Shown here in pieces: positions 1 to 64,000 of a stretch of 64,000 nt of DNA. Below the pieces are notes generated by a model. The model ran no database searches. It was given only the letters and a program-made list of their open reading frames with translations, and was not told where the DNA came from. The DNA is from Veillonella sp. VA142 (GTDB lineage: Bacteria; Bacillota; Negativicutes; Veillonellales; Veillonellaceae), in assembly GCF_003992135.1 (NCBI RefSeq), contig NZ_RQVN01000002.1, positions 1 to 64,000 of the forward strand. The letters run 5' to 3'. Positions within the stretch are counted from its first letter, which is position 1, and every line of letters begins with the position of its first letter. Made by a program: the position numbers and the translations under genes.

Positions 1-2
1 TT

Positions 3-161
3 GATTATGTAGAGGAAAACCCTAAACCCAGAAGACAATATATACCTGATATGCGTCATCCTTGGAAACACGATGTATTTATTGACTATGAAGTCCATAG
101 GTTACGTTACCTGTACTCTTTTGATGAAGCTTGTTATACACAAGACAAATTTATGGTGTAG
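3..161 (+). CDS. C-terminal fragment of an unidentified protein, possibly a transposase
   Basis: An open frame enters from the left edge and ends at TAG 159-161, giving 52 residues. The tail is basic at first (PKPRRQYIPDMRHPWK) and ends in YTQDKFMV. A short Pro-x-x-x-His-Pro-Trp stretch followed by basic residues occurs near the C-terminus of some DDE transposases, which is the only hint of function and is weak. The 5' part lies outside the window. About 200 bp of AT-rich sequence follows before a strong terminator, so it is not in an operon with recG. Confidence 0.45.
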   Translation, partial: DYVEENPKPRRQYIPDMRHPWKHDVFIDYEVHRLRYLYSFDEACYTQDKFMV

Positions 162-365
162 ATTTATCTTGATTTTTAATTACGCTTATGTTTAGCTATT
201 TTTTATGACAAATTAATTTGTGTTTGACAGTGTATTTGTCCCTTTTCAATAAGATTATACTAGCCTATTAACTATATACTATGATAGTAAAATCTGTCAA
301 ATTTTATTGCAAAATAACTTGCATTTATTTTACACAAGATGTATAATTTAAACATAATTAAATAT

Positions 366-429
366 AAGAAGGACACTTTGATATAACGCCTAACACACGT
401 GACTCTTTAAAAAAGTGTCCTTCTTTTTT
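366..429 (+). terminator. Rho-independent terminator upstream of recG
   Basis: A perfect 14-bp inverted repeat (AAGAAGGACACTTT at 366-379 with its complement at 412-425) with a 32-nt loop is followed by a T run. It isolates recG from whatever is transcribed on the left. Positions 162-365 are AT-rich and hold no gene I can support. Confidence 0.75.
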
Positions 430-471
430 ATGTCCATTTTTAGGTGGGGTTCATATTAGAGGGTGTCTCTA

Positions 472-480
472 TGGTATAAT
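472..480 (+). promoter_or_regulatory. Extended -10 promoter for recG
   Basis: TGGTATAAT at 472-480 is a perfect extended -10 box 62 nt before the recG start. No good -35 hexamer is visible at 16-18 nt upstream, which is common for extended -10 promoters. Confidence 0.55.
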
Positions 481-541
481 ATAAAGCATCGAGAAACAGT
501 TTTACTAAAACGGCGTAAGATAGGAAAGATATGGTTAGGAT

Positions 542-2578
542 ATGAATGAACAATTGCAATCTATAAAAAGCGTGGGACCGCAACGGGTGAAACAATTGAA
601 TAAATTAGGCATCTATACAGTAACAGGTTTGTTGCATTATTTTCCACGCACCTTTGAAGATAGACGGCAAGTGTATGGAATCTGCGAAGCTCCTATGGGA
701 GAGATGGTAGGTGTGACGGGGCAGGTAATACGGGTCAGTGAAAAACGACCAAGACCACGTATGCATATTTTAACGGTTACTTTGTCAGACGGTGTGCGCC
801 AGCTAAATCTTACTTTTTTTAACCAAGCTTATAAGAAAAACTTTTATAAATCAGGTCAATATATGTATGCTTATGGGAAGATAGAACATGCCTATGGTGC
901 GTACCAAATGAATACCCCCCAAGTGGAATTGATAGAAGAAGGGCAAGTCATAGAACGCGGTATTGTTCCCGTCTACGGTTTGACGGAAGGTATGAAACAA
1001 TGGGGCATACGATTGGCTATAAAAAACTGGTTTGAGCATAATGGCACCATAGAAGATGTGGTCCCTCAAGATGTGATGGGCGACAAGTTTACCATGAGCC
1101 GTTATGATGCCTTTCGGGAGATGCATTTTCCTACATCTTGGGAACGGCATCAAGAGGCACGCAAGCAATTAGCTTATGAAGAACTATGGATTATGCAAAT
1201 GGGATTATTGCTTCTCCGTGCTCATGAACAGGACCGAGGAGGATTCCCTATGACAGAGAATGGCTCTTTGGTGGAGCGAATTAGGCAAGGCTTACCATTT
1301 ACCTTGACTGGGGATCAAGAAAAAGCCTTAGGGGAGATTGCTCACGATATGGAACAACCTCGGGCTATGCAACGGTTAGTACAAGGTGATGTGGGTTCTG
1401 GTAAAACGGTAGTAGCGGCTTTGGCGTTAGCGAAAGCAGTAGAAAATGGATTTCAAGGGGCGATTATGGCGCCTACAGAAATTTTGGCTACACAACATTT
1501 TGAAAGTTTCCAGGAACTCTTTCAAGATGCACCAATACGAATGGCATTGTTGACGGGTTCAACGAAGAAAAAGCAAGATCTCTATGAAGCCTTAGAACGA
1601 GGAGACATTGATGTTATAGTAGGCACTCATGCATTGATTCAAGACAAAGTGATATTTCATCAATTAGGGCTGATTGTAGTGGATGAACAACATCGATTTG
1701 GAGTGGAGCAACGGGCCAAGCTACAACGAAAGGGAGACCATCCGCATGTGTTAATTATGACGGCGACGCCGATACCACGGACCATGACCTTATCCATTTA
1801 TGGAGATTTAGAAGTTTCTTTGATTAAGGAAATGCCCCCAGGTCGTAAACCAGTGAAGACTTATGCTGTAGATTCGTCGTACAAGGAACGGTTACTACAT
1901 TTTTTTGAGAAAGAAATGCAAGCGGGTCGTCAAGTCTATGCGGTGTGCCCATTAGTAGAAGAGTCTGAGAAAATGGATTTACAAGCAGCGGAACAAATTG
2001 CTTATGAATATAAAGAATACTTTGAGCCACACTATCGTGTAGGTCTGGTGCATGGTCGCATGCGTCCAAAGGAAAAAGAAGAAATTATGGATGCGTTCTA
2101 TCGTCGAGAGATTCACTTATTAGTATCGACGACGGTGATTGAGGTGGGCGTGAATGTACCGAATGCGACGATTATGTGTATCCATAATGCGGAGCGATTT
2201 GGGTTATCCCAGTTGCATCAATTGCGAGGTCGTGTAGGCCGTGGCTCGGCGCAGGCCTACTGTATCCTAATTAGCGATAGTAAAAACCCTGATAGCAAAG
2301 CTCGGCTTTCACTGATGGAACAAACGCAAGACGGATTTGAACTAGCAGAACAAGACTTGCTCATTCGTGGCACAGGAGAATTATTTGGATTGGCGCAGTC
2401 GGGATTACCAGATTTGAAAGTTGCGAACATCATCAAAGATATTCCGATTCTTGTGGAGGCCAGGGAAGATGCGAAAACGTATCTACAATACCACGGATTT
2501 GATGAGGTACAATCCACTTTGCGCAACCAAATGGAAGCACGTTTTGGACCACAGTATATGCGTATTTTATATAGTTAA
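542..2578 (+). CDS. recG: ATP-dependent DNA helicase RecG
   Basis: RecG remodels stalled replication forks and branched DNA by driving fork regression and Holliday junction migration. The 678-residue protein has the usual family length. It shows an N-terminal helix-hairpin-helix/wedge region with OB fold (residues about 5-150), Walker A GDVGSGKT near residue 280, the superfamily-2 box DEQHRFG near 380, motif III (MTATPIPRT), and the helicase C domain with QLRGRVGRG near 560. ATG at 542 directly precedes MNEQLQSIKSVGP, the expected RecG N-terminus. Its Shine-Dalgarno is weak (GGTTAGGA). A strong terminator upstream and a separate promoter for the next gene suggest it is transcribed alone. Confidence 0.97.
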   Translation: MNEQLQSIKSVGPQRVKQLNKLGIYTVTGLLHYFPRTFEDRRQVYGICEAPMGEMVGVTGQVIRVSEKRPRPRMHILTVTLSDGVRQLNLTFFNQAYKKNFYKSGQYMYAYGKIEHAYGAYQMNTPQVELIEEGQVIERGIVPVYGLTEGMKQWGIRLAIKNWFEHNGTIEDVVPQDVMGDKFTMSRYDAFREMHFPTSWERHQEARKQLAYEELWIMQMGLLLLRAHEQDRGGFPMTENGSLVERIRQGLPFTLTGDQEKALGEIAHDMEQPRAMQRLVQGDVGSGKTVVAALALAKAVENGFQGAIMAPTEILATQHFESFQELFQDAPIRMALLTGSTKKKQDLYEALERGDIDVIVGTHALIQDKVIFHQLGLIVVDEQHRFGVEQRAKLQRKGDHPHVLIMTATPIPRTMTLSIYGDLEVSLIKEMPPGRKPVKTYAVDSSYKERLLHFFEKEMQAGRQVYAVCPLVEESEKMDLQAAEQIAYEYKEYFEPHYRVGLVHGRMRPKEKEEIMDAFYRREIHLLVSTTVIEVGVNVPNATIMCIHNAERFGLSQLHQLRGRVGRGSAQAYCILISDSKNPDSKARLSLMEQTQDGFELAEQDLLIRGTGELFGLAQSGLPDLKVANIIKDIPILVEAREDAKTYLQYHGFDEVQSTLRNQMEARFGPQYMRILYS

Positions 2579-2580
2579 AG

Positions 2581-2610
2581 TTGTTTACTGAGGGTAAATT
2601 ATGATACAAT
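2581..2610 (+). promoter_or_regulatory. Promoter for the tautomerase gene
   Basis: TTGTTT (2581-2586) and TACAAT (2605-2610) are separated by 18 nt, with TG two bases before the -10. The box lies immediately after the recG stop codon and just upstream of a 25-bp palindrome (2623-2647). Confidence 0.5.
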
Positions 2611-2622
2611 AGAGTGAGATTT

Positions 2623-2647
2623 TATCTGTAGCACAGTGCTATAGATA
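2623..2647 (+). promoter_or_regulatory. Near-perfect palindrome downstream of a promoter (candidate operator)
   Basis: Arms TATCTGTAGCAC (2623-2634) and GTGCTATAGATA (2636-2647) flank a single A. The arms are complementary except for one G.T-type mismatch. The element begins 13 nt after the -10 box and ends 25 nt before the tautomerase start. A one-base loop argues against an RNA hairpin and for a protein-binding site. I do not recognise it as a known box. Confidence 0.45.
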
Positions 2648-2672
2648 CGTAGTGATGAGGGAGGATATACTC

Positions 2673-2861
2673 ATGCCTATTATTCATGTAGAACTTGTGG
2701 AAGGTCGTACTTTCGAACAAAAGAAAGCTCTTGGTGAAGCGATTACAAAAGCAACTGTGGAAACTGTAAAAGTGCCAGCAGAAGCGGTAAAAGTAATTTT
2801 CGTGGACATGAAAGCTGACAACTATATGGAAGCTGGCGTTATGCGCTGCGAAAAGAAATAA
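2673..2861 (+). CDS. 4-oxalocrotonate tautomerase family protein
   Basis: A 62-residue protein starting MPIIHVELVEGRT, typical of the small 4-OT family (about 60-80 residues) in which Pro1, exposed after Met removal, is the general base for keto-enol tautomerisation. ATG 2673 is chosen over an upstream in-frame ATG at 2652 because it follows GGGAGGA at a good distance and places Pro at position 2. The family forms homohexamers of beta-alpha-beta units. The substrate cannot be told from sequence. It has its own promoter with a palindrome between promoter and gene, which implies regulation. No pathway genes are adjacent. Confidence 0.85.
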   Translation: MPIIHVELVEGRTFEQKKALGEAITKATVETVKVPAEAVKVIFVDMKADNYMEAGVMRCEKK

Positions 2862-2960
2862 TTAGGGAAATTACCTACCAGAAGGATAGGTCTATGATAG
2901 GGTGTAATCTCTTTCATATGTCCTGTCCTTCTTGTTTACATACTAGAGTGGATGAGGTGA

Positions 2961-3689
2961 ATGGTGCAGAATCGAATACATGTGTTATCTGTCCCAATTG
3001 ATGTGGTAACGATGACGGAAGCCGTAGATAGAGTGCTTTCATTAGTGGGACAACCAAAATTACATATGGTGGCAACTGCCAATGCAGAAATGATTATGAT
3101 GGCACAGAATAATCAAAGACTGTTAGATATTTTGCAACAAGCTGACCTCGTTGTACCGGATGGAGCAGGTGCCTTATGGGCGGCTGAGCAACAAAAACAA
3201 CGTTTTCCAGAGCGCGTAACAGGTTGCGATTTATTACAACAGTTATTGAAAGCAGCTAAAGCACATAACATTAAGGTTTATTGCTTAGGCGGAGCTGAGG
3301 GAGTTGTCAAAAAAGCTATCGAAAATATGACAGCAGAACTTGGGGAATTGCCAGTAGTGGGATATCATTCTGGATATTTTACAGCGGAGGAAGAAGTAGA
3401 TATTCTTGATGAAATTCAGCGCAGCGGTGCTCAATTAGTATTTGTTGCTTTTGGCGTGCCGAAGCAAGAGTTTTGGATTCAAGAAAAATTAGCCCATTTA
3501 GATGGTGTTGTCGCCATGGGAGTGGGCGGTTCTTTCGATGTATTAGCGGGCATGTTGAAACGAGCTCCTCTATGGATGCAAGAAAACCGCTTAGAGTGGT
3601 TATATCGATTGGCTTTGCAACCGAAACGTATTATTCGTATGTTAGCATTGCCTAAATTTATGTGGACTGTATGGCGCCATAAACATTGA
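2961..3689 (+). CDS. WecG/TagA/CpsF family glycosyltransferase (GT26)
   Basis: The 242-residue protein matches the GT26 family, which transfers N-acetylmannosamine(uronate) to undecaprenyl-linked GlcNAc in wall or surface polysaccharide synthesis at the inner face of the membrane. Visible family motifs are ADLVVPDGAGALWAA near residue 60, FVAFGVPKQEFWIQ near 160, and MGVGGSFDVLAG near 185. GGATGAGGTG precedes ATG 2961. The C-terminus is basic and amphipathic, as in relatives that attach to the membrane. The actual acceptor in this organism is not shown by the sequence. It is followed 51 bp later by psd. Confidence 0.88.
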   Translation: MVQNRIHVLSVPIDVVTMTEAVDRVLSLVGQPKLHMVATANAEMIMMAQNNQRLLDILQQADLVVPDGAGALWAAEQQKQRFPERVTGCDLLQQLLKAAKAHNIKVYCLGGAEGVVKKAIENMTAELGELPVVGYHSGYFTAEEEVDILDEIQRSGAQLVFVAFGVPKQEFWIQEKLAHLDGVVAMGVGGSFDVLAGMLKRAPLWMQENRLEWLYRLALQPKRIIRMLALPKFMWTVWRHKH

Positions 3690-3740
3690 TACATATAGGT
3701 ATATTTTGTTGGAGCCAGCACTAATTAAGAGAGGTTTAGT

Positions 3741-4376
3741 ATGGGTTTGATTGTTAAAGATGGATATCCTTTAATCGGTGCCTGTCTTGTTGTGACGGTA
3801 CTGGTAGGCTACTTTCTATCATGGTGGTTAGGAATTATACCATTTATACTGGCATTATTCTTTACTTATTTTTTCAGAAATCCTAATCGCCGCATTCCTC
3901 ATGATCCAAAGGTCTTAGTATCACCAGCGGATGGGAAAGTGATGGAAGTAGTAGAGGTGTTTGAGGACACATATTTACATCAACAATGTAAAAAAGTAAC
4001 GATTTTTTTATCTGTGTTTGATGTCCATGTAAATCGGGCGCCAATGGCAGGTGAAATTACATTTCGTCAATATACAGAAGGACGTTTTTTACCAGCTTAT
4101 AAGGATTCAGTAGGCTATGAAAATGAACGTCACACGATAAGTATTAAAAACGATACGATGGAAATTGTGGTGACACAGATTGCTGGCTTATTGGCTAGAC
4201 GCATCGTGTCTTGGACGGATGTAGGAGATACCTTGGAGCAAGGTACCTTGTATGGTATGATTAAATTCGGATCTTGCACAGAACTATTTGTCCCATTAGA
4301 TGTAGACATTTGTGTTACAAAAGGACAACATGTAGTTGGTGGAGAAACGATTATTGGGAGGGTGAAAGATGAATAG
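3741..4376 (+). CDS. psd: Phosphatidylserine decarboxylase proenzyme
   Basis: This pyruvoyl-dependent membrane enzyme converts phosphatidylserine to phosphatidylethanolamine. The 211-residue length fits the short (type A) family. Two N-terminal membrane segments (about residues 10-45) are followed by FFRNPNRRIP, PADGKV, and FDVHVNRAP. Near residue 179 the motif FGSCTELFVP contains the Gly-Ser pair where self-cleavage forms the small pyruvoyl subunit; the residue after Ser is Cys, where Arg or Ser is commoner. The last codons overlap the start of pssA by 8 bp, so the two consecutive enzymes of phosphatidylethanolamine synthesis are translationally coupled. Confidence 0.95.
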   Translation: MGLIVKDGYPLIGACLVVTVLVGYFLSWWLGIIPFILALFFTYFFRNPNRRIPHDPKVLVSPADGKVMEVVEVFEDTYLHQQCKKVTIFLSVFDVHVNRAPMAGEITFRQYTEGRFLPAYKDSVGYENERHTISIKNDTMEIVVTQIAGLLARRIVSWTDVGDTLEQGTLYGMIKFGSCTELFVPLDVDICVTKGQHVVGGETIIGRVKDE

Positions 4377-5040
4377 GTCTATATTTCCCAATCTTTGCAC
4401 AGCAGCAAATTTAGGATTTGGTGTCATTGGCATTAGTCTATCTGCCACAGGTAATTTTACCGGGGCAGCTATATGTGTGCTTTTGTCCTTATTAGCCGAT
4501 GGGTTAGATGGACGGATTGCTCGTGCCTTGGGTGTTTCTGGAGATTTTGGCCGTGAATTAGATTCGTTAGCTGATGTAGTTGGCTTTGGCGTATCGCCAG
4601 CTTTTATGCTATATATGATGAGCCTAGATCACTATGGTTGGTTAGGATATGTACCATTGTTGGCATTCTCTGTATTGGGAGCTTTCAGATTGGCACGATT
4701 TAATATTATGACAGAAGAAGTACACGGTTACTTCCAAGGGTTACCGATTCCTGCAGCAGGGTGTATGGCTGCTACGTATGTGTTGAGTGGTGTCCGTATT
4801 CCTGATGTGGCGTTGATGTTAGCGATGATATTCGTAGGTTACTTGATGGTTAGCAATGTGCATCATCCAGATTTTAAAGGAAAAGGTAGCGATCCAGTGC
4901 AATCGATTGCTATAGGCATTACTGTAGGCTGTGGCGTATTTTTCCTATTGATGGATTATCGATCCTGGCCGGTATTAATTTTTGTATTATATGCTGTATA
5001 TGGTATTAGTAATACTATCATCAACAACATTCGTAAATAG
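4369..5040 (+). CDS. pssA: CDP-diacylglycerol--serine O-phosphatidyltransferase
   Basis: The enzyme makes phosphatidylserine from CDP-diacylglycerol and L-serine in the cytoplasmic membrane. The CDP-alcohol phosphotransferase signature is complete: DGLDGRIAR followed by GRELDSLAD (D-G-x2-A-R-x8-G-x3-D-x3-D) at residues about 44-66. The 223-residue protein has about six to eight hydrophobic segments, as expected for the family. It starts inside the end of psd (ATG 4369) and supplies the substrate for Psd. A glycosyltransferase follows 12 bp downstream, so the cluster from 2961 to 6321 is probably one operon. Confidence 0.95.
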   Translation: MNRSIFPNLCTAANLGFGVIGISLSATGNFTGAAICVLLSLLADGLDGRIARALGVSGDFGRELDSLADVVGFGVSPAFMLYMMSLDHYGWLGYVPLLAFSVLGAFRLARFNIMTEEVHGYFQGLPIPAAGCMAATYVLSGVRIPDVALMLAMIFVGYLMVSNVHHPDFKGKGSDPVQSIAIGITVGCGVFFLLMDYRSWPVLIFVLYAVYGISNTIINNIRK

Positions 5041-5052
5041 GAAGGAACTAGG

Positions 5053-6321
5053 ATGAATTACGTTTGGTTTGACCTAATTATGATTCCCATACAGGTAATT
5101 ATCGTATTTTATACCTTATATTACTTTGTGTTGATGGTCTGTGGCATGTGGCATAAAAATGACAAAAAGGAGTGTCCTCCTAAACATTCTTTTGCTATTA
5201 TCGTCTGTGCTCATAATGAAAGTGCCGTAATAGGTCAATTGGTGAATAATCTACAAGTCCTAGATTATCCTCGCCACTTATATGATATCTTTGTAGTGGC
5301 AGATAATTGTAAAGATTACACGGCTAAGATTGCCCGTGAAGCTGGTGCTGAAGTGTATGAACGCTTTAATACAGAAGAAGTGGGTAAAGGCTATGCTATG
5401 GGCTGGATGTTTGACAAAGTATTCGCCATGGAACGCAAATATGATGCATTCGTCATTTTTGATGCGGATAATCTAGTGCACCCTCATTTCCTCTATGAAA
5501 TGAATCGTCATTTGGAAAAAGGGGAGCCTGTAATCCAAGGGTACTTGAATGCGAAGAATCCAACTGATACATGGGTAGCTGGTACCTTCGCCATTGCCTT
5601 TTGGATGGTGAACCATATGTGGCACTTGGCGAAATATAACTTGGGACTTTCCACAGCCTTGGGTGGGACGGGTATGTGTATTCGTACAGATATCATCCGT
5701 GATTATGGCTGGTCTTGTAATAGCTTGACAGAAGATATGGAATTTTCTTTGAAATTGTTGATCCATGGAGTGAAAACAACATGGGCGCATAATGCTATCG
5801 TCTATGATGAAAAGCCACTGACTTTTATGCAGTCTTGGAATCAGCGGAAACGATGGGCACAAGGGCATTTTGATACAGGGGAACGGTATATCCCAAAACT
5901 CTTTGTGCAAGGTATTAAGAAAGGGAAATGGATAATCCTAGATGGAATTGTGCAGATTACGCAACCGTATTTCTTGTTATTGTCCGCCTTTTATATTATT
6001 ATGACCTATATCAATGGTATCGTACCATTGTATACGAATATTATTTACCAAATCTTGCCAGTACAAGTATGGCAAATTATTGGTATTGGACAATATTTAT
6101 TTCCACTCATTGTGTTAGCACAAATTAAAGTGCCACCGAAAGTGTGGTTGTATTATCTATTGTATCCGCTATTCATCTATTCTTGGGTACCAGTTACGTT
6201 CCTTGGATATTTGAATCGTCATGATAAAGTATGGTCCCATACACAACATACCCGTGGGGTAGCATTAGGGGAAGTGAAACTAACCCGTATGGGCGATACG
6301 AGTCGGAAAACAAAAGAATAA
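5053..6321 (+). CDS. Membrane-bound processive family-2 glycosyltransferase
   Basis: A 422-residue inner-membrane glycosyltransferase resembling the BcsA/HasA/IcaA group that polymerises and exports polysaccharide. An N-terminal membrane helix (residues 5-30) is followed by the nucleotide-sugar fold with ADNCKD near 93, FDADN near 138 (metal-binding D-x-D), GGTGMCIR near 205, TEDMEF near 224 (catalytic Asp), and the QRKRW processivity motif near 265. About four hydrophobic helices occupy residues 295-395. AAGGAACTAGG precedes ATG 5053. The sugar and product are unknown; envelope polysaccharide synthesis is the likely role given wecG-like and phospholipid genes upstream. Confidence 0.85.
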   Translation: MNYVWFDLIMIPIQVIIVFYTLYYFVLMVCGMWHKNDKKECPPKHSFAIIVCAHNESAVIGQLVNNLQVLDYPRHLYDIFVVADNCKDYTAKIAREAGAEVYERFNTEEVGKGYAMGWMFDKVFAMERKYDAFVIFDADNLVHPHFLYEMNRHLEKGEPVIQGYLNAKNPTDTWVAGTFAIAFWMVNHMWHLAKYNLGLSTALGGTGMCIRTDIIRDYGWSCNSLTEDMEFSLKLLIHGVKTTWAHNAIVYDEKPLTFMQSWNQRKRWAQGHFDTGERYIPKLFVQGIKKGKWIILDGIVQITQPYFLLLSAFYIIMTYINGIVPLYTNIIYQILPVQVWQIIGIGQYLFPLIVLAQIKVPPKVWLYYLLYPLFIYSWVPVTFLGYLNRHDKVWSHTQHTRGVALGEVKLTRMGDTSRKTKE

Positions 6322-6332
6322 ACTATAATACG

Positions 6333-6366
6333 AGCAACAGGATGTGAAAATTCTGTTGCTTTTTTG
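6333..6366 (+). terminator. Rho-independent terminator after the glycosyltransferase
   Basis: AGCAACAG (6333-6340) pairs with CTGTTGCT (6353-6360), followed by TTTTTT. It closes the 2961-6321 gene cluster. Confidence 0.85.
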
Positions 6367-6435
6367 TGTGCTGGTTGAGATGTTTGAGTTAAAGGATTGA
6401 AGTTGAAACTATGTGGGGAGATTTTTATTTATGTA

Positions 6436-6480
6436 TTGACTTTTGCACCCAAAAGTATATAATTTTGGGTGCAAGGAGGT
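6436..6480 (+). promoter_or_regulatory. AbiE promoter with perfect 12-bp inverted-repeat operator
   Basis: TTGACT (6436-6441) and TATAAT (6458-6463) are spaced 16 nt. Overlapping them is an exact inverted repeat, TTGCACCCAAAA (6443-6454) and TTTTGGGTGCAA (6463-6474), with 8 bp between the arms. AAGGAGGT (6473-6480) follows directly. AbiEi antitoxins of the streptococcal AbiE system are known to repress their own promoter by binding inverted repeats; this layout fits that mechanism. Confidence 0.75.
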
Positions 6481-6486
6481 GTATAG

Positions 6487-7092
6487 ATGATGACTATAGC
6501 AAATCAAATAGAAGAGAATATGACAGAAAACTTAGGAAAAATTTTTTCTATACATGATTTCTATCATTTAGGAACAAAAAATACCGTCAAATCAGCCCTA
6601 TACCGCTTACATGAAGAAAATAAGATTATAAGGCTTATAGATGGCTTGTATACAAAGCCTAAATATAGTCAAGTTTTAAAAGAATATATTTATCCAGATG
6701 CTAGTGTAGTGGCAGATAAATTGGCAGAAAAATTTTCTTGGACTATAGCACCTGCTGGGGAAACTGCTTTGAACTATACAGGACTGTCTACACAGGTTCC
6801 TAATGAGTATATTTATATTACTGATGGCGCTTATAGAGAGTATATGTATAGGGGGAAAAAAATAGTTTTTAAACGCACCACCAATAGACATATAACAACT
6901 TACTCAAAAGAATTATCTATTTTAATACAAGCGATAAAGGCTTTGGGAAAAAATAAAATAGGAGACAATGAGATACAAAAACTTGCTATATTTGCTAAAG
7001 GTGTGAAAGAAGATTTAAAGAAAGATGTTGTCAAAATTCCCTTTTGGATGCAAGAAATTTTTACAAAAATACAGGAGCTTAACTATGAGTAA
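6487..7092 (+). CDS. AbiEi-type antitoxin (type IV toxin-antitoxin)
   Basis: The 201-residue protein has an N-terminal winged-helix region (residues about 15-60: HDFYHLGTKNTVKSALYRL) followed by a DUF6088/AbiEi-like C-terminal domain, the architecture of antitoxins that both repress their promoter and counter the AbiEii toxin. It begins at ATG 6487, with a second ATG at 6490, after a perfect Shine-Dalgarno. Its last codons overlap the toxin start by 8 bp, typical of this pair. The gene is notably AT-rich compared with the flanking biosynthetic genes, suggesting horizontal acquisition. Function is inferred from architecture and partner. Confidence 0.8.
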   Translation: MMTIANQIEENMTENLGKIFSIHDFYHLGTKNTVKSALYRLHEENKIIRLIDGLYTKPKYSQVLKEYIYPDASVVADKLAEKFSWTIAPAGETALNYTGLSTQVPNEYIYITDGAYREYMYRGKKIVFKRTTNRHITTYSKELSILIQAIKALGKNKIGDNEIQKLAIFAKGVKEDLKKDVVKIPFWMQEIFTKIQELNYE

Positions 7093-8092
7093 ATTATTAG
7101 AAATCTCAAATGAAGAGCTAGAACTTGTTATTACTAGCACATCAGATAAACTTAATTTATCTAAAGCTATTGTAGAAAAAGATTTATGGGTTTGCATGAT
7201 TTTGAACTATTTATTTAGTGAGTTCAAATATAAAGATGCCATCGTTTTCAAAGGTGGTACAAGTTTATCCAAAGTTTATAAACTAATCGAACGATTTTCT
7301 GAAGATATTGATCTTGCATTGGATTGGGAGATATTAGGCTATGGTGCAAGAGAACCGTATGAAGATAGAAGTAATACTAAACAAATAAAATTTAATGATA
7401 CACTAAATAATGATACAAAAGTATTTCTTAAATGTGAGTTACTTCCTATTTTACAAAATGATTTTAATAAGATACTAAAAGATAAGTCATGGAATTTTTA
7501 TATTGATGAAGTGGATGGACAGACTATCTGCTTTGACTATCCTAAAAATTATACTGATAGTTCTATTTTACAAGTTATACGATTAGAAATTGGGTGCTTA
7601 GCAGAACCAATTCCAGTGAATCATCGAATGATTACTACTTATATTGAAGATGTGTATCCTGAGATATTTAATGAAAATATAGAGGTTATTGCAGTAGATA
7701 GTTTACGTACTTTTTTTGAAAAATTAACAATACTTCATAGAGAGGCCAATAGAGTAAATGGAAATTACCCTATAAGATATTCAAGACATTTCTATGATGT
7801 GTATAAAATGCTATTAACTGATATTAAAGAGAAAAGTTTTGAAAACATTAAGTTACTAAAGGCGGTAATTGATTTTAAGAAAAAATTTTATGCAAGTAAT
7901 TGGGCAAAATATGATGAAATTTTAGAGGGTAAATTAAAGTTAATTCCAGCTGAAGAAGGTTTAACAGTTTTTTCAGAAGATTATGATAGTATGAAAAAAA
8001 TGCTGTTTGGTGAAAAAATACCTTTTCATAGAATAATAAAGACTTTACAAGAATATGAGCATGAGTTAAATGAGGTTATAAAAAGTCAATAG
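7085..8092 (+). CDS. AbiEii/AbiGii-type nucleotidyltransferase toxin
   Basis: A 335-residue DUF1814-type nucleotidyltransferase. The family motif is clear: FKGGTSLSK near residue 56 (G-G-T-S/G-x-L) and SEDIDLAL near 72 (metal-binding D-x-D), with a basic C-terminal region. AbiEii toxins give abortive phage infection and plasmid stabilisation; related MenA-type enzymes add nucleotides to tRNA 3' ends. ATG 7085 overlaps the antitoxin stop and aligns with the start of the conserved region; an upstream in-frame ATG at 7025 lies inside the antitoxin gene and is not favoured. No frame damage is visible, so the pair may be active. Confidence 0.85.
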   Translation: MSKLLEISNEELELVITSTSDKLNLSKAIVEKDLWVCMILNYLFSEFKYKDAIVFKGGTSLSKVYKLIERFSEDIDLALDWEILGYGAREPYEDRSNTKQIKFNDTLNNDTKVFLKCELLPILQNDFNKILKDKSWNFYIDEVDGQTICFDYPKNYTDSSILQVIRLEIGCLAEPIPVNHRMITTYIEDVYPEIFNENIEVIAVDSLRTFFEKLTILHREANRVNGNYPIRYSRHFYDVYKMLLTDIKEKSFENIKLLKAVIDFKKKFYASNWAKYDEILEGKLKLIPAEEGLTVFSEDYDSMKKMLFGEKIPFHRIIKTLQEYEHELNEVIKSQ

Positions 8093-8117
8093 CTCAATCT
8101 TACATATAGACGTAATA

Positions 8118-8144
8118 GACGGTAGTGAAATACTATCGTCTTTT
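8118..8144 (+). terminator. Terminator after the AbiE pair
   Basis: GACGGTAGT (8118-8126) pairs with ACTATCGTC (8132-8140) through a 5-nt loop, with one G.U pair, followed by TTTT. Confidence 0.7.
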
Positions 8145-8153
8145 GTATTTGGA

Positions 8154-8192
8154 AAGCCCTGTTGCAGTTCACATATTGCAACAGGGCTTTTG
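8154..8192. terminator. Strong second terminator
   Basis: A perfect 13-bp stem (8154-8166 with 8177-8189, AAGCCCTGTTGCA) is followed by TT; on the opposite strand an A-rich flank precedes it. Two terminators in tandem separate the AbiE pair from the decayed locus. The following 8193-8377 is very AT-rich with no gene I can support. Confidence 0.75.
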
Positions 8193-8379
8193 CTATCCCT
8201 CCTCCTAAAAAATATATGATAGAATCCCCAAAATATTATAAATCCAAAATATATTAAAAAACTAATACATTATAAAACTAAATATAGTATGGAAGCGTAA
8301 CTATCGGGACTTTTGTCATTTCAAAAATTCACTTTTCTATATACTAAGAGAGGCAAAAGAATTTTAAAATCTCTATTGC

Positions 8380-8414
8380 CAATGACAAAATATGTCATTG
8401 CTGGTGGGTATACT
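8380..8414 (+). promoter_or_regulatory. Palindrome plus -10 box, copy 1 (before the HEPN pseudogene)
   Basis: CAATGACA and TGTCATTG flank AAATA (8380-8400), a perfect 8-bp inverted repeat. Eleven nt after the inner TGTCA comes TATACT (8409-8414), a -10-like box. The same 22-nt block, beginning ATTGCCAATGACA, recurs at 10,101 with the same spacing to CATACT. No -35 hexamer is recognisable, because the palindrome occupies its place. That fits an activator site or an overlapping repressor site. Confidence 0.55.
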
Positions 8415-8468
8415 GTACTCATACCTAGTGTTTTACAAGTGGTATAAGACCACGGAAAGGAAATGATT

Positions 8469-10094
8469 ATGAATTTTTGGAAAGTGTTAATGGAATCAAT
8501 TACAGAGAAGCAACGACAAAAAGGACAGAATGTACGGATGGGGACACAATGGTTTGATGTATCTCAAGACACATCAAAGGTAGTAGTGCCTATGGTACAT
8601 CCTAGTCAGCTTGGAGAGGGGCTTGTGAAAGAGCCTACGGTATCTATGCCAGTAGAACTAGCACAAGATGATGTGATGGCTCAAATGCAAGTATCTGTAT
8701 AAAGTCAAGAGGTGGTTCAAGCGCATCTTGACGGTGCAGATATAACTCATTTATCTGCACAAACTAAGGATTTAGTGGAATCAGAGTCAGATCAAAGCAA
8801 CACGATTTCAGTACTATCTGGAGCGGTGCACTGTGCAGTGGAAGCCTTTGCACAATTTGGACGAGCAGATATGTTAGCTCAATTAGTGAAGGAACATTCA
8901 GTACATAAAGAGATTGAATACTTAGTAGGCTCCTTAGGCGACTTCTCAGAGGCAGCCCATTTGTGTAAAGGGGATGATATGGATTTTGCCGTTCATGCCA
9001 TTCGTCAAGGTATTAAAGATTGTGAATCCATCACAGCCAATAGCGAGGTGGATACAGCATTCTTACAGTACTTACCAACCTTAAAAGGAAGCTTAGGGGA
9101 CTTATTAGATGCTACTGTTCATAGTCAAGAATTACAATTAGCTATGATTCAATGGTGCTTACAATGTGGTTTATACCAACAGTCGGTGACCTTAAGTACA
9201 GAATGGGTGCCAACAATCTTATTCAATAAAGGAGTTTACTACACCGATCGTACTGACATGAAAGTGTTATTCAAAAAAGAAATCGAAGCGATGCAACGGA
9301 CTTGGAAAGAGTGTTTTGTCATTACTTACCGTGATTATGCAGGGAATAAAGCAGTCAGTGTGGCTGGTGGTGATACAGTAGGAGCAGAACTATCTGTGAT
9401 TCGTGATGAATTGCGTGGAGCAATCAACAAAAACCAAGTGACAAAAGCCTTTGAGAAGTTCTCCTATAACAAGGAAAAAATTGTAAAATTCATCCATGAT
9501 TTGTACCCAGCCTATTTACATGTACAGCAAAATATACGCTCTGTTGTGGATGTCATGTATTTTCAAGCACAATACTCAGAGATTGAAGGATACTTACGTG
9601 AATACTATGAAATCCAATGCACTAGCATCAGTTAACATAAACAATATTATCAATTCTTACAACAAAGTGCATCCGATTACGGCACTTTCATCCGTCAATT
9701 CTTACAAGCACCGACAGCAGAATTAGTAGAACGATTTGATTTGTACAAAGGTGTTTACTTTGATGAAGAGGATGAGGAATCTTTGGAGTCTGTAGCGGAG
9801 GAGATGTTCCAAAAACAACGTATTAAGCTAATCCGTGATTGCCAAGCTATGCTTGCTTACGGCAGTGCAAAAACAGATTTACCACAATTAGAAGCGCTAC
9901 AATTCTTGGTAGAATTCCATTACATTCGCCATCTTCGCAACAATATTAACCATGCAGCAGATAAAACTTTGGTTATCACGAGTGATATGGTGAAAGAAGC
10001 AGTGTCTACCTTGGTATCGTCTTTACAAGCTGGACAGTGGCTCGGCAATGTAACAGTGGAAGAAGAATTACAAAAAAATAGAAATATTATATAA
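8469..10094 (+). pseudogene. TM1812/Csx2-like HEPN ribonuclease gene broken by two in-frame stops
   Basis: One reading frame of 541 codons runs from ATG 8469 (GGAAAGGAA upstream) to TAA at 10,092, interrupted only by TAA at 8700 and TAA at 9633; no frameshift is needed. The middle and C-terminal parts look like the helical region of TM1812-family CRISPR ancillary proteins: AVEAFAQFGRADMLAQLVKE, then DFSEAAHLCK, then QSVTLSTEWVPTILFNKGVYY, and finally HLRNNINHA, a HEPN Arg-x4-His motif of RNases such as Csm6/Csx1. The first ~90 residues do not resemble the ligand-sensing CARF domain that normally precedes this region, so the N-terminus may be replaced or lost. The family call is by eye; another HEPN family is possible. 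Confidence 0.5.
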
Positions 10095-10102
10095 AAAAGT
10101 AT

Positions 10103-10140
10103 TGCCAATGACAAAATATGTCACTTTCATATGGCATACT
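10103..10140 (+). promoter_or_regulatory. Palindrome plus -10 box, copy 2 (before the regulator operon)
   Basis: CAATGACA-AAATA-TGTCA at 10,106-10,123 repeats the site at 8380, with the right arm shortened to TGTCACTT. CATACT (10,135-10,140) follows at the same 11-nt distance. It would drive the 45-residue ORF, the 52-residue ORF and the WYL regulator. Confidence 0.55.
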
Positions 10141-10237
10141 AATAGAATAGAGCACATAGTTCTAATACTTGGGGACATAGAAGAGAGAGAACATGTGATT
10201 TCTAGTTAGAATATTGTTAATCATTTAAGGAGGATGT

Positions 10238-10375
10238 ATGGAACAAAAAGAAACAGTATTGTCTGCTGTGGAACAGGCAAAGGAGAAAATGAATGCACTG
10301 CTAGAGGATGTGAGCCGCTTTGAAAGCCATCAATTCGATGCAAAATGTCAGTCTATTGTAGAACAAATTGCATAA
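10238..10375 (+). CDS. Small protein of unknown function, 45 residues
   Basis: AAGGAGGA at 10,227-10,234 precedes ATG 10,238, and the frame runs 45 codons to TAA. The product (MEQKETVLSAVEQAKEKM...) is rich in Glu, Gln and Ala and looks like one or two amphipathic helices. I do not recognise it. The good ribosome site and the regulated promoter 98 bp upstream make it a plausible real gene, and it is followed by its own terminator hairpin. It belongs by position to the WYL/HEPN locus. Confidence 0.45.
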   Translation: MEQKETVLSAVEQAKEKMNALLEDVSRFESHQFDAKCQSIVEQIA

Positions 10376-10401
10376 CGTATAGCAGGTAATCCCTGACAGA
10401 G

Positions 10402-10450
10402 AAAGCCACCATCTTGCCTATGACATTTCATGGTGAGACGGTGGCTTTAT
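10402..10450 (+). terminator. Hairpin after the 45-residue ORF
   Basis: AAAGCCACC (10,402-10,410) and GGTGGCTTT (10,440-10,448) form a stem with a long, partly paired loop. The T run is short (TTTAT), so it may be an attenuator rather than a full terminator. Confidence 0.45.
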
Positions 10451-10551
10451 GTATACATAAAAAACTATTTACTTAGTTGAGAGAGTTTTTTATAATTAAA
10501 GTAATTGGTACTTCGAGAGTAAATACTTTCATAAGAGAAAGGACAAAAGAG

Positions 10552-10710
10552 ATGAAACGATACATGGTCAAGTTTCACTATCCTAATAGCACGACGGTAC
10601 ATACTGCCTATGAAAGTGCTCATTCCCGTAGCGAAGCAGCGAACAAGGTGAAAGCTCGTGAAGCAGGATGTGGTCGTATTGTAAAAATTATTGCTACTGT
10701 GGAGCGATAA
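10552..10710 (+). CDS. Small basic protein of unknown function, 52 residues
   Basis: ATG 10,552 follows GAAAGGACAAAAGAG. The product MKRYMVKFHYPNSTTVH... is basic, with an alternating beta-like N-terminal half and a central helix (SRSEAANKVKAREAG), ending IVKIIATVER. It reads like a small alpha/beta fold, perhaps nucleic-acid binding. An in-frame ATG at 10,477 exists but has no ribosome site. The stop lies 1 bp before the WYL regulator start, implying cotranscription. It is intact although both larger neighbours are broken. Confidence 0.55.
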   Translation: MKRYMVKFHYPNSTTVHTAYESAHSRSEAANKVKAREAGCGRIVKIIATVER

Positions 10711-10711
10711 G

Positions 10712-11630
10712 ATGGAGGACAAGATAGACAAGACGCAGCAGATTTTGACGGATGCAACGTCGCCTATTACAAGGAGAAGTGCTGTGTAAATCAGAACTGG
10801 CTAAAGAGTTCGGTATTAATGAACGGTCCGTACAACGAGATATAGATGATTTACGAGCCTATTTACATGATGAAAGTACCCTTTGTGGGAATGAACAGCT
10901 TATCGTGTATGATCAAAAACGGAAGGGCTATGTCCTTAGCCATGGAGAATCAGATTGCTTATCTGTCAACGAACTAGTGGCCATTGCTAAAGTGATGTAA
11001 GATAGTCGTTCCCTATTACGAGATGATATGGGACGTATATTGAATAAATTATTGAAAACATTCTTTCCACATGAAGTGGTAAAGCTGGTAGAAAATCTCA
11101 TTCGTAATGAATTGCACCATTATGTAGAATTACGACATTAGAGAAATGTGTTGCCATTGTTGCAAGATTTATCGAGAGCCATACAAGAGCAACGATACAT
11201 TACGATTTCCTATGAAAAAAGTACTAACAAAGAAGTGGTAACACGTAAATTATCGCCATTGGGCATTTGTTTTTCGGAGTACTATTTCTATTTAACTGCT
11301 TATATGGATCGGGAAGAACGAAGCAAAATTCCGAAGGAATTACAGGACTTTCCAACGATTTATCGCTTAGATCGTATCCATAGCTTGATCGTCGAAGAGG
11401 AGCATTACCAAGTGCCATCCTATACATCACGGTACCAAGAAGCAGAGTTTCGTAAACGAATCCAGTTTATGTACGGCGGTAGACTACAACAAGTGACCTT
11501 TACCTATGTGGGACACGATATCGATGCTATCCTAGATAGATTGCCAACAGCCACCATTACCTGGTATGAAGAAGAAACACATACCTACCATATCCGTGCA
11601 GAAGTGTATGGAACGGGTATTTGGCGATAG
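10712..11630 (+). pseudogene. WYL-domain transcriptional regulator, inactivated
   Basis: The gene starts at ATG 10,712 (MEDKIDKTQQIL), one base after the previous stop. A frameshift near 10,750 leads into QRRLLQGEVLCKSELAKEF, then GINERSVQRDIDDLRAYL, a DeoR/YafY-like winged helix. In-frame TAA (10,998) and TAG (11,139) interrupt the linker and the start of the WYL domain; the domain continues with ISYEKSTNKEVVTRKLSPLG and FYLTAYMDRE. The final stop after GTGIWR lies about 50 residues short of the usual C-terminus. WYL proteins often control CRISPR and other defence genes. Three lesions plus truncation make it non-functional unless stops are read through. Confidence 0.75.
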
Positions 11631-11643
11631 AGTTGACTTAAAT

Positions 11644-11692
11644 AATACCTATGAAGTTATTACTAGCATAATGACTTTATAGGTATTTTATT
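11644..11692 (+). terminator. Terminator after the WYL pseudogene
   Basis: AATACCTAT (11,644-11,652) pairs with ATAGGTATT (11,679-11,687), with further pairing of AAGTTATT/AATGACTT inside, followed by TTATT. The next 100 bp are AT-rich with only the promoter of the next gene. Confidence 0.65.
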
Positions 11693-11794
11693 ATCAAATT
11701 ACATTGATAATTTTTAAAATAATACGTTTATAAATAATTTTTTGAAGAAATAAAAAAATAATTATTAAAAAAATGTTAATGGCATTCGCTCTAT

Positions 11795-11802
11795 GCTATA
11801 AT
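11795..11802 (+). promoter_or_regulatory. Extended -10 promoter for the acyltransferase
   Basis: TGCTATAAT (11,794-11,802) is a perfect extended -10 box 58 nt before the start codon. TGTTAA at about 11,774 is a weak -35. Confidence 0.55.
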
Positions 11803-11860
11803 GTATATTACGTATCGAAAAATGCATTGTATAGTATTCATGTAGAAGGGAAGACACAGT

Positions 11861-13744
11861 ATGCCACCAGAGTTAGAAGAACCGCATCAAGGACTCGGTT
11901 CCAGACAGAAAAAACGTATTATAGGAGTCAAACCAGGTCAGTTTGTGAAAGGCCTTGACGGGCTAAAAGGATTAGCTATTCTAGGTGTCACGGGCTTTCA
12001 TTTATTTCCCCATGCAGCCAGTGGCGGGTTCATGGGGGTTTCCCTTTTCTTTGTATTATCGGGGTATTTATTAGCTTTTACAACCAATCAACAATGGAAG
12101 TTGGGAAATTATAGCATTTCAAAATTCTTTCAGCGTAGGGCAGAGCGGATTCTCATTCCCTTAGTGTTGATGGTGGCAGTCATCTTAGGACTGTGGCATT
12201 TGCTATTACCTGACAAGCTAGCAGGGATTCGCCCAGAAGTGATGTCCATTTTGCTAGGCTATAATAACTGGTGGCAAATCGCACAAAATGCAGATTATTT
12301 TACCCGTTTAGTGAACACATCGCCATTCACCCATATGTGGTTTATGGGTGTAGAAATTCAGTACATTGTCATTTGGCCCCTCTTATATTGGACCTATGTA
12401 GCTCTGAAAAAACAGTGGAGTTACACCATCGGTCTAGTATGGATGCTAGCATTGGCGTTAGGATCCTCTGTCATTATGCCACTACTATATACAGAGGGCA
12501 TGGACGTATCTCGTTTTTATTACGGTACAGACACACGGTTATTCGCCTTGCTATTGGGCGCCTTTTTAGGATTGCATCGGAGTGAACAAAAACTATATCC
12601 CTTGGGCACTATGAAAGGAAATGTTATCGGCAGTATATTCCTATTGGCAGGCATCATTGCCACCGTAGTAGGATATATCTATTTAGATGGACAAAGTCCT
12701 TCTCTTTACACCTATGGCATGGTAGCATTTACTTGCTTGTTTGGTTTCATGGTGTGGTTAGTAGAACATCCTAACGCGCCACTTGGAAAATTGGTGGATA
12801 TGCCTGTCCTAGCATGGTTTGGTAAACATAGTTATGGATTGTTTTTATGGCAATATCCAATGATTTACCTCTTTGAACATATGGGGCTTATGGATTATTT
12901 TGCATCGCCTATAGCCTACTTTATCGTCTTAGTGGCGGTTATCATCGGTCTTACACTTTGGTCTGAAGCGGTGACGAATTGGTGTGTCCGTCAAGACAGT
13001 GTTCGTGCTATTGTGGATGTCGTTCGTTCCTACTATGTAAAAGTGCTGTCTATCGTGGGGGCTGTTTGCATTGTCCTAGGTGTGTATGCCTTCGCTACAG
13101 CTCCTGCAGAGAAGCAACAAGACGTGACGGAGTTGCAAGTGCGATTGGCGAAGAATGCAGAATCCCAAGCTGCAGAAAATGCAAAGGTGATAGATTTGTC
13201 TACTGTCAGCGATCCACAAGATATGGTGCATATGGCAGCCATTGGTGATTCCGTCATGCTTGGTTCCGCTCATGCATTGAGACAAGACTTTGCAGGTATC
13301 CAAATTGATGCCAAAGTATCTCGCTATGTAGGGGCAGGTTTAGGGATTGCAAAGCAAATGGATGCGAACCAACAACTAGGCAATGCGGTCCTCATTGGTC
13401 TGGGCACCAATGGTCCTATTACAGGGTACTATGAAAATGAAACAAAAGCATTGGTGCAGTATTTAGGTCCGAATCGTCAGATTTTCTGGATTAATAATTA
13501 TGCGCCAGGGATTCAGTGGATTGAAGCCAACAATGCGTATCTAACTAAGCTTGCGAAAGAACACCAGAATGTGCATATCATCGACTGGGCTAGCCTAGCA
13601 TCGAAACATAGAGATTGGCTCGGGGATGATGGTATCCATCCGAATGATACCGGTGTGAAAGAATACTCTAAGTTTATCCATGATGAAGTAAAAAAAGTAT
13701 TGCTCCAAGAAGGCGAAACAACTAAAAAACAGAAAAAGCGCTAA
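11861..13744 (+). CDS. OatA-like acyltransferase-3 / SGNH-hydrolase fusion, cell-envelope O-acyltransferase
   Basis: The 627-residue membrane protein has an acyltransferase-3 domain of about ten membrane helices (residues 30-400), opening with GLDGLKGLAILGVTGFHLF and FFVLSGYLLAF. A C-terminal extracytoplasmic SGNH domain follows: AIGDSVMLGS near 465 (catalytic Ser), LIGLGTNGP near 510, and DGIHPNDTGVKEY near 595 (Asp-x-x-His). OatA-type enzymes O-acetylate peptidoglycan MurNAc and protect from lysozyme; related proteins modify polysaccharides or LPS. The true acceptor here is not determined. ATG 11,861 follows AGAAGGGA. It is flanked by its own promoter and a strong terminator, so it is monocistronic. 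Confidence 0.9.
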   Translation: MPPELEEPHQGLGSRQKKRIIGVKPGQFVKGLDGLKGLAILGVTGFHLFPHAASGGFMGVSLFFVLSGYLLAFTTNQQWKLGNYSISKFFQRRAERILIPLVLMVAVILGLWHLLLPDKLAGIRPEVMSILLGYNNWWQIAQNADYFTRLVNTSPFTHMWFMGVEIQYIVIWPLLYWTYVALKKQWSYTIGLVWMLALALGSSVIMPLLYTEGMDVSRFYYGTDTRLFALLLGAFLGLHRSEQKLYPLGTMKGNVIGSIFLLAGIIATVVGYIYLDGQSPSLYTYGMVAFTCLFGFMVWLVEHPNAPLGKLVDMPVLAWFGKHSYGLFLWQYPMIYLFEHMGLMDYFASPIAYFIVLVAVIIGLTLWSEAVTNWCVRQDSVRAIVDVVRSYYVKVLSIVGAVCIVLGVYAFATAPAEKQQDVTELQVRLAKNAESQAAENAKVIDLSTVSDPQDMVHMAAIGDSVMLGSAHALRQDFAGIQIDAKVSRYVGAGLGIAKQMDANQQLGNAVLIGLGTNGPITGYYENETKALVQYLGPNRQIFWINNYAPGIQWIEANNAYLTKLAKEHQNVHIIDWASLASKHRDWLGDDGIHPNDTGVKEYSKFIHDEVKKVLLQEGETTKKQKKR

Positions 13745-13789
13745 ACATGTATCGATAGATAAGGGGATTAGCTAAACATGCCAATATAT

Positions 13790-13837
13790 AAGGGCTGTAG
13801 CATAATGTAAATTTACATTTTGTTACAGTCCCTTTTT
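13790..13837 (+). terminator. Terminator after the acyltransferase
   Basis: A long imperfect hairpin spans 13,790-13,835: AAGGGCTGTAGCATAATGTAA on the left pairs with TTACATTTTGTTACAGTCCC on the right, followed by TTTTT. Confidence 0.8.
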
Positions 13838-13858
13838 GATTTATTCCACCTAAAATAG

Positions 13859-13893
13859 CACTCACAGTCAAGGTTGACTGGTAGGAGTGTTTT
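13859..13893 (+). terminator. Second hairpin upstream of the pilus operon
   Basis: CACTC (13,859-13,863) and GAGTG (13,885-13,889) enclose AGTCAA/TTGACT (13,866-13,879), then TTTTCT. It may be a second terminator or a leader element 57 bp before the first pilus gene. I cannot place the operon's promoter with confidence. Confidence 0.4.
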
Positions 13894-13949
13894 CTAGGAT
13901 TTTAGAGGGTACATAGAGAAATCCTAAGTACGCAAGTAAAGGAGGTGAA

Positions 13950-14966
13950 ATGATGTACCATGTGGAGATTGAGCTGGATAATTTCTTTCAGCGTGCCTAT
14001 GAAAGTGGAGCCAGTGATATGCATTTTGACACCTTAGAAAAAGAGGTGCAAGTACGATTCCGCTTGGATGGTCGTTTGCAAGAGATAGCTCGGATTCCTA
14101 TGCCAGAAGGTGAGCAAGTGATGAATCGTTTGAAAGTGTTAGGGTCTATGGATATCAGTGAAAAAAGATTGCCTCAAGATGGGCGTTATGTGTGGACTCA
14201 TGAAAATCACTCAGGAACGATACGTATGTCTTCTCTGCCGTCTGTGTATGGTGAAAGTCTTGTATGTCGTCTCTTTTGGCATGATGAGCAGATAAAATCC
14301 TTAGAGGAATTAGGTATGCCAGATGATATCAGTGCAGAGGTGCGCAGGTTATTGGCACGCCCACATGGGTTACTGCTTGTGTGTGGGCCTACCGGGTCTG
14401 GTAAAAGTTCTACCTTGTATGCATTATTGCAAGAACTCAATGGAGAAGAGGAGCAAATCATTACCTTGGAGCATCCAGTGGAACGTATTGTAGAAAAAGC
14501 TGTTCAAATTGGTGTGCAGCCACAGATTGGTATGACTTTTAGTAAGGGATTGCGTGCTATTTTACGGCATGATCCAGATACCATAGTGGTGGGTGAAATT
14601 CGTGATCAAGAAACGGCGCAGTTAGCGGTACAGGCAGCGCTCACGGGGCATCGTGTATTATCTACGATTCACACGAACCATGCCATAGGCGTAGTGGAAC
14701 GATTGGTGGATATGGGGGTAGAAGACTATCTGGTGTGTGCTACTCTGACCGGTGTTATCTCACAACGATTGGTACGAACACTAGTAGATGGTGCATATCA
14801 TGGTCGCTGTGGATTGTATGAGTTACTAGCCATTCCTAACTATGATTGCCATTGGGAACAGCTAGATTCTTATCTGCTTTGTTCATTGGAAGAATCGGCT
14901 CGTCAAGCCGTCGATAAAGGGTTGACTACGGAAGAGGAAGTACGTCGAGTGGGGGTAGTATTATGA
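13950..14966 (+). CDS. pilB: Type IV pilus assembly ATPase, PilB/GspE family (short form)
   Basis: A cytoplasmic secretion ATPase that powers pilin extrusion. The 338-residue protein keeps the N2 and catalytic domains: GASDMHFDTL near 20, RFRLDGRL near 34, Walker A GPTGSGKSS near 149, the Asp/His box DPDTIVVGEIRDQETA near 210 (Walker B), and LSTIHTNHA near 238. It lacks the N1 domain of full-length PilB (about 560 residues) and the C-terminal tetracysteine zinc motif, as in short GspE/ComGA-type ATPases. A perfect AAGGAGGTGAA precedes ATG 13,950. It is the first gene of the pilus operon and overlaps the next ATPase by 4 bp. Confidence 0.9.
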   Translation: MMYHVEIELDNFFQRAYESGASDMHFDTLEKEVQVRFRLDGRLQEIARIPMPEGEQVMNRLKVLGSMDISEKRLPQDGRYVWTHENHSGTIRMSSLPSVYGESLVCRLFWHDEQIKSLEELGMPDDISAEVRRLLARPHGLLLVCGPTGSGKSSTLYALLQELNGEEEQIITLEHPVERIVEKAVQIGVQPQIGMTFSKGLRAILRHDPDTIVVGEIRDQETAQLAVQAALTGHRVLSTIHTNHAIGVVERLVDMGVEDYLVCATLTGVISQRLVRTLVDGAYHGRCGLYELLAIPNYDCHWEQLDSYLLCSLEESARQAVDKGLTTEEEVRRVGVVL

Positions 14967-15955
14967 TTTGGTCACACCTATTGCATAAAGCTATTGAACG
15001 AGGGGCTACAGATATTCATGTGCAAAGTGGTACGGTCTTTTGGCGATTAGGTATGGATGTAGTGCCTACGGAATACGAACTATCTGATGAAGACATGATA
15101 ACGTTTCTAACCGACCAAGTGCAGACCGTATCGGATGCCATGATGTCCTATGATGGGGCCATGACCTTTGAAGGATTACGCATACGGGTTCATCTATTCC
15201 GTTGGCGATCTGGATGGGGTGGTACCTTGCGTGTTTTGTATCCTCCTAAAACGGGTCTCGATACATCGGAAGAGGGTAATTTATTGCGCCGTATCTCTTC
15301 TTTCAAAGAGGGGCTGGTTATCATTGCCGGTGCCACTGGTTCAGGGAAATCTTACACTCTTACCTCTTGTTTAATGCACATTAATGAAAATATGCGTCGT
15401 CATATTATTACGTTAGAAGATCCTATCGAATATGTATTGGATCATCAACAGTCTTTGATACATCAACGAGAATTGCATACACACTTTCATCATATGGCGG
15501 ACGGTATTCGAGATGCATTGCGTGAAGATCCAGATGTGATTTTAATCGGTGAGGTACGGGATAAGGAGACGTTGGAGGCAGCATTACATGCGGCAGAAAC
15601 GGGGCATCTTGTATTTGCCACCTTGCACACACAGCGTGCTACTATGTCCATTAATCGGATGATTTCTATGTTCCCTGCGCACCAACAAGAAGAAGTGCGA
15701 ACACAACTTTCACAGATATTACGAGCCGTCATCTGTCAACGATTGGTTGTCATCGATGATAGATTTATCCCAGTGCGAGATATTTTGATTAATACCCCAG
15801 CAGTGGCAAATTTGATACGTCAGCGAAAGGAACCGCAAATTGTATCTTTACAAGAAACGCAAAGGCCCATGAAAACATTGGAAATGGCAGTTGCCGATCT
15901 ACGATCTATTTATGGATCATCACCAGTGTTAGAGTCTGTATTGCAGGTAAATTAG
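14963..15955 (+). CDS. pilT: Type IV pilus retraction ATPase, PilT family
   Basis: PilT depolymerises the pilus to produce twitching motility and DNA uptake. The 330-residue length and domain order match: GATDIHVQSG near 14, Walker A GATGSGKSYT near 122, DPDVILIGEVRDKETLE near 187 (Walker B), FATLHTQRA near 219 (His box), and QLSQILRAVICQRLV near 248. It differs from PilB next to it by having the PilT C-terminal region and not a second basal module. ATG 14,963 overlaps the pilB stop, so translation is coupled. The C-terminal AIRLAG-type helix of classical PilT is not evident. Confidence 0.85.
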   Translation: MIWSHLLHKAIERGATDIHVQSGTVFWRLGMDVVPTEYELSDEDMITFLTDQVQTVSDAMMSYDGAMTFEGLRIRVHLFRWRSGWGGTLRVLYPPKTGLDTSEEGNLLRRISSFKEGLVIIAGATGSGKSYTLTSCLMHINENMRRHIITLEDPIEYVLDHQQSLIHQRELHTHFHHMADGIRDALREDPDVILIGEVRDKETLEAALHAAETGHLVFATLHTQRATMSINRMISMFPAHQQEEVRTQLSQILRAVICQRLVVIDDRFIPVRDILINTPAVANLIRQRKEPQIVSLQETQRPMKTLEMAVADLRSIYGSSPVLESVLQVN

Positions 15956-15967
15956 TGGAGAATATGT

Positions 15968-17143
15968 ATGAGTTGGTATACCTATGAAGGATTTTCGACG
16001 GACAAAAAAATAGTGTCAGGGAAAATATGGGGTGATTCAGAAGAGGAAGTGCAGGCAAAGCTAGCGTATCAATCTATCACACCGATTCATTTAGAATGCG
16101 TTGTTGTGAAGGATAGAAAGAAGCAATGGAAAGCAGCTCATATGATTCACTTTGCCTATCGATTACATATGTTGTTGGGCGCAGGTATATCCTTACGAAA
16201 AGCCTTAGATATGATGGTCAATACGAAAGGTTCCACTATCCCTTATGAAGAGATTCGTGAAGATGTAGGGCGTGGCATGGCACTGTCAAAAAGTTTAGCC
16301 AAGTATCATTGTCCTGTCATTGTTACGACTATATTGGAAGCGGGTGAAGCATCAGGAACCTTAGTGGAATCCTTAGGGATGATTCAAAGTATGTACGAAG
16401 AGGAGCATCGATTGCGTCAACAATTAGTATCAGCCATTACGTATCCATCTTTTTTGGTGGTGCTTATGCTAGTGTTTGTAGGAGTTGCCGTAGGTTTTAT
16501 TTTACCCCAATTTAAATCTGTCTTCGAGAGCATGCAAATTGAATTACCACCGCTAACTGCAGCGCTTTTTACAGGGGGCACTTGGTTACAACAAAAAGGA
16601 GTATATCTTTTGGTTGGTTTGCTAGTATTGGGAATGGTTTTGTGGAAATCATACCAACGAGACTCTGTGAAGTTCAGCGTGCATCGTAAGGTTTGGCTAT
16701 GTATGGCACGAAGAGAATGGCTTATGGCGTATACAATGGTACGTATGTGTCAGATTTGGAAACTACTTTTACAAAGTGGAATACCTTTGTTACAAATGCT
16801 AGACATGACAGAATCGCTGTGGGGAAACCGTTGGGCAAGTACCTTACAACAAGAGGTCAAAACACGTATTTCCCAAGGGCATGGATTCACAGACTCATTA
16901 GAACAAGTACAATTAGGAACTTCCTTTGTATGGGATCTGCTTCGTATTGGAGAAGAAACGGGTGACCTGGAAAGTATGTTAGACCAAGGGCATGTGTATT
17001 ATAAGGGGATTTTGGAACGGACCGTAAAACGAGGAGAACAATTATTAGAACCTATTATGCTCAGTATTATGGGCAGTATGATCGCCTTACTTGTGGTAGC
17101 AGTGATGCTACCGATGTTTAATTCAATTTCAGCTATTCAATAG
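15968..17143 (+). CDS. pilC: Type IV pilus inner-membrane platform protein, PilC/GspF
   Basis: The polytopic platform links the ATPases to the growing pilus. The 391-residue protein carries two GspF domains with the repeated pattern FAYRLHMLLGAGISLRKAL (about residues 58-76) and a second copy around 260, plus membrane helices near 155-190, 205-225 and 365-390. An N-terminal segment (residues 1-45: YEGFSTDKKIVSGKIWG) is typical. It starts 12 bp after pilT. Length is close to the usual 400. Confidence 0.92.
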   Translation: MSWYTYEGFSTDKKIVSGKIWGDSEEEVQAKLAYQSITPIHLECVVVKDRKKQWKAAHMIHFAYRLHMLLGAGISLRKALDMMVNTKGSTIPYEEIREDVGRGMALSKSLAKYHCPVIVTTILEAGEASGTLVESLGMIQSMYEEEHRLRQQLVSAITYPSFLVVLMLVFVGVAVGFILPQFKSVFESMQIELPPLTAALFTGGTWLQQKGVYLLVGLLVLGMVLWKSYQRDSVKFSVHRKVWLCMARREWLMAYTMVRMCQIWKLLLQSGIPLLQMLDMTESLWGNRWASTLQQEVKTRISQGHGFTDSLEQVQLGTSFVWDLLRIGEETGDLESMLDQGHVYYKGILERTVKRGEQLLEPIMLSIMGSMIALLVVAVMLPMFNSISAIQ

Positions 17144-17151
17144 GAGGAAGT

Positions 17152-17529
17152 ATGGAAGCACTTCGACAACGTTTGTCCTTACGACAACGAAAGCAACAAG
17201 ATGGATTTACCTTAGTGGAATTAATGGTTGTAGTGGCAATCATCGCCATTTTAGCATCTTTGGCAATGCCACAATTTTTAAATGCCTCAAACAAGGCGAA
17301 AGAAGCGAAAATTAAATCGGATGTGACAACTATTTCCAATGCAGCTCAGTTGTATATGATGGAACAATCTACCGATGCAGTGCCTACTGTAGATACATTG
17401 TACAAGGAAGGGTATTTGACAGAACATGTGAGAACTCCTAAAGGTGGAGAATACACCGTAACAAGTGTACAAAATGAAGGCGGTAAAGGTAAACATATTG
17501 CTGTCACTGCACCCGATGCAGAAAATTAA
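17152..17529 (+). CDS. pilA: Major type IV pilin / prepilin
   Basis: A 125-residue prepilin. After a 22-residue leader, the class III signal QQDG/FTLVELMVVVAII places Gly at the cleavage site and Glu at mature position 5, followed by a hydrophobic helix and a small C-terminal domain of about 80 residues. The leader is long for a type IVa pilin. The C-terminal half lacks cysteines, so there is no disulphide loop. A GGAGG at 17,142 precedes the ATG. Its place right after pilC and its shape make it the likely major subunit. Confidence 0.9.
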   Translation: MEALRQRLSLRQRKQQDGFTLVELMVVVAIIAILASLAMPQFLNASNKAKEAKIKSDVTTISNAAQLYMMEQSTDAVPTVDTLYKEGYLTEHVRTPKGGEYTVTSVQNEGGKGKHIAVTAPDAEN

Positions 17530-17551
17530 TTATTAGAAGGAAGAGGGAAAT

Positions 17552-18163
17552 ATGGAGTATGTATTAGGAGGTATTGCGGGTATCACAGGAGTTGCAAGCC
17601 TCTATCTCATTGTTTCTTGGACCTATATGAAAACACATGGTATGTGGTGCCTTATGTCCATTTTTGCTCATATCATAGGGACAGCAGGGCTTTGCTATGC
17701 CTATCAAGTTGGATACATTACGAACATCTATGAACTGGGACTTCTTTATATGCTGGAGGTAACGCTCTTTTGGGGATCAACCATCGATAAGCTATATTAT
17801 ATTCTTCCCGATGAGGGAGCTATTCTAATTTGTATATGTGGATTTGTTTACCAGTGGATAGGTAATGGTGATGTACTCATGATAGTAGTCAATGCCCTCT
17901 GTATGGGTGGATTGTGGTGGTCATTGCGGTGGTTTAGCCATGGCGGGGTGGGACTCGGTGACATCAAATGGCTGATGGCCATTAGCTGTTGGCTCACATC
18001 GGCGGAATGCTTGGCATTATGCGGACTTTCCTCTTTTATTGGCATCCTGTACAGTTGTGTGTGGCGTATTGTATCTCCGAATCATGCCTATATTCCCTTT
18101 GGTCCTTCTTTCAGTATGGCAACGATGCTGCTGTTCATCTATCCTTTTGAGAGGTGGCTATGA
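17552..18163 (+). CDS. pilD: Prepilin peptidase (type IV, A24 aspartic protease family)
   Basis: This membrane aspartyl protease removes prepilin leaders. The 203-residue protein keeps the peptidase half only: the first Asp in STIDKLYYILPDEGA near residue 75, and the second in the G-x-G-D motif GVGLGDIKW near residue 130, within about six hydrophobic segments. The N-terminal cysteine-rich N-methyltransferase domain of full PilD (about 280 residues) is absent, as in short A24 enzymes of Firmicutes. It lies 22 bp after the pilin and overlaps the next gene by 4 bp. Confidence 0.82.
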   Translation: MEYVLGGIAGITGVASLYLIVSWTYMKTHGMWCLMSIFAHIIGTAGLCYAYQVGYITNIYELGLLYMLEVTLFWGSTIDKLYYILPDEGAILICICGFVYQWIGNGDVLMIVVNALCMGGLWWSLRWFSHGGVGLGDIKWLMAISCWLTSAECLALCGLSSFIGILYSCVWRIVSPNHAYIPFGPSFSMATMLLFIYPFERWL

Positions 18164-18630
18164 TGAAAGTACCAAGGCACCCAGAAGATGGCTCTTTGTT
18201 AGTGGAAGTCTTGCTATATATGACGATTTGCTCTCTTATCTTAGGTATGGTATTGCTCTTAAATAATGGAGAACAACGCGAGTATTACCAATTTGATCGG
18301 GAAGGACGTATTTTATTTGCTCATATTAAGCGTATGCAGATGGCTACCTTATATGGAAATTTACAGCGTGTTGGCGGTGGTAACCGGATAGTACTAGATG
18401 GAACTAGGTATGGATATATCAATGGAGCGAGTACTATGGTCTATCGTGAGTTACCTTCATCTATGCATATTGAATTTACTGGTCCATCTCAGGTGTTGCG
18501 CTTTGCAGGTCATAAAGGGGTAGGAAAGGTGTTTACCGTGACTTTAGTGGATACTGTGATTCGCTATAAACGAACTTTTATTTTTGCTCGTCAATCAGGA
18601 CGCATACGTTGGGAGGAGTCAAAATTTTGA
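18160..18630 (+). CDS. Minor pilin / pseudopilin-like protein
   Basis: A 156-residue protein with a class III-like signal, EDG/SLLVEVLLYMTICSLILG near residue 12, with Glu at mature position 5 and Ser instead of Phe at position 1. ATG 18,160 is chosen because GAGAGGTGG lies upstream. A GTG at 18,154 in frame falls inside that ribosome site. The C-terminal domain is beta-rich, resembling ComGD/GspH-type pseudopilins. It overlaps the pilD stop and the following gene. Confidence 0.75.
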   Translation: MMKVPRHPEDGSLLVEVLLYMTICSLILGMVLLLNNGEQREYYQFDREGRILFAHIKRMQMATLYGNLQRVGGGNRIVLDGTRYGYINGASTMVYRELPSSMHIEFTGPSQVLRFAGHKGVGKVFTVTLVDTVIRYKRTFIFARQSGRIRWEESKF

Positions 18631-18983
18631 AAGCACAACAAGCGGGATTTCTCTATATGGATGTATTAGCATCGCTGTTTGTGATGAGTTTATTATGTTC
18701 CACTTTATTTGTGCTCATGATGAGTAGTATCCAGCAATATGGGAAAATGATGGAAGAAGATAGAACTTTGCAAGCTATGATTTTGTATATGGAAGAGGGG
18801 AAAGCGGGCTGGGCAAATGGAACTAGTTCTGCATCTGATGAACCGCCTAATGTGGGAATGACCAGCTTTCAGCGTAGAGTAGACATAAGTCCAGAATGCG
18901 TACACGTATTGACTGTTATAGCCTATCGCCATGGAGAGGAAATACATCGGTTTACTACCTATTTATTGGAACCTAGTCAATAA
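18627..18983 (+). CDS. Minor pilin-like protein (TTG start)
   Basis: The start is TTG 18,627, inferred from GGGAGGAG at 18,611-18,618 at a proper distance; it overlaps the previous stop by 4 bp. The 118-residue product begins LKAQQAG/FLYMDVLASLFVMSLL, a pilin-type signal with Gly before Phe but Asp at mature position 5 where Glu is usual. The remainder is short, acidic in the middle and not recognisable. A minor pilin role is inferred from signal and operon position. Confidence 0.7.
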   Translation: MKAQQAGFLYMDVLASLFVMSLLCSTLFVLMMSSIQQYGKMMEEDRTLQAMILYMEEGKAGWANGTSSASDEPPNVGMTSFQRRVDISPECVHVLTVIAYRHGEEIHRFTTYLLEPSQ

Positions 18984-19039
18984 GTTACATGATCGTTTGT
19001 GAAATATACAACATGGTGGGAGTCAAATAAAGGAAATAT

Positions 19040-19618
19040 ATGATGTGTTATAGAGCGATAACAAAAGATAAGCAGAGAATTGCAGGTTTTCTACTGGTGG
19101 AGGCATTAATAGGAAGTTTATTATTAGTGACCATTGTGACGGGATTTTTCCTGATTACATCACATAGTGTGAAATGGCTGCATATGTTGCATCATCGTCA
19201 TGAGCTACTATTAGATGCTAGATTTAGTCGCATACAGATTATGAATCGTCTTCGTTATAGTGAGAAAAAACCAAGGGTTAGCGAAGATGGATCCTGGTTA
19301 CTTTCTCCATCAAATTGGCGGATACGGGTGTATCAAGATGCCTTCGTGACCATGCTATCTGATGGGCAATTACAGGATATTACTGAAAGTGAAATCAGCC
19401 CTAAGATAGGAAAAATACATGTATTTCCTCAAGGGGCTACATTTTTTCGAGAACGTCCTGATGGGGTAGTTGATTTACATTGGTACTCAGAGGTGCGACC
19501 CTATTGGAGACTAGATCATATTCAACTCATGGAAGGTGGACAGAACCAATATCATGTACAAACAGGTATTCTGCCGTATGCTACGTATCTTCAGCGATTA
19601 CAACATACAGAAAAGTAA
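19040..19618 (+). CDS. Minor pilin / PilW-ComGF-like protein
   Basis: A 192-residue protein with prepilin-like signal RIAG/FLLVEALIGSLLLVTIV: cleavage after Gly and Glu at mature position 5. A globular C-terminal domain of about 150 residues follows, the largest among the minor pilins of this operon. AAAGGAAAT precedes ATG 19,040. It is 56 bp from the previous gene. Its size and place suggest a PilW/GspJ-type minor pilin, but the family is not certain. Confidence 0.7.
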   Translation: MMCYRAITKDKQRIAGFLLVEALIGSLLLVTIVTGFFLITSHSVKWLHMLHHRHELLLDARFSRIQIMNRLRYSEKKPRVSEDGSWLLSPSNWRIRVYQDAFVTMLSDGQLQDITESEISPKIGKIHVFPQGATFFRERPDGVVDLHWYSEVRPYWRLDHIQLMEGGQNQYHVQTGILPYATYLQRLQHTEK

Positions 19619-19737
19619 GTTGGTACTTTATTTTTGTAGAAATCAAGAAGGCTATCTGTAGGAATGCTAATGATAGATATTAATGGATAGTTTGTCTAAC
19701 AGTGACATAGGTGGAATCATAAACGGGGAGAATGGTT

Positions 19738-20178
19738 ATGTTGCACTGGAAAGAGCGAAAGAAAAATGGTTTTGTATCGTACATGATTTTGCTAATAGCC
19801 ATGATGACCATTGGTACTTGGGTGGCCTGGCAACATACGATGCAGATTACCTATCAAAGCATGATGGATGAATATCGTTTTGTTCGCTGTCAATATGGTA
19901 TTGAACGGGGAATAGTATTAGGCACAAGAAAAGAATTCTTTCTAGCTCATCAAAAGGAGGTAACTGGCAGCGGTTCTCCGAAGTATGTATTAGAAGAAAC
20001 AGATACAGAACGCATTGAGGCCATTATATATAAAGAGCGAGAGCCACACCGATATTCCTTGAGGCTTATATGTATCGATGTAGGTACAGAAACAAATGTG
20101 AGACAAGACGTATATTTTCAAGCTGTGTATAAGGATGATGTGCTAGAGACTATACGTGTAGAAGGGGTACAAGAATAA
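19738..20178 (+). CDS. Membrane-anchored pilus operon protein, PilX-like by position
   Basis: ATG 19,738 is preferred to ATG 19,732 because CGGGGAG ends at 19,730 and needs about 7 nt of spacing. The 146-residue product begins MLHWKERKKNGFVSYMILLIAMMTIGTWVAW, one N-terminal membrane helix after a basic leader. Gly precedes Phe as in prepilins but position 5 is Met, not Glu, resembling PilX/GspK-like proteins. The periplasmic part is basic and beta-rich. The 119-bp gap before it holds no gene. Confidence 0.55.
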   Translation: MLHWKERKKNGFVSYMILLIAMMTIGTWVAWQHTMQITYQSMMDEYRFVRCQYGIERGIVLGTRKEFFLAHQKEVTGSGSPKYVLEETDTERIEAIIYKEREPHRYSLRLICIDVGTETNVRQDVYFQAVYKDDVLETIRVEGVQE

Positions 20179-20188
20179 GGAGGATAAG

Positions 20189-21022
20189 ATGAAAACAAAT
20201 CCAGTGATGGCTATTGCCATTGGGCATGATGAAATTGTTGGGATAAAAGCCTATATAATTGAAGGTACTACTGTGCTGGAGGATGTAATTGTTCAAAAAC
20301 GTCATGGTGATAGAGGAACAGACATAAAAGAGTTTTTTGACTATTATGGGGAAACAGGCATATCCATTGGTTGTGTTTTTGAATCTCCACTACAATCTGT
20401 GTACATGGAAACACCTATGATGCATAAAATAGATCAATATTTATTTGCTCAACGTGAGGGAAAACGAATTTTCCACAATGAAGACTTTCCTAATGCTATC
20501 GATTTTGCCTCTAGGCCAGGTATTACTGAGGAGTTGATGTTTATACTTATCGTAGCCCTAGAACGAAAACAAGTTAAACAGGTGGCACGAGGGATTCAAC
20601 AAGGTGGGGGAGATCTTCGTGTTATTGACTACTGGCCAGCACCGCTTGCGTACAGTCGCGGTCGGGAATCCTCTATGCTTTGTATCATCCCGGAGGAAGA
20701 TAAGGTGCAGGTATCTTTATGGAATCATAAGTTCTGTACGGCTCATGTCGTAGTGTCTCCTGAGGTGGAAGCAGTATTGACTGCGTGTGAAAAAGTATAT
20801 GAAGATAGCAAACAATTTCATGTGCCCTATCCTAAAGGGGCTATTGTGGTTGGCTTTAATGAAACAAGAGCAAAGGATTTTGAGCCTATTTTAGAAACCT
20901 ACGGAACGATTGACCAGGTCCCTATTCATATCGTTGATAAGGGAGCAGAGTATAATCCGCAGAATATAAATCATGAAATGGCATTGGGTTTAGCAATTAG
21001 GTTACTTACTGATGGAAAATAA
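20189..21022 (+). CDS. PilM-position pilus protein, divergent
   Basis: A 277-residue soluble protein starting MAIAIGHDEIVGIKAYII after a short leader, which recalls the first phosphate loop of actin-like PilM. It is shorter than PilM (about 350), and other actin-fold motifs are not clear, so the identification rests mainly on its place before a PilN-like gene. AAGGAGGATAAG precedes ATG 20,189. It overlaps the next gene by 11 bp. PilM normally binds the PilN N-terminus on the cytoplasmic face. Confidence 0.5.
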   Translation: MKTNPVMAIAIGHDEIVGIKAYIIEGTTVLEDVIVQKRHGDRGTDIKEFFDYYGETGISIGCVFESPLQSVYMETPMMHKIDQYLFAQREGKRIFHNEDFPNAIDFASRPGITEELMFILIVALERKQVKQVARGIQQGGGDLRVIDYWPAPLAYSRGRESSMLCIIPEEDKVQVSLWNHKFCTAHVVVSPEVEAVLTACEKVYEDSKQFHVPYPKGAIVVGFNETRAKDFEPILETYGTIDQVPIHIVDKGAEYNPQNINHEMALGLAIRLLTDGK

Positions 21023-21563
21023 GGAGAATCTTAACTTCATAGAACCAGATATACAGTGGATATGTTGGTACATTCGATACAAAAAAATATGGTGGACCCT
21101 ATTAGTTCTAGTGGTTGTTACATTAGTAGGTTCTGTGGCGATGGGAACAAAAGCATATATGCAGTACCTCGACATAGTTGAAAAACAAACAGAGGTGACA
21201 TCACACCATATTGATGCTAAGGAGGCTCATAGTGTATATGAAGCCATGGTTCATGAAAATAAAAAGGAAGAAGCACCGCTGCAGGGGACGTTGAAGGAAT
21301 GTATATACTTATTAGATGCATCGAATACATATCACATACAATTAGTCGAGTGGTCTACTATGAATCAATGGTATGTAGAGGCTAGAGGAAGTAATGAAAA
21401 TGAATTGCATCAGTTTAGTGCAATTTTGAGTCGATTAGGAGGTCACCGTCACTATGATGAAGTGGTGGAAAAAGAATCCAAAGCTACACTATACCGTAGT
21501 CGTATTACAGGCACTGTGGAAAGCCCTGCCCATTCCCAAAAGAAGTCTACTTCTAGTCATTAG
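21012..21563 (+). CDS. PilN-like inner-membrane pilus protein
   Basis: A 183-residue bitopic protein: a cytoplasmic N-terminus of about 28 residues, one membrane helix (IWWTLLVLVVVTLVGSVAMG), then a coiled-coil-like periplasmic region and a small domain. This is the PilN plan (helix, coiled coil, ferredoxin-like fold). It starts at ATG 21,012 inside the end of the PilM-position gene. Its last 110 bp overlap the following gene in another frame. Function is inferred from topology and order. Confidence 0.55.
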   Translation: MENKENLNFIEPDIQWICWYIRYKKIWWTLLVLVVVTLVGSVAMGTKAYMQYLDIVEKQTEVTSHHIDAKEAHSVYEAMVHENKKEEAPLQGTLKECIYLLDASNTYHIQLVEWSTMNQWYVEARGSNENELHQFSAILSRLGGHRHYDEVVEKESKATLYRSRITGTVESPAHSQKKSTSSH

Positions 21564-21981
21564 TGTGTATTGTTGTGTAGTGGTTGCAGGTATTTGTATG
21601 ATGGTGTACTTTCAAGGGGAAATAAAACGAATTTCTGCAGAGATTGATGAAGAGATACTTTCACAGGAGGCAGAAACAACATTTTTACATAGCGAAAGTT
21701 ATCAATTCGTCAAACAATTGGATGACAATATGTTAGACCTAGAAGGGTTGTATCATTTGGTATTGTCCTCCATAGAAGATACCTCTTTAGTGGTTGTCAG
21801 CACGCACAAAGAAGAGGAAGCCATAGATGTGGTGGTACAAGGGTCTACCCTAGATATGGTGCAGTGGCTGTCGGGAATGCAAAAGGTACACCCTACCTTG
21901 CGTTTTGCGATAGAAAAAATTATTCACAGTCAAGGTGTTACTACCTTACAATGCAAAATTTATGAAAATACTAAAAAGTAG
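21454..21981 (+). CDS. PilO-like inner-membrane pilus protein, overlapping its neighbour
   Basis: AGGAGGT at 21,437-21,443 precedes ATG 21,454, making a start inside the previous gene credible; the two frames overlap for 110 bp. The 175-residue product has a basic N-terminus of about 30 residues, one membrane helix (SLLLVISVYCCVVVAGICMM), a coiled-coil region and a C-terminal domain, the PilO plan. If translation instead began further down, the membrane helix would lose its cytoplasmic segment. It is the last recognisable pilus gene; no secretin (PilQ) or PilP follows. Confidence 0.55.
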   Translation: MMKWWKKNPKLHYTVVVLQALWKALPIPKRSLLLVISVYCCVVVAGICMMVYFQGEIKRISAEIDEEILSQEAETTFLHSESYQFVKQLDDNMLDLEGLYHLVLSSIEDTSLVVVSTHKEEEAIDVVVQGSTLDMVQWLSGMQKVHPTLRFAIEKIIHSQGVTTLQCKIYENTKK

Positions 21982-22067
21982 CCCTAATTGTTTGTCAAAG
22001 TATAGTCGAGTATAGTAAAATAAAATTAAAATTTACTACTAGATGGAAGAATGAGATATTATAAAAC

Positions 22068-22631
22068 ATGAAAACGACTATCAAGAGAAACATTATCCTC
22101 ATTGGTTCTATGGGGAGTGGCAAAAGTCACTTAGGTCGAAATTTAGCAGATGCCAAGGGTTGGCAATTTGTTGACACGGATCGAATATTAGAGAAACGAT
22201 ATAATATGCCTATTGCTGATATTTTTAAGACAATAGGTGAAAAGGCATTTCGTCGTGCAGAATTTGAAGTGATTAAAAAGGTGGCTATGTATCATGAAGC
22301 AGTGATTTCCGTAGGGGGAAATTTCCCTGTTGATATGCGTACGCTACGATATATGCAAAAGTATTCTTTTATTGTAGGTATACGTGCCTCACATTATCGG
22401 ATTGTCAATCGTGTCAATCGTTGGATTGGTAAGAGACCGACTATGAATTATGATGATGTATCTGGTTATGTAGCATGGATGATGCGACGGTGGAAACCAT
22501 TGTATCGCAAATGTGACCATGTGTTAGATACCACATACAGTCATACCGATGAACTAGTTACGAGTATTGATGGATCTATTAGATCTAAGGGTATATATTT
22601 TAAACGGCGAAAAGTACACCAAGGTGAATAA
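22068..22631 (+). CDS. aroK: Shikimate kinase
   Basis: This cytosolic enzyme phosphorylates shikimate at the 3-hydroxyl in aromatic amino acid synthesis. The 187-residue protein has Walker A GSMGSGKSHLGR near 14, DTD near 37, FRRAEFEVI near 62 (substrate-binding Arg), and ISVGGNFP near 78 (Gly-Gly). The usual lid arginine region is KRPTM near 123. AspArg motifs are conserved but the C-terminus is about 15 residues longer and basic. The ribosome site is weak. It ends 1 bp before pfkA and follows the pilus operon after 86 bp. Confidence 0.85.
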   Translation: MKTTIKRNIILIGSMGSGKSHLGRNLADAKGWQFVDTDRILEKRYNMPIADIFKTIGEKAFRRAEFEVIKKVAMYHEAVISVGGNFPVDMRTLRYMQKYSFIVGIRASHYRIVNRVNRWIGKRPTMNYDDVSGYVAWMMRRWKPLYRKCDHVLDTTYSHTDELVTSIDGSIRSKGIYFKRRKVHQGE

Positions 22632-22632
22632 T

Positions 22633-23592
22633 ATGAAACGTATAGCGATTTTAACAAGTGGTGGAGATGCACCAGGAATGAATGCAGTCATTCGCTCTAT
22701 CACAAGAAGTGCAATATATGAAGGCCTCGATGTAGTAGGAATACAACGAGGCTTTTTAGGCGTTTTAGAAGAAGACTTTATTCCTTTGACCCGACGTAGT
22801 GTAGGGAATATTGTGAACAAGGGAGGAACAATCTTAAAATCCTCTCGCTGTCTTGAATTTAAAGAACCTGAACATCAACAAAAAGGCTTTGGAAACTTAC
22901 GCCGCCATGGTATTGATGCCTTAGTTGTTGTTGGTGGTGATGGTTCTATGTGTGGTGCCAAAGTATTGTCTGACTTAGGATTACCTACAGTGACGATTCC
23001 AGGCACTATTGATAAAGATATGAATGGTACCGATTATACAATCGGTTTTGATACAGCTCTAAACACCATCATTGATGGGGTGAGCAAAATTCGCGATACT
23101 TCTACAGCTCATGACCGTGTAGCCATTGTAGAAGTGATGGGGCGACATGCAGGCCATATTGCTGTATACGCTGGTGTTGCATGTGGTGCCGAGGTGGTAC
23201 TGACACCAGAGGTGCCAATGACATTAGAAGAGGTAAAAGATTCATTAGAAAATACGACTCGTAATGGTAAAAAGAATAGTATTATTATCGTTGCGGAAGG
23301 AGCGTATAGCGCTTTTGAAGTGGCTCAATATATTAAAGAGTATACATCCTATGCACCTTCTGTAACTGTATTAGGATATTTACAACGTGGTGGATCACCG
23401 TCTGCGTATGATGCATTAATGGCTGCCCGTCTAGGAGAAGCAGGAGTACGTGCCTTATTGGAAGGTCATACACATCATTTAATAGGTGTTCATTGCAACC
23501 ATATTGATGCCATAGCCTATGAGGAGGCTGTAACATGTGAGTATCCTTTAGATACTTCTTTATATCAATTAATACGTGTGTTAGGACAATAA
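22633..23592 (+). CDS. pfkA: 6-phosphofructokinase
   Basis: Phosphorylates fructose-6-phosphate in glycolysis. The 319-residue protein is the standard bacterial PfkA length and starts MKRIAILTSGGDAPGMNAV. GGDGSM near 103 has Gly after Asp, the ATP-dependent type; PPi-dependent enzymes carry Asp there. PGTIDKDMNGTD near 124 has Gly rather than the Lys of PPi enzymes, but reads IDKD where most have IDND. MGRHAGHIA and GYLQRGGSPSA follow. ATG 22,633 begins right after the aroK stop and aligns with the family start; longer in-frame extension lies inside aroK. Confidence 0.95.
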   Translation: MKRIAILTSGGDAPGMNAVIRSITRSAIYEGLDVVGIQRGFLGVLEEDFIPLTRRSVGNIVNKGGTILKSSRCLEFKEPEHQQKGFGNLRRHGIDALVVVGGDGSMCGAKVLSDLGLPTVTIPGTIDKDMNGTDYTIGFDTALNTIIDGVSKIRDTSTAHDRVAIVEVMGRHAGHIAVYAGVACGAEVVLTPEVPMTLEEVKDSLENTTRNGKKNSIIIVAEGAYSAFEVAQYIKEYTSYAPSVTVLGYLQRGGSPSAYDALMAARLGEAGVRALLEGHTHHLIGVHCNHIDAIAYEEAVTCEYPLDTSLYQLIRVLGQ

Positions 23593-23627
23593 TTTCATAG
23601 TTGTTTCATCATCGTATTGTATAAGAT

Positions 23628-23657
23628 AAAGAAAACTAACCTTAGTTTTCTTTTCTT
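23628..23657 (+). terminator. Terminator after pfkA
   Basis: AAAGAAAACTAA (23,628-23,639) and its complement TTAGTTTTCTTT (23,642-23,653) form a 12-bp stem with a 2-nt loop centre, followed by TCTTTTT. Confidence 0.75.
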
Positions 23658-23731
23658 TTTATCTCCCGTATATGGTATGTTTCGTTTCATACTACAGTCA
23701 GGGCTACTCATATAAGGAAAGGAAATATTTC

Positions 23732-24799
23732 ATGTGGAAAAATAAAAAGTTATGGATTGCCATCGTAGCTGTTTTCGTGGTAGCTATTGGTGGATGGCAA
23801 TGGTATAGTAGTAGCCACACTCATGAGGCACCTACTTATACAACGGGAAAAGTAGGAAAAGGTAGTATTTCATCTACTATTAATGCAACGGGAACGATTA
23901 ATCCTGTTCGTTATGTAGATGTATCTACCAATATTCCTGGCAAATTAGAATCTGTTTTGGTGAAAGCCAATCAGCATGTAACAGCAGGTCAGGTCATCGC
24001 TACTATTGATTCTCGTCAATTACAGGCTTCTGTAGATAATGCAAGGGCCACACTTAACCAAACAGCCACAGATTTGGATCGATACCGTACGTTAGTGTCA
24101 CAAGGCGCCATTTCACAGCAAACCTATGATAATGCCTTAGCAGCCTATGAAAAAGCAAAAGCTAGTTATGATCAAGTAGCAGCAAACTTAACAGATAGTA
24201 CTATTACAGCTCCTATGGATGGGACCATTATTGGAGAACCTTTGAAAGCAGGTCAAACTATCGCCACTGGTATTTCTACACAAATGATCATTGCCACTAT
24301 CGCTGATTTGTCTGATTTAGAAATTTATTTAACAGTTGACGAAACAGATATTGGAAATGTAAAAGAAGGTGCCAAAGTAGATTTCACGGTCGATGCGCAT
24401 CCTGGTAAGACTTTCACGGGTACTGTTAAAAGTATTTCTTTAGGTACAAAAGGTAGTATGGGAACGACCAGTTCATCTGTAGTGTATTATACAGTGCGCG
24501 TAGCAATTCCTGCTGGTGATGTAAGTCATTTCTTTCCTAGTATGACCGCACGGGCTACGATTCATGGAGAAGAACGACAAAATGTATTGGTAGTTCCATT
24601 GGCTGCTGTTCGTTCTGATAAAGTGGGAGAATTTGTGTATGTCATCAAAAATGGTAAACCTCTTAGAACCAGTGTAAAAACAGGCATGACGGGTGATTCT
24701 ACAATTGAAATTATTTCTGGAGTAGAAGAAGGTGATGAAATCATTATTAGTGGTGATGTAAGTACGACGAAAAAACAACAACAGAGGGGGCCATTCTAA
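23732..24799 (+). CDS. macA: Periplasmic adaptor of an ABC/RND-type efflux system, MacA-like
   Basis: A 355-residue membrane-fusion protein: one N-terminal helix (KLWIAIVAVFVVAIGGWQWY), a lipoyl half-motif near residue 50-75, a coiled-coil hairpin (about 100-160, QASVDNARATLNQTATDLD), second lipoyl half (DSTITAPMDGTIIGEPLKAGQ), and beta-barrel domain. MacA bridges the MacB transporter to an outer-membrane TolC channel, so its presence implies a double-membrane cell. GGAAAGGAAA precedes ATG 23,732; an upstream in-frame ATG at 23,672 lacks a ribosome site and would disrupt the membrane anchor. It overlaps the ATPase gene by 1 bp. Confidence 0.9.
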   Translation: MWKNKKLWIAIVAVFVVAIGGWQWYSSSHTHEAPTYTTGKVGKGSISSTINATGTINPVRYVDVSTNIPGKLESVLVKANQHVTAGQVIATIDSRQLQASVDNARATLNQTATDLDRYRTLVSQGAISQQTYDNALAAYEKAKASYDQVAANLTDSTITAPMDGTIIGEPLKAGQTIATGISTQMIIATIADLSDLEIYLTVDETDIGNVKEGAKVDFTVDAHPGKTFTGTVKSISLGTKGSMGTTSSSVVYYTVRVAIPAGDVSHFFPSMTARATIHGEERQNVLVVPLAAVRSDKVGEFVYVIKNGKPLRTSVKTGMTGDSTIEIISGVEEGDEIIISGDVSTTKKQQQRGPF

Positions 24800-25536
24800 T
24801 GGAAACTCCAAAAAAAGCGGTTATTACCTTGGAAGGTATTACAAAAACCTATGTGAATGGAAAGTTAACAGTACCAGTATTACATGGTATTGATTTGTCT
24901 ATTTACGAAGGGGAGTTTACCTCTATCATGGGACCTTCAGGATCTGGGAAGTCTACGTTTATGAATATTTTAGGATGTCTTGACAGACCTACCAGTGGTT
25001 CCTATCGATTAGATGGAGAAGAAGTAGCCCATCTGGGGGACGATGAATTGGCCTATGTACGAAATAAACGAATTGGGTTCGTGTTCCAAAGTTTTAATTT
25101 ATTGCCTAAATTAACGGCTCTAGATAATGTAGCATTACCGATGGTCTATGCAGGAGTGTCTAAAGCAGAACGTAAAGCTAGGGCTAGTCAGTTATTGATA
25201 GATTTGGGGCTCGGTACTCGGTTGGATCATATGCCAGCAGAATTATCAGGGGGACAACGACAACGTGTTGCTATTGCCAGGGCATTGGCAAATGACCCAG
25301 CGATTATTATGGCGGATGAACCTACAGGTAACCTTGATTCAAAAGCAAGTTTAGATGTGATGCATATCTTCACAGAATTATATCGAGAAGGGCGTACCAT
25401 CATTTTAGTCACCCATGAGCCAGATATTGCTGAATATGCAGGTCGCAATGTGGTTTTAAAAGATGGTCTTATTGTAGAAGATAGAATAAATCCCCATATG
25501 AAAGGATTGCAGGTAGGAGGTGAAAGCCATGTATAA
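24799..25536 (+). CDS. ABC transporter ATPase, MacB/LolD type
   Basis: A 245-residue nucleotide-binding subunit with Walker A GPSGSGKST near 48, Q-loop FQSFNLLP near 98, signature LSGGQRQRVAIARAL near 152, Walker B IIMADEPTGNLDS near 175 and switch His in THEPD near 208. In E. coli MacB the ATPase and permease are fused; here they are separate genes, as in many Firmicutes. AGAGGGGG precedes ATG 24,799. It overlaps the permease gene by 8 bp. Confidence 0.93.
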   Translation: METPKKAVITLEGITKTYVNGKLTVPVLHGIDLSIYEGEFTSIMGPSGSGKSTFMNILGCLDRPTSGSYRLDGEEVAHLGDDELAYVRNKRIGFVFQSFNLLPKLTALDNVALPMVYAGVSKAERKARASQLLIDLGLGTRLDHMPAELSGGQRQRVAIARALANDPAIIMADEPTGNLDSKASLDVMHIFTELYREGRTIILVTHEPDIAEYAGRNVVLKDGLIVEDRINPHMKGLQVGGESHV

Positions 25537-26740
25537 GGAAGGTTTCTTAATGGCTTGGTCATCTCTAATAGCCAATAAGATGCGATCATTATTGACGATG
25601 CTAGGTATCATCATTGGTGTAGCGGCTGTGATTGCACTTGTATCCATTGGATACGGGGTTCGTCAACAAATTACAGAATCTATTTCCAGTTTGGGTAGTA
25701 ATTTGCTAATGGTCTATCCAGGGGCTCCTAGAACACCAGGGGTACGCCCGGTATCTGGTGCTAATAAAACGTTAAAAATGGGCGACTATGAAGCTATTTC
25801 GAAGATGGATAGCGTGCAAGCAGCTTCACCAGTAGCAGCTAATTCGTATTTGACTGTGTACATGAGTAAGAATTGGACCACAACTGTGAATGGTGCTAAC
25901 GCTGACTTTCAGTATGTGAATAATTGGACTATGAAATCAGGTCGTTTTATTACAGATAGTCAAATTGAACGCCGTGAACGGGTGGCAGTTATAGGTGCCA
26001 CAGTGGCAAAAAACTTGTTTGGTAATGAAGATCCTATTGGTAAGGATATTCGGATTCATAAAAATTCGTTTAAAGTAGTAGGTGTCCTTGATGAAAAGGG
26101 TTCTGGTACTATGGGGAATGATCAAGATGATGTCATTGTAGTACCTTATACAACTATGATGGAACGTGTGATGGGTGTTGATTATTTGCGTATGATCTAC
26201 ATTCAAGCAAAAGAAGGCGAAGACTTAGAACGGGTGCAAGCAGATATAGAAAATATCTTGCGTGTCCGTCATGGCATTAAAAATCCTGATCTCGATGATT
26301 TTAATGTGAACAATATGGCGTCCATTATGAAGGCGGTAGAAGAAAATACAGCTACCATGACCTTATTCCTAGGTGCTGTGGCAGCGATTTCTTTATTAGT
26401 TGGTGGCATTGGCATTATGAATATCATGCTTGTGTCTGTTACGGAACGTACTCGAGAAATTGGTGTTCGTAAAGCCTTAGGTGCTACGTATCGTACGATT
26501 ATTACACAGTTTTTAATTGAAGCCGTCGTTATCTCTCTCGTAGGTGGTGCCATCGGTATTTTAGTGGGGATTGGTGCGTCACAGCTGATTGCTACAGTAG
26601 CTAAGTTAAAAACTGTAGTGACCACAGGACCTATTTTATTATCCTTTGGATTCTCTATGACGATAGGTCTTGTATTTGGTTTATATCCGGCTAGAAAAGC
26701 AGCTAAGTTAAATCCTATTGATGCCTTACATTATGAATAG
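25529..26740 (+). CDS. MacB-type ABC transporter permease
   Basis: A 403-residue membrane protein with the MacB fold: N-terminal helix (SLLTMLGIIIGVAAVIALVS), a large periplasmic domain (about residues 55-270), then three C-terminal helices with TEREIGVRKALGAT-like sequence (TERTREIGVRKALGA) near 312, and a terminal KLNPIDALHYE. ATG 25,529 follows AGGAGG at 25,515-25,520 at proper spacing; a GTG at 25,520 is too close. Together with the adaptor and ATPase it forms a tripartite pump probably exporting antibiotics, peptides or lipids; the substrate is unknown. Confidence 0.9.
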   Translation: MYKEGFLMAWSSLIANKMRSLLTMLGIIIGVAAVIALVSIGYGVRQQITESISSLGSNLLMVYPGAPRTPGVRPVSGANKTLKMGDYEAISKMDSVQAASPVAANSYLTVYMSKNWTTTVNGANADFQYVNNWTMKSGRFITDSQIERRERVAVIGATVAKNLFGNEDPIGKDIRIHKNSFKVVGVLDEKGSGTMGNDQDDVIVVPYTTMMERVMGVDYLRMIYIQAKEGEDLERVQADIENILRVRHGIKNPDLDDFNVNNMASIMKAVEENTATMTLFLGAVAAISLLVGGIGIMNIMLVSVTERTREIGVRKALGATYRTIITQFLIEAVVISLVGGAIGILVGIGASQLIATVAKLKTVVTTGPILLSFGFSMTIGLVFGLYPARKAAKLNPIDALHYE

Positions 26741-26746
26741 CTGATT

Positions 26747-26796
26747 AAATACCAATATGTATAGGAAACTAGACCTATTATATATTGGTATTTTTC
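26747..26796 (+). terminator. Terminator after the efflux operon
   Basis: AAATACCAATAT (26,747-26,758) pairs with ATATTGGTATTT (26,782-26,793), with a 23-nt partly paired loop, then TTTC. Confidence 0.75.
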
Positions 26797-26814
26797 ATTT
26801 TCCCGAGAGAATAT

Positions 26815-26822
26815 GATATAAT
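26815..26822 (+). promoter_or_regulatory. Extended -10 promoter for gatCAB
   Basis: TGATATAAT (26,814-26,822) is an extended -10 box 26 nt before gatC; TTCATT about 18 nt upstream is a weak -35. Confidence 0.55.
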
Positions 26823-26847
26823 ATATAAATTGAAAGGATGTGTGTCT

Positions 26848-27132
26848 ATGAAAATTAGTCAAGAGGAAATTAAGAATATTGCCTTATTATCCCGATTAGA
26901 AATTAAAGATTTAGAGGCTGCTGAAAAAGCCCTCAGTAATATCCTTACCTATGTGGAGGAATTAGAAGAATTAGATTTAACAGATGTAGAGCCAATGGCT
27001 CATGCGGTGCCATTACAAAATGTGTATCGTCCAGATGAGATGAAACCATCATTGCCACGTGAAGCGGCGTTACAAAATGCACCTGAAGAAGAGAATGGGT
27101 ATTTCAGAGTACCTCGTGTTGTACAGAACTAG
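26848..27132 (+). CDS. gatC: Glutamyl/aspartyl-tRNA amidotransferase subunit C
   Basis: The 94-residue GatC stabilises GatA on GatB in the complex that converts mischarged Glu-tRNA(Gln) and Asp-tRNA(Asn). It starts [19 protein letters not shown] at ATG 26,848 after GAAAGGATG; a longer in-frame extension would contain the promoter. The family pattern [26 protein letters not shown] is largely preserved near residues 45-70. It is the first gene of gatCAB, 10 bp before gatA. Confidence 0.95.
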
Positions 27133-27142
27133 GAGAAGATAC

Positions 27143-28600
27143 ATGACTCTTTTTGAATTACATCAAAAATTAGTAAATAAAGAAATTTCTGCCCTAGAGC
27201 TTACAAAAGCTGTATTGGCACATAAAGGTAATGTAGAGCCAACAGTACATGCGTACTTGTCTGACTCTCATGAAGCGGCATTAGCACAAGCAGAGGCTGT
27301 AGATGCAAAAATCGCCAAGGGAGAAACTATTTCGCCATTAGCAGGGATTCCTGGGGCGATTAAAGATAATATTTGTACAAAAGGTGTGGCCACTACATGT
27401 GGATCCCATATGTTGGAAAACTTTGTGCCTCCGTACAATGCTACTGTTATCGAAAAATTACAAGCTCAAGATGCTGTTATTTTGGGTAAATTAAATATGG
27501 ACGAGTTTGCTATGGGTAGTTCCACAGAGAATTCTGCTTTAGGCAAAACGACAAACCCATGGAATCCAGATTATGTTCCAGGCGGATCTTCCGGTGGTAG
27601 TGCAGCGGCGGTTGCCAGTGGTAGCGCTATTTGGGCATTAGGCTCCGATACAGGTGGATCTATTCGTCAACCAGCATCCTACTGTGGCGTGGTTGGTTTG
27701 AAACCAACCTATGGCAATGTATCTCGCTATGGATTAATTGCTTATGCATCTTCGTTGGACCAAATTGGCCCTGTGACAAGAGATGTACGTGATGCAGCCA
27801 TCGTGTTGAATGCTATTACAGGCCATGATTTCCATGATTCTACATCCATCCCAGGAGATCGTGTCGATTATACAAAAGCTCTTGTGAAAGATGTAAAAGG
27901 CTTGCGCATCGGTGTGCCTAAAGAATATTTTGGTGAAGGTTTACATCCAGAAGTGCGTGCAGCTCTGGAAAAAGCTATTGAAACGTATCGCAATATGGGT
28001 GCCACTATTGTAGATATTTCCTTGCCAACTACAAAATATGCCTTGTCCGCGTACTATATCATCGCTTTAGCAGAAGCTAGTTCTAACCTAGCTCGTTATG
28101 ATGGAGTTAGCTACGGCCTTCGCGTGCCAGCAGATAATTTAGTGGAAATGTCCACTAAAACTCGTACGGCAGGCTTTGGTGAAGAAGTACAACGCCGTAT
28201 CTTGTTAGGGACTTATGTATTGAGTTCTGGTTATTATGATGCATACTATTTAAAAGCTCTAAAAGCTCGTCGTTTGATTAAAAATGAGTTTGATGCAGCA
28301 TTCCAAGAATGTGATGTATTATTAACACCAACCGCTCCGAATACAGCTTTTAAATTTGGTGAAAAAATCAACGATCCATTGACTATGTATTTAGAGGATG
28401 TATGTACAGTGCCAGTTAACTTGGCAGGTATCCCAGGTATCAGTATTCCTGCTGGATTTGGTTCTAATGGTATGCCAATCGGTATGCAATTATTGGCGCC
28501 TGCTATGGGTGAAAGTACATTGTTGCAAGCAGCCTATAGTTTTGAACAAGAATGTCCTGAATTTACAAAATTGCCAACTATAGGAGAATTGAAACTATGA
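27143..28600 (+). CDS. gatA: Glutamyl/aspartyl-tRNA amidotransferase subunit A
   Basis: The 485-residue amidase subunit hydrolyses glutamine to supply ammonia. The catalytic Ser-cisSer-Lys triad is visible: Lys in [11 protein letters not shown] near 77, and the amidase signature [13 protein letters not shown] near 150-160 containing both serines. ATG 27,143 follows AGGAGAAG; an in-frame ATG at 27,059 lies inside gatC. Length matches the family. It overlaps gatB by 4 bp. Confidence 0.97.
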
Positions 28601-30042
28601 AATATGAAACAGTCGTAGGCCTTGAAGTTCATACTGAACTGAAAACAAATTCAAAAATTTTCTGCTCCTGTACAACGGCCTTCGGGGGCGACCATAATAC
28701 ACATGTATGTCCAACTTGCTTAGGTTTACCAGGAACAATGCCTGTATTTAACCAAAAAGTGTTGGAATATGCTATCAAAGTCGGTTTAGCATTAAACTGT
28801 GAAATCGTACTATTCAATAAATTTGACCGCAAAAACTATTATTACCCAGATTTGCCTAAAAACTGGCAAACTTCTCAATTTGACTTGCCTATTTGCGTAA
28901 ACGGTCATCTTGATGTAGAGGTGAATGGTGAAACTCGTCGCATTCGTATCAACCGTATCCATATGGAAGAAGATGCTGGTAAATTAGTGCATAGTGGTGC
29001 TACTATTTCTAGCTCTGATAGCTCCAATGTAGACTACAATCGTACAGGTGTACCATTGTTAGAAATCGTATCAGAACCTGATCTTCGTTCTGGTGAAGAA
29101 GCGCGCCAATATGTGGATAAAATTCGTGCTATTGTACAATATTTAGGCGTATCTGACGGACGTATGGAAGAAGGTAGTTTGCGTTGTGATGCGAACATTT
29201 CTATTCGACCAGTAGGGGAAACTAAATTAGGCACAAAAACTGAAATCAAGAATATGAACTCTTTAACAGGTATCCAAAAAGGTATTGAATACGAAGCACT
29301 TCGTCAAGCAGAAGCATTGGAAGACGGAGAAACGATTGTTCAAGAAACTCGTACTTGGGACGATAGTAAAGGTATCACTCTTTCCATGCGTAAGAAAGAG
29401 AAGGAAAATGACTACCGTTTCTTCCCAGAACCAGATTTGGTACCTATTGTAGTAGACCCTAACTATGTAGAAGAAATTCGTCAATCCTTACCAGAATTGC
29501 CAGAAGCGAAACAACAACGCTTCATGGAATCCTATGGATTGTCTAGTGAAGATGCGCGTACATTGACGAGCCAACGTGCTACAGCGGACTATTTCGATGC
29601 TGTCGTAGAGGCTGGAGCAGATGCAAAAACGGCATCTAACTGGATCATCGGTGATTTGGCAAAACTTGTGAACGATGCTGGTATTTCTTATGCGGATAGC
29701 AAAGTACAACCAAAACAATTGGCTGATATGATTAGCCTAATTGAAAAAGGCACGATTTCTGGTAAAATTGCAAAACAAGTCATTGTCAAAATGTTTGAAA
29801 CTGGTAAAAATCCAGACAAAATTGTAGAAGAAGAAGGCTTAGTTCAAATTACCGATACAGGAGCTATTGAAGAAATTGTAAAACAAGTTATTGCAGATAA
29901 TCCAAAATCTGTGGAAGATTTCAAATCTGGTAAAGGTAAAGCTATCGGATTCTTGGTGGGCCAAGTGATGCGTGCCTCTAAAGGTAAAGCCAATCCTGGC
30001 GTAGTGAATGAATTGTTGGAAAAACATTTACAAGCTCTATAG
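28597..30042 (+). CDS. gatB: Aspartyl/glutamyl-tRNA amidotransferase subunit B
   Basis: The 481-residue GatB activates the mischarged aminoacyl-tRNA and receives ammonia from GatA. It starts [20 protein letters not shown], keeps the zinc/cysteine pattern CSC...CPTCLGLPG near 22-45 and the [11 protein letters not shown] and [13 protein letters not shown] signatures, and ends in a YqeY-like tail domain that binds tRNA. Codon use is closer to highly expressed genes than that of most neighbours. Confidence 0.97.
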
Positions 30043-30050
30043 GAGTGACT

Positions 30051-30386
30051 ATGAGTCAAGAACAAAAGTATGATGAAGGAACGCGCGTTCTTTCAGAAGA
30101 GGAATTGCGTGACTTTGATGGTACAACAATAGATGAAGAGGGGCGTACATATGACGCTCCTCGTTATCAATCTTCTCAACAGGAACAAGACCAATTTCAA
30201 ACCATTCCTAATATGAAGATATTTTTGTGGAATGCTCTTAGTTGGAAGTGGAAACTAGGCATAGCAGTAGGCGTCGTGATGCTTATTATAGTGTTATTTG
30301 CACTAGCTAAATTTATCATTGCTGGTGCCTTTGTGATTATTTTAGCTTGGCTAGTAATGCGCTTGTTGGGAAAGTTATTTTTTTAA
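30051..30386 (+). CDS. Small membrane protein of unknown function
   Basis: ATG 30,051 follows AGGAGTGACT; a GTG at 30,045 overlaps that ribosome site. The 111-residue product has a hydrophilic acidic N-terminal half (about 55 residues, rich in Glu, Asp, Gln) and two C-terminal membrane helices (LGIAVGVVMLIIVLFALAKF and IIAGAFVIILAWLVMRLLG). I do not recognise the family. It sits between gatB and the ArnT-like gene with 8- and 25-bp gaps, so it is probably cotranscribed. Confidence 0.65.
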   Translation: MSQEQKYDEGTRVLSEEELRDFDGTTIDEEGRTYDAPRYQSSQQEQDQFQTIPNMKIFLWNALSWKWKLGIAVGVVMLIIVLFALAKFIIAGAFVIILAWLVMRLLGKLFF

Positions 30387-30411
30387 ATGTAAATACAGAG
30401 GTTGTATTACT

Positions 30412-32019
30412 ATGGAACAAACATTTTCATGGAAGCGGTTTGCATGGCTAGGGATAGGAACGTTTTTGTTCTATCTGTTTATGGCATGGGCGCTGCCTGT
30501 GACGGATACAGTGGAATCAAACTACGCTTTGTCTGCCGTGACCATGATGAAATATGGAGAGTTTTTGTCTCCTATGATTTATGACATGTATTGGTATGAT
30601 AAACCAATTATGGCATATTGGGGGCTTATACTGTCCTACTCTTTGTTTGGTATCTCTGATTTAGCTGCTCGATTGCCATCCATTGTCGTTTCTACTTGTA
30701 CAGTATTAGCGATGTATCGGATGGCTTTCAGTATATATCAAGTAGAACGGATTGCTATGTGGAGTGCCATTGCCCTAGGAACGGCGTTAGAATTTTGGTA
30801 CATTGGTCATGCTGTCGTGACGGATGGATATTTATTTCTCTTTTCTATGGGTATTTTTTACTATTTATATCGTGGTATCACTGGTGAAAGTCATCGCCAT
30901 ATGGTCTATGCGTATATGTTTGCTGGGTTAGCGGTGCTTACCAAAGGCCCTGTAGGGATCGTGCTACCAGGGATTATTTTAATTCTATATGTGGCCTTGA
31001 ATCGTCGTATGGATTGGTTCAAATATGTCTTTTCTTGGAAAGGTATTCTTGCTTTTATCCTAGTTGTAGCACCGTGGTATGGATATATGTACTATGTTCA
31101 TGGTGATGCTTTTATCCAAGGATTTTTAGGGCTACATAATGTGACGAGAGCGACGGTACCAGAGCATCCCGAACATAATTGGTGGTATTTATATTTTGCC
31201 TTGTTGCCAGTATGCATGATGCCATGGACTAGCTTTGTAGTTCGTGGTATCAATGAACAGAAACACGCCTATATTTGGTATTGGTCGATTTTTTGGTTTG
31301 TAGGAACCGTTCTGTTCTACACGTGTATGGCCACTAAATATGTTACCTATACATTTATTATGCTGATTCCTTTGGCATTATGGGCAGGCATGGGCATTCA
31401 TGCTGGTATAGAAGGATACAAAGAGCGTAAGATGACATGGAGGGTGTTTACCCTATATGCACTGGGTGGATTTCCATTTTTACTAGGATTAGTCATAGTG
31501 GGATTGAGTGTGTCTTTGTCACATAGTGCATATCTTTGGATTAGTTTGGCAGTGACTTTGTTGACGTTTATTTATGCCGCTAGTAAACGAACAGGGTCTG
31601 TCTTAGTGTGCAGTATGGCAACGAGTGCGATCATTTTTTATTTAGCATTAGTTCCTAACTTAGTGCCAGTTATGGAAGACCAATCTGGAAAAGTATTAGC
31701 CAATGAAGTGATGACATTGGAAGGCACTACGCCATTAGAGGTGTATCAATATGGTAATTATCGTACGTCTTTATCCTATTATTTGGGACGAACTACTTCC
31801 TTTATACATTACAAAGAACATGAAAGTGTTTGGGAAAATGGGAAAAATATCATGCCTATGGTGAAACCTACTGACTTGGCAAAAGATACAGAGAAACTAT
31901 CACGTGCTTTGATTTATGTGCCAAATAAATACGCAACGTATTTTAAAGAAACAAATGTATATGACCAGGTTCAACCTGTAGAAAGAAATTCTCTAGGAGT
32001 CTTTTACAAAGCGAAATAA
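30412..32019 (+). CDS. ArnT-like lipid-linked glycosyltransferase (GT39/GT83, PMT family)
   Basis: A 535-residue membrane protein with about 11-12 helices. Following the first helix is VTDTVESNYALSAVTMM and then YDKPIMAYWGLILSYSLFGISDLAARLPS, the periplasmic-loop signature of the PMT/ArnT superfamily, which transfers sugars from polyprenyl phosphate. ArnT adds 4-amino-arabinose to lipid A and lowers polymyxin binding. The usual Asp-Glu pair of the first loop is here Val-Glu. The true sugar and acceptor are unknown. A long hairpin follows, then the ICE. Confidence 0.8.
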   Translation: MEQTFSWKRFAWLGIGTFLFYLFMAWALPVTDTVESNYALSAVTMMKYGEFLSPMIYDMYWYDKPIMAYWGLILSYSLFGISDLAARLPSIVVSTCTVLAMYRMAFSIYQVERIAMWSAIALGTALEFWYIGHAVVTDGYLFLFSMGIFYYLYRGITGESHRHMVYAYMFAGLAVLTKGPVGIVLPGIILILYVALNRRMDWFKYVFSWKGILAFILVVAPWYGYMYYVHGDAFIQGFLGLHNVTRATVPEHPEHNWWYLYFALLPVCMMPWTSFVVRGINEQKHAYIWYWSIFWFVGTVLFYTCMATKYVTYTFIMLIPLALWAGMGIHAGIEGYKERKMTWRVFTLYALGGFPFLLGLVIVGLSVSLSHSAYLWISLAVTLLTFIYAASKRTGSVLVCSMATSAIIFYLALVPNLVPVMEDQSGKVLANEVMTLEGTTPLEVYQYGNYRTSLSYYLGRTTSFIHYKEHESVWENGKNIMPMVKPTDLAKDTEKLSRALIYVPNKYATYFKETNVYDQVQPVERNSLGVFYKAK

Positions 32020-32032
32020 TGGTAATTATAGT

Positions 32033-32063
32033 ATTGGGGATGCTCCTAGGGAGTATCCCCAAT
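32033..32063. terminator. Perfect hairpin between the ArnT-like gene and the ICE
   Basis: ATTGGGGAT...ATCCCCAAT with inner CTCC/GGAG forms a 31-nt hairpin 13 bp after the stop codon. It lacks a long T tract on either side but is the only termination candidate. Positions 32,064-32,181 hold no gene I can support. Confidence 0.55.
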
Positions 32064-32254
32064 AAGTTTCCGTTACTATAGGACAGGCGGCATGAGACCT
32101 ACATTCAAGGAATATTGTATGACTCGATAATAAATGAAGGAGGACAGAGAAAGCGATTCTAAAAGGCTTATGTTTATATACAAAAATAGCATAAAAATCT
32201 AGTTATCCGCATAAAAACTGGACTTATCACACTTTATCAAGGTCAAAACCACTC

Positions 32255-32275
32255 AATTTACTACTAATTTACTAC
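32255..32275 (+). promoter_or_regulatory. Left arm-type integrase binding repeats (DR2-like)
   Basis: AATTTACTACT and AATTTACTAC are tandem direct repeats here and match AATTTACTACT-TATTTACCACTT at 56,204-56,226 near the right end. In Tn916 the N-terminal domain of Int binds such DR2 repeats. Confidence 0.7.
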
Positions 32276-32360
32276 TTATGAATGAGCTTTGATACGACGA
32301 TTTATCCTTGAAAAGTGAAGATATAAAGATACTTCCAATAAAATTTGAATATTTAATAGG

Positions 32361-32396
32361 TAGACACTTCAAAAAATGAGGTGTCTATTTTTTTAC
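32361..32396 (+). terminator. Hairpin near the ICE left end
   Basis: TAGACAC (32,361) and GTGTCTA (32,381) surround a 13-nt loop and are followed by TTTTTTT. It lies between the left end and the first transfer genes and would stop host transcription entering the element. Confidence 0.65.
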
Positions 32397-32420
32397 CCGA
32401 TTTTGAAAGGAAGTGAACTT

Positions 32421-32495
32421 ATGAAAACAAAAAATCAAGAATCAAAAGGTCGTTCCCCACTCTTTAAGACCATCAAACATTCATTCAGCCAATAA
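32421..32495 (+). CDS. Small ORF at the head of the ICE transfer operon, 24 residues
   Basis: GAAAGGAAGTGA precedes ATG 32,421; the product MKTKNQESKGRSPLFKTIKH is short and basic, ending at TAA 32,493. It may be a leader peptide. I cannot assign a function; it is retained because of the good ribosome site and its place just before orf23. Confidence 0.35.
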   Translation: MKTKNQESKGRSPLFKTIKHSFSQ

Positions 32496-32517
32496 AAAAG
32501 AAAGGATAGGTAAAAAT

Positions 32518-32832
32518 ATGGAACTTAAATTTGTGATTCCCAACATGGAAAAAACATTCGGCAATTTAGAATTTGCTGGCGAGGATAAAGTCGTTCAGCG
32601 AAGAATCAACGGACGGCTAACTGTCTTATCAAGAAGCTATAATCTCTATTCTGATGTTCAAAGAGCAGATGATATTGTGGTGGTGCTTCCTGCTGAAGCT
32701 GGCGAAAAACATTTCGGCTTTGAGGAACGTGTGAAGTTAGTCAATCCACGTATTACCGCAGAGGGCTACAAAATCGGCACTCGTGGTTTTACAAATTACC
32801 TTTTACATGCTGACGACATGATAAAAGAATAA
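32518..32832 (+). CDS. orf23: ICE protein Orf23 (YdcP/DUF961 family)
   Basis: A 104-residue protein of the DUF961 family found at the start of Tn916/ICEBs1 transfer operons. The ICEBs1 relatives (HelP-type) are reported to help processing of element DNA during rolling-circle replication. FGNLEFAGEDKVVQRRINGR near residue 16 resembles the paralogous Orf22 next to it. AAAGGATAGG precedes ATG 32,518. Part of the orf23-orf22-orf21 unit, with a 15-bp gap to orf22. Confidence 0.88.
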   Translation: MELKFVIPNMEKTFGNLEFAGEDKVVQRRINGRLTVLSRSYNLYSDVQRADDIVVVLPAEAGEKHFGFEERVKLVNPRITAEGYKIGTRGFTNYLLHADDMIKE

Positions 32833-32847
32833 AGAAAGAGAGGAAAA

Positions 32848-33234
32848 ATGATGAGATTAGCAAATGGCATTGTATTAGATAAAGACACGACTTTTGGAGA
32901 ATTGAAATTCTCTGCTCTACGTCGTGAAGTGAGAATCCAAAATGAAGACGGGTCGGTTTCAGATGAAATCAAGGAACGTACCTATGACTTAAAATCCAAA
33001 GGACAAGGACGCATGATTCAAGTAAGTATTCCTGCCAGCGTGCCTTTGAAAGAGTTTGATTATAACGCACGGGTGGAACTTATCAATCCCATTGCGGACA
33101 CCGTTGCTACTGCCACCTATCAAGGAGCAGATGTTGACTGGTATATCAAGGCAGACGATATTGTGCTGACAAAGGATTCTAGTTCATTCAAAGCTCAACC
33201 ACAAGCAAAGAAAGAACCGACACAAGACAAATAG
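32848..33234 (+). CDS. orf22: ICE protein Orf22 (YdcP/DUF961 family)
   Basis: A 128-residue paralogue of Orf23 (shared plan FGELKFSALRREVR / SRSY- and Arg-rich stretch / RVELINP). AGAGAGGAAAA precedes ATGATG at 32,848 and 32,851; either could be used. The C-terminus is Lys/Gln-rich. Together with Orf23 it probably helps relaxosome or single-strand processing, by analogy with ICEBs1 HelP. Confidence 0.88.
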   Translation: MMRLANGIVLDKDTTFGELKFSALRREVRIQNEDGSVSDEIKERTYDLKSKGQGRMIQVSIPASVPLKEFDYNARVELINPIADTVATATYQGADVDWYIKADDIVLTKDSSSFKAQPQAKKEPTQDK

Positions 33235-33262
33235 TCGCTAGGTAGAAAGGAGACTTTTTCGC

Positions 33263-34648
33263 ATGAAACAGCGTGGTAAAAGGATTCGCCCATCTGGTAA
33301 AGATTTAGTCTTTCATTTTACGATAGCGTCACTCCTGCCTGTTTTCCTGCTGGTTGTCGGACTGTTTCATGTGAAGACAATCCAGCAGATCAACTGGCAG
33401 GATTTTAACCTATCACAAGCAGATAAGATTGACATTCCCTATTTAATTATCAGTTTCAGTGTCGCAATTCTTATCTGCTTGCTGGTAGCGTTTGTATTCA
33501 AACGGGTTCGCTATGATACGGTTAAACAACTTTACCACCGTCAAAAACTGGCAAAGATGATACTTGAAAACAAGTGGTATGAATCTGAACAGGTCAAAAC
33601 AGAGGGTTTCTTTAAAGATAGTGCTGGTCGTACAAAGGAAAAGATAACCTACTTCCCTAAAATGTATTATCGACTTAAAAATGGCTTGATACAGATACGG
33701 GTGGAAATCACGCTGGGAAAATATCAAGACCAACTCTTACACTTGGAAAAGAAATTAGAGAGTGGCTTGTACTGTGAGCTGACGGATAAAGAGTTAAAGG
33801 ATTCCTATGTGGAATATACTTTGCTCTATGACACCATAGCCAGTCGTATTTCTATTGATGAAGTAGAAGCTAAAGATGGTAAACTTCGCTTAATGAAAAA
33901 CGTATGGTGGGAATATGATAAGCTCCCTCATATGTTGATTGCTGGTGGTACAGGTGGCGGTAAAACTTACTTTATACTGACACTGATTGAAGCCTTGCTT
34001 CATACAGATTCAAAACTGTATATTCTTGACCCGAAAAATGCTGATCTTGCGGACTTAGGTTCTGTGATGGCAAATGTCTACTATAGAAAAGAAGACTTGC
34101 TTTCTTGCATTGAAACATTCTATGAAGAAATGATGAAACGTAGTGAGGAAATGAAGCAGATGAAGAACTATAAGACTGGCAAAAATTATGCTTACTTAGG
34201 TCTCCCGGCACACTTCTTAATCTTTGATGAATACGTCGCTTTCATGGAAATGCTGGGAACAAAAGAAAACACCGCAGTTATGAATAAGCTGAAACAGATT
34301 GTCATGTTAGGTCGTCAAGCTGGCTTCTTTCTAATACTGGCTTGTCAACGTCCAGACGCAAAATATTTAGGCGACGGAATCCGTGATCAGTTTAATTTCA
34401 GAGTGGCTTTAGGTCGTATGTCTGAAATGGGCTATGGCATGATGTTTGGCAGTGACGTACAAAAGGATTTCTTCTTAAAGCGAATCAAAGGTCGTGGCTA
34501 TGTTGATGTAGGAACAAGTGTCATATCAGAGTTTTATACTCCCCTTGTACCAAAAGGATATGATTTCTTGGAGGAAATTAAAAAGTTATCCAACAGCAGA
34601 CAGTCCACGCAGGCGACGTGCGAAGCGGAAGTCGCAGGTGTGGACTGA
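33263..34648 (+). CDS. orf21: ICE coupling protein Orf21 (FtsK/SpoIIIE-like, TcpA)
   Basis: The 461-residue membrane ATPase couples the relaxase-DNA complex to the transfer channel. Two N-terminal helices (about residues 17-37 and 55-77) are followed by the FtsK domain: Walker A AGGTGGGKT near 230 and Walker B HFLIFDEYVAF near 315, then QIVMLGRQAGFFLILACQRPD. A 28-bp gap separates it from orf22, with AGAAAGGAGA upstream. The oriT region follows immediately. Confidence 0.93.
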   Translation: MKQRGKRIRPSGKDLVFHFTIASLLPVFLLVVGLFHVKTIQQINWQDFNLSQADKIDIPYLIISFSVAILICLLVAFVFKRVRYDTVKQLYHRQKLAKMILENKWYESEQVKTEGFFKDSAGRTKEKITYFPKMYYRLKNGLIQIRVEITLGKYQDQLLHLEKKLESGLYCELTDKELKDSYVEYTLLYDTIASRISIDEVEAKDGKLRLMKNVWWEYDKLPHMLIAGGTGGGKTYFILTLIEALLHTDSKLYILDPKNADLADLGSVMANVYYRKEDLLSCIETFYEEMMKRSEEMKQMKNYKTGKNYAYLGLPAHFLIFDEYVAFMEMLGTKENTAVMNKLKQIVMLGRQAGFFLILACQRPDAKYLGDGIRDQFNFRVALGRMSEMGYGMMFGSDVQKDFFLKRIKGRGYVDVGTSVISEFYTPLVPKGYDFLEEIKKLSNSRQSTQATCEAEVAGVD

Positions 34649-34652
34649 TCTT

Positions 34653-34712
34653 GCTGGCTGGTGTGGCAATAGCCACGCCAGCACTAACCCCCCGTATCTA
34701 ACAGGGGGGTAC
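34653..34712. other. oriT: Origin of transfer region (oriT) of the ICE
   Basis: Between orf21 and orf20, as in Tn916, are two inverted repeats: CTGGTGTGGC (34,658-34,667) with GCCACGCCAG (34,672-34,681), and CCCCCC (34,688-34,693) with GGGGGG (34,704-34,709). MobT nicks in this region to start transfer. The exact nick cannot be placed by eye. Confidence 0.75.
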
Positions 34713-34824
34713 AAATCGACAGGAAACAGTCAAAAAAACATTAGAAAATCCTTTGGTTACAAGGGATTTACAAAATTTCAGCATATGTCAAATGGGCTTT
34801 AAAAGTTGACATACGCCTTTTTGA

Positions 34825-36243
34825 TTGGAGGGATTTTTACTGAATGAACAAACTTGGTTACAGCATTTAAAAGAAAAACGCTTGGCTTATGGACTATCTC
34901 AAAACCGTTTAGCTGTTGCGACTGGTATTACAAGGCAGTATCTAAGCGATATTGAAACAGGAAAAGTCAAGCCATCAGAGGATTTACAGCAGTCCCTTTG
35001 GGAAGCTCTGGAACGCTTCAATCCCGACGCTCCCCTTGAAATGCTGTTTGATTATGTAAGAATTCGCTTTCCGACAACAGACGTACAGCAGGTGGTCGAA
35101 AACATCTTACAACTGAAACTGTCCTATTTTCTTCATGAGGACTATGGTTTCTATTCTTATTCAGAGCATTATGCTTTAGGCGACATATTCGTCCTTTGCT
35201 CCCATGAACTGGACAAAGGAGTTCTGGTGGAATTGAAAGGTCGTGGGTGCAGACAATTTGAAAGCTATCTTCTGGCACAACAAAGAAGCTGGTATGAGTT
35301 CTTTATGGACGTTTTGGTGGCTGGCGGTGTGATGAAACGCCTTGACCTTGCCATTAACGATAAGACAGGGATTTTAAATATCCCTGTACTCACTGAAAAG
35401 TGCCAACAGGAAGAATGTATCTCCGTCTTCCGCAGTTTTAAAAGCTATCGCAGTGGCGAACTGGTACGCAAAGAGGAAAAGGAATGTATGGGAAACACCC
35501 TCTATATCGGTTCATTACAAAGTGAAGTTTATTTCTGTATCTATGAAAAGGACTACGAGCAGTACAAGAAAAATGATATTCCCATTGAAGACGCAGAAGT
35601 AAAAAACCGTTTTGAGATTCGATTGAAAAATGAGCGTGCCTATTATGCAGTCCGTGATTTACTCGTCTATGACAATCCAGAGCATACCGCCTTTAAAATT
35701 ATCAATCGGTATATCCGTTTTGTAGATAAAGACGATTCCAAACCTCGTTCTGATTGGAAACTGAATGAAGAATGGGCTTGGTTTATTGGGAACAATCGTG
35801 AACGATTAAAACTAACCACAAAACCAGAGCCTTACTCCTTCCAAAGGACGCTGAACTGGCTATCTCATCAAGTTGCCCCGACCTTAAAGGTTGCGATTAA
35901 ACTTGATGAAATCAACCAGACGCAGGTTGTAAAAGACATTCTCGACCATGCGAAACTGACAGACCGACACAAGCAGATTTTGAAGCAACAGTCAGTAAAA
36001 GAACAGGACGTGATAACAACAAAAAAAGGATATCTGTCAACCATACCAGTTGACAGATATCCAAAAAAAGATATAATGGGAGATAAGACGGTTCGTGTTC
36101 GTGCTGACTTGCACCATATCATAAAAATCGAAACAGCAAAGAATGGCGGAAACGTAAAAGAAGTTATGGAAATAAGACTTAGAAGCAAACTTAAGAGTGT
36201 GTTGATAGTGCATTATCTTAAAATTTTGTATAATAGGAATTGA
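34825..36243 (+). CDS. orf20: MobT relaxase Orf20, C-terminus altered by the resistance insert
   Basis: MobT is a Rep_trans-type relaxase that nicks oriT. The N-terminal Cro/C1-like HTH (about residues 8-60: SQNRLAVATGITRQYLSDIE) is followed by the Rep_trans domain with ELKGRGCRQFE near 131 and VYFCIYEKDYEQYKK near 230; the catalytic Tyr is probably one in this region. TTG 34,825 is the first start in frame but lies inside GGAGGG; a start at CTG 34,840 would suit that ribosome site better. After about residue 410 (VD, 36,054) the frame runs into inserted sequence, adding some 62 residues of omega-derived and leader-region sequence. The right junction at 40,752 restores GAC-TAA, the likely original end. 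Confidence 0.88.
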   Translation: MEGFLLNEQTWLQHLKEKRLAYGLSQNRLAVATGITRQYLSDIETGKVKPSEDLQQSLWEALERFNPDAPLEMLFDYVRIRFPTTDVQQVVENILQLKLSYFLHEDYGFYSYSEHYALGDIFVLCSHELDKGVLVELKGRGCRQFESYLLAQQRSWYEFFMDVLVAGGVMKRLDLAINDKTGILNIPVLTEKCQQEECISVFRSFKSYRSGELVRKEEKECMGNTLYIGSLQSEVYFCIYEKDYEQYKKNDIPIEDAEVKNRFEIRLKNERAYYAVRDLLVYDNPEHTAFKIINRYIRFVDKDDSKPRSDWKLNEEWAWFIGNNRERLKLTTKPEPYSFQRTLNWLSHQVAPTLKVAIKLDEINQTQVVKDILDHAKLTDRHKQILKQQSVKEQDVITTKKGYLSTIPVDRYPKKDIMGDKTVRVRADLHHIIKIETAKNGGNVKEVMEIRLRSKLKSVLIVHYLKILYNRN

Positions 36244-37056
36244 AGTTAAATTAGATGCTAAAAATTTGTAATTAAGAAGGAGGGATTCGTCATGTTGGTA
36301 TTCCAAATGCGTAATGTAGATAAAACATCTACTGTTTTGAAACAGACTAAAAACAGTGATTACGCAGATAAATAAATACGTTAGATTAATTCCTACCAGT
36401 GACTAATCTTATGACTTTTTAAACAGATAACTAAAATTACAAACAAATCGTTTAACTTCTGTATTTATTTACAGATGTAATCACTTCAGGAGTGATTACA
36501 TGAACAAAAATATAAAATATTCTCAAAACTTTTTAACGAGTGAAAAAGTACTCAACCAAATAATAAAACAATTGAATTTAAAAGAAACCGATACCGTTTA
36601 CGAAATTGGAACAGGTAAAGGGCATTTAACGACGAAACTGGCTAAAATAAGTAAACAGGTAACGTCTATTGAATTAGACAGTCATCTATTCAACTTATCG
36701 TCAGAAAAATTAAAACTGAATACTCGTGTCACTTTAATTCACCAAGATATTCTACAGTTTCAATTCCCTAACAAACAGAGGTATAAAATTGTTGGGAATA
36801 TTCCTTACCATTTAAGCACACAAATTATTAAAAAAGTGGTTTTTGAAAGCCGTGCGTCTGACATCTATCTGATTGTTGAAGAAGGATTCTACAAGCGTAC
36901 CTTGGATATTCACCGAACACTAGGGTTGCTCTTGCACACTCAAGTCTCGATTCAGCAATTGCTTAAGCTGCCAGCTGAATGCTTTCATCCTAAACCAAAA
37001 GTAAACAGTGCCTTAATAAAACTTACCCGCCATACCACAGATGTTCCAGATAAATA
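36062..37056 (+). repeat. Direct repeat, left copy (995 bp): omega remnant plus erm(B) 5' part
   Basis: This block repeats at 39,359-40,355 almost exactly. Differences I can see: a 2-bp TG absent here before the erm(B) -10 box, T for G at about 36,974 (GCTGAA versus GCGGAA, silent), and CAT for CAG upstream of the promoter. The repeat ends inside erm(B) at GATAAATA. Confidence 0.93.
36292..36375 (+). CDS. ermBL: erm(B) leader peptide, copy 1
   Basis: A 27-residue ORF (MLVFQMRNVDKTSTVLKQTK and seven more residues) preceded by AAGGAGGG. In erm(B), erythromycin stalls ribosomes at the Arg7-Asp10 region of this leader and exposes the methylase start. Here it precedes the truncated methylase. Confidence 0.92.
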   Translation: MLVFQMRNVDKTSTVLKQTKNSDYADK

Positions 37057-37057
37057 A
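36500..37057 (+). pseudogene. erm(B): Truncated erm(B) 23S rRNA methyltransferase, copy 1
   Basis: The first 185 of 245 residues match the intact copy at 39,799. The methyltransferase fold is present ([13 protein letters not shown] near 33 for [11 protein letters not shown] near 101, catalytic), but the C-terminal RNA-binding helices are lost. The frame ends at a TAA created by the junction GATAAATA/ATAG with sat4 sequence. Erm enzymes need the C-terminal domain for activity, so this copy is probably inactive. It arose by recombination joining erm(B) to sat4. Confidence 0.93.
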
Positions 37058-37059
37058 TA

Positions 37060-37236
37060 GAATGGGCAAAGCATAAAAACTTGCATGGACTAATGCTTGA
37101 AACCCAGGACAATAACCTTATAGCTTGTAAATTCTATCATAATTGTGGTTTCAAAATCGGCTCCGTCGATACTATGTTATACGCCAACTTTGAAAACAAC
37201 TTTGAAAAAGCTGTTTTCTGGTATTTAAGGTTTTAG
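37060..37236 (+). pseudogene. sat4: 3' remnant of sat4 (streptothricin acetyltransferase)
   Basis: The frame from 37,060 to TAG 37,234 gives 58 residues, EWAKHKNLHGLMLETQDNNL through CKFYHNCGFKIGSVDTMLY to EKAVFWYLRF, the C-terminal third of the Sat4 GNAT acetyltransferase. The N-terminal part is missing, and there is no start signal. In aadE-sat4-aphA-3 clusters sat4 lies just before aphA-3, as here, so a deletion removed aadE and most of sat4. Confidence 0.92.
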
Positions 37237-37328
37237 AATGCAAGGAACAGTGAATTGGAGTTCGTCTTGTTATAATTAGCTTCTTGGGGTATCTTTAAAT
37301 ACTGTAGAAAAGAGGAAGGAAATAATAA

Positions 37329-38123
37329 ATGGCTAAAATGAGAATATCACCGGAATTGAAAAAACTGATCGAAAAATACCGCTGCGTAAAAGATACGGAA
37401 GGAATGTCTCCTGCTAAGGTATATAAGCTGGTGGGAGAAAATGAAAACCTATATTTAAAAATGACGGACAGCCGGTATAAAGGGACCACCTATGATGTGG
37501 AACGGGAAAAGGACATGATGCTATGGCTGGAAGGAAAGCTGCCTGTTCCAAAGGTCCTGCACTTTGAACGGCATGATGGCTGGAGCAATCTGCTCATGAG
37601 TGAGGCCGATGGCGTCCTTTGCTCGGAAGAGTATGAAGATGAACAAAGCCCTGAAAAGATTATCGAGCTGTATGCGGAGTGCATCAGGCTCTTTCACTCC
37701 ATCGACATATCGGATTGTCCCTATACGAATAGCTTAGACAGCCGCTTAGCCGAATTGGATTACTTACTGAATAACGATCTGGCCGATGTGGATTGCGAAA
37801 ACTGGGAAGAAGACACTCCATTTAAAGATCCGCGCGAGCTGTATGATTTTTTAAAGACGGAAAAGCCCGAAGAGGAACTTGTCTTTTCCCACGGCGACCT
37901 GGGAGACAGCAACATCTTTGTGAAAGATGGCAAAGTAAGTGGCTTTATTGATCTTGGGAGAAGCGGCAGGGCGGACAAGTGGTATGACATTGCCTTCTGC
38001 GTCCGGTCGATCAGGGAGGATATCGGGGAAGAACAGTATGTCGAGCTATTTTTTGACTTACTGGGGATCAAGCCTGATTGGGAGAAAATAAAATATTATA
38101 TTTTACTGGATGAATTGTTTTAG
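37329..38123 (+). CDS. aphA-3: Aminoglycoside 3'-phosphotransferase APH(3')-IIIa
   Basis: This cytosolic kinase phosphorylates the 3'-hydroxyl of kanamycin, neomycin, amikacin and related drugs. The 264-residue protein is full length, with EYRC-region start (MAKMRISPELKKLIEKY), HGDLGDSN near 188 (catalytic Asp190) and IDLGRSG near 207 (Asp208, metal). GAGGAAGG precedes ATG 37,329. GC content is higher than its neighbours, consistent with a foreign origin. It lies between the sat4 remnant and a strong terminator; transcription probably enters from the truncated erm(B) promoter or a local one. Confidence 0.98.
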   Translation: MAKMRISPELKKLIEKYRCVKDTEGMSPAKVYKLVGENENLYLKMTDSRYKGTTYDVEREKDMMLWLEGKLPVPKVLHFERHDGWSNLLMSEADGVLCSEEYEDEQSPEKIIELYAECIRLFHSIDISDCPYTNSLDSRLAELDYLLNNDLADVDCENWEEDTPFKDPRELYDFLKTEKPEEELVFSHGDLGDSNIFVKDGKVSGFIDLGRSGRADKWYDIAFCVRSIREDIGEEQYVELFFDLLGIKPDWEKIKYYILLDELF

Positions 38124-38134
38124 TACCTAGATTT

Positions 38135-38178
38135 AGATGTCTAAAAAGCTTTAACTACAAGCTTTTTAGACATCTAAT
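38135..38178. terminator. Perfect 17-bp hairpin after aphA-3
   Basis: AGATGTCTAAAAAGCTT (38,135-38,151) is exactly complementary to 38,159-38,175 with a 7-nt loop. It is symmetric and could terminate in both directions. Confidence 0.75.
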
Positions 38179-38398
38179 CTTTTCTGAAGTACATCCGCAA
38201 CTGTCCATACTCTGATGTTTTATATCTTTTCTAAAAGTTCGCTAGATAGAGTTCTATATTAGAGATGTAAAGAGTTTTGGTGAAGAGGTTTGTGAGTATG
38301 GCTTTTATAACCAGGGTGCAATGAGAAGCACTAACAGCAGCTAGCTTAAGAACGCATAGGATATACTTTTTATGGAAGTCACAGAGGAGGAATAAAAT

Positions 38399-39145
38399 TT
38401 GAACAGGATTAACAGAGTAACCTCTATTCTTATTCAGCTGCAATCAAAAAAAAATAATTCCTGCCAAAGAAATTGCACAGCGATTTAATATAAGCTTAAG
38501 GACAGTTTACAGAGATATCCGGACACTTGAAGAAGCCGGAATACCAATTGGATCTGAGGCCGGAAAAGGATATTTTCTTGTAGAGGGCTTCCTACTTCCG
38601 CCGGTAATGTTTACAGCGGCGGAAGTGGGTGCATTGATTACAGCAGGGAAATTTTTAAATTGCCATGGAGATGAATCATTTATAAAGGATTTTGATTCAG
38701 CTATGTATAAAATCAAATCTATTTTGAAGCATGGTGAAAAAAACTATGCACAGGAGTTGGAGAACAGTATTAACGTGTACAGCACATCTGGACAGAAAAA
38801 TACATTGGCGGATAACGTTATTGCAGCAATTCAGACTGCAATCTGCAATAAAAGGGTAATATCAATTCAATATCCTGCATCAGGAGGGCAAGAACCGGAA
38901 AGCAGAATGATAGAGCCTATATCACTGGGGTTTTATGAACAGAACTGGTACTTAATCGGTTTTGCAGGCTAAGAAATGAATATAGGAATTTTCGTGTGGA
39001 TCGGATTAAAAGCATTTGCATAGAAGAAGAGCTCTGTCAAAGCCATGATGGCTCTTTGGAACAAATATTAAAACAAATGCTTTCATATAAAAAACTATAT
39101 GCCCTACAATGCCGTTGTAAAAATTGGGGAAAAGGGATATATTGA
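38399..39145 (+). pseudogene. WYL/HTH transcriptional regulator pseudogene in the resistance segment
   Basis: GAGGAGG precedes TTG 38,399, which reads LNRINRVTSILIQLQSKK. A run of nine A (38,446-38,454) shifts the frame; one fewer A would continue into IIPAKEIAQRFNISLRTVYR and RDIRTLEEAGIPIGSEAGKG, a YafY-like winged helix. The WYL domain follows (VISIQYPASGGQE and FYEQNWYLIGFAG), and a second frameshift near 38,972 would continue into LRNEYRNFRVDRI. The end near 39,145 is short of a full WYL protein. Two frameshifts make it non-functional. It is unrelated in detail to the chromosomal WYL pseudogene at 10.7 kb. Confidence 0.82.
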
Positions 39146-39169
39146 TTTTATATCTTTCTCAAAATAAAT

Positions 39170-39200
39170 ATAAAAGCCCTTTAAAGAGGGCTTTTATATA
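39170..39200. terminator. Hairpin between the WYL remnant and the omega operator
   Basis: ATAAAAGCCCT (39,170-39,180) pairs with AGGGCTTTTAT (39,187-39,197) through a 6-nt loop. Confidence 0.65.
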
Positions 39201-39202
39201 TT

Positions 39203-39258
39203 AATCACAAATCACTTATCACAAATCACTTATCACAAATCACAAGTGATTTGTGATT
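39203..39258 (+). promoter_or_regulatory. Omega repressor operator: eight contiguous heptads
   Basis: The stretch divides exactly into eight 7-bp units: AATCACA, AATCACT, TATCACA, AATCACT, TATCACA, AATCACA, then inverted AGTGATT and TGTGATT. This is the WATCACW heptad recognised by the omega repressor of the pSM19035/Inc18 plasmid family, which controls copy number and the epsilon-zeta toxin-antitoxin. It shows that this segment came from an Inc18-type plasmid. Confidence 0.92.
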
Positions 39259-39300
39259 GTTGATGATAAAATAAGAATAAGAAGAAATAGAAAGAAGTGA

Positions 39301-39570
39301 GTGATTGTGGGAAATTTAGGCGCACAAAAAGAAAAACGAAATGATACACCAATCAGTGCAAAAAAAGATATAATGGGAGATAAGACGGTTCGTGTTCGTG
39401 CTGACTTGCACCATATCATAAAAATCGAAACAGCAAAGAATGGCGGAAACGTAAAAGAAGTTATGGAAATAAGACTTAGAAGCAAACTTAAGAGTGTGTT
39501 GATAGTGCAGTATCTTAAAATTTTGTGTATAATAGGAATTGAAGTTAAATTAGATGCTAAAAATTTGTAA
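39301..39570 (+). pseudogene. Omega (ParB-like ribbon-helix-helix) repressor, C-terminus replaced
   Basis: GTG 39,301 follows AAAGAAGTGA. The first 56 residues (MIVGNLGAQKEKRNDTPISA ... KKDIMGDKTVRVRADLHHII ... GGNVKEVM) match omega, including the DNA-binding beta strand KTVRVRADL. After KEVM the sequence changes to EIRLRSKLKSVLIVQYLKIL and runs through the erm(B) promoter to TAA 39,568, giving 89 residues in place of 71. Omega dimerises through its two helices; the second is replaced, so function is doubtful. The fusion is the usual upstream context of erm(B) in these elements. Confidence 0.88.
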
Positions 39571-40355
39571 TTAAGAAGGAGGGATTCGTCATGTTGGTAT
39601 TCCAAATGCGTAATGTAGATAAAACATCTACTGTTTTGAAACAGACTAAAAACAGTGATTACGCAGATAAATAAATACGTTAGATTAATTCCTACCAGTG
39701 ACTAATCTTATGACTTTTTAAACAGATAACTAAAATTACAAACAAATCGTTTAACTTCTGTATTTATTTACAGATGTAATCACTTCAGGAGTGATTACAT
39801 GAACAAAAATATAAAATATTCTCAAAACTTTTTAACGAGTGAAAAAGTACTCAACCAAATAATAAAACAATTGAATTTAAAAGAAACCGATACCGTTTAC
39901 GAAATTGGAACAGGTAAAGGGCATTTAACGACGAAACTGGCTAAAATAAGTAAACAGGTAACGTCTATTGAATTAGACAGTCATCTATTCAACTTATCGT
40001 CAGAAAAATTAAAACTGAATACTCGTGTCACTTTAATTCACCAAGATATTCTACAGTTTCAATTCCCTAACAAACAGAGGTATAAAATTGTTGGGAATAT
40101 TCCTTACCATTTAAGCACACAAATTATTAAAAAAGTGGTTTTTGAAAGCCGTGCGTCTGACATCTATCTGATTGTTGAAGAAGGATTCTACAAGCGTACC
40201 TTGGATATTCACCGAACACTAGGGTTGCTCTTGCACACTCAAGTCTCGATTCAGCAATTGCTTAAGCTGCCAGCGGAATGCTTTCATCCTAAACCAAAAG
40301 TAAACAGTGCCTTAATAAAACTTACCCGCCATACCACAGATGTTCCAGATAAATA
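39359..40355 (+). repeat. Direct repeat, right copy (997 bp): omega 3' part plus erm(B) 5' part
   Basis: Partner of 36,062-37,056. The two copies are in direct orientation about 2.3 kb apart and differ by a 2-bp indel and a few substitutions. Recombination between them would delete sat4 remnant, aphA-3 and the WYL pseudogene and leave one intact erm(B). Confidence 0.93.
39591..39674 (+). CDS. ermBL: erm(B) leader peptide, copy 2
   Basis: Identical 27-residue leader (MLVFQMRNVDKTSTVLKQTK...), with AGAAGGAGGG before ATG 39,591. It controls the intact methylase 124 bp downstream by drug-dependent ribosome stalling. Confidence 0.93.
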   Translation: MLVFQMRNVDKTSTVLKQTKNSDYADK

Positions 40356-40536
40356 TTGGAAGCTATATACGTACTTTGTTTCAAAATGGGTCAATCGAGA
40401 ATATCGTCAACTGTTTACTAAAAATCAGTTTCATCAAGCAATGAAACACGCCAAAGTAAACAATTTAAGTACCATTACTTATGAGCAAGTATTGTCTATT
40501 TTTAATAGTTATCTATTATTTAACGGGAGGAAATAA
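39799..40536 (+). CDS. erm(B): 23S rRNA (adenine-N6) dimethyltransferase Erm(B)
   Basis: Dimethylates A2058 of 23S rRNA, giving resistance to macrolides, lincosamides and streptogramin B. The 245-residue protein is full length: SAM motif EIGTGKGHL near 33, catalytic NIPYHLST near 101, and the C-terminal helical domain ending [24 protein letters not shown] precedes ATG 39,799, the site sequestered in the leader mRNA until induction. Upstream are the leader and a TATAAT at 39,529, with TTGATA farther off than normal. Confidence 0.98.
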
Positions 40537-40540
40537 TTCT

Positions 40541-40672
40541 ATGAGTCGCTTTTTTAAATTTGGAAAGTTACACGTTACTAAAGGGAATGGAGATAAATTA
40601 TTAGATATACTACTGACAGCTTCCAAGAAGCTAAAGAGGTCCCTAGCGCCTACGGGGAATTTGTATCGATAA
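40541..40672 (+). CDS. Small ORF downstream of erm(B), 43 residues
   Basis: GGGAGG precedes ATG 40,541, 4 bp after erm(B). The basic product (MSRFFKFGKLHVTKGNGDKL...) is the short ORF regularly found after erm(B) on streptococcal and enterococcal elements; its function is unknown. Its last part enters the long hairpin at 40,638. Confidence 0.7.
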   Translation: MSRFFKFGKLHVTKGNGDKLLDILLTASKKLKRSLAPTGNLYR

Positions 40673-40704
40673 GGGGTACAAATTCCCACTAAGCGCTCGG
40701 GACC
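40638..40704. repeat. Long imperfect inverted repeat at the end of the erm(B) unit
   Basis: GGTCCC (40,638) pairs with GGGACC (40,699), AGCGC with GCGCT, and GGGAATTTGTA (40,655) with TACAAATTCCC (40,677). It could act as a terminator or plasmid-derived single-strand structure; no T run follows. Confidence 0.6.
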
Positions 40705-40758
40705 CCTTGTAGGAAAATGTCCTAAGTGGGATATCTGTCAACTGGTATGGTTGACTAA

Positions 40759-40794
40759 AAATACTTCCTACGAAAATGTAGGGGGTATTTTTTT
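40759..40794 (+). terminator. Tn916 terminator after orf20
   Basis: AAATACTTCCTAC (40,759-40,771) pairs with GTAGGGGGTATTT (40,778-40,790) with two mismatches, then TTTT. The insertion sequence begins immediately after. Confidence 0.75.
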
Positions 40795-42040
40795 ACGAAA
40801 AAATACAATCGATTCTTAAAAAGAAAAATTTTTGATTGGCAAAACCATAACAAGTTCGTTTTAGGGTTTTGATTTTGCGATTGATGCCTTCTAAAGGACC
40901 ATTAGAGTATTCAAATTTAGCGCTATTTAAGACATATTTTCTGTTTTGACGAAGGGTTTGAATAGCAGTATCCATTTCTGTATTGGTTTTTTGGTAGTCT
41001 AAGATGGTTGACTCTAGTAATTCACTATTGCGCTCGTTTAGGGCTTTCGTGATATCTTGGTAAGTTTGGTATACTTCAGCGAACTTGGAAAATTTACTAG
41101 TAATGAGATCAACAGCATTTTGGCGAGTCATATATTGTTTAACGCCGCGAAGAAAAACTACTTCTTCAGGGTGAAGATCTTCAGCTTTTTTATGGAATAG
41201 CTTCCAATGTGACTTCATAATTTTATATTCTTGGCTCTGTTTATCAAGTTGCTTTAGGATAGAGATACGACAATTGTCCAAAGCGCGACCAGCTAATTGT
41301 ACAAGGTGGAAGCGATCAATAATGATATTGGCATTAGGGAAAAGGCGATAGATAAAACTTTGATATTGAGCATTTAAATCAATTACAACTGATTGAACGC
41401 ATTCGCGTTCGGCTTTTGAATAACGACTTTCAAAATAATCAACAATGGTAGGTGATAGACGATCCTGTAACTTTGTGACAATTTGGTGGGTTTCAGCGTC
41501 ACAACAGATAAAGGACATCACAGACTTAATTGAACGAAACTCGTCAAAACATAGATGCTTAGGCAACTTAGCCACACGATAGTGTGGTTCCATGCGCTCT
41601 AAGATTGTTCGACGAACACTGCTAGGAGAGCAGTGACACATTTCAGCAATAAGCTGACCAGATAAGCCTTTACGAGCTAAAAGCATGATTTGATTTTTGA
41701 GATCACTGGATAAGGTTTGATTTTCTTTGGTTAAATTAGTAATAGCACCAAAAGTAGTATGGCATGATTTACATTTATAGCGTTGTTTACGAAGCTCTAG
41801 TTCATATCTTCTCCCATTTAAACTTGCCAGTCGTACATGAGTTTTGCGAAAGCCATCCTTATTAACTGTGGGAAAGCCACAGTTACGACAACGATTAATC
41901 GGATAAGAAAGAGTAGCTGTTATTAGCGTTATATACTCTTTAACAGAATCGTTGTTGTGTTCAGCTTCTTCAACAGAAATAATTTTAATATTTTTATCTT
42001 TAATTCCAAGAATATTTAGGATAGAATCATTATGGGACAT
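40793..42040 (-). CDS. ISL3-family transposase
   Basis: A 415-residue DDE transposase. The N-terminal zinc ribbon (CRNCGFPT near 36, YKCKSCHTTF near 68), an HTH with LLARKGLSGQLIAEMCHCS near 104, and the catalytic domain (FDEFRS near 152, VVIDLNAQYQSF near 205, IIDRFHLVQLA near 225, NGPLEGINRKIK near 383 with the catalytic Glu) are all in place. GAAGGTT precedes ATG (complement of 42,038-42,040). The last codons read through the terminal repeat, and the stop TAA (40,793-40,795) is supplied by flanking ICE sequence, so the C-terminus depends on the insertion site. No internal damage is visible. Confidence 0.9.
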   Translation of the reverse strand: MSHNDSILNILGIKDKNIKIISVEEAEHNNDSVKEYITLITATLSYPINRCRNCGFPTVNKDGFRKTHVRLASLNGRRYELELRKQRYKCKSCHTTFGAITNLTKENQTLSSDLKNQIMLLARKGLSGQLIAEMCHCSPSSVRRTILERMEPHYRVAKLPKHLCFDEFRSIKSVMSFICCDAETHQIVTKLQDRLSPTIVDYFESRYSKAERECVQSVVIDLNAQYQSFIYRLFPNANIIIDRFHLVQLAGRALDNCRISILKQLDKQSQEYKIMKSHWKLFHKKAEDLHPEEVVFLRGVKQYMTRQNAVDLITSKFSKFAEVYQTYQDITKALNERNSELLESTILDYQKTNTEMDTAIQTLRQNRKYVLNSAKFEYSNGPLEGINRKIKTLKRTCYGFANQKFFFLRIDCIFS

Positions 42041-42085
42041 TTGTTTAACCTTCTTTCATGATTTTTGTGGTGAATTGATTGTATA
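40799..42085 (-). mobile_element. ISL3-family insertion sequence, about 1.29 kb
   Basis: A single transposase gene is flanked by imperfect inverted ends: TACAATCGATTC at 40,804-40,815 and GAATTGATTGTA at 42,072-42,083 (one mismatch). ACGA stands just outside both sides (40,795-40,798 and 42,086-42,089), but ISL3 elements normally duplicate 8 bp, so this may be chance. It lies between the orf20 terminator and the region before orf19, opposite to the transfer genes. Confidence 0.75.
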
Positions 42086-42089
42086 ACGA

Positions 42090-42117
42090 GGGGACAGCAA
42101 ATGTCCTCTTTTTTGTA
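42090..42117 (+). terminator. Hairpin between the IS and orf19
   Basis: GAGGGGACA at 42,089-42,097 pairs with TGTCCTC at 42,102-42,108, followed by TTTTTTG. It may be the original Tn916 terminator displaced by the insertion. Confidence 0.55.
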
Positions 42118-42219
42118 TAAAAAAATCTGGCATGGAATCTCTATCCATACCAGAAAGTGTATACCCCAAAAAAATAACTCAAATACAAATTCATTGAATA
42201 TAGAGAGGAGAACATTTTT

Positions 42220-42441
42220 ATGAATTTTGGACAAAACCTTTATAACTGGTTTCTATCAAACGCTCAATCACTGGTGCTTTTAGCAATCGTTGTGATTGGC
42301 TTGTATCTTGGCTTCAAGCGTGAGTTTAGCAAACTGATTGGCTTTTTAATTATTGCGATTATTGCGGTTGGCTTAGTCTTCAACGCTGCTGGAGTAAAAG
42401 ACATTTTACTAGAGCTATTCAATCGCATTATTGGTGCTTAA
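42220..42441 (+). CDS. orf19: ICE protein Orf19
   Basis: A 73-residue protein with two hydrophobic helices (SLVLLAIVVIGLYLGF and LIGFLIIAIIAVGLVF), consistent with a small channel or scaffold subunit of the conjugation machinery. AGAGAGGAGA precedes ATG 42,220. It begins the orf19-orf13 cluster. Confidence 0.85.
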   Translation: MNFGQNLYNWFLSNAQSLVLLAIVVIGLYLGFKREFSKLIGFLIIAIIAVGLVFNAAGVKDILLELFNRIIGA

Positions 42442-42557
42442 ATAAAACCGTTCTTTTGTGGAATATAAGTGGTTTTCTTATGTTCCGCAAAGGAATGGTA
42501 CACCAAACGAAGTGCGGTAGGGATTTTTGAATCTCTACAAAGAAAGGACGTGAATAT

Positions 42558-43055
42558 ATGGACGATATGCAAGTCTATATTGCGAATTTAGGCAAATACA
42601 ATGAGGGCGAATTGGTCGGTGCGTGGTTTACCTTTCCCATTGACTTTGAGGAAGTCAAAGAGAAAATCGGCTTGAATGATGAATATGAGGAATACGCCAT
42701 TCATGACTACGAGTTACCCTTTACGGTTGACGAATACACTTCCATTGGCGAACTCAATCGACTATGGGAAATGGTATCGGAATTACCCGAAGAATTACAA
42801 TCGGAGCTATCTGCTCTGCTCACTCATTTTTCAAGCATTGAAGAACTAAGCGAACATCAAGAGGATATTATCATTCATTCCGATTGTGATGATATGTATG
42901 ACGTGGCACGCTACTACATTGAAGAAACGGGTGCTTTAGGCGAAGTACCAGCTAGTCTTCAAAACTATATTGATTATCAATCCTATGGTCGGGATTTAGA
43001 CCTTTCAGGAACGTTTATCTCAACCAATCATGGGATTTTTGAAATCGTCTATTAA
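42558..43055 (+). CDS. ardA: Antirestriction protein ArdA (Orf18)
   Basis: ArdA mimics DNA with its acidic surface and inhibits type I restriction enzymes when the element enters a new cell. The 165-residue protein is very acidic (many Asp/Glu: EYEEYAIHDYELPF, HQEDIIIHSDCDDMYDVARY). It begins MDDMQVYIANLGKYNEGEL at ATG 42,558, after AAAGGACGTG. The length equals Tn916 Orf18. Confidence 0.95.
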   Translation: MDDMQVYIANLGKYNEGELVGAWFTFPIDFEEVKEKIGLNDEYEEYAIHDYELPFTVDEYTSIGELNRLWEMVSELPEELQSELSALLTHFSSIEELSEHQEDIIIHSDCDDMYDVARYYIEETGALGEVPASLQNYIDYQSYGRDLDLSGTFISTNHGIFEIVY

Positions 43056-43143
43056 ATCTGTCGGTACATTACTACTGGCAGATTTTCTATTTTACGGGGT
43101 GGCTCAATCAGCTACCCCTATTTTTTATGAAAGGATTGATTAC

Positions 43144-43536
43144 ATGAAGAAAATACGAAGCTATACCAGTATCTGGTCTGTGGAAAAGGTACTGTATTCT
43201 ATCAATGATTTTAGACTTCCGTTTCCCATAACCTTTACGCAAATGACATGGTTTGTCGTGTCACTCTTTGCAGTGATGATACTTGGCAACTTGCCCCCTC
43301 TTTCCATGATAGAGGGAGCATTTCTCAAATACTTTGGGATTCCTGTGGCTTTCACATGGTTTATGTCTACAAAAACTTTTGATGGTAAAAAGCCTTATGG
43401 ATTTTTGAAGTCTGTCATTGCTTATGCACTGCGACCAAAGCTGACCTATGCAGGAAAAAAAGTAACGCTTGGCAGAAACCAGCCACAAGAAGCCATTACA
43501 GCAGTTAGGAGTGAATTTTATGGCATATCCAATTAA
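43144..43536 (+). CDS. orf17: ICE membrane protein Orf17 (TcpE family)
   Basis: A TcpE-like conjugation protein. ATG 43,144 follows GAAAGGATTGATTAC and gives 130 residues beginning MKKIRSYTSIWSVEKVLYS. A longer in-frame start at 43,030 overlaps ardA and lacks a ribosome site, although some annotations use it. Two central hydrophobic helices (FVVSLFAVMILGNL and the following) fit the family. It overlaps orf16 by 17 bp. Confidence 0.85.
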   Translation: MKKIRSYTSIWSVEKVLYSINDFRLPFPITFTQMTWFVVSLFAVMILGNLPPLSMIEGAFLKYFGIPVAFTWFMSTKTFDGKKPYGFLKSVIAYALRPKLTYAGKKVTLGRNQPQEAITAVRSEFYGISN

Positions 43537-45967
43537 ATACATTGAAAACAATCTCGTCTGGAATAAAGACGGGGAATGTTATGCTTACTATGAGCTTGTT
43601 CCTTACAATTACTCATTTCTAAGTCCAGAACAGAAAATACAAGTGCATGATTCTTTCAGACAGCTTATCGCACAAAATCGTGATGGCAAAATTCATGCTT
43701 TACAAATCAGTACAGAATCCAGCATACGTTCTGCACAAGAGCGTTCCAAAAATGAAGTCACTGGCAAGCTCAAAGCGGTTGCCTATGACAAAATCGACCA
43801 ACAGACAGACGCTTTAATATCCATGATTGGCGAAAATCAAGTGAACTACCGTTTCTTTATCGGCTTTAAGTTGCTTCTCAACGATCAGGAGTTTTCTATG
43901 AAAAGTCTTACCGTTGAAGCAAAAAATGCTTTGTCTGATTTTGTCTATGATGTGAACCATAAGCTGATGGGCGATTTTGTTAGTATGAGTAATGATGAAA
44001 TCCTGCGTTTTCAGAAGATGGAAAAGCTCTTAGAAAATAAAATCTCTCGTCGTTTCAAAATCCGCAGGTTAGATAAGGACGACTTCGGCTATCTGATTGA
44101 ACACCTTTACGGACAGACAGGCACTGCCTATGAAGAGTATGAGTACCATCTATCAAAGAAAAAGCTGGATAATGAAACGCTGATTAAATACTATGACTTG
44201 ATTAAGCCTACTCGCTGTTTGGTGGAAGAAAAACAGCGATATTTGAAAATCCAGCAGGAAGATGAAACCGTCTATGTAGCTTACTTTACCATTAACAGCA
44301 TTGTCGGAGAACTGGACTTCCCGTCCTCTGAAATCTTCTACTACCAGCAACAGCAATTTACATTCCCGATTGATACGTCAATGAATGTGGAAATTGTAGC
44401 GAATCGTAAAGCCCTATCTACTGTCCGCAATAAAAAGAAAGAACTGAAAGACTTGGATAACCACGCTTGGCAAAGTGATAATGAAACCAGCTCCAATGTG
44501 GCGGAAGCTCTGGAAAGTGTGAATGAGCTGGAAACCAATTTAGACCAAAGCAAGGAATCTATGTACAAGCTGTCTTATGTGGTAAGGGTATCAGCAAATG
44601 ATCTTGACGAACTCAAACGTCGTTGTAATGAAGTGAAAGATTTTTATGACGATTTAAGCGTAAAACTGGTACGACCATTTGGGGATATGCTCGGCTTACA
44701 TGAAGAATTTTTACCTGCCAGCAAGCGTTATATGAATGATTATATTCAATACGTGACCTCTGATTTCCTCGCTGGTTTAGGTTTTGGTGCTACTCAAATG
44801 CTGGGGGAAAATGAGGGGATTTATGTTGGCTACAGCTTAGATACTGGACGCAATGTCTATCTGAAACCTGCTCTTGCCAGTCAAGGGGTTAAGGGTTCAG
44901 TAACCAATGCGTTAGCGTCGGCTTTTGTTGGTTCGCTGGGTGGTGGTAAATCCTTTGCGAATAACCTTATCGTCTATTATGCGGTGCTTTATGGGGCACA
45001 AGCAGTGATTGTAGACCCAAAAGCAGAACGTGGCAGATGGAAAGAAACCTTGCCAGAGATTTCCCATGAAATCAATATCGTCACTCTGACTTCTGATGAG
45101 AAAAACAAAGGCTTACTTGACCCTTATGTGATTATGAAAAATCCCAAAGATTCTGAATCACTGGCTATTGATATTCTGACATTCCTTACGGGGATTTCCT
45201 CTCGTGATGGGGAACGCTTCCCAATCCTTAGAAAAGCCATTCGTGCAGTAACCAATAGTGAAGTACGAGGGTTGATGAAAGTGATTGAGGAATTACGGGT
45301 TGAGAATACGCCACTAAGTACCAGTATAGCCGACCATATCGAAAGTTTTACAGACTATGACTTTGCACATTTATTATTCAGTAATGGTTATGTGGAGCAG
45401 TCTATCAGCTTAGAAAAACAACTGAACATTATACAGGTTGCGGACTTGGTACTTCCCGACAAGGAAACTTCCTTTGAGGAATATACCACTATGGAGCTTT
45501 TATCCGTTGCTATGCTGATTGTCATTAGTACCTTTGCTTTAGACTTTATCCATACAGACCGAAGCATTTTCAAGATTGTAGATTTAGACGAAGCATGGAG
45601 CTTTTTACAGGTAGCACAAGGAAAAACACTATCTATGAAGCTGGTTCGGGCTGGTCGTGCTATGAACGCTGGGGTATATTTCGTGACCCAAAATACAGAC
45701 GACCTCTTAGATGAAAAACTGAAAAATAACCTCGGCTTAAAATTTGCATTTCGTTCCACTGACCTTAACGAGATTAAAAAGACCTTAGCCTTTTTTGGTG
45801 TAGACCCAGAGGACGAAAACAATCAGAAGCGATTGCGTGATTTGGAAAACGGGCAATGCCTTATCAGTGATTTATATGGTCGTGTCGGTGTGATACAGTT
45901 CCACCCTGTATTTGAAGAACTGCTCCATGCCTTTGATACCAGACCACCTGTGCGAAAAGAGGTGTAA
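43520..45967 (+). CDS. orf16: ICE conjugation ATPase Orf16 (VirB4/TcpF)
   Basis: An 815-residue VirB4-type ATPase that energises the mating channel. Walker A GSLGGGKSFANN is near residue 470 and Walker B FKIVDLDEAWSF near 688; VYFVTQNTDDLLD and LRDLENGQCLISD follow, as in this family. TTAGGAGTG precedes ATG 43,520, so the start lies inside orf17. The in-frame upstream extension to 43,469 is not favoured. Confidence 0.95.
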   Translation: MAYPIKYIENNLVWNKDGECYAYYELVPYNYSFLSPEQKIQVHDSFRQLIAQNRDGKIHALQISTESSIRSAQERSKNEVTGKLKAVAYDKIDQQTDALISMIGENQVNYRFFIGFKLLLNDQEFSMKSLTVEAKNALSDFVYDVNHKLMGDFVSMSNDEILRFQKMEKLLENKISRRFKIRRLDKDDFGYLIEHLYGQTGTAYEEYEYHLSKKKLDNETLIKYYDLIKPTRCLVEEKQRYLKIQQEDETVYVAYFTINSIVGELDFPSSEIFYYQQQQFTFPIDTSMNVEIVANRKALSTVRNKKKELKDLDNHAWQSDNETSSNVAEALESVNELETNLDQSKESMYKLSYVVRVSANDLDELKRRCNEVKDFYDDLSVKLVRPFGDMLGLHEEFLPASKRYMNDYIQYVTSDFLAGLGFGATQMLGENEGIYVGYSLDTGRNVYLKPALASQGVKGSVTNALASAFVGSLGGGKSFANNLIVYYAVLYGAQAVIVDPKAERGRWKETLPEISHEINIVTLTSDEKNKGLLDPYVIMKNPKDSESLAIDILTFLTGISSRDGERFPILRKAIRAVTNSEVRGLMKVIEELRVENTPLSTSIADHIESFTDYDFAHLLFSNGYVEQSISLEKQLNIIQVADLVLPDKETSFEEYTTMELLSVAMLIVISTFALDFIHTDRSIFKIVDLDEAWSFLQVAQGKTLSMKLVRAGRAMNAGVYFVTQNTDDLLDEKLKNNLGLKFAFRSTDLNEIKKTLAFFGVDPEDENNQKRLRDLENGQCLISDLYGRVGVIQFHPVFEELLHAFDTRPPVRKEV

Positions 45968-45969
45968 AT

Positions 45970-48147
45970 GTGAAACCATCAATAGTAAACAGAATAAAAT
46001 CAAACTGGACGCTGAAACGTCTAGGTAAAGTGGCAATGACAGTGGCTTTCACACTTGTGATTGCCATTTTTCTTTTAGCCATGCTGGGAACGGTGGTTCA
46101 AGCTGCGGGCTTGGTAGATGATACGGTCAATGTGGCAAATGAATACAGCCGATACCCACTTGAAAACTATCAACTGGATTTTTATGTGGATAATAGCTGG
46201 GGCTGGCTTCCGTGGAACTGGTCGGACGGGATTGGAAAACAGGTCATGTATGGACTATATGCCATTACCAATTTTATTTGGACAATCAGTTTGTATGTTT
46301 CCAATGCGACAGGTTACTTAGTACAGGAAGCCTATTCCTTAGACTTCATTTCCGCTACAGCAGATTCCATTGGTAAGAATATGCAGACCTTAGCTGGTGT
46401 GAGTGCAAACGGATTTTCAACAGAGGGTTTCTATGTTGGATTCCTCTTACTCTTGATTTTGGTTCTTGGGGTTTATGTTGCCTATACGGGACTGATAAAG
46501 AGAGAAACCACAAAGGCAATTCATGCCATTATGAATTTTGTGCTGGTGTTTATCCTATCGGCTTCCTTTATTGCCTACGCTCCCGACTACATTAAAAAAA
46601 TCAATGACTTTTCATCAGACATCAGTAATGCCAGTTTATCACTTGGCACGAAGATTGTCATGCCCCATTCCGATAGTCAAGGCAAGGACAGCGTGGACTT
46701 AATCAGAGATAGCCTGTTTTCCATACAGGTTCAGCAACCGTGGCTACTGCTTCAATACAACAGTTCAGACATTGAAAGTATCGGTATTGACCGTGTGGAA
46801 AGCCTGCTCTCCACCAGCCCAGATTCCAACAATGGCGAAGATAGAGAAAAAATTGTTGCGGAAGAAATTGAAGACAGAAGCAATACCAATCTAACCATTA
46901 CAAAGACCATTAACCGTTTAGGTACAGTCTTCTTCCTATTTGTCTTCAATATTGGGATTTCCATATTTGTATTCCTATTAACAGGAATCATGATTTTCTC
47001 GCAGGTACTTTTTATCATCTATGCTATGTTTCTGCCTGTGAGCTTTATTTTAAGCATGATTCCATCATTTGATGGTATGTCAAAACGAGCCATAACAAAG
47101 CTCTTTAATACCATTTTGACACGAGCTGGAATCACATTGATTATTACGACAGCATTTAGTATTTCAACCATGCTCTATACCTTATCGGCTGGTTATCCGT
47201 TCTTTTTGATTGCTTTTCTACAGATTGTGACCTTTGCAGGAATCTACTTCAAGCTGGGCGATTTAATGAGTATGTTTTCTCTACAGAGTAACGATTCTCA
47301 AAGTGTGGGAAGTCGTGTGATGAGAAAACCTCGTATGCTTATGCACGCTCACATGCACCGTCTACAGCGGAAACTTGGACGTTCCATGACTACTCTAGGG
47401 GCTGGGTCTGCCATTGTTACAGGTAAAAAAGGACAGTCGGGTTCGGGGAGTTCTGCAAGGACACAAGCAGATCACTCCCGACCAGACGGAAAGGAAAAAT
47501 CAACACTTGGAAAACGTATCGGTCAAACCATCGGTACAGTAGCTGATACCAAAGACAGAATGGTAGACACTGCTAGTGGTTTGAAAGAACAGGTTAAAGA
47601 TTTGCCGACCAATGCAAGATATGCAGTATATCAAGGAAAATCCAAAGTAAAAGAGAATGTCCGTGATTTAACCAGTAGTATTTCTCAAACCAAAGCGGAC
47701 AGAGCCAGTGGACGCAAGGAACAGCAGGAACAAAGGCGAAAAACCATTGCGAAGCGTCGCTCTGAAATGGAACAGGTCAAACAGAAAAAACAGCCTGCTT
47801 CTTCTGTTCATGAAAGACCGACTACAAGACAAGAACAATATCATGATGAACAGACCTCAAAACAGTCTAATATTCAGACTTCATATAAGGAATCTCAACA
47901 AGCCAAACAAGAGCGTCCAGCAGTTAAGTCCGATTTTTCAAGTCCAAAAGTGGAACGCCAAGGCAATACCGTTCAAGAAAAAACCGTTCAAAAGCCAGCA
48001 ACTTCAACCACTACAGTAGATAGAACTTCACAACGTCCAATCACAAAAGAACGTCCGTCTACTGTTCAAAGAGTACCACTACAAAATACAAGAAGTAGAC
48101 CACCAATCAAAACCGCCACCATTAAGAAAGTCGGTAAGAAACCATGA
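45970..48147 (+). CDS. orf15: ICE membrane channel protein Orf15 (VirB6-like/TcpH)
   Basis: A 725-residue polytopic protein starting at GTG 45,970, two bases after the orf16 stop. The N-terminal 470 residues contain about seven or eight hydrophobic helices and a periplasmic region; the C-terminal 250 residues are hydrophilic, rich in Gln, Lys, Arg and Thr (KGQSGSGSSARTQADHSRPD...), without a membrane segment. It corresponds to the VirB6-like core of the Tn916 channel. It overlaps orf14 by 4 bp. Confidence 0.93.
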   Translation: MKPSIVNRIKSNWTLKRLGKVAMTVAFTLVIAIFLLAMLGTVVQAAGLVDDTVNVANEYSRYPLENYQLDFYVDNSWGWLPWNWSDGIGKQVMYGLYAITNFIWTISLYVSNATGYLVQEAYSLDFISATADSIGKNMQTLAGVSANGFSTEGFYVGFLLLLILVLGVYVAYTGLIKRETTKAIHAIMNFVLVFILSASFIAYAPDYIKKINDFSSDISNASLSLGTKIVMPHSDSQGKDSVDLIRDSLFSIQVQQPWLLLQYNSSDIESIGIDRVESLLSTSPDSNNGEDREKIVAEEIEDRSNTNLTITKTINRLGTVFFLFVFNIGISIFVFLLTGIMIFSQVLFIIYAMFLPVSFILSMIPSFDGMSKRAITKLFNTILTRAGITLIITTAFSISTMLYTLSAGYPFFLIAFLQIVTFAGIYFKLGDLMSMFSLQSNDSQSVGSRVMRKPRMLMHAHMHRLQRKLGRSMTTLGAGSAIVTGKKGQSGSGSSARTQADHSRPDGKEKSTLGKRIGQTIGTVADTKDRMVDTASGLKEQVKDLPTNARYAVYQGKSKVKENVRDLTSSISQTKADRASGRKEQQEQRRKTIAKRRSEMEQVKQKKQPASSVHERPTTRQEQYHDEQTSKQSNIQTSYKESQQAKQERPAVKSDFSSPKVERQGNTVQEKTVQKPATSTTTVDRTSQRPITKERPSTVQRVPLQNTRSRPPIKTATIKKVGKKP

Positions 48148-49148
48148 AGTTGAAAACTTTAGTGATTGGTGGTTCTGGATTATTCTTGATGGTCTTCTCA
48201 CTGCTTCTGTTTGTTGCCATTTTATTTTCAGATGAACAGGACAGCGGAATTTCCAATATTCATTATGGAGGTGTGAATGTTTCCGCAGAAGTGCTGGCTC
48301 ATAAGCCTATGGTAGAAAAATATGCCAAAGAATATGGCGTTGAAGAATATGTCAACATACTTCTTGCGATTATACAGGTGGAATCGGGCGGTACTGCGGA
48401 AGATGTTATGCAGTCCTCGGAATCCCTCGGTCTTCCACCTAATTCATTGAGTACAGAAGAATCCATTAAGCAAGGTGTGAAGTATTTCAGTGAATTATTA
48501 GCCAGTAGCGAAAGGCTCAGTGTAGATTTAGAATCGGTTATCCAGTCCTACAATTATGGTGGTGGTTTCTTAGGGTATGTGGCTAATCGTGGAAATAAAT
48601 ATACCTTTGAACTGGCTCAAAGTTTCTCAAAAGAGTATTCAGGTGGCGAAAAAGTGTCTTACCCCAATCCCATAGCCATACCTATCAATGGGGGCTGGCG
48701 ATACAACTATGGCAATATGTTTTATGTGCAACTGGTAACGCAGTATCTTGTCACAACAGAGTTTGATGATGATGATACGGTACAAGCCATCATGGACGAA
48801 GCACTGAAATATGAGGGCTGGCGATACGTTTACGGTGGAGCTTCCCCGACTACTTCTTTTGATTGTAGCGGACTGACACAATGGACGTATGGAAAAGCTG
48901 GAATTAACTTACCACGAACCGCACAACAGCAATATGATGTGACCCAGCATATCCCACTATCGGAAGCACAAGCTGGCGATTTGGTTTTCTTTCATTCTAC
49001 CTATAACGCTGGCTCTTATATTACTCATGTTGGGATATACCTTGGCAATAACCGTATGTTTCATGCAGGCGACCCAATCGGTTATGCCGACTTAACAAGC
49101 CCCTACTGGCAACAGCATTTAGTGGGAGCAGGACGAATCAAACAATGA
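48144..49148 (+). CDS. orf14: ICE cell-wall hydrolase Orf14 (lysozyme-like plus NlpC/P60)
   Basis: A 334-residue bifunctional muralytic enzyme that opens peptidoglycan for the transfer channel. An N-terminal membrane helix (LVIGGSGLFLMVFSLLLFVAI) is followed by a lysozyme-like domain with catalytic Glu in AIIQVESGG near 78, and a C-terminal NlpC/P60 domain with catalytic Cys in FDCSGLTQWTYG near 239 and His in ITHVGIYLGNN near 295. It overlaps orf13 by 4 bp. Activity against the Negativicute cell wall is not known. Confidence 0.95.
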   Translation: MKLKTLVIGGSGLFLMVFSLLLFVAILFSDEQDSGISNIHYGGVNVSAEVLAHKPMVEKYAKEYGVEEYVNILLAIIQVESGGTAEDVMQSSESLGLPPNSLSTEESIKQGVKYFSELLASSERLSVDLESVIQSYNYGGGFLGYVANRGNKYTFELAQSFSKEYSGGEKVSYPNPIAIPINGGWRYNYGNMFYVQLVTQYLVTTEFDDDDTVQAIMDEALKYEGWRYVYGGASPTTSFDCSGLTQWTYGKAGINLPRTAQQQYDVTQHIPLSEAQAGDLVFFHSTYNAGSYITHVGIYLGNNRMFHAGDPIGYADLTSPYWQQHLVGAGRIKQ

Positions 49149-50080
49149 GAAAGGAAGATTTAATGATGAAATTTAGAAAAAATCAGAATAAAGAAAAACA
49201 GATACCAAAGGAAAAGAAACCTCGTGTCTACTATAAGGTCAATCCTCATAAAAAGGTTGTGATTGCCTTGTGGGTACTTTTAGGGCTTAGTTTCAGCTTT
49301 GCGATATTCAAGCACTTTACAGCTATAGATACTCATACTATTCACGAAACAACTATCATAGAAAAGGAATACGTTGATACTCATCATGTAGAAAATTTTG
49401 TAGAGAACTTTGCGAAAGTCTACTATTCATGGGAGCAATCCGATAAGTCCATTGATAATCGAATGGAAAGTCTAAAAGGCTATCTGACAGATGAACTTCA
49501 AGCTCTCAATGTTGATACAGTACGCAAAGATATTCCTGTATCGTCTTCTGTAAGAGGATTTCAGATATGGACGGTAGAGCCAACTGGCGACAATGAGTTT
49601 AATGTAACCTACAGTGTAGACCAGCTCATTACAGAGGGAGAAAATACAAAGACCGTCCACTCTGCTTATATAGTGAGTGTCTATGTAGATGGTTCTGGAA
49701 ATATGGTACTGGTTAAGAATCCGACCATTACCAACATACCTAAGAAATCAAGTTATAAACCAAAAGCCATTGAAAGTGAGGGGACGGTTGATTCCATTAC
49801 AACCAATGAAATCAATGAGTTTTTAACGACGTTCTTCAAGCTCTATCCTACAGCGACAGCCAGTGAACTTTCCTACTATGTGAATGACGGGATATTAAAA
49901 CCAATCGGAAAAGAGTACATCTTTCAAGAACTGGTAAATCCTATTCACAATCGTAAGGATAATCAAGTCACGGTATCGCTGACAGTGGAGTATATCGACC
50001 AGCAGACCAAAGCAACGCAGGTATCTCAATTTGATTTGGTACTTGAAAAGAACGGGAGTAATTGGAAGATTATAGAATAA
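49145..50080 (+). CDS. orf13: ICE conjugation protein Orf13 (TcpC/VirB8-like)
   Basis: A 311-residue bitopic protein: basic cytoplasmic N-terminus, one helix (VVIALWVLLGLSFSFAIF) near residues 45-62, and two NTF2-like extracytoplasmic domains, as in TcpC. ATG 49,145 overlaps the orf14 stop; ATG 49,163 has the better ribosome site (AAAGGAAG) and may be the true start. It ends 129 bp before the tet(M) leader region. Confidence 0.93.
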   Translation: MRKEDLMMKFRKNQNKEKQIPKEKKPRVYYKVNPHKKVVIALWVLLGLSFSFAIFKHFTAIDTHTIHETTIIEKEYVDTHHVENFVENFAKVYYSWEQSDKSIDNRMESLKGYLTDELQALNVDTVRKDIPVSSSVRGFQIWTVEPTGDNEFNVTYSVDQLITEGENTKTVHSAYIVSVYVDGSGNMVLVKNPTITNIPKKSSYKPKAIESEGTVDSITTNEINEFLTTFFKLYPTATASELSYYVNDGILKPIGKEYIFQELVNPIHNRKDNQVTVSLTVEYIDQQTKATQVSQFDLVLEKNGSNWKIIE

Positions 50081-50149
50081 CAAATATTGGTACATTATTA
50101 CAGCTATTTTGTAATCACGTACTCTCTTTGATAAAAAATTGGAGATTCC

Positions 50150-50178
50150 TTTACAAATATGCTCTTACGTGCTATAAT
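50150..50178 (+). promoter_or_regulatory. tet(M) promoter
   Basis: TTTACA (50,150-50,155) and TATAAT (50,173-50,178) are spaced 17 nt. It drives the leader and tet(M) and, when antitermination occurs, the downstream regulatory genes. Confidence 0.85.
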
Positions 50179-50209
50179 TTAAGTATCTATTTAAAAGGAG
50201 TTAATAAAT

Positions 50210-50321
50210 ATGCGGCAAGGTATTCTTAAATAAACTGTCAATTTGATAGTGGGAACAAATAATTGGATGTCCTTTTTTAGGAGGGCTTAGTTTTTTGTAC
50301 CCAGTTTAAGAATACCTTTAT
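50210..50321 (+). promoter_or_regulatory. tet(M) leader: short ORF and first attenuator hairpin
   Basis: AAAAGGAG precedes ATG 50,210 of a 7-residue ORF (MRQGILK). Its last codons begin the inverted repeat AAGGTATTCTTAAA (50,217-50,230), complementary to 50,305-50,318. Ribosome position on the small ORF would decide whether the stem forms. Confidence 0.7.
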
Positions 50322-50354
50322 CATGTGATTCTAAAGTATCCGGAGAATATCTGT

Positions 50355-50441
50355 ATGCTTTGTATGCCTATGGTTATGCATAAAAATCCCAGTGATAAGA
50401 GTATTTATCACTGGGATTTTTATGCCCTTTTGGGCTTTTGA
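50355..50441 (+). CDS. orf12: tet(M) leader peptide Orf12
   Basis: The 28-residue ORF (MLCMPMVMHKNPSDKSIYHW...) overlaps the terminator stem at 50,381-50,422. In Tn916, tetracycline is thought to slow or alter ribosome coverage of this leader, preventing the terminator and allowing tet(M) and downstream transfer regulation to be expressed. Confidence 0.9.
   Translation: MLCMPMVMHKNPSDKSIYHWDFYALLGF
50381..50430 (+). terminator. Attenuator terminator upstream of tet(M)
   Basis: An 18-bp perfect stem (50,381-50,398 with 50,405-50,422, TAAAAATCCCAGTGATAA) lies within orf12. The right arm itself ends in a T-rich run, as in a terminator. Confidence 0.88.
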
Positions 50442-50456
50442 ATGGAGGAAAATCAC

Positions 50457-52376
50457 ATGAAAATTATTAATATTGGAGTTTTAGCTCATGTTGATGCGGG
50501 AAAAACTACCTTAACAGAAAGCTTATTATATAACAGTGGAGCGATTACAGAATTAGGAAGCGTGGACAAAGGTACAACGAGGACGGATAATACGCTTTTA
50601 GAACGTCAGAGAGGAATTACAATTCAGACAGGAATAACCTCTTTTCAGTGGGAAAATACGAAGGTGAACATCATAGACACGCCAGGACATATGGATTTCT
50701 TAGCAGAAGTATATCGTTCATTATCAGTTTTAGATGGGGCAATTCTACTGATTTCTGCAAAAGATGGCGTACAAGCACAAACTCGTATATTATTTCATGC
50801 ACTTAGGAAAATGGGGATTCCCACAATCTTTTTTATCAATAAGATTGACCAAAATGGAATTGATTTATCAACGGTTTATCAGGATATTAAAGAGAAACTT
50901 TCTGCCGAAATTGTAATCAAACAGAAGGTAGAACTGTATCCTAATATGTGTGTGACGAACTTTACCGAATCTGAACAATGGGATACGGTAATAGAGGGAA
51001 ACGATGACCTTTTAGAGAAATATATGTCCGGTAAATCATTAGAAGCATTGGAACTCGAACAAGAGGAAAGCATAAGATTTCAGAATTGTTCTCTGTTCCC
51101 TCTTTATCATGGAAGTGCAAAAAGTAATATAGGGATTGATAACCTTATAGAAGTTATTACTAATAAATTTTATTCATCAACACATCGAGGTCCGTCTGAA
51201 CTTTGCGGAAATGTTTTCAAAATTGAATATACAAAAAAAAGACAACGTCTTGCATATATACGCCTTTATAGTGGAGTACTACATTTACGAGATTCGGTTA
51301 GAGTATCAGAAAAAGAAAAAATAAAAGTTACAGAAATGTATACTTCAATAAATGGTGAATTATGTAAGATTGATAGAGCTTATTCTGGAGAAATTGTTAT
51401 TTTGCAAAATGAGTTTTTGAAGTTAAATAGTGTTCTTGGAGATACAAAACTATTGCCACAGAGAAAAAAGATTGAAAATCCGCACCCTCTACTACAAACA
51501 ACTGTTGAACCGAGTAAACCTGAACAGAGAGAAATGTTGCTTGATGCCCTTTTGGAAATCTCCGACAGTGACCCGCTTCTGCGATATTATGTGGATTCTG
51601 CGACACATGAAATCATACTTTCTTTCTTAGGGAAAGTACAAATGGAAGTGACTTGTGCTCTGCTGCAAGAAAAGTATCATGTGGAGATAGAAATAAAAGA
51701 GCCTACAGTCATTTATATGGAAAGACCGTTAAAAAAAGCTGAGTATACCATTCACATCGAAGTTCCACCGAATCCTTTCTGGGCTTCCATTGGTCTATCT
51801 GTAGCACAGCTTCCATTAGGGAGCGGAGTACAGTATGAGAGCTCGGTTTCTCTTGGATACTTAAATCAATCGTTTCAAAATGCAGTTATGGAGGGGATAC
51901 GCTATGGCTGTGAACAAGGATTGTATGGTTGGAATGTGACGGACTGTAAAATCTGTTTTAAGTATGGCTTATACTATAGCCCTGTTAGTACCCCAGCAGA
52001 TTTTCGGATGCTTGCTCCTATTGTATTGGAACAAGTCTTAAAAAAAGCTGGAACAGAATTGTTAGAGCCATATCTTAGTTTTAAAATTTATGCGCCACAG
52101 GAATATCTTTTACGAGCATACAACGATGCTCCTAAATATTGTGCGAACATCGTAGACACTCAATTGAAAAATAATGAGGTCATTCTTAGTGGAGAAATCC
52201 CTGCTCGGTGTATTCAAGAATATCGTAGTGATTTAACTTTCTTTACAAATGGACGTAGTGTTTGTTTAACAGAGTTAAAAGGGTACCATGTTACTACCGG
52301 TGAACCTGTTTGCCAGCCCCGTCGTCCAAATAGTCGGATAGATAAAGTACGATATATGTTCAATAAAATAACTTAG
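50457..52376 (+). CDS. tet(M): Ribosomal protection protein Tet(M)
   Basis: A GTPase related to EF-G that releases tetracycline, doxycycline and minocycline from the ribosome. ATG 50,457 gives the standard 639 residues, beginning [18 protein letters not shown] (G1), with the later G motifs DTPGHMDF near 74 and NKID near 128, and the EF-G-like domains III-V. GGAGGAAAATCAC precedes it. The C-terminus (YMFNKIT) is intact. The gene is the main resistance gene of the backbone. Confidence 0.99.
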
Positions 52377-52473
52377 TGTATTTTATGTTGTTATATAAAT
52401 ATGGTTTCTTGTTAAATAAGATGAAATATTTTTTAATAAAGATTTGAATTAAAGTGTAAAGGAGGAGATAGTT

Positions 52474-52662
52474 ATTATAAACTACAAGTGGATATTGTGT
52501 CCTGTATGTGGAAATAAAACACGATTAAAGATAAGGGAAGATACTGAATTAAAAAAATTCCCCCTCTATTGTCCGAAATGCAGACAAGAAAATTTAATTG
52601 AAATAAAGCAGTTCAAAGTAACTGTGATTACAGAGCCAGACGCAAAGACGCAGAGCCGATAA
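52474..52662 (+). CDS. orf6: Cysteine-rich KTR protein Orf6 (non-standard start)
   Basis: AAGGAGGAG (52,459-52,467) lies 6 nt before ATT 52,474; no ATG, GTG or TTG is at the right distance, so an ATT (or the next ATA) start is inferred. The 62-residue product (INYKWILCPVCGNKTRLKI...) has two Cys pairs, CPVC and CPKC, forming a zinc ribbon with the KTR motif that names the family. It follows tet(M) in Tn916 elements; function unknown. Confidence 0.75.
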   Translation: MINYKWILCPVCGNKTRLKIREDTELKKFPLYCPKCRQENLIEIKQFKVTVITEPDAKTQSR

Positions 52663-52700
52663 AATGAGATTAATACAATCTCATTTTATCGGCTCTTTCC
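52653..52700. terminator. Bidirectional terminator between orf6 and orf9
   Basis: A 19-bp perfect stem pairs 52,653-52,671 (GAGCCGATAAAATGAGATT) with 52,677-52,695, loop AATAC-like, between convergent genes. Confidence 0.9.
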
Positions 52701-52721
52701 GTTATGTATGGATTCTTTTAA

Positions 52722-53075
52722 TTAGTCTTCGATGTTTCTTGCTTCGTTGATACCGCTGGCTAAAGATTCCATTAAGGATAGTTCTTTGTCTGTAAAGCTA
52801 TCCATGTATTTCTCTATCTGTAATCGTCGGGTGCTTTTTACCAAGTTATTAGCAGGTAAGAAAAATTCATCAACGGAAACATGAAGTAACGATACAAGGT
52901 CATAAAGAACTTGTATGCTGGGGTGTTGCCCTTTATTTTCAATATTAGTTAAGTACCGTGGGTCAATTTCAATCAATGCTCCCACTTGTTCACGAGTTAA
53001 ACCTCGTTTCAATCGAGCTTCTTTAATGGCTAAACCAAAGGCTCTAAAATCATATTTATCTTCTTTTTTACGCAT
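52722..53075 (-). CDS. orf9: Cro/C1-type repressor Orf9
   Basis: A 117-residue protein with an N-terminal HTH ([20 protein letters not shown] and [16 protein letters not shown], residues about 14-55), then an acidic helical tail. In Tn916, Orf9 is proposed to repress orf7/orf8 expression; antisense transcription through it after tet(M) read-through lifts repression. It is divergent from orf7, with 500 bp between, containing repeated GTTATATGGT (53,138 and 53,200). Confidence 0.92.
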
Positions 53076-53579
53076 AGTAGACCACCTCTATACATTTTAT
53101 TGTTCCTACTGAATTAAAAACAGGTATAGAAAAACGTGTTATATGGTTTATAGGTTTATATTTAATAAAAAGCACTACTAAACGCCAATAAAAAAAACCG
53201 TTATATGGTAGTGCTATTTACGCTGTTAAAATATTGTATATTACTTCCAAATGGCGGTTTGTTGGAGGTCAACGTCGCCATGAAGTACATCATATACAAT
53301 AAATTTCCTTACATTGGGTTCTTGTCAAAAAAAGTCGTCTATCTGCAATAGATAAGTACGTCCACCAATGTGGTTTTATAAATCATATAGATAGAATAAC
53401 AGAAGCATGTAAACAGAGAAATAAATCTGTTTATATGCTTTTTTGGCTATTCAGAACTTTTTTACAAAGTTTATTTATCAGTAATGCAACAAATCCCCCT
53501 TTCACATTGGGACTAAGAGTGAAAGGAGATAAACGAGCAAGGCTCACTTCCTTTCCTAGACAGAAAGGGGGTGAGAAAC
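53076..53579. other. Regulatory intergenic region between orf9 and orf7
   Basis: No gene that I can support. It contains GTTATATGGT twice (53,138-53,147 and 53,200-53,209), an inverted repeat AGCACTAC/GTAGTGCT (53,171 and 53,208), and a terminator hairpin, AGCATGTAAACAGA (53,404-53,417) with TCTGTTTATATGCT (53,426-53,439), followed by TTTTTT. The orf7 promoter is expected here, but I cannot place it. Confidence 0.6.
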
Positions 53580-54002
53580 ATGAAACCATCTTCTTTTCAG
53601 ACCACAATAGAAAATCAGTTTGACTATATCTGTAAACGTGCTATGGAAGACGAGCGAAAGAATTATATGCTTTATCTTTCAAGGATTGCAAAGCGTGAGG
53701 TGTCCTTTTCGGATGTTGGCGATTATCTTGTTAGCCAGTTTGCGACAACAGATAACTATTCAACTGACTTTCAGATTTTTACACTCAATGGGTTATCAGT
53801 AGGCGTTGAAAATGATTTGTTGAGTGAAGCATTACGTGAGTTGCCAGACAAGAAACGTGAAATTCTACTGCTGTTTTACTTTATGGACATGAGCGATTCA
53901 GAAATTGCAGACCTGTTGAAATTGAACCGTTCTACTGTCTATCGGCATAGAACCAGTGGACTAGCCTTAATTAAAAAGTTTATGGAGGAATTTGAAGAAT
54001 GA
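53580..54002 (+). CDS. orf7: Sigma-factor-like regulator Orf7
   Basis: A 140-residue protein with a sigma-70 region 4-like HTH near its C-terminus (ELPDKKREILLLFYFMDMSD, SEIADLLKLNRSTVYRHR). AAAGGGGGTGAG precedes ATG 53,580; the in-frame GTG at 53,571 lies inside that ribosome site. In Tn916, orf7 and orf8 activate xis-int and transfer genes. It overlaps orf8 by 4 bp. Confidence 0.93.
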   Translation: MKPSSFQTTIENQFDYICKRAMEDERKNYMLYLSRIAKREVSFSDVGDYLVSQFATTDNYSTDFQIFTLNGLSVGVENDLLSEALRELPDKKREILLLFYFMDMSDSEIADLLKLNRSTVYRHRTSGLALIKKFMEEFEE

Positions 54003-54229
54003 AAACACAATATCCTATGATTCCCTTTCCTCTCATTGTAAAGGCAACAGATGGCGATACCGAAGCGATTAACCAGATTCTACATCATTACAGAGGGTAC
54101 ATAACGAAGCGTTCCCTACGACTTATGAAAGATGAATATGGCAATCAAAGTATGGTCGTTGATGAAGTCTTACGTGGAAGAATGGAAACCAGACTGATTA
54201 CAAAGATTTTGTCATTTGAAATTAAGTAA
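53999..54229 (+). CDS. orf8: HTH-domain regulator Orf8
   Basis: A 76-residue partner of Orf7, starting in the orf7 stop. IVKATDGDTEAINQILHHYR resembles the helix-turn-helix/sigma region-2 small domain family seen in conjugative transposons. It is needed with Orf7 for element transfer functions by Tn916 precedent. Confidence 0.9.
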   Translation: MKTQYPMIPFPLIVKATDGDTEAINQILHHYRGYITKRSLRLMKDEYGNQSMVVDEVLRGRMETRLITKILSFEIK

Positions 54230-54689
54230 TATCCTCTCTCCTTTCGTGGAAGCGTGCTAAACCATTCCACGCTTCCCGAACAGGGAGGTTTGTTATTCCA
54301 CCAAAGCATATTGAGCTTTCAATGTGTTTTGATAGGCTAACGAGCCATTGTTCTTTGAAAACTGAATAAAAGTAATCGAATACGTTTCGATAAGAAAAGA
54401 GCCAACGGAACTAACCGCCATGACCTATCTTATAAAGATAGCGAGCGATTCATGTTAGTGATCCGAGAAGCAATCTTTAGCAGGATTGCCTGCAACGACA
54501 TTCTTATCGTGATAATGATACTCCCATACAGTCAATAGTCCGAGCGTGATAAAACCGTCGCAGGCAATGAGTATGGCTACATGAGAACCATGCAGGGGTG
54601 GAACTCCCGTGAGCTTTGCTAAAGCTGTTCGATTGCTGGTAAAACAACTTTTATGAAATCCAAATAAGTGATTTGGAAAGGAGGATTTT
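54230..54689 (+). ncRNA. Long, hairpin-rich leader upstream of xis (candidate structured RNA)
   Basis: This 460-nt gap has no plus-strand gene yet has clear pairing: CTATCTT/AAGATAG (54,425-54,441), TTGCCTG-CGAC (54,486-54,499) with GTCG-CAGGCAA (54,557-54,567), TTATC/GATAA (54,504-54,515), and AGCTTT/AAAGCT (54,612-54,626). It is more GC-rich than nearby intergenic DNA. AAAGGAGGATTTT ends it before xis. Whether it is an RNA element, an Int/Xis binding region or both is not settled by sequence. Confidence 0.35.
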
Positions 54690-54893
54690 ATGAAGCAGAC
54701 TGACATTCCGATTTGGGAACGTTATACCCTAACCATTGAAGAAGCGTCAAAATATTTTCGTATTGGCGAAAACAAGCTACGACGCTTGGCAGAGGAAAAT
54801 AAAAATGCAAATTGGCTGATTATGAATGGCAATCGTATTCAGATTAAACGAAAACAATTTGAAAAAATTATAGATACATTGGACGCAATCTAG
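54690..54893 (+). CDS. xis: Excisionase Xis
   Basis: The 67-residue winged-helix DNA-bending protein directs Int to excise the [23 protein letters not shown] with [13 protein letters not shown] forms the MerR-like HTH. Length equals Tn916 Xis. GAAAGGAGG precedes ATG 54,690. int starts 81 bp later. Confidence 0.97.
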
Positions 54894-54974
54894 CGTCGCC
54901 AAAGGGTCTTGTATATGATAAAATAGTATTAAGTCGTATCAAGGCTCTTTCCATAATGGAAAGGAGCAAATGCC

Positions 54975-56192
54975 ATGTCAGAAAAAAGACGTGACAATAA
55001 AGGTCGAATTTTAAAGACTGGAGAGAGCCAACGAAAAGACGGAAGATACTTATACAAATATACAGATTCATTTGGAGAACCGCAATTTGTTTACTCGTGG
55101 AAACTTGTGGCTACAGACAGAGTACCAGCAGGAAAGCGTGATTGTATCTCACTTAGGGAGAAAATCGCAGAGTTACAGAAAGACATTCATGATGGTATTG
55201 ATGTTGTAGGAAAGAAAATGACACTCTGCCAGCTTTACGCAAAACAGAACGCTCAAAGACCAAAGGTTAGAAAAAATACTGAAACTGGACGCAAATATCT
55301 TATGGATATTTTGAAGAAAGACAAGTTAGGTGTAAGAAGTATTGACAGTATTAAGCCATCAGACGCTAAAGAATGGGCTATTAGAATGAGTGAAAATGGT
55401 TATGCTTATCAAACCATCAATAACTACAAACGTTCTTTAAAGGCTTCATTCTATATTGCTATACAAGATGATTGTGTTCGGAAGAATCCATTTGACTTTC
55501 AACTGAAAGCAGTTCTTGATGATGATACTGTCCCTAAGACCGTACTAACAGAAGAACAGGAAGAAAAACTGTTAGCCTTTGCAAAAGCTGATAAAACCTA
55601 CAGCAAAAATTATGATGAAATTCTGATACTCTTAAAAACAGGTCTTCGTATTTCAGAGTTTGGTGGTTTGACACTTCCAGATTTAGATTTTGAGAATCGT
55701 CTTGTCAATATAGACCATCAGCTATTGAGAGATACTGAAATTGGGTACTACATTGAAACACCAAAGACCAAAAGTGGTGAACGTCAAGTTCCTATGGTTG
55801 AAGAAGCCTATCAAGCATTTAAGCGAGTGTTAGCGAATCGAAAGAATGATAAGCGTGTTGAGATTGATGGATATAGTGATTTCCTCTTTCTTAATAGAAA
55901 GAACTATCCAAAAGTGGCGAGTGACTATAATGGTATGATGAAAGGTCTTGTTAAGAAATACAACAAGTATAATGATGATAAGTTACCACACATCACTCCA
56001 CATAGTTTGCGACATACATTCTGTACCAACTATGCAAATGCAGGAATGAATCCAAAGGCATTACAGTACATTATGGGACATGCTAATATAGCCATGACGC
56101 TGAACTATTACGCACATGCAACATTCGATTCTGCAATGGCAGAAATGAAACGCTTGAATAAAGAGAAGCAACAGGAGCGTCTTGTTGCTTAG
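54975..56192 (+). CDS. int: Tyrosine integrase Int of Tn916
   Basis: A 405-residue recombinase catalysing integration and excision with 6-bp coupling sequences. The N-terminal arm-binding domain (about residues 1-74), core-binding domain and catalytic domain are visible. The active-site residues include Arg in KTGLRISEF near 225, HSLRHTF near 345 (His and Arg) and Tyr in LNYYAHA near 379. GGAAAGGAGC precedes ATG 54,975. It reads toward the right end. Confidence 0.98.
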   Translation: MSEKRRDNKGRILKTGESQRKDGRYLYKYTDSFGEPQFVYSWKLVATDRVPAGKRDCISLREKIAELQKDIHDGIDVVGKKMTLCQLYAKQNAQRPKVRKNTETGRKYLMDILKKDKLGVRSIDSIKPSDAKEWAIRMSENGYAYQTINNYKRSLKASFYIAIQDDCVRKNPFDFQLKAVLDDDTVPKTVLTEEQEEKLLAFAKADKTYSKNYDEILILLKTGLRISEFGGLTLPDLDFENRLVNIDHQLLRDTEIGYYIETPKTKSGERQVPMVEEAYQAFKRVLANRKNDKRVEIDGYSDFLFLNRKNYPKVASDYNGMMKGLVKKYNKYNDDKLPHITPHSLRHTFCTNYANAGMNPKALQYIMGHANIAMTLNYYAHATFDSAMAEMKRLNKEKQQERLVA

Positions 56193-56203
56193 TAGTACAA
56201 ATG

Positions 56204-56226
56204 AATTTACTACTTATTTACCACTT
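56204..56226 (+). promoter_or_regulatory. Right arm-type integrase binding repeats (DR2-like)
   Basis: AATTTACTACTTATTTACC with following ACTT repeats the motif at 32,255-32,275. It lies 12 bp after the int stop and about 140 bp from the right end, as in Tn916. Confidence 0.7.
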
Positions 56227-56383
56227 CTGACAGCTAAGACATGAGGAAATATGCAAAGAAACGTGAAGTATCTTCCTACAGTAAAAATACTCGAAAGCAC
56301 ATAGAATAAGGCTTTACGAGCATTTAAGAAAATATAAAAAGATAATTAGAAATTTATACTTTGTTTAAATAAAAAATAGATAT

Positions 56384-56420
56384 GAAACAGGCACCAACGC
56401 AATAGCTGGTGCCTGTTTTG
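56384..56420. terminator. Terminator of the EptA-like gene
   Basis: CAGGCACCA (56,388-56,396) pairs with TGGTGCCTG (56,407-56,415). It lies between the ICE right end and the stop of the minus-strand EptA-like gene; A-rich sequence on its left serves as the T run for minus-strand transcription. Confidence 0.75.
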
Positions 56421-56433
56421 TGCTTGTAGTAGT

Positions 56434-58260
56434 TTATTTCGCCTCAGGATCTAAGGACAACGGTTGTGTACCTAACATTGTAGTTAAGTTATTGACATTA
56501 AAGCGATAGGCTTTATTGGAGAAATCTCGTGTTACATCATAGTTACCAGATGGAGCATGTATGATGCCTACTAGCATATCATACAATAAGTCATTGGTGA
56601 AATATTGTTGTTCATGATTGCTTAGGGTAATTGCTGTTTCTGGATACGCATTACGATATGTAGGAGATAAGTACACCCACATTGGTATCCGTGTCATTCC
56701 AAAGTTGAAAATGTCTGGATTGTGAGATGTTTTAATATTTTCTCCGTGGTCAGAGAAATAGACCATGGCTTGTAAGTTTAAGTTATCCTTAGCATAGGTG
56801 TAAATTTCTTGTAACAGCCAATCAGTATACAGTTGGCTATTGGCATAGGCTTCAATTCCTTCAGGGTTTGGACCTTGTTTCCATTTGCTGAACTCGTGAG
56901 GATATCTATCGTTGTAGTAGATATGACTACCCATAATATGGATGACGATGAAATTATTTTGGTTCTTTGGTACGTCTTTTAAAAGTGGTAACAAAGCGCC
57001 ATCATATTGATCAGAGAAGGCATAGGATTCATGAGCCCAACGGGGCGTATCACTTGCTTTTGCAATGAGAGAGATAGCTGTATCGTATTCACCATATACA
57101 CCTTGGTTAGATAACCAAGAGGTGTGATATCCAGCTTTTTTTGCTACATCGATAATGGTTGTGGCATCAAAGAATGGTTTGTCGTCATATTGATTGCGCT
57201 CTGTTAAGGCTCTTTCCAAGGTTGGTACAGTCTGCACATAGGAAGAGTAAGCGTGTTTAAAGACATTGAAGTTTGGATTTTGATACAGGGAACCTTGCCA
57301 TGGAGTATCATCGTAAGGGAAGTCAGGAGTATACATTTTCATGTAATCTCTAGAAGAAGATTCTCCAATGACTAAGATGACAGTACCTGGAGTTTTTTGC
57401 GCCGCTGTTTCGGTAGTGCTTAATTGTAAATTGTTAAATACACTAACATGCTTATCATTATAAGATTGCAACTCTTTCATATAGGCTCGAACTTCTAGCC
57501 AATTGCTGACAATATCTGTACGAGGGAAAAGGTAATATCCACCATACACGATGAGGGCGATGGATAGAATCCATTTTATATCATCTTGATATCGCTGAAA
57601 GAAAGAGGAATAGAACACAGTAGGCTCATCGTTCGTTTGAGCTTTTACATTGGCAAAGTATAAAAGACCAAATATGATAGCGATACCTATGATAGCCCCT
57701 CCGATGCCACCTACGCCGATAATATTTTTTACAAATCCTAAGGCTTCCTCGGGGTTGGTTTGATACAATGCCATCATAGTGGCAGGAGTAATACAATGCC
57801 AAGTGGATAGATAGTACCCGATTTGACCAACTGGGATGAGGAGCAATACTACGTCAAGGATGCTGTATAGAGCAGACCAAATACGTTTTGCCTTTCCCCA
57901 TTGTAGTAGCCAATAGTGGGTGACACTAAGACCACAGAATAAGACTAGACCAAATAAAAAATCGTTGGCGAATTCGTAGAAGTAAAAAGGCTTTTCATAG
58001 GACCAATGGAATAGGAGCGGGAATGTTAATGCCCAACTGATACCCACGATACCATGACCAATGAGATATCCTTTTGTAAAGGAGCTACGAATGATCAATT
58101 GTAAGACTGTTAATCCTACAATGGTAGGAACGAATAAGGTAAGTATATCTTCTATGTCAAACCCTAAAGTAATTGGTTCGTAGATGTAAAATAGTGCCAC
58201 TGCGATGATAGTGGACACGATGGTATACAGTCCTAGCTGTTTCCATCTTTGACGATGCAT
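56434..58260 (-). CDS. EptA-like phosphoethanolamine transferase (membrane sulfatase family)
   Basis: A 608-residue protein with about seven hydrophobic segments in the first 230 residues, then a periplasmic sulfatase-fold domain: VILVIGESSSRDYM near 295 (nucleophile region, usually Thr), FIVIHIMGSHIYYNDRYP near 430, and VYFSDHGEN near 520 (metal-binding Asp-His). EptA enzymes move phosphoethanolamine from phosphatidylethanolamine, the product of Psd in this window, onto lipid A or other envelope sugars, and can raise polymyxin resistance. The start at 58,260 is chosen because GAGAGGCGAC precedes it; an ATG 15 codons earlier lacks a ribosome site. The nucleophile appears to be Ser instead of Thr. 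Confidence 0.85.
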   Translation of the reverse strand: MHRQRWKQLGLYTIVSTIIAVALFYIYEPITLGFDIEDILTLFVPTIVGLTVLQLIIRSSFTKGYLIGHGIVGISWALTFPLLFHWSYEKPFYFYEFANDFLFGLVLFCGLSVTHYWLLQWGKAKRIWSALYSILDVVLLLIPVGQIGYYLSTWHCITPATMMALYQTNPEEALGFVKNIIGVGGIGGAIIGIAIIFGLLYFANVKAQTNDEPTVFYSSFFQRYQDDIKWILSIALIVYGGYYLFPRTDIVSNWLEVRAYMKELQSYNDKHVSVFNNLQLSTTETAAQKTPGTVILVIGESSSRDYMKMYTPDFPYDDTPWQGSLYQNPNFNVFKHAYSSYVQTVPTLERALTERNQYDDKPFFDATTIIDVAKKAGYHTSWLSNQGVYGEYDTAISLIAKASDTPRWAHESYAFSDQYDGALLPLLKDVPKNQNNFIVIHIMGSHIYYNDRYPHEFSKWKQGPNPEGIEAYANSQLYTDWLLQEIYTYAKDNLNLQAMVYFSDHGENIKTSHNPDIFNFGMTRIPMWVYLSPTYRNAYPETAITLSNHEQQYFTNDLLYDMLVGIIHAPSGNYDVTRDFSNKAYRFNVNNLTTMLGTQPLSLDPEAK

Positions 58261-58436
58261 AGTGTCGCCTCTCTTTCTGGGTGTAGCAATTTTCGCCCAT
58301 TTCATTTATAATACTTATTAGATACATACGTTGGTATGTCTATGTATTATTCTAACTGTTTCTAATAGGAAATGCAATTTTTTCATACAAGGTGTGGTGA
58401 AAGCCATACCTTTATTTTTGGTAGAAAGGAGTTTTC

Positions 58437-59168
58437 ATGAATACCTACGATTTTAAACTGGATATTTTTGAAGGCCCTTTGGATCTTTTGTTGCATTTGA
58501 TTGAAAAGAATCAGATTGATATATACGATATTCCCATTGTGCATATCACCTCACAATATATGGATATACTCAAAACTTGGAATCAATTTGATATTGCCTA
58601 TAGTAGTGAGTTTTTAGTGATGGCAGCTACGTTGTTGCAGATTAAGTCACGCCTTTTATTGCCTAAGATAAATCATAAGGATGAAAGTGATACAGAAGAT
58701 CCACGAGACGAATTGGTGAATCGATTGGTGGAGTTTAAACGCATCAAAGAATTGACGGAGCTCCTAGAAGAACGTGTATCCGATGGATCCTATGTATTTA
58801 ATAGACCGGAAGAGCTTAGCCAAGTGGGATTAGATCTTGTTTGTACTGTGGAGTGGGATGCATTAGTGGCATGCTTTCAGAAAGTGCAGGAACGATATGA
58901 TCGACCTGAGGTAGAAGCTCCCAAAGTTATGATGGAACGTGAAGAATATACATTGGAACAAGGGATTGAAGATGTATTACTAGCGACGAGGAATCAACAA
59001 GTGCCCTGTGTAAATTTATTTGCTTCGGTACAGACGAAGGAAGAAAGTGTGGTTACATTTTTGGCGTTATTAGAGTTAATGAAACGTCAACTATTGCGAA
59101 TTATAGTGGGCAATCACGATATATATAATGTGATTGTAGAAGGTATAGAAGAAGGAGATGCGCTGTGA
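58437..59168 (+). CDS. scpA: Segregation and condensation protein A
   Basis: The kleisin subunit of the SMC condensin. The 243-residue protein begins MNTYDFKLDIFEGPLDLLLH and contains the N-terminal helical SMC-neck domain and C-terminal winged helix. GAAAGGAGTTTTC precedes ATG 58,437. scpB overlaps its stop by 4 bp. Starts a plus-strand cluster that runs to the end of the window. Confidence 0.96.
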   Translation: MNTYDFKLDIFEGPLDLLLHLIEKNQIDIYDIPIVHITSQYMDILKTWNQFDIAYSSEFLVMAATLLQIKSRLLLPKINHKDESDTEDPRDELVNRLVEFKRIKELTELLEERVSDGSYVFNRPEELSQVGLDLVCTVEWDALVACFQKVQERYDRPEVEAPKVMMEREEYTLEQGIEDVLLATRNQQVPCVNLFASVQTKEESVVTFLALLELMKRQLLRIIVGNHDIYNVIVEGIEEGDAL

Positions 59169-59701
59169 ATAGCATTGAATTTCAGCAGTTAGAGGCTGTA
59201 TTATTTGCAGCAGCTACCCCTTTAACGATAGATACATTAGCAGATATTTTTGAAGTCTATGCACCAGAAGTTGAAAAAGCTATCAAAGGTTACGAAGAAA
59301 GGTTAGTACAGGAACGGCGAGGAATTAGGATTCGTAAAAGTGCATCGGGCATAGAACTAGTGAGCGCCCAAGAATGCAGTGAATTTGTTACTAAAATTCG
59401 CCATAGAGATGAAAAGCTATCTGGAGCGGCTATGGAAACGTTGGCTGTAATTGCTTTCAAACAGCCTATCACAAAAGGTGAAGTAGAAGAATTTCGTGGT
59501 GTGAACTGTGAAAAAGTATTAAAACAATTATTGGCCCGTGACATGATTGTAGAGTTAGGACGAAAGGAAACTATCGGACGTCCTGTAATTTACGGAACAT
59601 CGGATAACTTTTTAAGGACTGTAGGTGCCAATTCTATTGAAGAATTGCAACAGTCTATGCCTCTTTCAGCGGGGTTATCCATAGATATAGAAGGAGATTA
59701 A
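59165..59701 (+). CDS. scpB: Segregation and condensation protein B
   Basis: The 178-residue tandem winged-helix partner of ScpA. It starts at GTG 59,165 within the scpA stop and shows the family region METLAVIAFKQPITKGEVEE near 100 and GRKETIGRPVIYGTSDNFL near 137. rluB starts one base after its stop. Confidence 0.96.
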   Translation: MNSIEFQQLEAVLFAAATPLTIDTLADIFEVYAPEVEKAIKGYEERLVQERRGIRIRKSASGIELVSAQECSEFVTKIRHRDEKLSGAAMETLAVIAFKQPITKGEVEEFRGVNCEKVLKQLLARDMIVELGRKETIGRPVIYGTSDNFLRTVGANSIEELQQSMPLSAGLSIDIEGD

Positions 59702-59702
59702 T

Positions 59703-60425
59703 ATGGAACTAGAACGTTTGCAAAAATATATTGCCCGTTGTGGTGTGGCATCACGACGAAAAGCAGAAGAATTGATTACTTCTGGCAAAGTACTTGTGAA
59801 TGGTAAATATGTAAAAGAACTGGGTGCAAAGGTAAATCCTACACGGGACCGCGTTAAAGTGGATGGACAACTATTGGAGCCGGAGGCATTGGAATATTAT
59901 ATTTTTAACAAGCCAAAAGGGGTGATTACATCCATCACAGATCCTGAAGGACGCAAAACTGTCATGGATTATATTAATTCTGTAAAAGTTCGTATTTATC
60001 CTGTAGGTCGATTAGATTACCATACAGAAGGATTATTGCTATTGACAAATGATGGAACTATGGCGCAAAACTTAGCCCATCCATCAAAAGGTGTGACGAA
60101 AACCTACGAAGTAAAAGTAAAAGATCGTGTGCTTGATGAACATTTGGAACAGTTAGCAGTAGGTGTCAAATTAGAAGACGGTATGACGGCGCCTTGTGAA
60201 ATTACAGACTACGGATTCAATGGAAAAACAGGTCTTACCACTGTAGAAATTACCATCCATGAAGGGCGTAATCGTCAAGTCCGTCGTATGTTTGAACACT
60301 TTGGGTACTCTATTCATAATTTGAAACGCATCAACTATGCAGGATTGAATTTGAAAGGGTTGAAACGTGGGGCTTTTCGTAAATTAACCCGTGAAGAAGT
60401 GAAACAATTACAAGCTATAAAATAA
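59703..60425 (+). CDS. rluB: Pseudouridine synthase of the RluB/RsuA family
   Basis: Isomerises a uridine of 23S rRNA (U2605 in E. coli RluB). The 240-residue protein has an N-terminal S4 domain (MELERLQKYIARCGVASRRKAE...) and the catalytic Asp in PVGRLDYHTEGLLLLTNDG near 101, then EGRNRQVRRMFEHFGY near 190. It belongs to the scpAB operon, a common Firmicute arrangement. Confidence 0.93.
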   Translation: MELERLQKYIARCGVASRRKAEELITSGKVLVNGKYVKELGAKVNPTRDRVKVDGQLLEPEALEYYIFNKPKGVITSITDPEGRKTVMDYINSVKVRIYPVGRLDYHTEGLLLLTNDGTMAQNLAHPSKGVTKTYEVKVKDRVLDEHLEQLAVGVKLEDGMTAPCEITDYGFNGKTGLTTVEITIHEGRNRQVRRMFEHFGYSIHNLKRINYAGLNLKGLKRGAFRKLTREEVKQLQAIK

Positions 60426-60433
60426 GGATGAAT

Positions 60434-61678
60434 ATGAAACGAATTATTGTCATCGGTGGCGGCGCTGCAGGTCTTATGGCTGGCGTTCGAGCTGCACAAT
60501 TAGGTGCCTCTGTGCGCATCATTGAAAAAATGAAGATGGTGGGCCTTAAAATGGGGATTACAGGCAAGGGACGCTGTAATGTGACGAATGCGGCTCCTAT
60601 AGAAGATTTTATTAAGCAAACGCCTGGAAATGGTAAATTTCTATATAGTGCGTACCAACAATGGACGAATGAAGATATGGTTCATTTGCTCAATAGTTGG
60701 GGTGTCCCCACTAAGGTTGAGCGAGGTGGCCGTGTATTTCCAGAGTCTGATAAAGCAACGGATGTACGCAATGCCTTTATAGACACGTATCGTAAATTAG
60801 GTGGGCAACTTCATTTAGAAGAAAGTGTTAAGGATTTAATCGTACGAGATGGCGCTATTACAGGTGTTATAACAGATAAAAGAACCTATGAGTGCGATGC
60901 AGCCATCATCGCTACGGGTGGGATGTCCTATCCATTGACTGGCTCCACTGGAGATGGCTATGAATTAGCATCTTCGGTGGGACATTCCATAGTGGAACTT
61001 AGGCCATCCTTAATTCCTTTGGAAACAAAAGAACATTGGATGAAAGATTTAATGGGGCTGAGTCTAAAAAATGTAGAAGTCTCTATTATTGCAAAAAACA
61101 AAGTGCAAACAAAACAATTTGGAGAAATGCTATTTGCCCATTTTGGAGTGACGGGACCGATTATTTTGTCTGCTTCTCATACAGTGACCAAATTATTGAA
61201 GAAAAAGGTAGATCCCATTACTATTGAAATTAATCTAAAACCAGCATTAACTAAAGAGGTTTTAGATAAGCGGGTACAACGTGATTTCAGTGAGTCTCAA
61301 AATAAGCAATTAGTGAACGTATTGAAAGGTTTATTGCCATCCAAGTTAATTCCAGTTATATGTCAATTAGCAGAATTAGAAGGAACCAAGGCGATTCACG
61401 ATATTACCAAAGAGGAGCGCTTGCGACTAGTGGATGCCATACAACATATGCGACTCACCGTACATAAACCTCGCCCTATAGCGGAGGCCATTGTGACAGC
61501 TGGTGGCATTTCTGTAAAAGAAGTAGATCCAAAAACGATGCAATCTAAATTGGTGCATGGTTTATATATGGCAGGAGAAGTCTTGGATGTGGATGCTTTC
61601 ACAGGGGGATATAATCTGCAAGTTGCGTTTTCTACAGCCTATGTAGCTGCTACTCATGCAGCAGAAGGAGGAATCTAA
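60434..61678 (+). CDS. HI0933-family flavoprotein, NAD(P)/FAD-dependent oxidoreductase
   Basis: A 414-residue flavoprotein with an N-terminal FAD-binding Rossmann motif IIVIGGGAAGLMAGVRAA and the GKGRCNVTN and ATGGMSYPLTGSTGDGY signatures, ending DAFTGGYNLQVAFSTAYVA. The family's reaction is uncertain; members such as YhiN are poorly characterised. AAGGATG at 60,424 favours ATG 60,434 over ATG 60,428. It lies between rluB and cmk, as is frequent in this group. Confidence 0.88.
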   Translation: MKRIIVIGGGAAGLMAGVRAAQLGASVRIIEKMKMVGLKMGITGKGRCNVTNAAPIEDFIKQTPGNGKFLYSAYQQWTNEDMVHLLNSWGVPTKVERGGRVFPESDKATDVRNAFIDTYRKLGGQLHLEESVKDLIVRDGAITGVITDKRTYECDAAIIATGGMSYPLTGSTGDGYELASSVGHSIVELRPSLIPLETKEHWMKDLMGLSLKNVEVSIIAKNKVQTKQFGEMLFAHFGVTGPIILSASHTVTKLLKKKVDPITIEINLKPALTKEVLDKRVQRDFSESQNKQLVNVLKGLLPSKLIPVICQLAELEGTKAIHDITKEERLRLVDAIQHMRLTVHKPRPIAEAIVTAGGISVKEVDPKTMQSKLVHGLYMAGEVLDVDAFTGGYNLQVAFSTAYVAATHAAEGGI

Positions 61679-61679
61679 T

Positions 61680-62366
61680 ATGAGTCGTCGAATTTCTGTA
61701 GCTATTGATGGTCCTGCTGGGGCAGGTAAAAGCAGTATTTCTAAGGTAGTGGCCAAGAAATTAGGCTATTTATATATTGATACAGGAGCTATGTATCGTG
61801 GCATTACATGGGCTTTATTAGAAACGGGTGTATCTATTGACGATGCTGAGGCTGTGTCACAAGCTTTACCTCATATTCAATTGGAATTACAAGCTACTGA
61901 AAGTGGCCTTGTGGTATTGGTAAATGGTCGTGATGTATCTCAGGAAATCCGTACACAATATGTGACAAGTCATGTGTCTCAAGTGGCTGCACAAAAAGCA
62001 GTGCGCACTAAGTTGGTAGAAATGCAACGAGATATGGCTTCAGCGGGCGGTGTGATTCTGGACGGTAGGGATATTGGTTCCGTTGTGTTACCTAATGCGG
62101 AACTAAAGATCTATTTAACAGCCTCTGTGGAAACTCGTGGCCATCGACGATGGTTGGAATTGAAAGATTCCGAGAACATTTCTTTAGAAGAGGTGTGTCG
62201 TACTGTAGCAGAGCGAGATATGATGGATATGAATCGAAAAGAATCTCCTCTTGTATGTGTAGATGATGCCGTGGTTATAGAAACGGATCATCTCAGTATA
62301 GAAGAAACGGTACAAACTCTTATCGACTTAATTCGTAAAGCGGAATTAGGAGGCTGTCATGGATAA
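61680..62366 (+). CDS. cmk: Cytidylate kinase
   Basis: Converts CMP/dCMP to the diphosphate. The 228-residue protein begins MSRRISVAIDGPAGAGKSSI (Walker A) and has YIDTGAMYRGITWAL near 35 and DGRDIGSVVLPNAELKIYL near 128. AGGAGGAATCTA precedes ATG 61,680; an in-frame ATG at 61,656 lies inside the preceding gene and the ribosome site. It overlaps plsC by 8 bp. Confidence 0.96.
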   Translation: MSRRISVAIDGPAGAGKSSISKVVAKKLGYLYIDTGAMYRGITWALLETGVSIDDAEAVSQALPHIQLELQATESGLVVLVNGRDVSQEIRTQYVTSHVSQVAAQKAVRTKLVEMQRDMASAGGVILDGRDIGSVVLPNAELKIYLTASVETRGHRRWLELKDSENISLEEVCRTVAERDMMDMNRKESPLVCVDDAVVIETDHLSIEETVQTLIDLIRKAELGGCHG

Positions 62367-62964
62367 ATTTTCTGAATGCTTATGGCGATCTGCGTTTACG
62401 ATCGTTTATGGATGGTGGTATAGAACAAAGGTATATGGGAAAGAAAATGTACCTAAAGAAGGGCCGGTTATCATTTCTCCAAATCATAAGAGTAATAACG
62501 ACCCACCTCTATGTGGATTTGCCTTGCCGCGTCATGTGAATTTTATGGCGAAAGAGGAATTATTTAGAAATCCAATTTCAAAATTAGTGTGTACTTGGTT
62601 AGGAGCCTTTCCGGTACGCCGTGGTGGAGTTGATAAAGTAGCTATTCGTCATGCTATGAATTTATTAAAAGAAAACTTAATGCTTGGTATTTTTCCAGAA
62701 GGAACACGACAAAAGGGTGACACTTTAGGGCGCTTTCATGATGGCGTGGCTTCTATGGCGTTGCGCACAGGAGTACCAGTAGTACCAGTGGCTATTGTGG
62801 GCAGCGACAAAATGATACGTGGAGAAGTAGCTGTTATCATTGGAAAACCAATTGCAGTAGCAAAAGCAAAAGCAACTGTAGAGGCTATTGCAGATGTGAA
62901 CCAAGTGGTAAAAGTAGCGATTCAAACTATGATTGATGAATATAAAGCTGGTAAGTATAAATAG
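62359..62964 (+). CDS. plsC: 1-acyl-sn-glycerol-3-phosphate acyltransferase
   Basis: Makes phosphatidic acid for phospholipid synthesis at the membrane. The 201-residue protein shows the HX4D active-site motif in SPNHKSNNDPP near 38-44 and FPEGTRQKGD near 113, with an N-terminal hydrophobic segment. AATTAGGAGGCTGTC precedes ATG 62,359. It is followed 9 bp later by ispH. Confidence 0.94.
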   Translation: MDKFSECLWRSAFTIVYGWWYRTKVYGKENVPKEGPVIISPNHKSNNDPPLCGFALPRHVNFMAKEELFRNPISKLVCTWLGAFPVRRGGVDKVAIRHAMNLLKENLMLGIFPEGTRQKGDTLGRFHDGVASMALRTGVPVVPVAIVGSDKMIRGEVAVIIGKPIAVAKAKATVEAIADVNQVVKVAIQTMIDEYKAGKYK

Positions 62965-62973
62965 GGGAATACT

Positions 62974-64000
62974 ATGTTTACAATACGATTAGCAGAAAAT
63001 TGTGGTTTTTGTTATGGAGTAAAGCGTGCTGTTACGATGGCAGAAAAAGCGGCTGATTCAAAAGATGTGAGTTATACATTGGGACCCATTATTCATAATC
63101 CTCAAGTAGTAGGTCGATTAGAAGATAATGGTGTGTATGCTATCAATGAATTAAGTGATGTTGAAGAAGGTACTGTTATCATTCGATCTCATGGGGTTGG
63201 ACCAGAAGTGTATGAAGAGGCAGAAACACGTGGATTACCAGTGATTGATGCCACTTGTCCACATGTACAAAAGGCGCAACGAGATGCCAAGTCTGTAGTG
63301 GATGAAGGATTAACATTAGTTATTTTAGGGGAAAAGAAACATCCAGAGGTAAAGAGTATTAATCTTTGGGCAGGTAACAAAGGTATTATTGTAGAAACAG
63401 AAGAAGATGCTCAAAATATTCAATTCGTGGAAAAAATTGGGGTTGTAGTACAAACTACCTTTTCACAATTTAAGTTTCAAAGTATAATAAAAATATTAGA
63501 ACAAAAATCTAATGAGCAAAAGATCTTCAAGACAATTTGTCAGGCCACTGAGGAACGTCAAAATTCTGCTGTAGCTTTGGCGAAAGAAGTAGATCTTATG
63601 ATCGTGGTAGGTGGGAAAAACTCTGGCAACACGACTAGATTAGCAGAAGTATGTCGTGATGTAGGGTGTACTACATATCACATCGAAACTGCTACTGAAA
63701 TACGAATGACGTGGTTGAAGGACGTCACAACAGTAGGAGTCACGGCTGGTGCATCGACACCAGACTGGATAATTAAGGAGGTCATTCAGACGATGGAAAA
63801 TTTTGCAGAATTATTTGCAGCATCAGAAGCGCAAGCAGAAGAATTTAAGAAAGGTAATGTGATTGAAGGGGAAGTTGTACAAATCGATGACGAACGTGCA
63901 TATGTATCCTTTGGCTACAAAACAGAAGCACAATTAGAGAGAAAAGAAATAGCGTACCCTACACCAGCTTCTGCTAAAGATGTATTAAAGGAAGGCGATA
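62974..64000 (+). CDS. ispH: IspH-ribosomal protein S1 fusion, 5' part
   Basis: The frame from ATG 62,974 stays open to the window end (342 codons). Residues 1-280 are 4-hydroxy-3-methylbut-2-enyl diphosphate reductase of the MEP isoprenoid pathway: Cys ligands of the 4Fe-4S cluster in NCGFCYGVKRAV near 12, DATCPHVQ near 96 and TICQATEER near 190, then NSGNTTRL and GASTPDWII. The frame then continues through ENFAELFAAS to EEFKKGNVIEGEVVQID and ERAYVSFGYKTEAQ, the start of an S1 RNA-binding repeat. The fused S1 region continues beyond the window. AGGGGAAT precedes the start. Confidence 0.92.
   Translation, partial: MFTIRLAENCGFCYGVKRAVTMAEKAADSKDVSYTLGPIIHNPQVVGRLEDNGVYAINELSDVEEGTVIIRSHGVGPEVYEEAETRGLPVIDATCPHVQKAQRDAKSVVDEGLTLVILGEKKHPEVKSINLWAGNKGIIVETEEDAQNIQFVEKIGVVVQTTFSQFKFQSIIKILEQKSNEQKIFKTICQATEERQNSAVALAKEVDLMIVVGGKNSGNTTRLAEVCRDVGCTTYHIETATEIRMTWLKDVTTVGVTAGASTPDWIIKEVIQTMENFAELFAASEAQAEEFKKGNVIEGEVVQIDDERAYVSFGYKTEAQLERKEIAYPTPASAKDVLKEGD

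What the first reader, a model, noticed from the sequence alone, without database searches (positions are those of the whole stretch)
8469..10094. HEPN/TM1812-like gene with two in-frame stops and no frameshift
A 541-codon frame is interrupted only by TAA codons at 8700 and 9633; sequence on either side of each stop reads on in the same frame with good protein character, and the Arg-x4-His HEPN motif (HLRNNINHA) after the second stop is intact. Ordinary pseudogene decay usually also produces indels. Possible explanations are recent nonsense mutation, selection for off-switching, or stop-codon read-through. The missing CARF-like N-terminus is also odd.
Basis: partly seen in the sequence, partly recalled or inferred. 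Interest (0 to 1): 0.62.

Follow-up and report, generated by a model that had tools for sequence, protein, structure and literature searches.

The report
Decayed CARF-less Csx1-type HEPN operon
The gene with two internal stop codons is a dead copy of a ribonuclease gene; two related species carry it intact, and the partner and regulator genes beside it are also broken here, so this is ordinary gene decay and not read-through, although the intact form is a little-known variant that lacks the usual sensor domain.

Summary
In detail: frame 8469-10094 has in-frame TAA codons at 8700 and 9633 and an intact RNNINH motif. The explanation is ordinary pseudogene decay. Two congeneric genomes (the Veillonella sp. 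VA139 and 3891 contigs) carry the gene as one uninterrupted 576-578 aa ORF, 95% and 87% identical. Each stop is one base from a sense codon (Glu, Tyr) in both relatives. The whole operon is dying while the adjacent AbiEi/AbiEii pair and flanking genes are intact. TAA is the commonest terminator in the window, so recoding is very unlikely. The missing CARF is real but not damage: the intact relatives lack it too, whereas 26 of 28 distant homologous frames show the CARF DxTGG motif. The intact operon (CARF-less Csx1-type HEPN protein, helical partner, 52-aa ORF, WYL regulator, two identical palindromes) also occurs in a genome without RAMP genes. It is best read as a defence- or toxin-type variant detached from type III CRISPR; function untested.

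The parts
8469..10094 (+). pseudogene of a CARF-less Csx1-type HEPN protein; single ORF of 576-578 aa in two relatives
8614..8615 (+). point of a 105-bp in-frame deletion relative to both intact relatives (within the variable N-terminal linker)
8700..8702 (+). premature TAA (Glu codon in both relatives)
9633..9635 (+). premature TAA (Tyr codon in both relatives)
9936..9953 (+). HEPN R-x4-H motif RNNINH, unchanged but downstream of both stops
8383..8397 (.). palindrome TGACAAAATATGTCA upstream of the HEPN gene; candidate WYL operator
10109..10123 (.). second copy of the palindrome, upstream of the partner gene
10238..10375 (+). remnant (45 codons) of the 306-aa helical partner gene; 783-bp internal in-frame deletion at about 10339/10340, CGAT at both ends of the deleted stretch
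10552..10710 (+). 52-aa ORF, intact and conserved in both relatives; no family match
10712..11630 (+). pseudogene of the WYL-domain regulator: one-base frameshift near 10750, TAA 10998-11000, TAG 11139-11141, stop at 11628 and loss of the 3' end
6487..7092 (+). AbiEi antitoxin (DUF6088), intact
7085..8092 (+). AbiEii nucleotidyltransferase toxin, intact
6366..11788 (.). accessory segment (defence hotspot) absent from relative G005, where the glycosyltransferase and acyltransferase genes are 167 bp apart

Best explanation
It is a pseudogene in a decaying accessory defence-type operon. Shown: the intact form, in two congeneric genomes, is HEPN protein - 306-aa partner - 52-aa ORF - WYL regulator, and in this genome the HEPN, partner and WYL genes are all disrupted while their neighbours are intact. 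Inferred: the ancestral HEPN protein was a ribonuclease acting on RNA during phage infection or stress, the WYL protein controlled the operon through the two TGACAAAATATGTCA palindromes, and the operon was lost here because it was costly or no longer selected. The stops end translation before the catalytic motif, so no active enzyme is expected.
For: Intact single-ORF orthologues without stops in G001 and G004. Each stop is one base from the relatives' sense codon. There is a 105-bp deletion in the same gene, a 783-bp deletion in the partner gene, and a frameshift, two internal stops and a lost 3' end in the WYL gene. On the window's branch replacement plus nonsense changes are raised in HEPN (17:17 against 9:28 on the G001 branch, p=0.03) and WYL (10:30 against 2:37, p=0.025), but not significantly in four flanking genes (20:85 against 13:92, p=0.26). 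TAA is the commonest terminator in the window. No second copy in the own genome. HEPN family assignment.
Against: The reading frame between lesions is well conserved and the HEPN branch ratio (0.23) is far below 1, so inactivation must be recent; this alone would also fit a gene still under some constraint. No second isolate of the same species was available to confirm the stops. Branch counts are small.
Confidence: 0.95

Rival explanations
1. The two TAA codons are read through (or recoded) and a full-length HEPN protein is still made.
For: Frame and motif are intact apart from the stops; the frame between lesions is conserved.
Against: TAA ends 24 of 48 long ORFs in the window. The relatives have sense codons at both places. 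The partner and regulator genes are destroyed as well, with a deletion and a frameshift.
Confidence: 0.01
2. Reversible off-switching (phase variation) or selected silencing of a toxic nuclease.
For: HEPN ribonucleases are often toxic (established knowledge), so loss of the regulator may favour loss of the effector.
Against: The lesions are scattered point changes and deletions, not slippage at repeats or inversion; the large deletion in the partner gene and the lost 3' end of the WYL gene cannot simply revert. One-way loss under selection is not excluded and is compatible with the best explanation.
Confidence: 0.03
3. Sequencing or assembly error in a draft genome (65 contigs).
For: Draft assembly; no reads were examined.
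Against: Several premature stops, a frameshift and two deletions within 3 kb confined to one operon, while the neighbouring long ORFs are intact.
Confidence: 0.01

Closest known systems
Csx1/Csm6 family CARF-HEPN ribonucleases (PADLOC CARF2--CARF_HEPN, PDLC01829; TM1812-like)
   Same: C-terminal about 400 residues align over profile 191-549 of 551; R-x4-H motif at the same place near the C-terminus
   Different: No CARF part: profile matches begin after it and the DxTGG motif is absent, in the intact relatives too; a variable 150-residue N-terminus replaces it; the operon is not beside cas genes, and this genome and G004 have no RAMP matches
WYL regulators of defence islands (BrxR, CapW)
   Same: HTH plus WYL domain, beside an effector operon, with palindromes upstream; CapW binds palindromes overlapping the -10 site of its operon (PMC9122588)
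   Different: The regulator is the last gene of the operon here; binding not tested; in the window the gene is dead
AbiE (AbiEi/AbiEii) type IV toxin-antitoxin
   Same: Shares the same hotspot in the window and in G001
   Different: Separate intact system; in G004 only a different AbiEi-like ORF was seen at this place

Membership tests
Csx1/Csm6 (CARF-HEPN) ribonuclease | HEPN domain with R-x4-6-H motif | tested here: met
   RNNINH in window, G001, G004; PADLOC match E 8e-41
Csx1/Csm6 (CARF-HEPN) ribonuclease | N-terminal CARF domain that binds cyclic oligoadenylate | tested here: not met
   Profile coverage begins at about position 160-190; no DxTGG motif in intact relatives, present in 26 of 28 homologous frames
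Csx1/Csm6 (CARF-HEPN) ribonuclease | Association with type III CRISPR-Cas | tested here: not met
   No RAMP (PF03787) match in G000 or G004; G001 has type III loci on other contigs than the operon
Pseudogene | Disabling lesions relative to intact orthologues | tested here: met
Pseudogene | Relaxed constraint on the lineage | tested here: met
   Raised replacement:synonymous ratio on the window branch for HEPN and WYL, p about 0.03 each, small counts
Stop-codon read-through gene | Stops conserved in orthologues | tested here: not met
   Sense codons in both relatives
BrxR/CapW-type WYL repressor | HTH plus WYL domain | tested here: met
   PF13280 over its cut-off; HTH_11 slightly below its cut-off, 23.9 of 25 bits
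BrxR/CapW-type WYL repressor | Binds a palindrome in the operon promoter | not testable with these tools
   Two identical palindromes conserved in three genomes; binding untested

The most novel reading that the evidence does not exclude
The intact operon in the relatives is a stand-alone defence or toxin-type system in which a Csx1-derived HEPN ribonuclease has lost its CARF sensor and its type III link and is instead controlled by the helical partner protein and a WYL regulator.
Probability: 0.4. Interest if true: 0.45.

Novelty: new variant of a known kind. Interest (0 to 1): 0.22.

Why it matters
The stops themselves are ordinary. The useful by-product is the intact operon in related species: a Csx1-type HEPN protein without the cyclic-oligoadenylate sensor, in an operon with a WYL regulator, also in a genome without RAMP genes. 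If functional, it shows how a CRISPR ancillary nuclease can be reused outside CRISPR, and it would be directly testable.

Tried and rejected
Structure prediction of the intact HEPN protein and partner from two-sequence alignments gave mean pLDDT 32 and 43, too poor to search, so no fold search was run. Pfam and NCBIfam give nothing significant for the HEPN protein; PADLOC does. The PDB sequence search gave nothing credible. Separate genes with their own ribosome sites: rejected, relatives have one ORF. Read-through and off-switching: rejected. A third copy of the 15-bp palindrome on contig C9 lies near men genes; its flanks do not resemble those of the operon copies, and it was not pursued. 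Literature: no paper in the held library matched the query for a Csx1 protein 'lacking the CARF'; this does not show that none exists.

Full report
Observation. The frame 8469-10094 exists as described: 541 codons, TAA at 8700-8702 and 9633-9635, terminal TAA at 10092-10094, and the motif HLRNNINHA after the second stop. The conceptual product matches PADLOC CARF_HEPN/Csx1 models (best PDLC01829, E 8e-41) over profile positions 191-549 of 551. The fragment before the second stop and the fragment after it match neighbouring parts of the same models. Pfam and NCBIfam give no significant family.

Orthologues. Among six genomes of the genus, two others carry the gene. In G001 it is a single 576-aa ORF and in G004 a single 578-aa ORF, 95% and 87% identical, without stops. 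A scan of public genomes found the partner gene only in Veillonella sp. VA139 and Veillonella sp. 3891, whose contig lengths equal those of G001 and G004. Where the window has TAA both relatives have Glu and Tyr codons, one base away.

An alignment of the region shows a 105-bp in-frame deletion in the HEPN gene's N-terminal linker. The next gene, 306 aa in the relatives, is reduced to 45 codons by a 783-bp deletion with CGAT at both ends of the deleted stretch. The WYL-domain gene has a one-base frameshift near 10750, stops at 10998 and 11139, and a stop at 11628 after which the sequence is unrelated to the relatives. The 52-aa ORF between them is intact. The AbiEi/AbiEii genes upstream and the flanking genes are intact. 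On the window's branch, replacement plus nonsense changes against synonymous changes are 17:17 for HEPN (9:28 on the G001 branch) and 10:30 for WYL (2:37), p about 0.03 each, while four flanking genes show no significant difference. The HEPN ratio is still well below 1, so the loss is recent. This is ordinary decay of an operon.

Read-through. TAA ends 24 of 48 ORFs of 150 codons or more in the window, the stops are not conserved, and the partner and regulator are gone. I give read-through about 1%.

The missing CARF. The intact relatives start with a variable region of about 150 residues with no profile match and no CARF DxTGG motif. Of 28 distant homologous frames from the class (one weak extra hit left aside), 26 have that motif, in most some 55-60 residues before the shared core, and nearly all have an RNxxxH motif near the C-terminus. 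In G021, for example, the homologue is a CARF-HEPN protein in a type III CRISPR locus. So a CARF-less branch arose before the decay. This genome and G004 have no RAMP matches, while G001 has type III loci on other contigs. The intact operon therefore does not seem to need a type III system in the same genome.

Setting. In relative G005 the glycosyltransferase and acyltransferase genes that flank the segment are 167 bp apart, with nothing between them; similarity stops at about 6365 and resumes at about 11789. The segment 6366-11788 is thus an accessory island holding AbiE and the dead operon. G004 has a different AbiEi-like ORF at this place.

Mechanism (inferred). The palindrome TGACAAAATATGTCA stands upstream of the HEPN gene and again upstream of the partner gene, conserved in three genomes. 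WYL regulators such as CapW bind palindromes in the promoters of immune operons (PMC9122588). I propose that the WYL protein controlled HEPN and partner expression, and that HEPN cleaved RNA. The role of the partner (predicted all-helical at low confidence; a roughly 24%-identical relative lies in accessory gene clusters of G001 and G004, near dynamin-like GTPases in G004; the GTPase naming is by eye) is unknown; neutraliser or sensor are the obvious options. None of this was tested.

Verdict. The flagged feature is a pseudogene and scores low. The intact operon in the relatives is a modestly interesting variant of a known kind.

Noticed in passing
window 10552-10710: 52-aa ORF (MKRYMVKFHYPNSTT...) intact and nearly identical in three genomes although the genes on both sides are dead; no family match.
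   Followed up: partly
L025 6109-7101, L026 5219-6211: 330-aa relatives (about 24% identity) of the operon's partner protein, in accessory gene clusters; in L026 the cluster includes dynamin-like GTPases (by eye).
   Followed up: partly
G000 contig C9:52125-52139 (L012 7126): Third exact copy of TGACAAAATATGTCA upstream of a methyltransferase-like ORF; flanks differ from the operon copies.
   Followed up: partly
L042, L044: G001 and G005 carry type III-like CRISPR loci at the same place near a purine nucleoside phosphorylase-like gene, which the own genome apparently lacks (no RAMP match).
   Followed up: no
window 6366-11788: Variable defence hotspot between a glycosyltransferase and an acyltransferase gene, with AbiE plus the operon, a different AbiEi-like ORF plus the operon, or nothing in different relatives.
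   Followed up: partly
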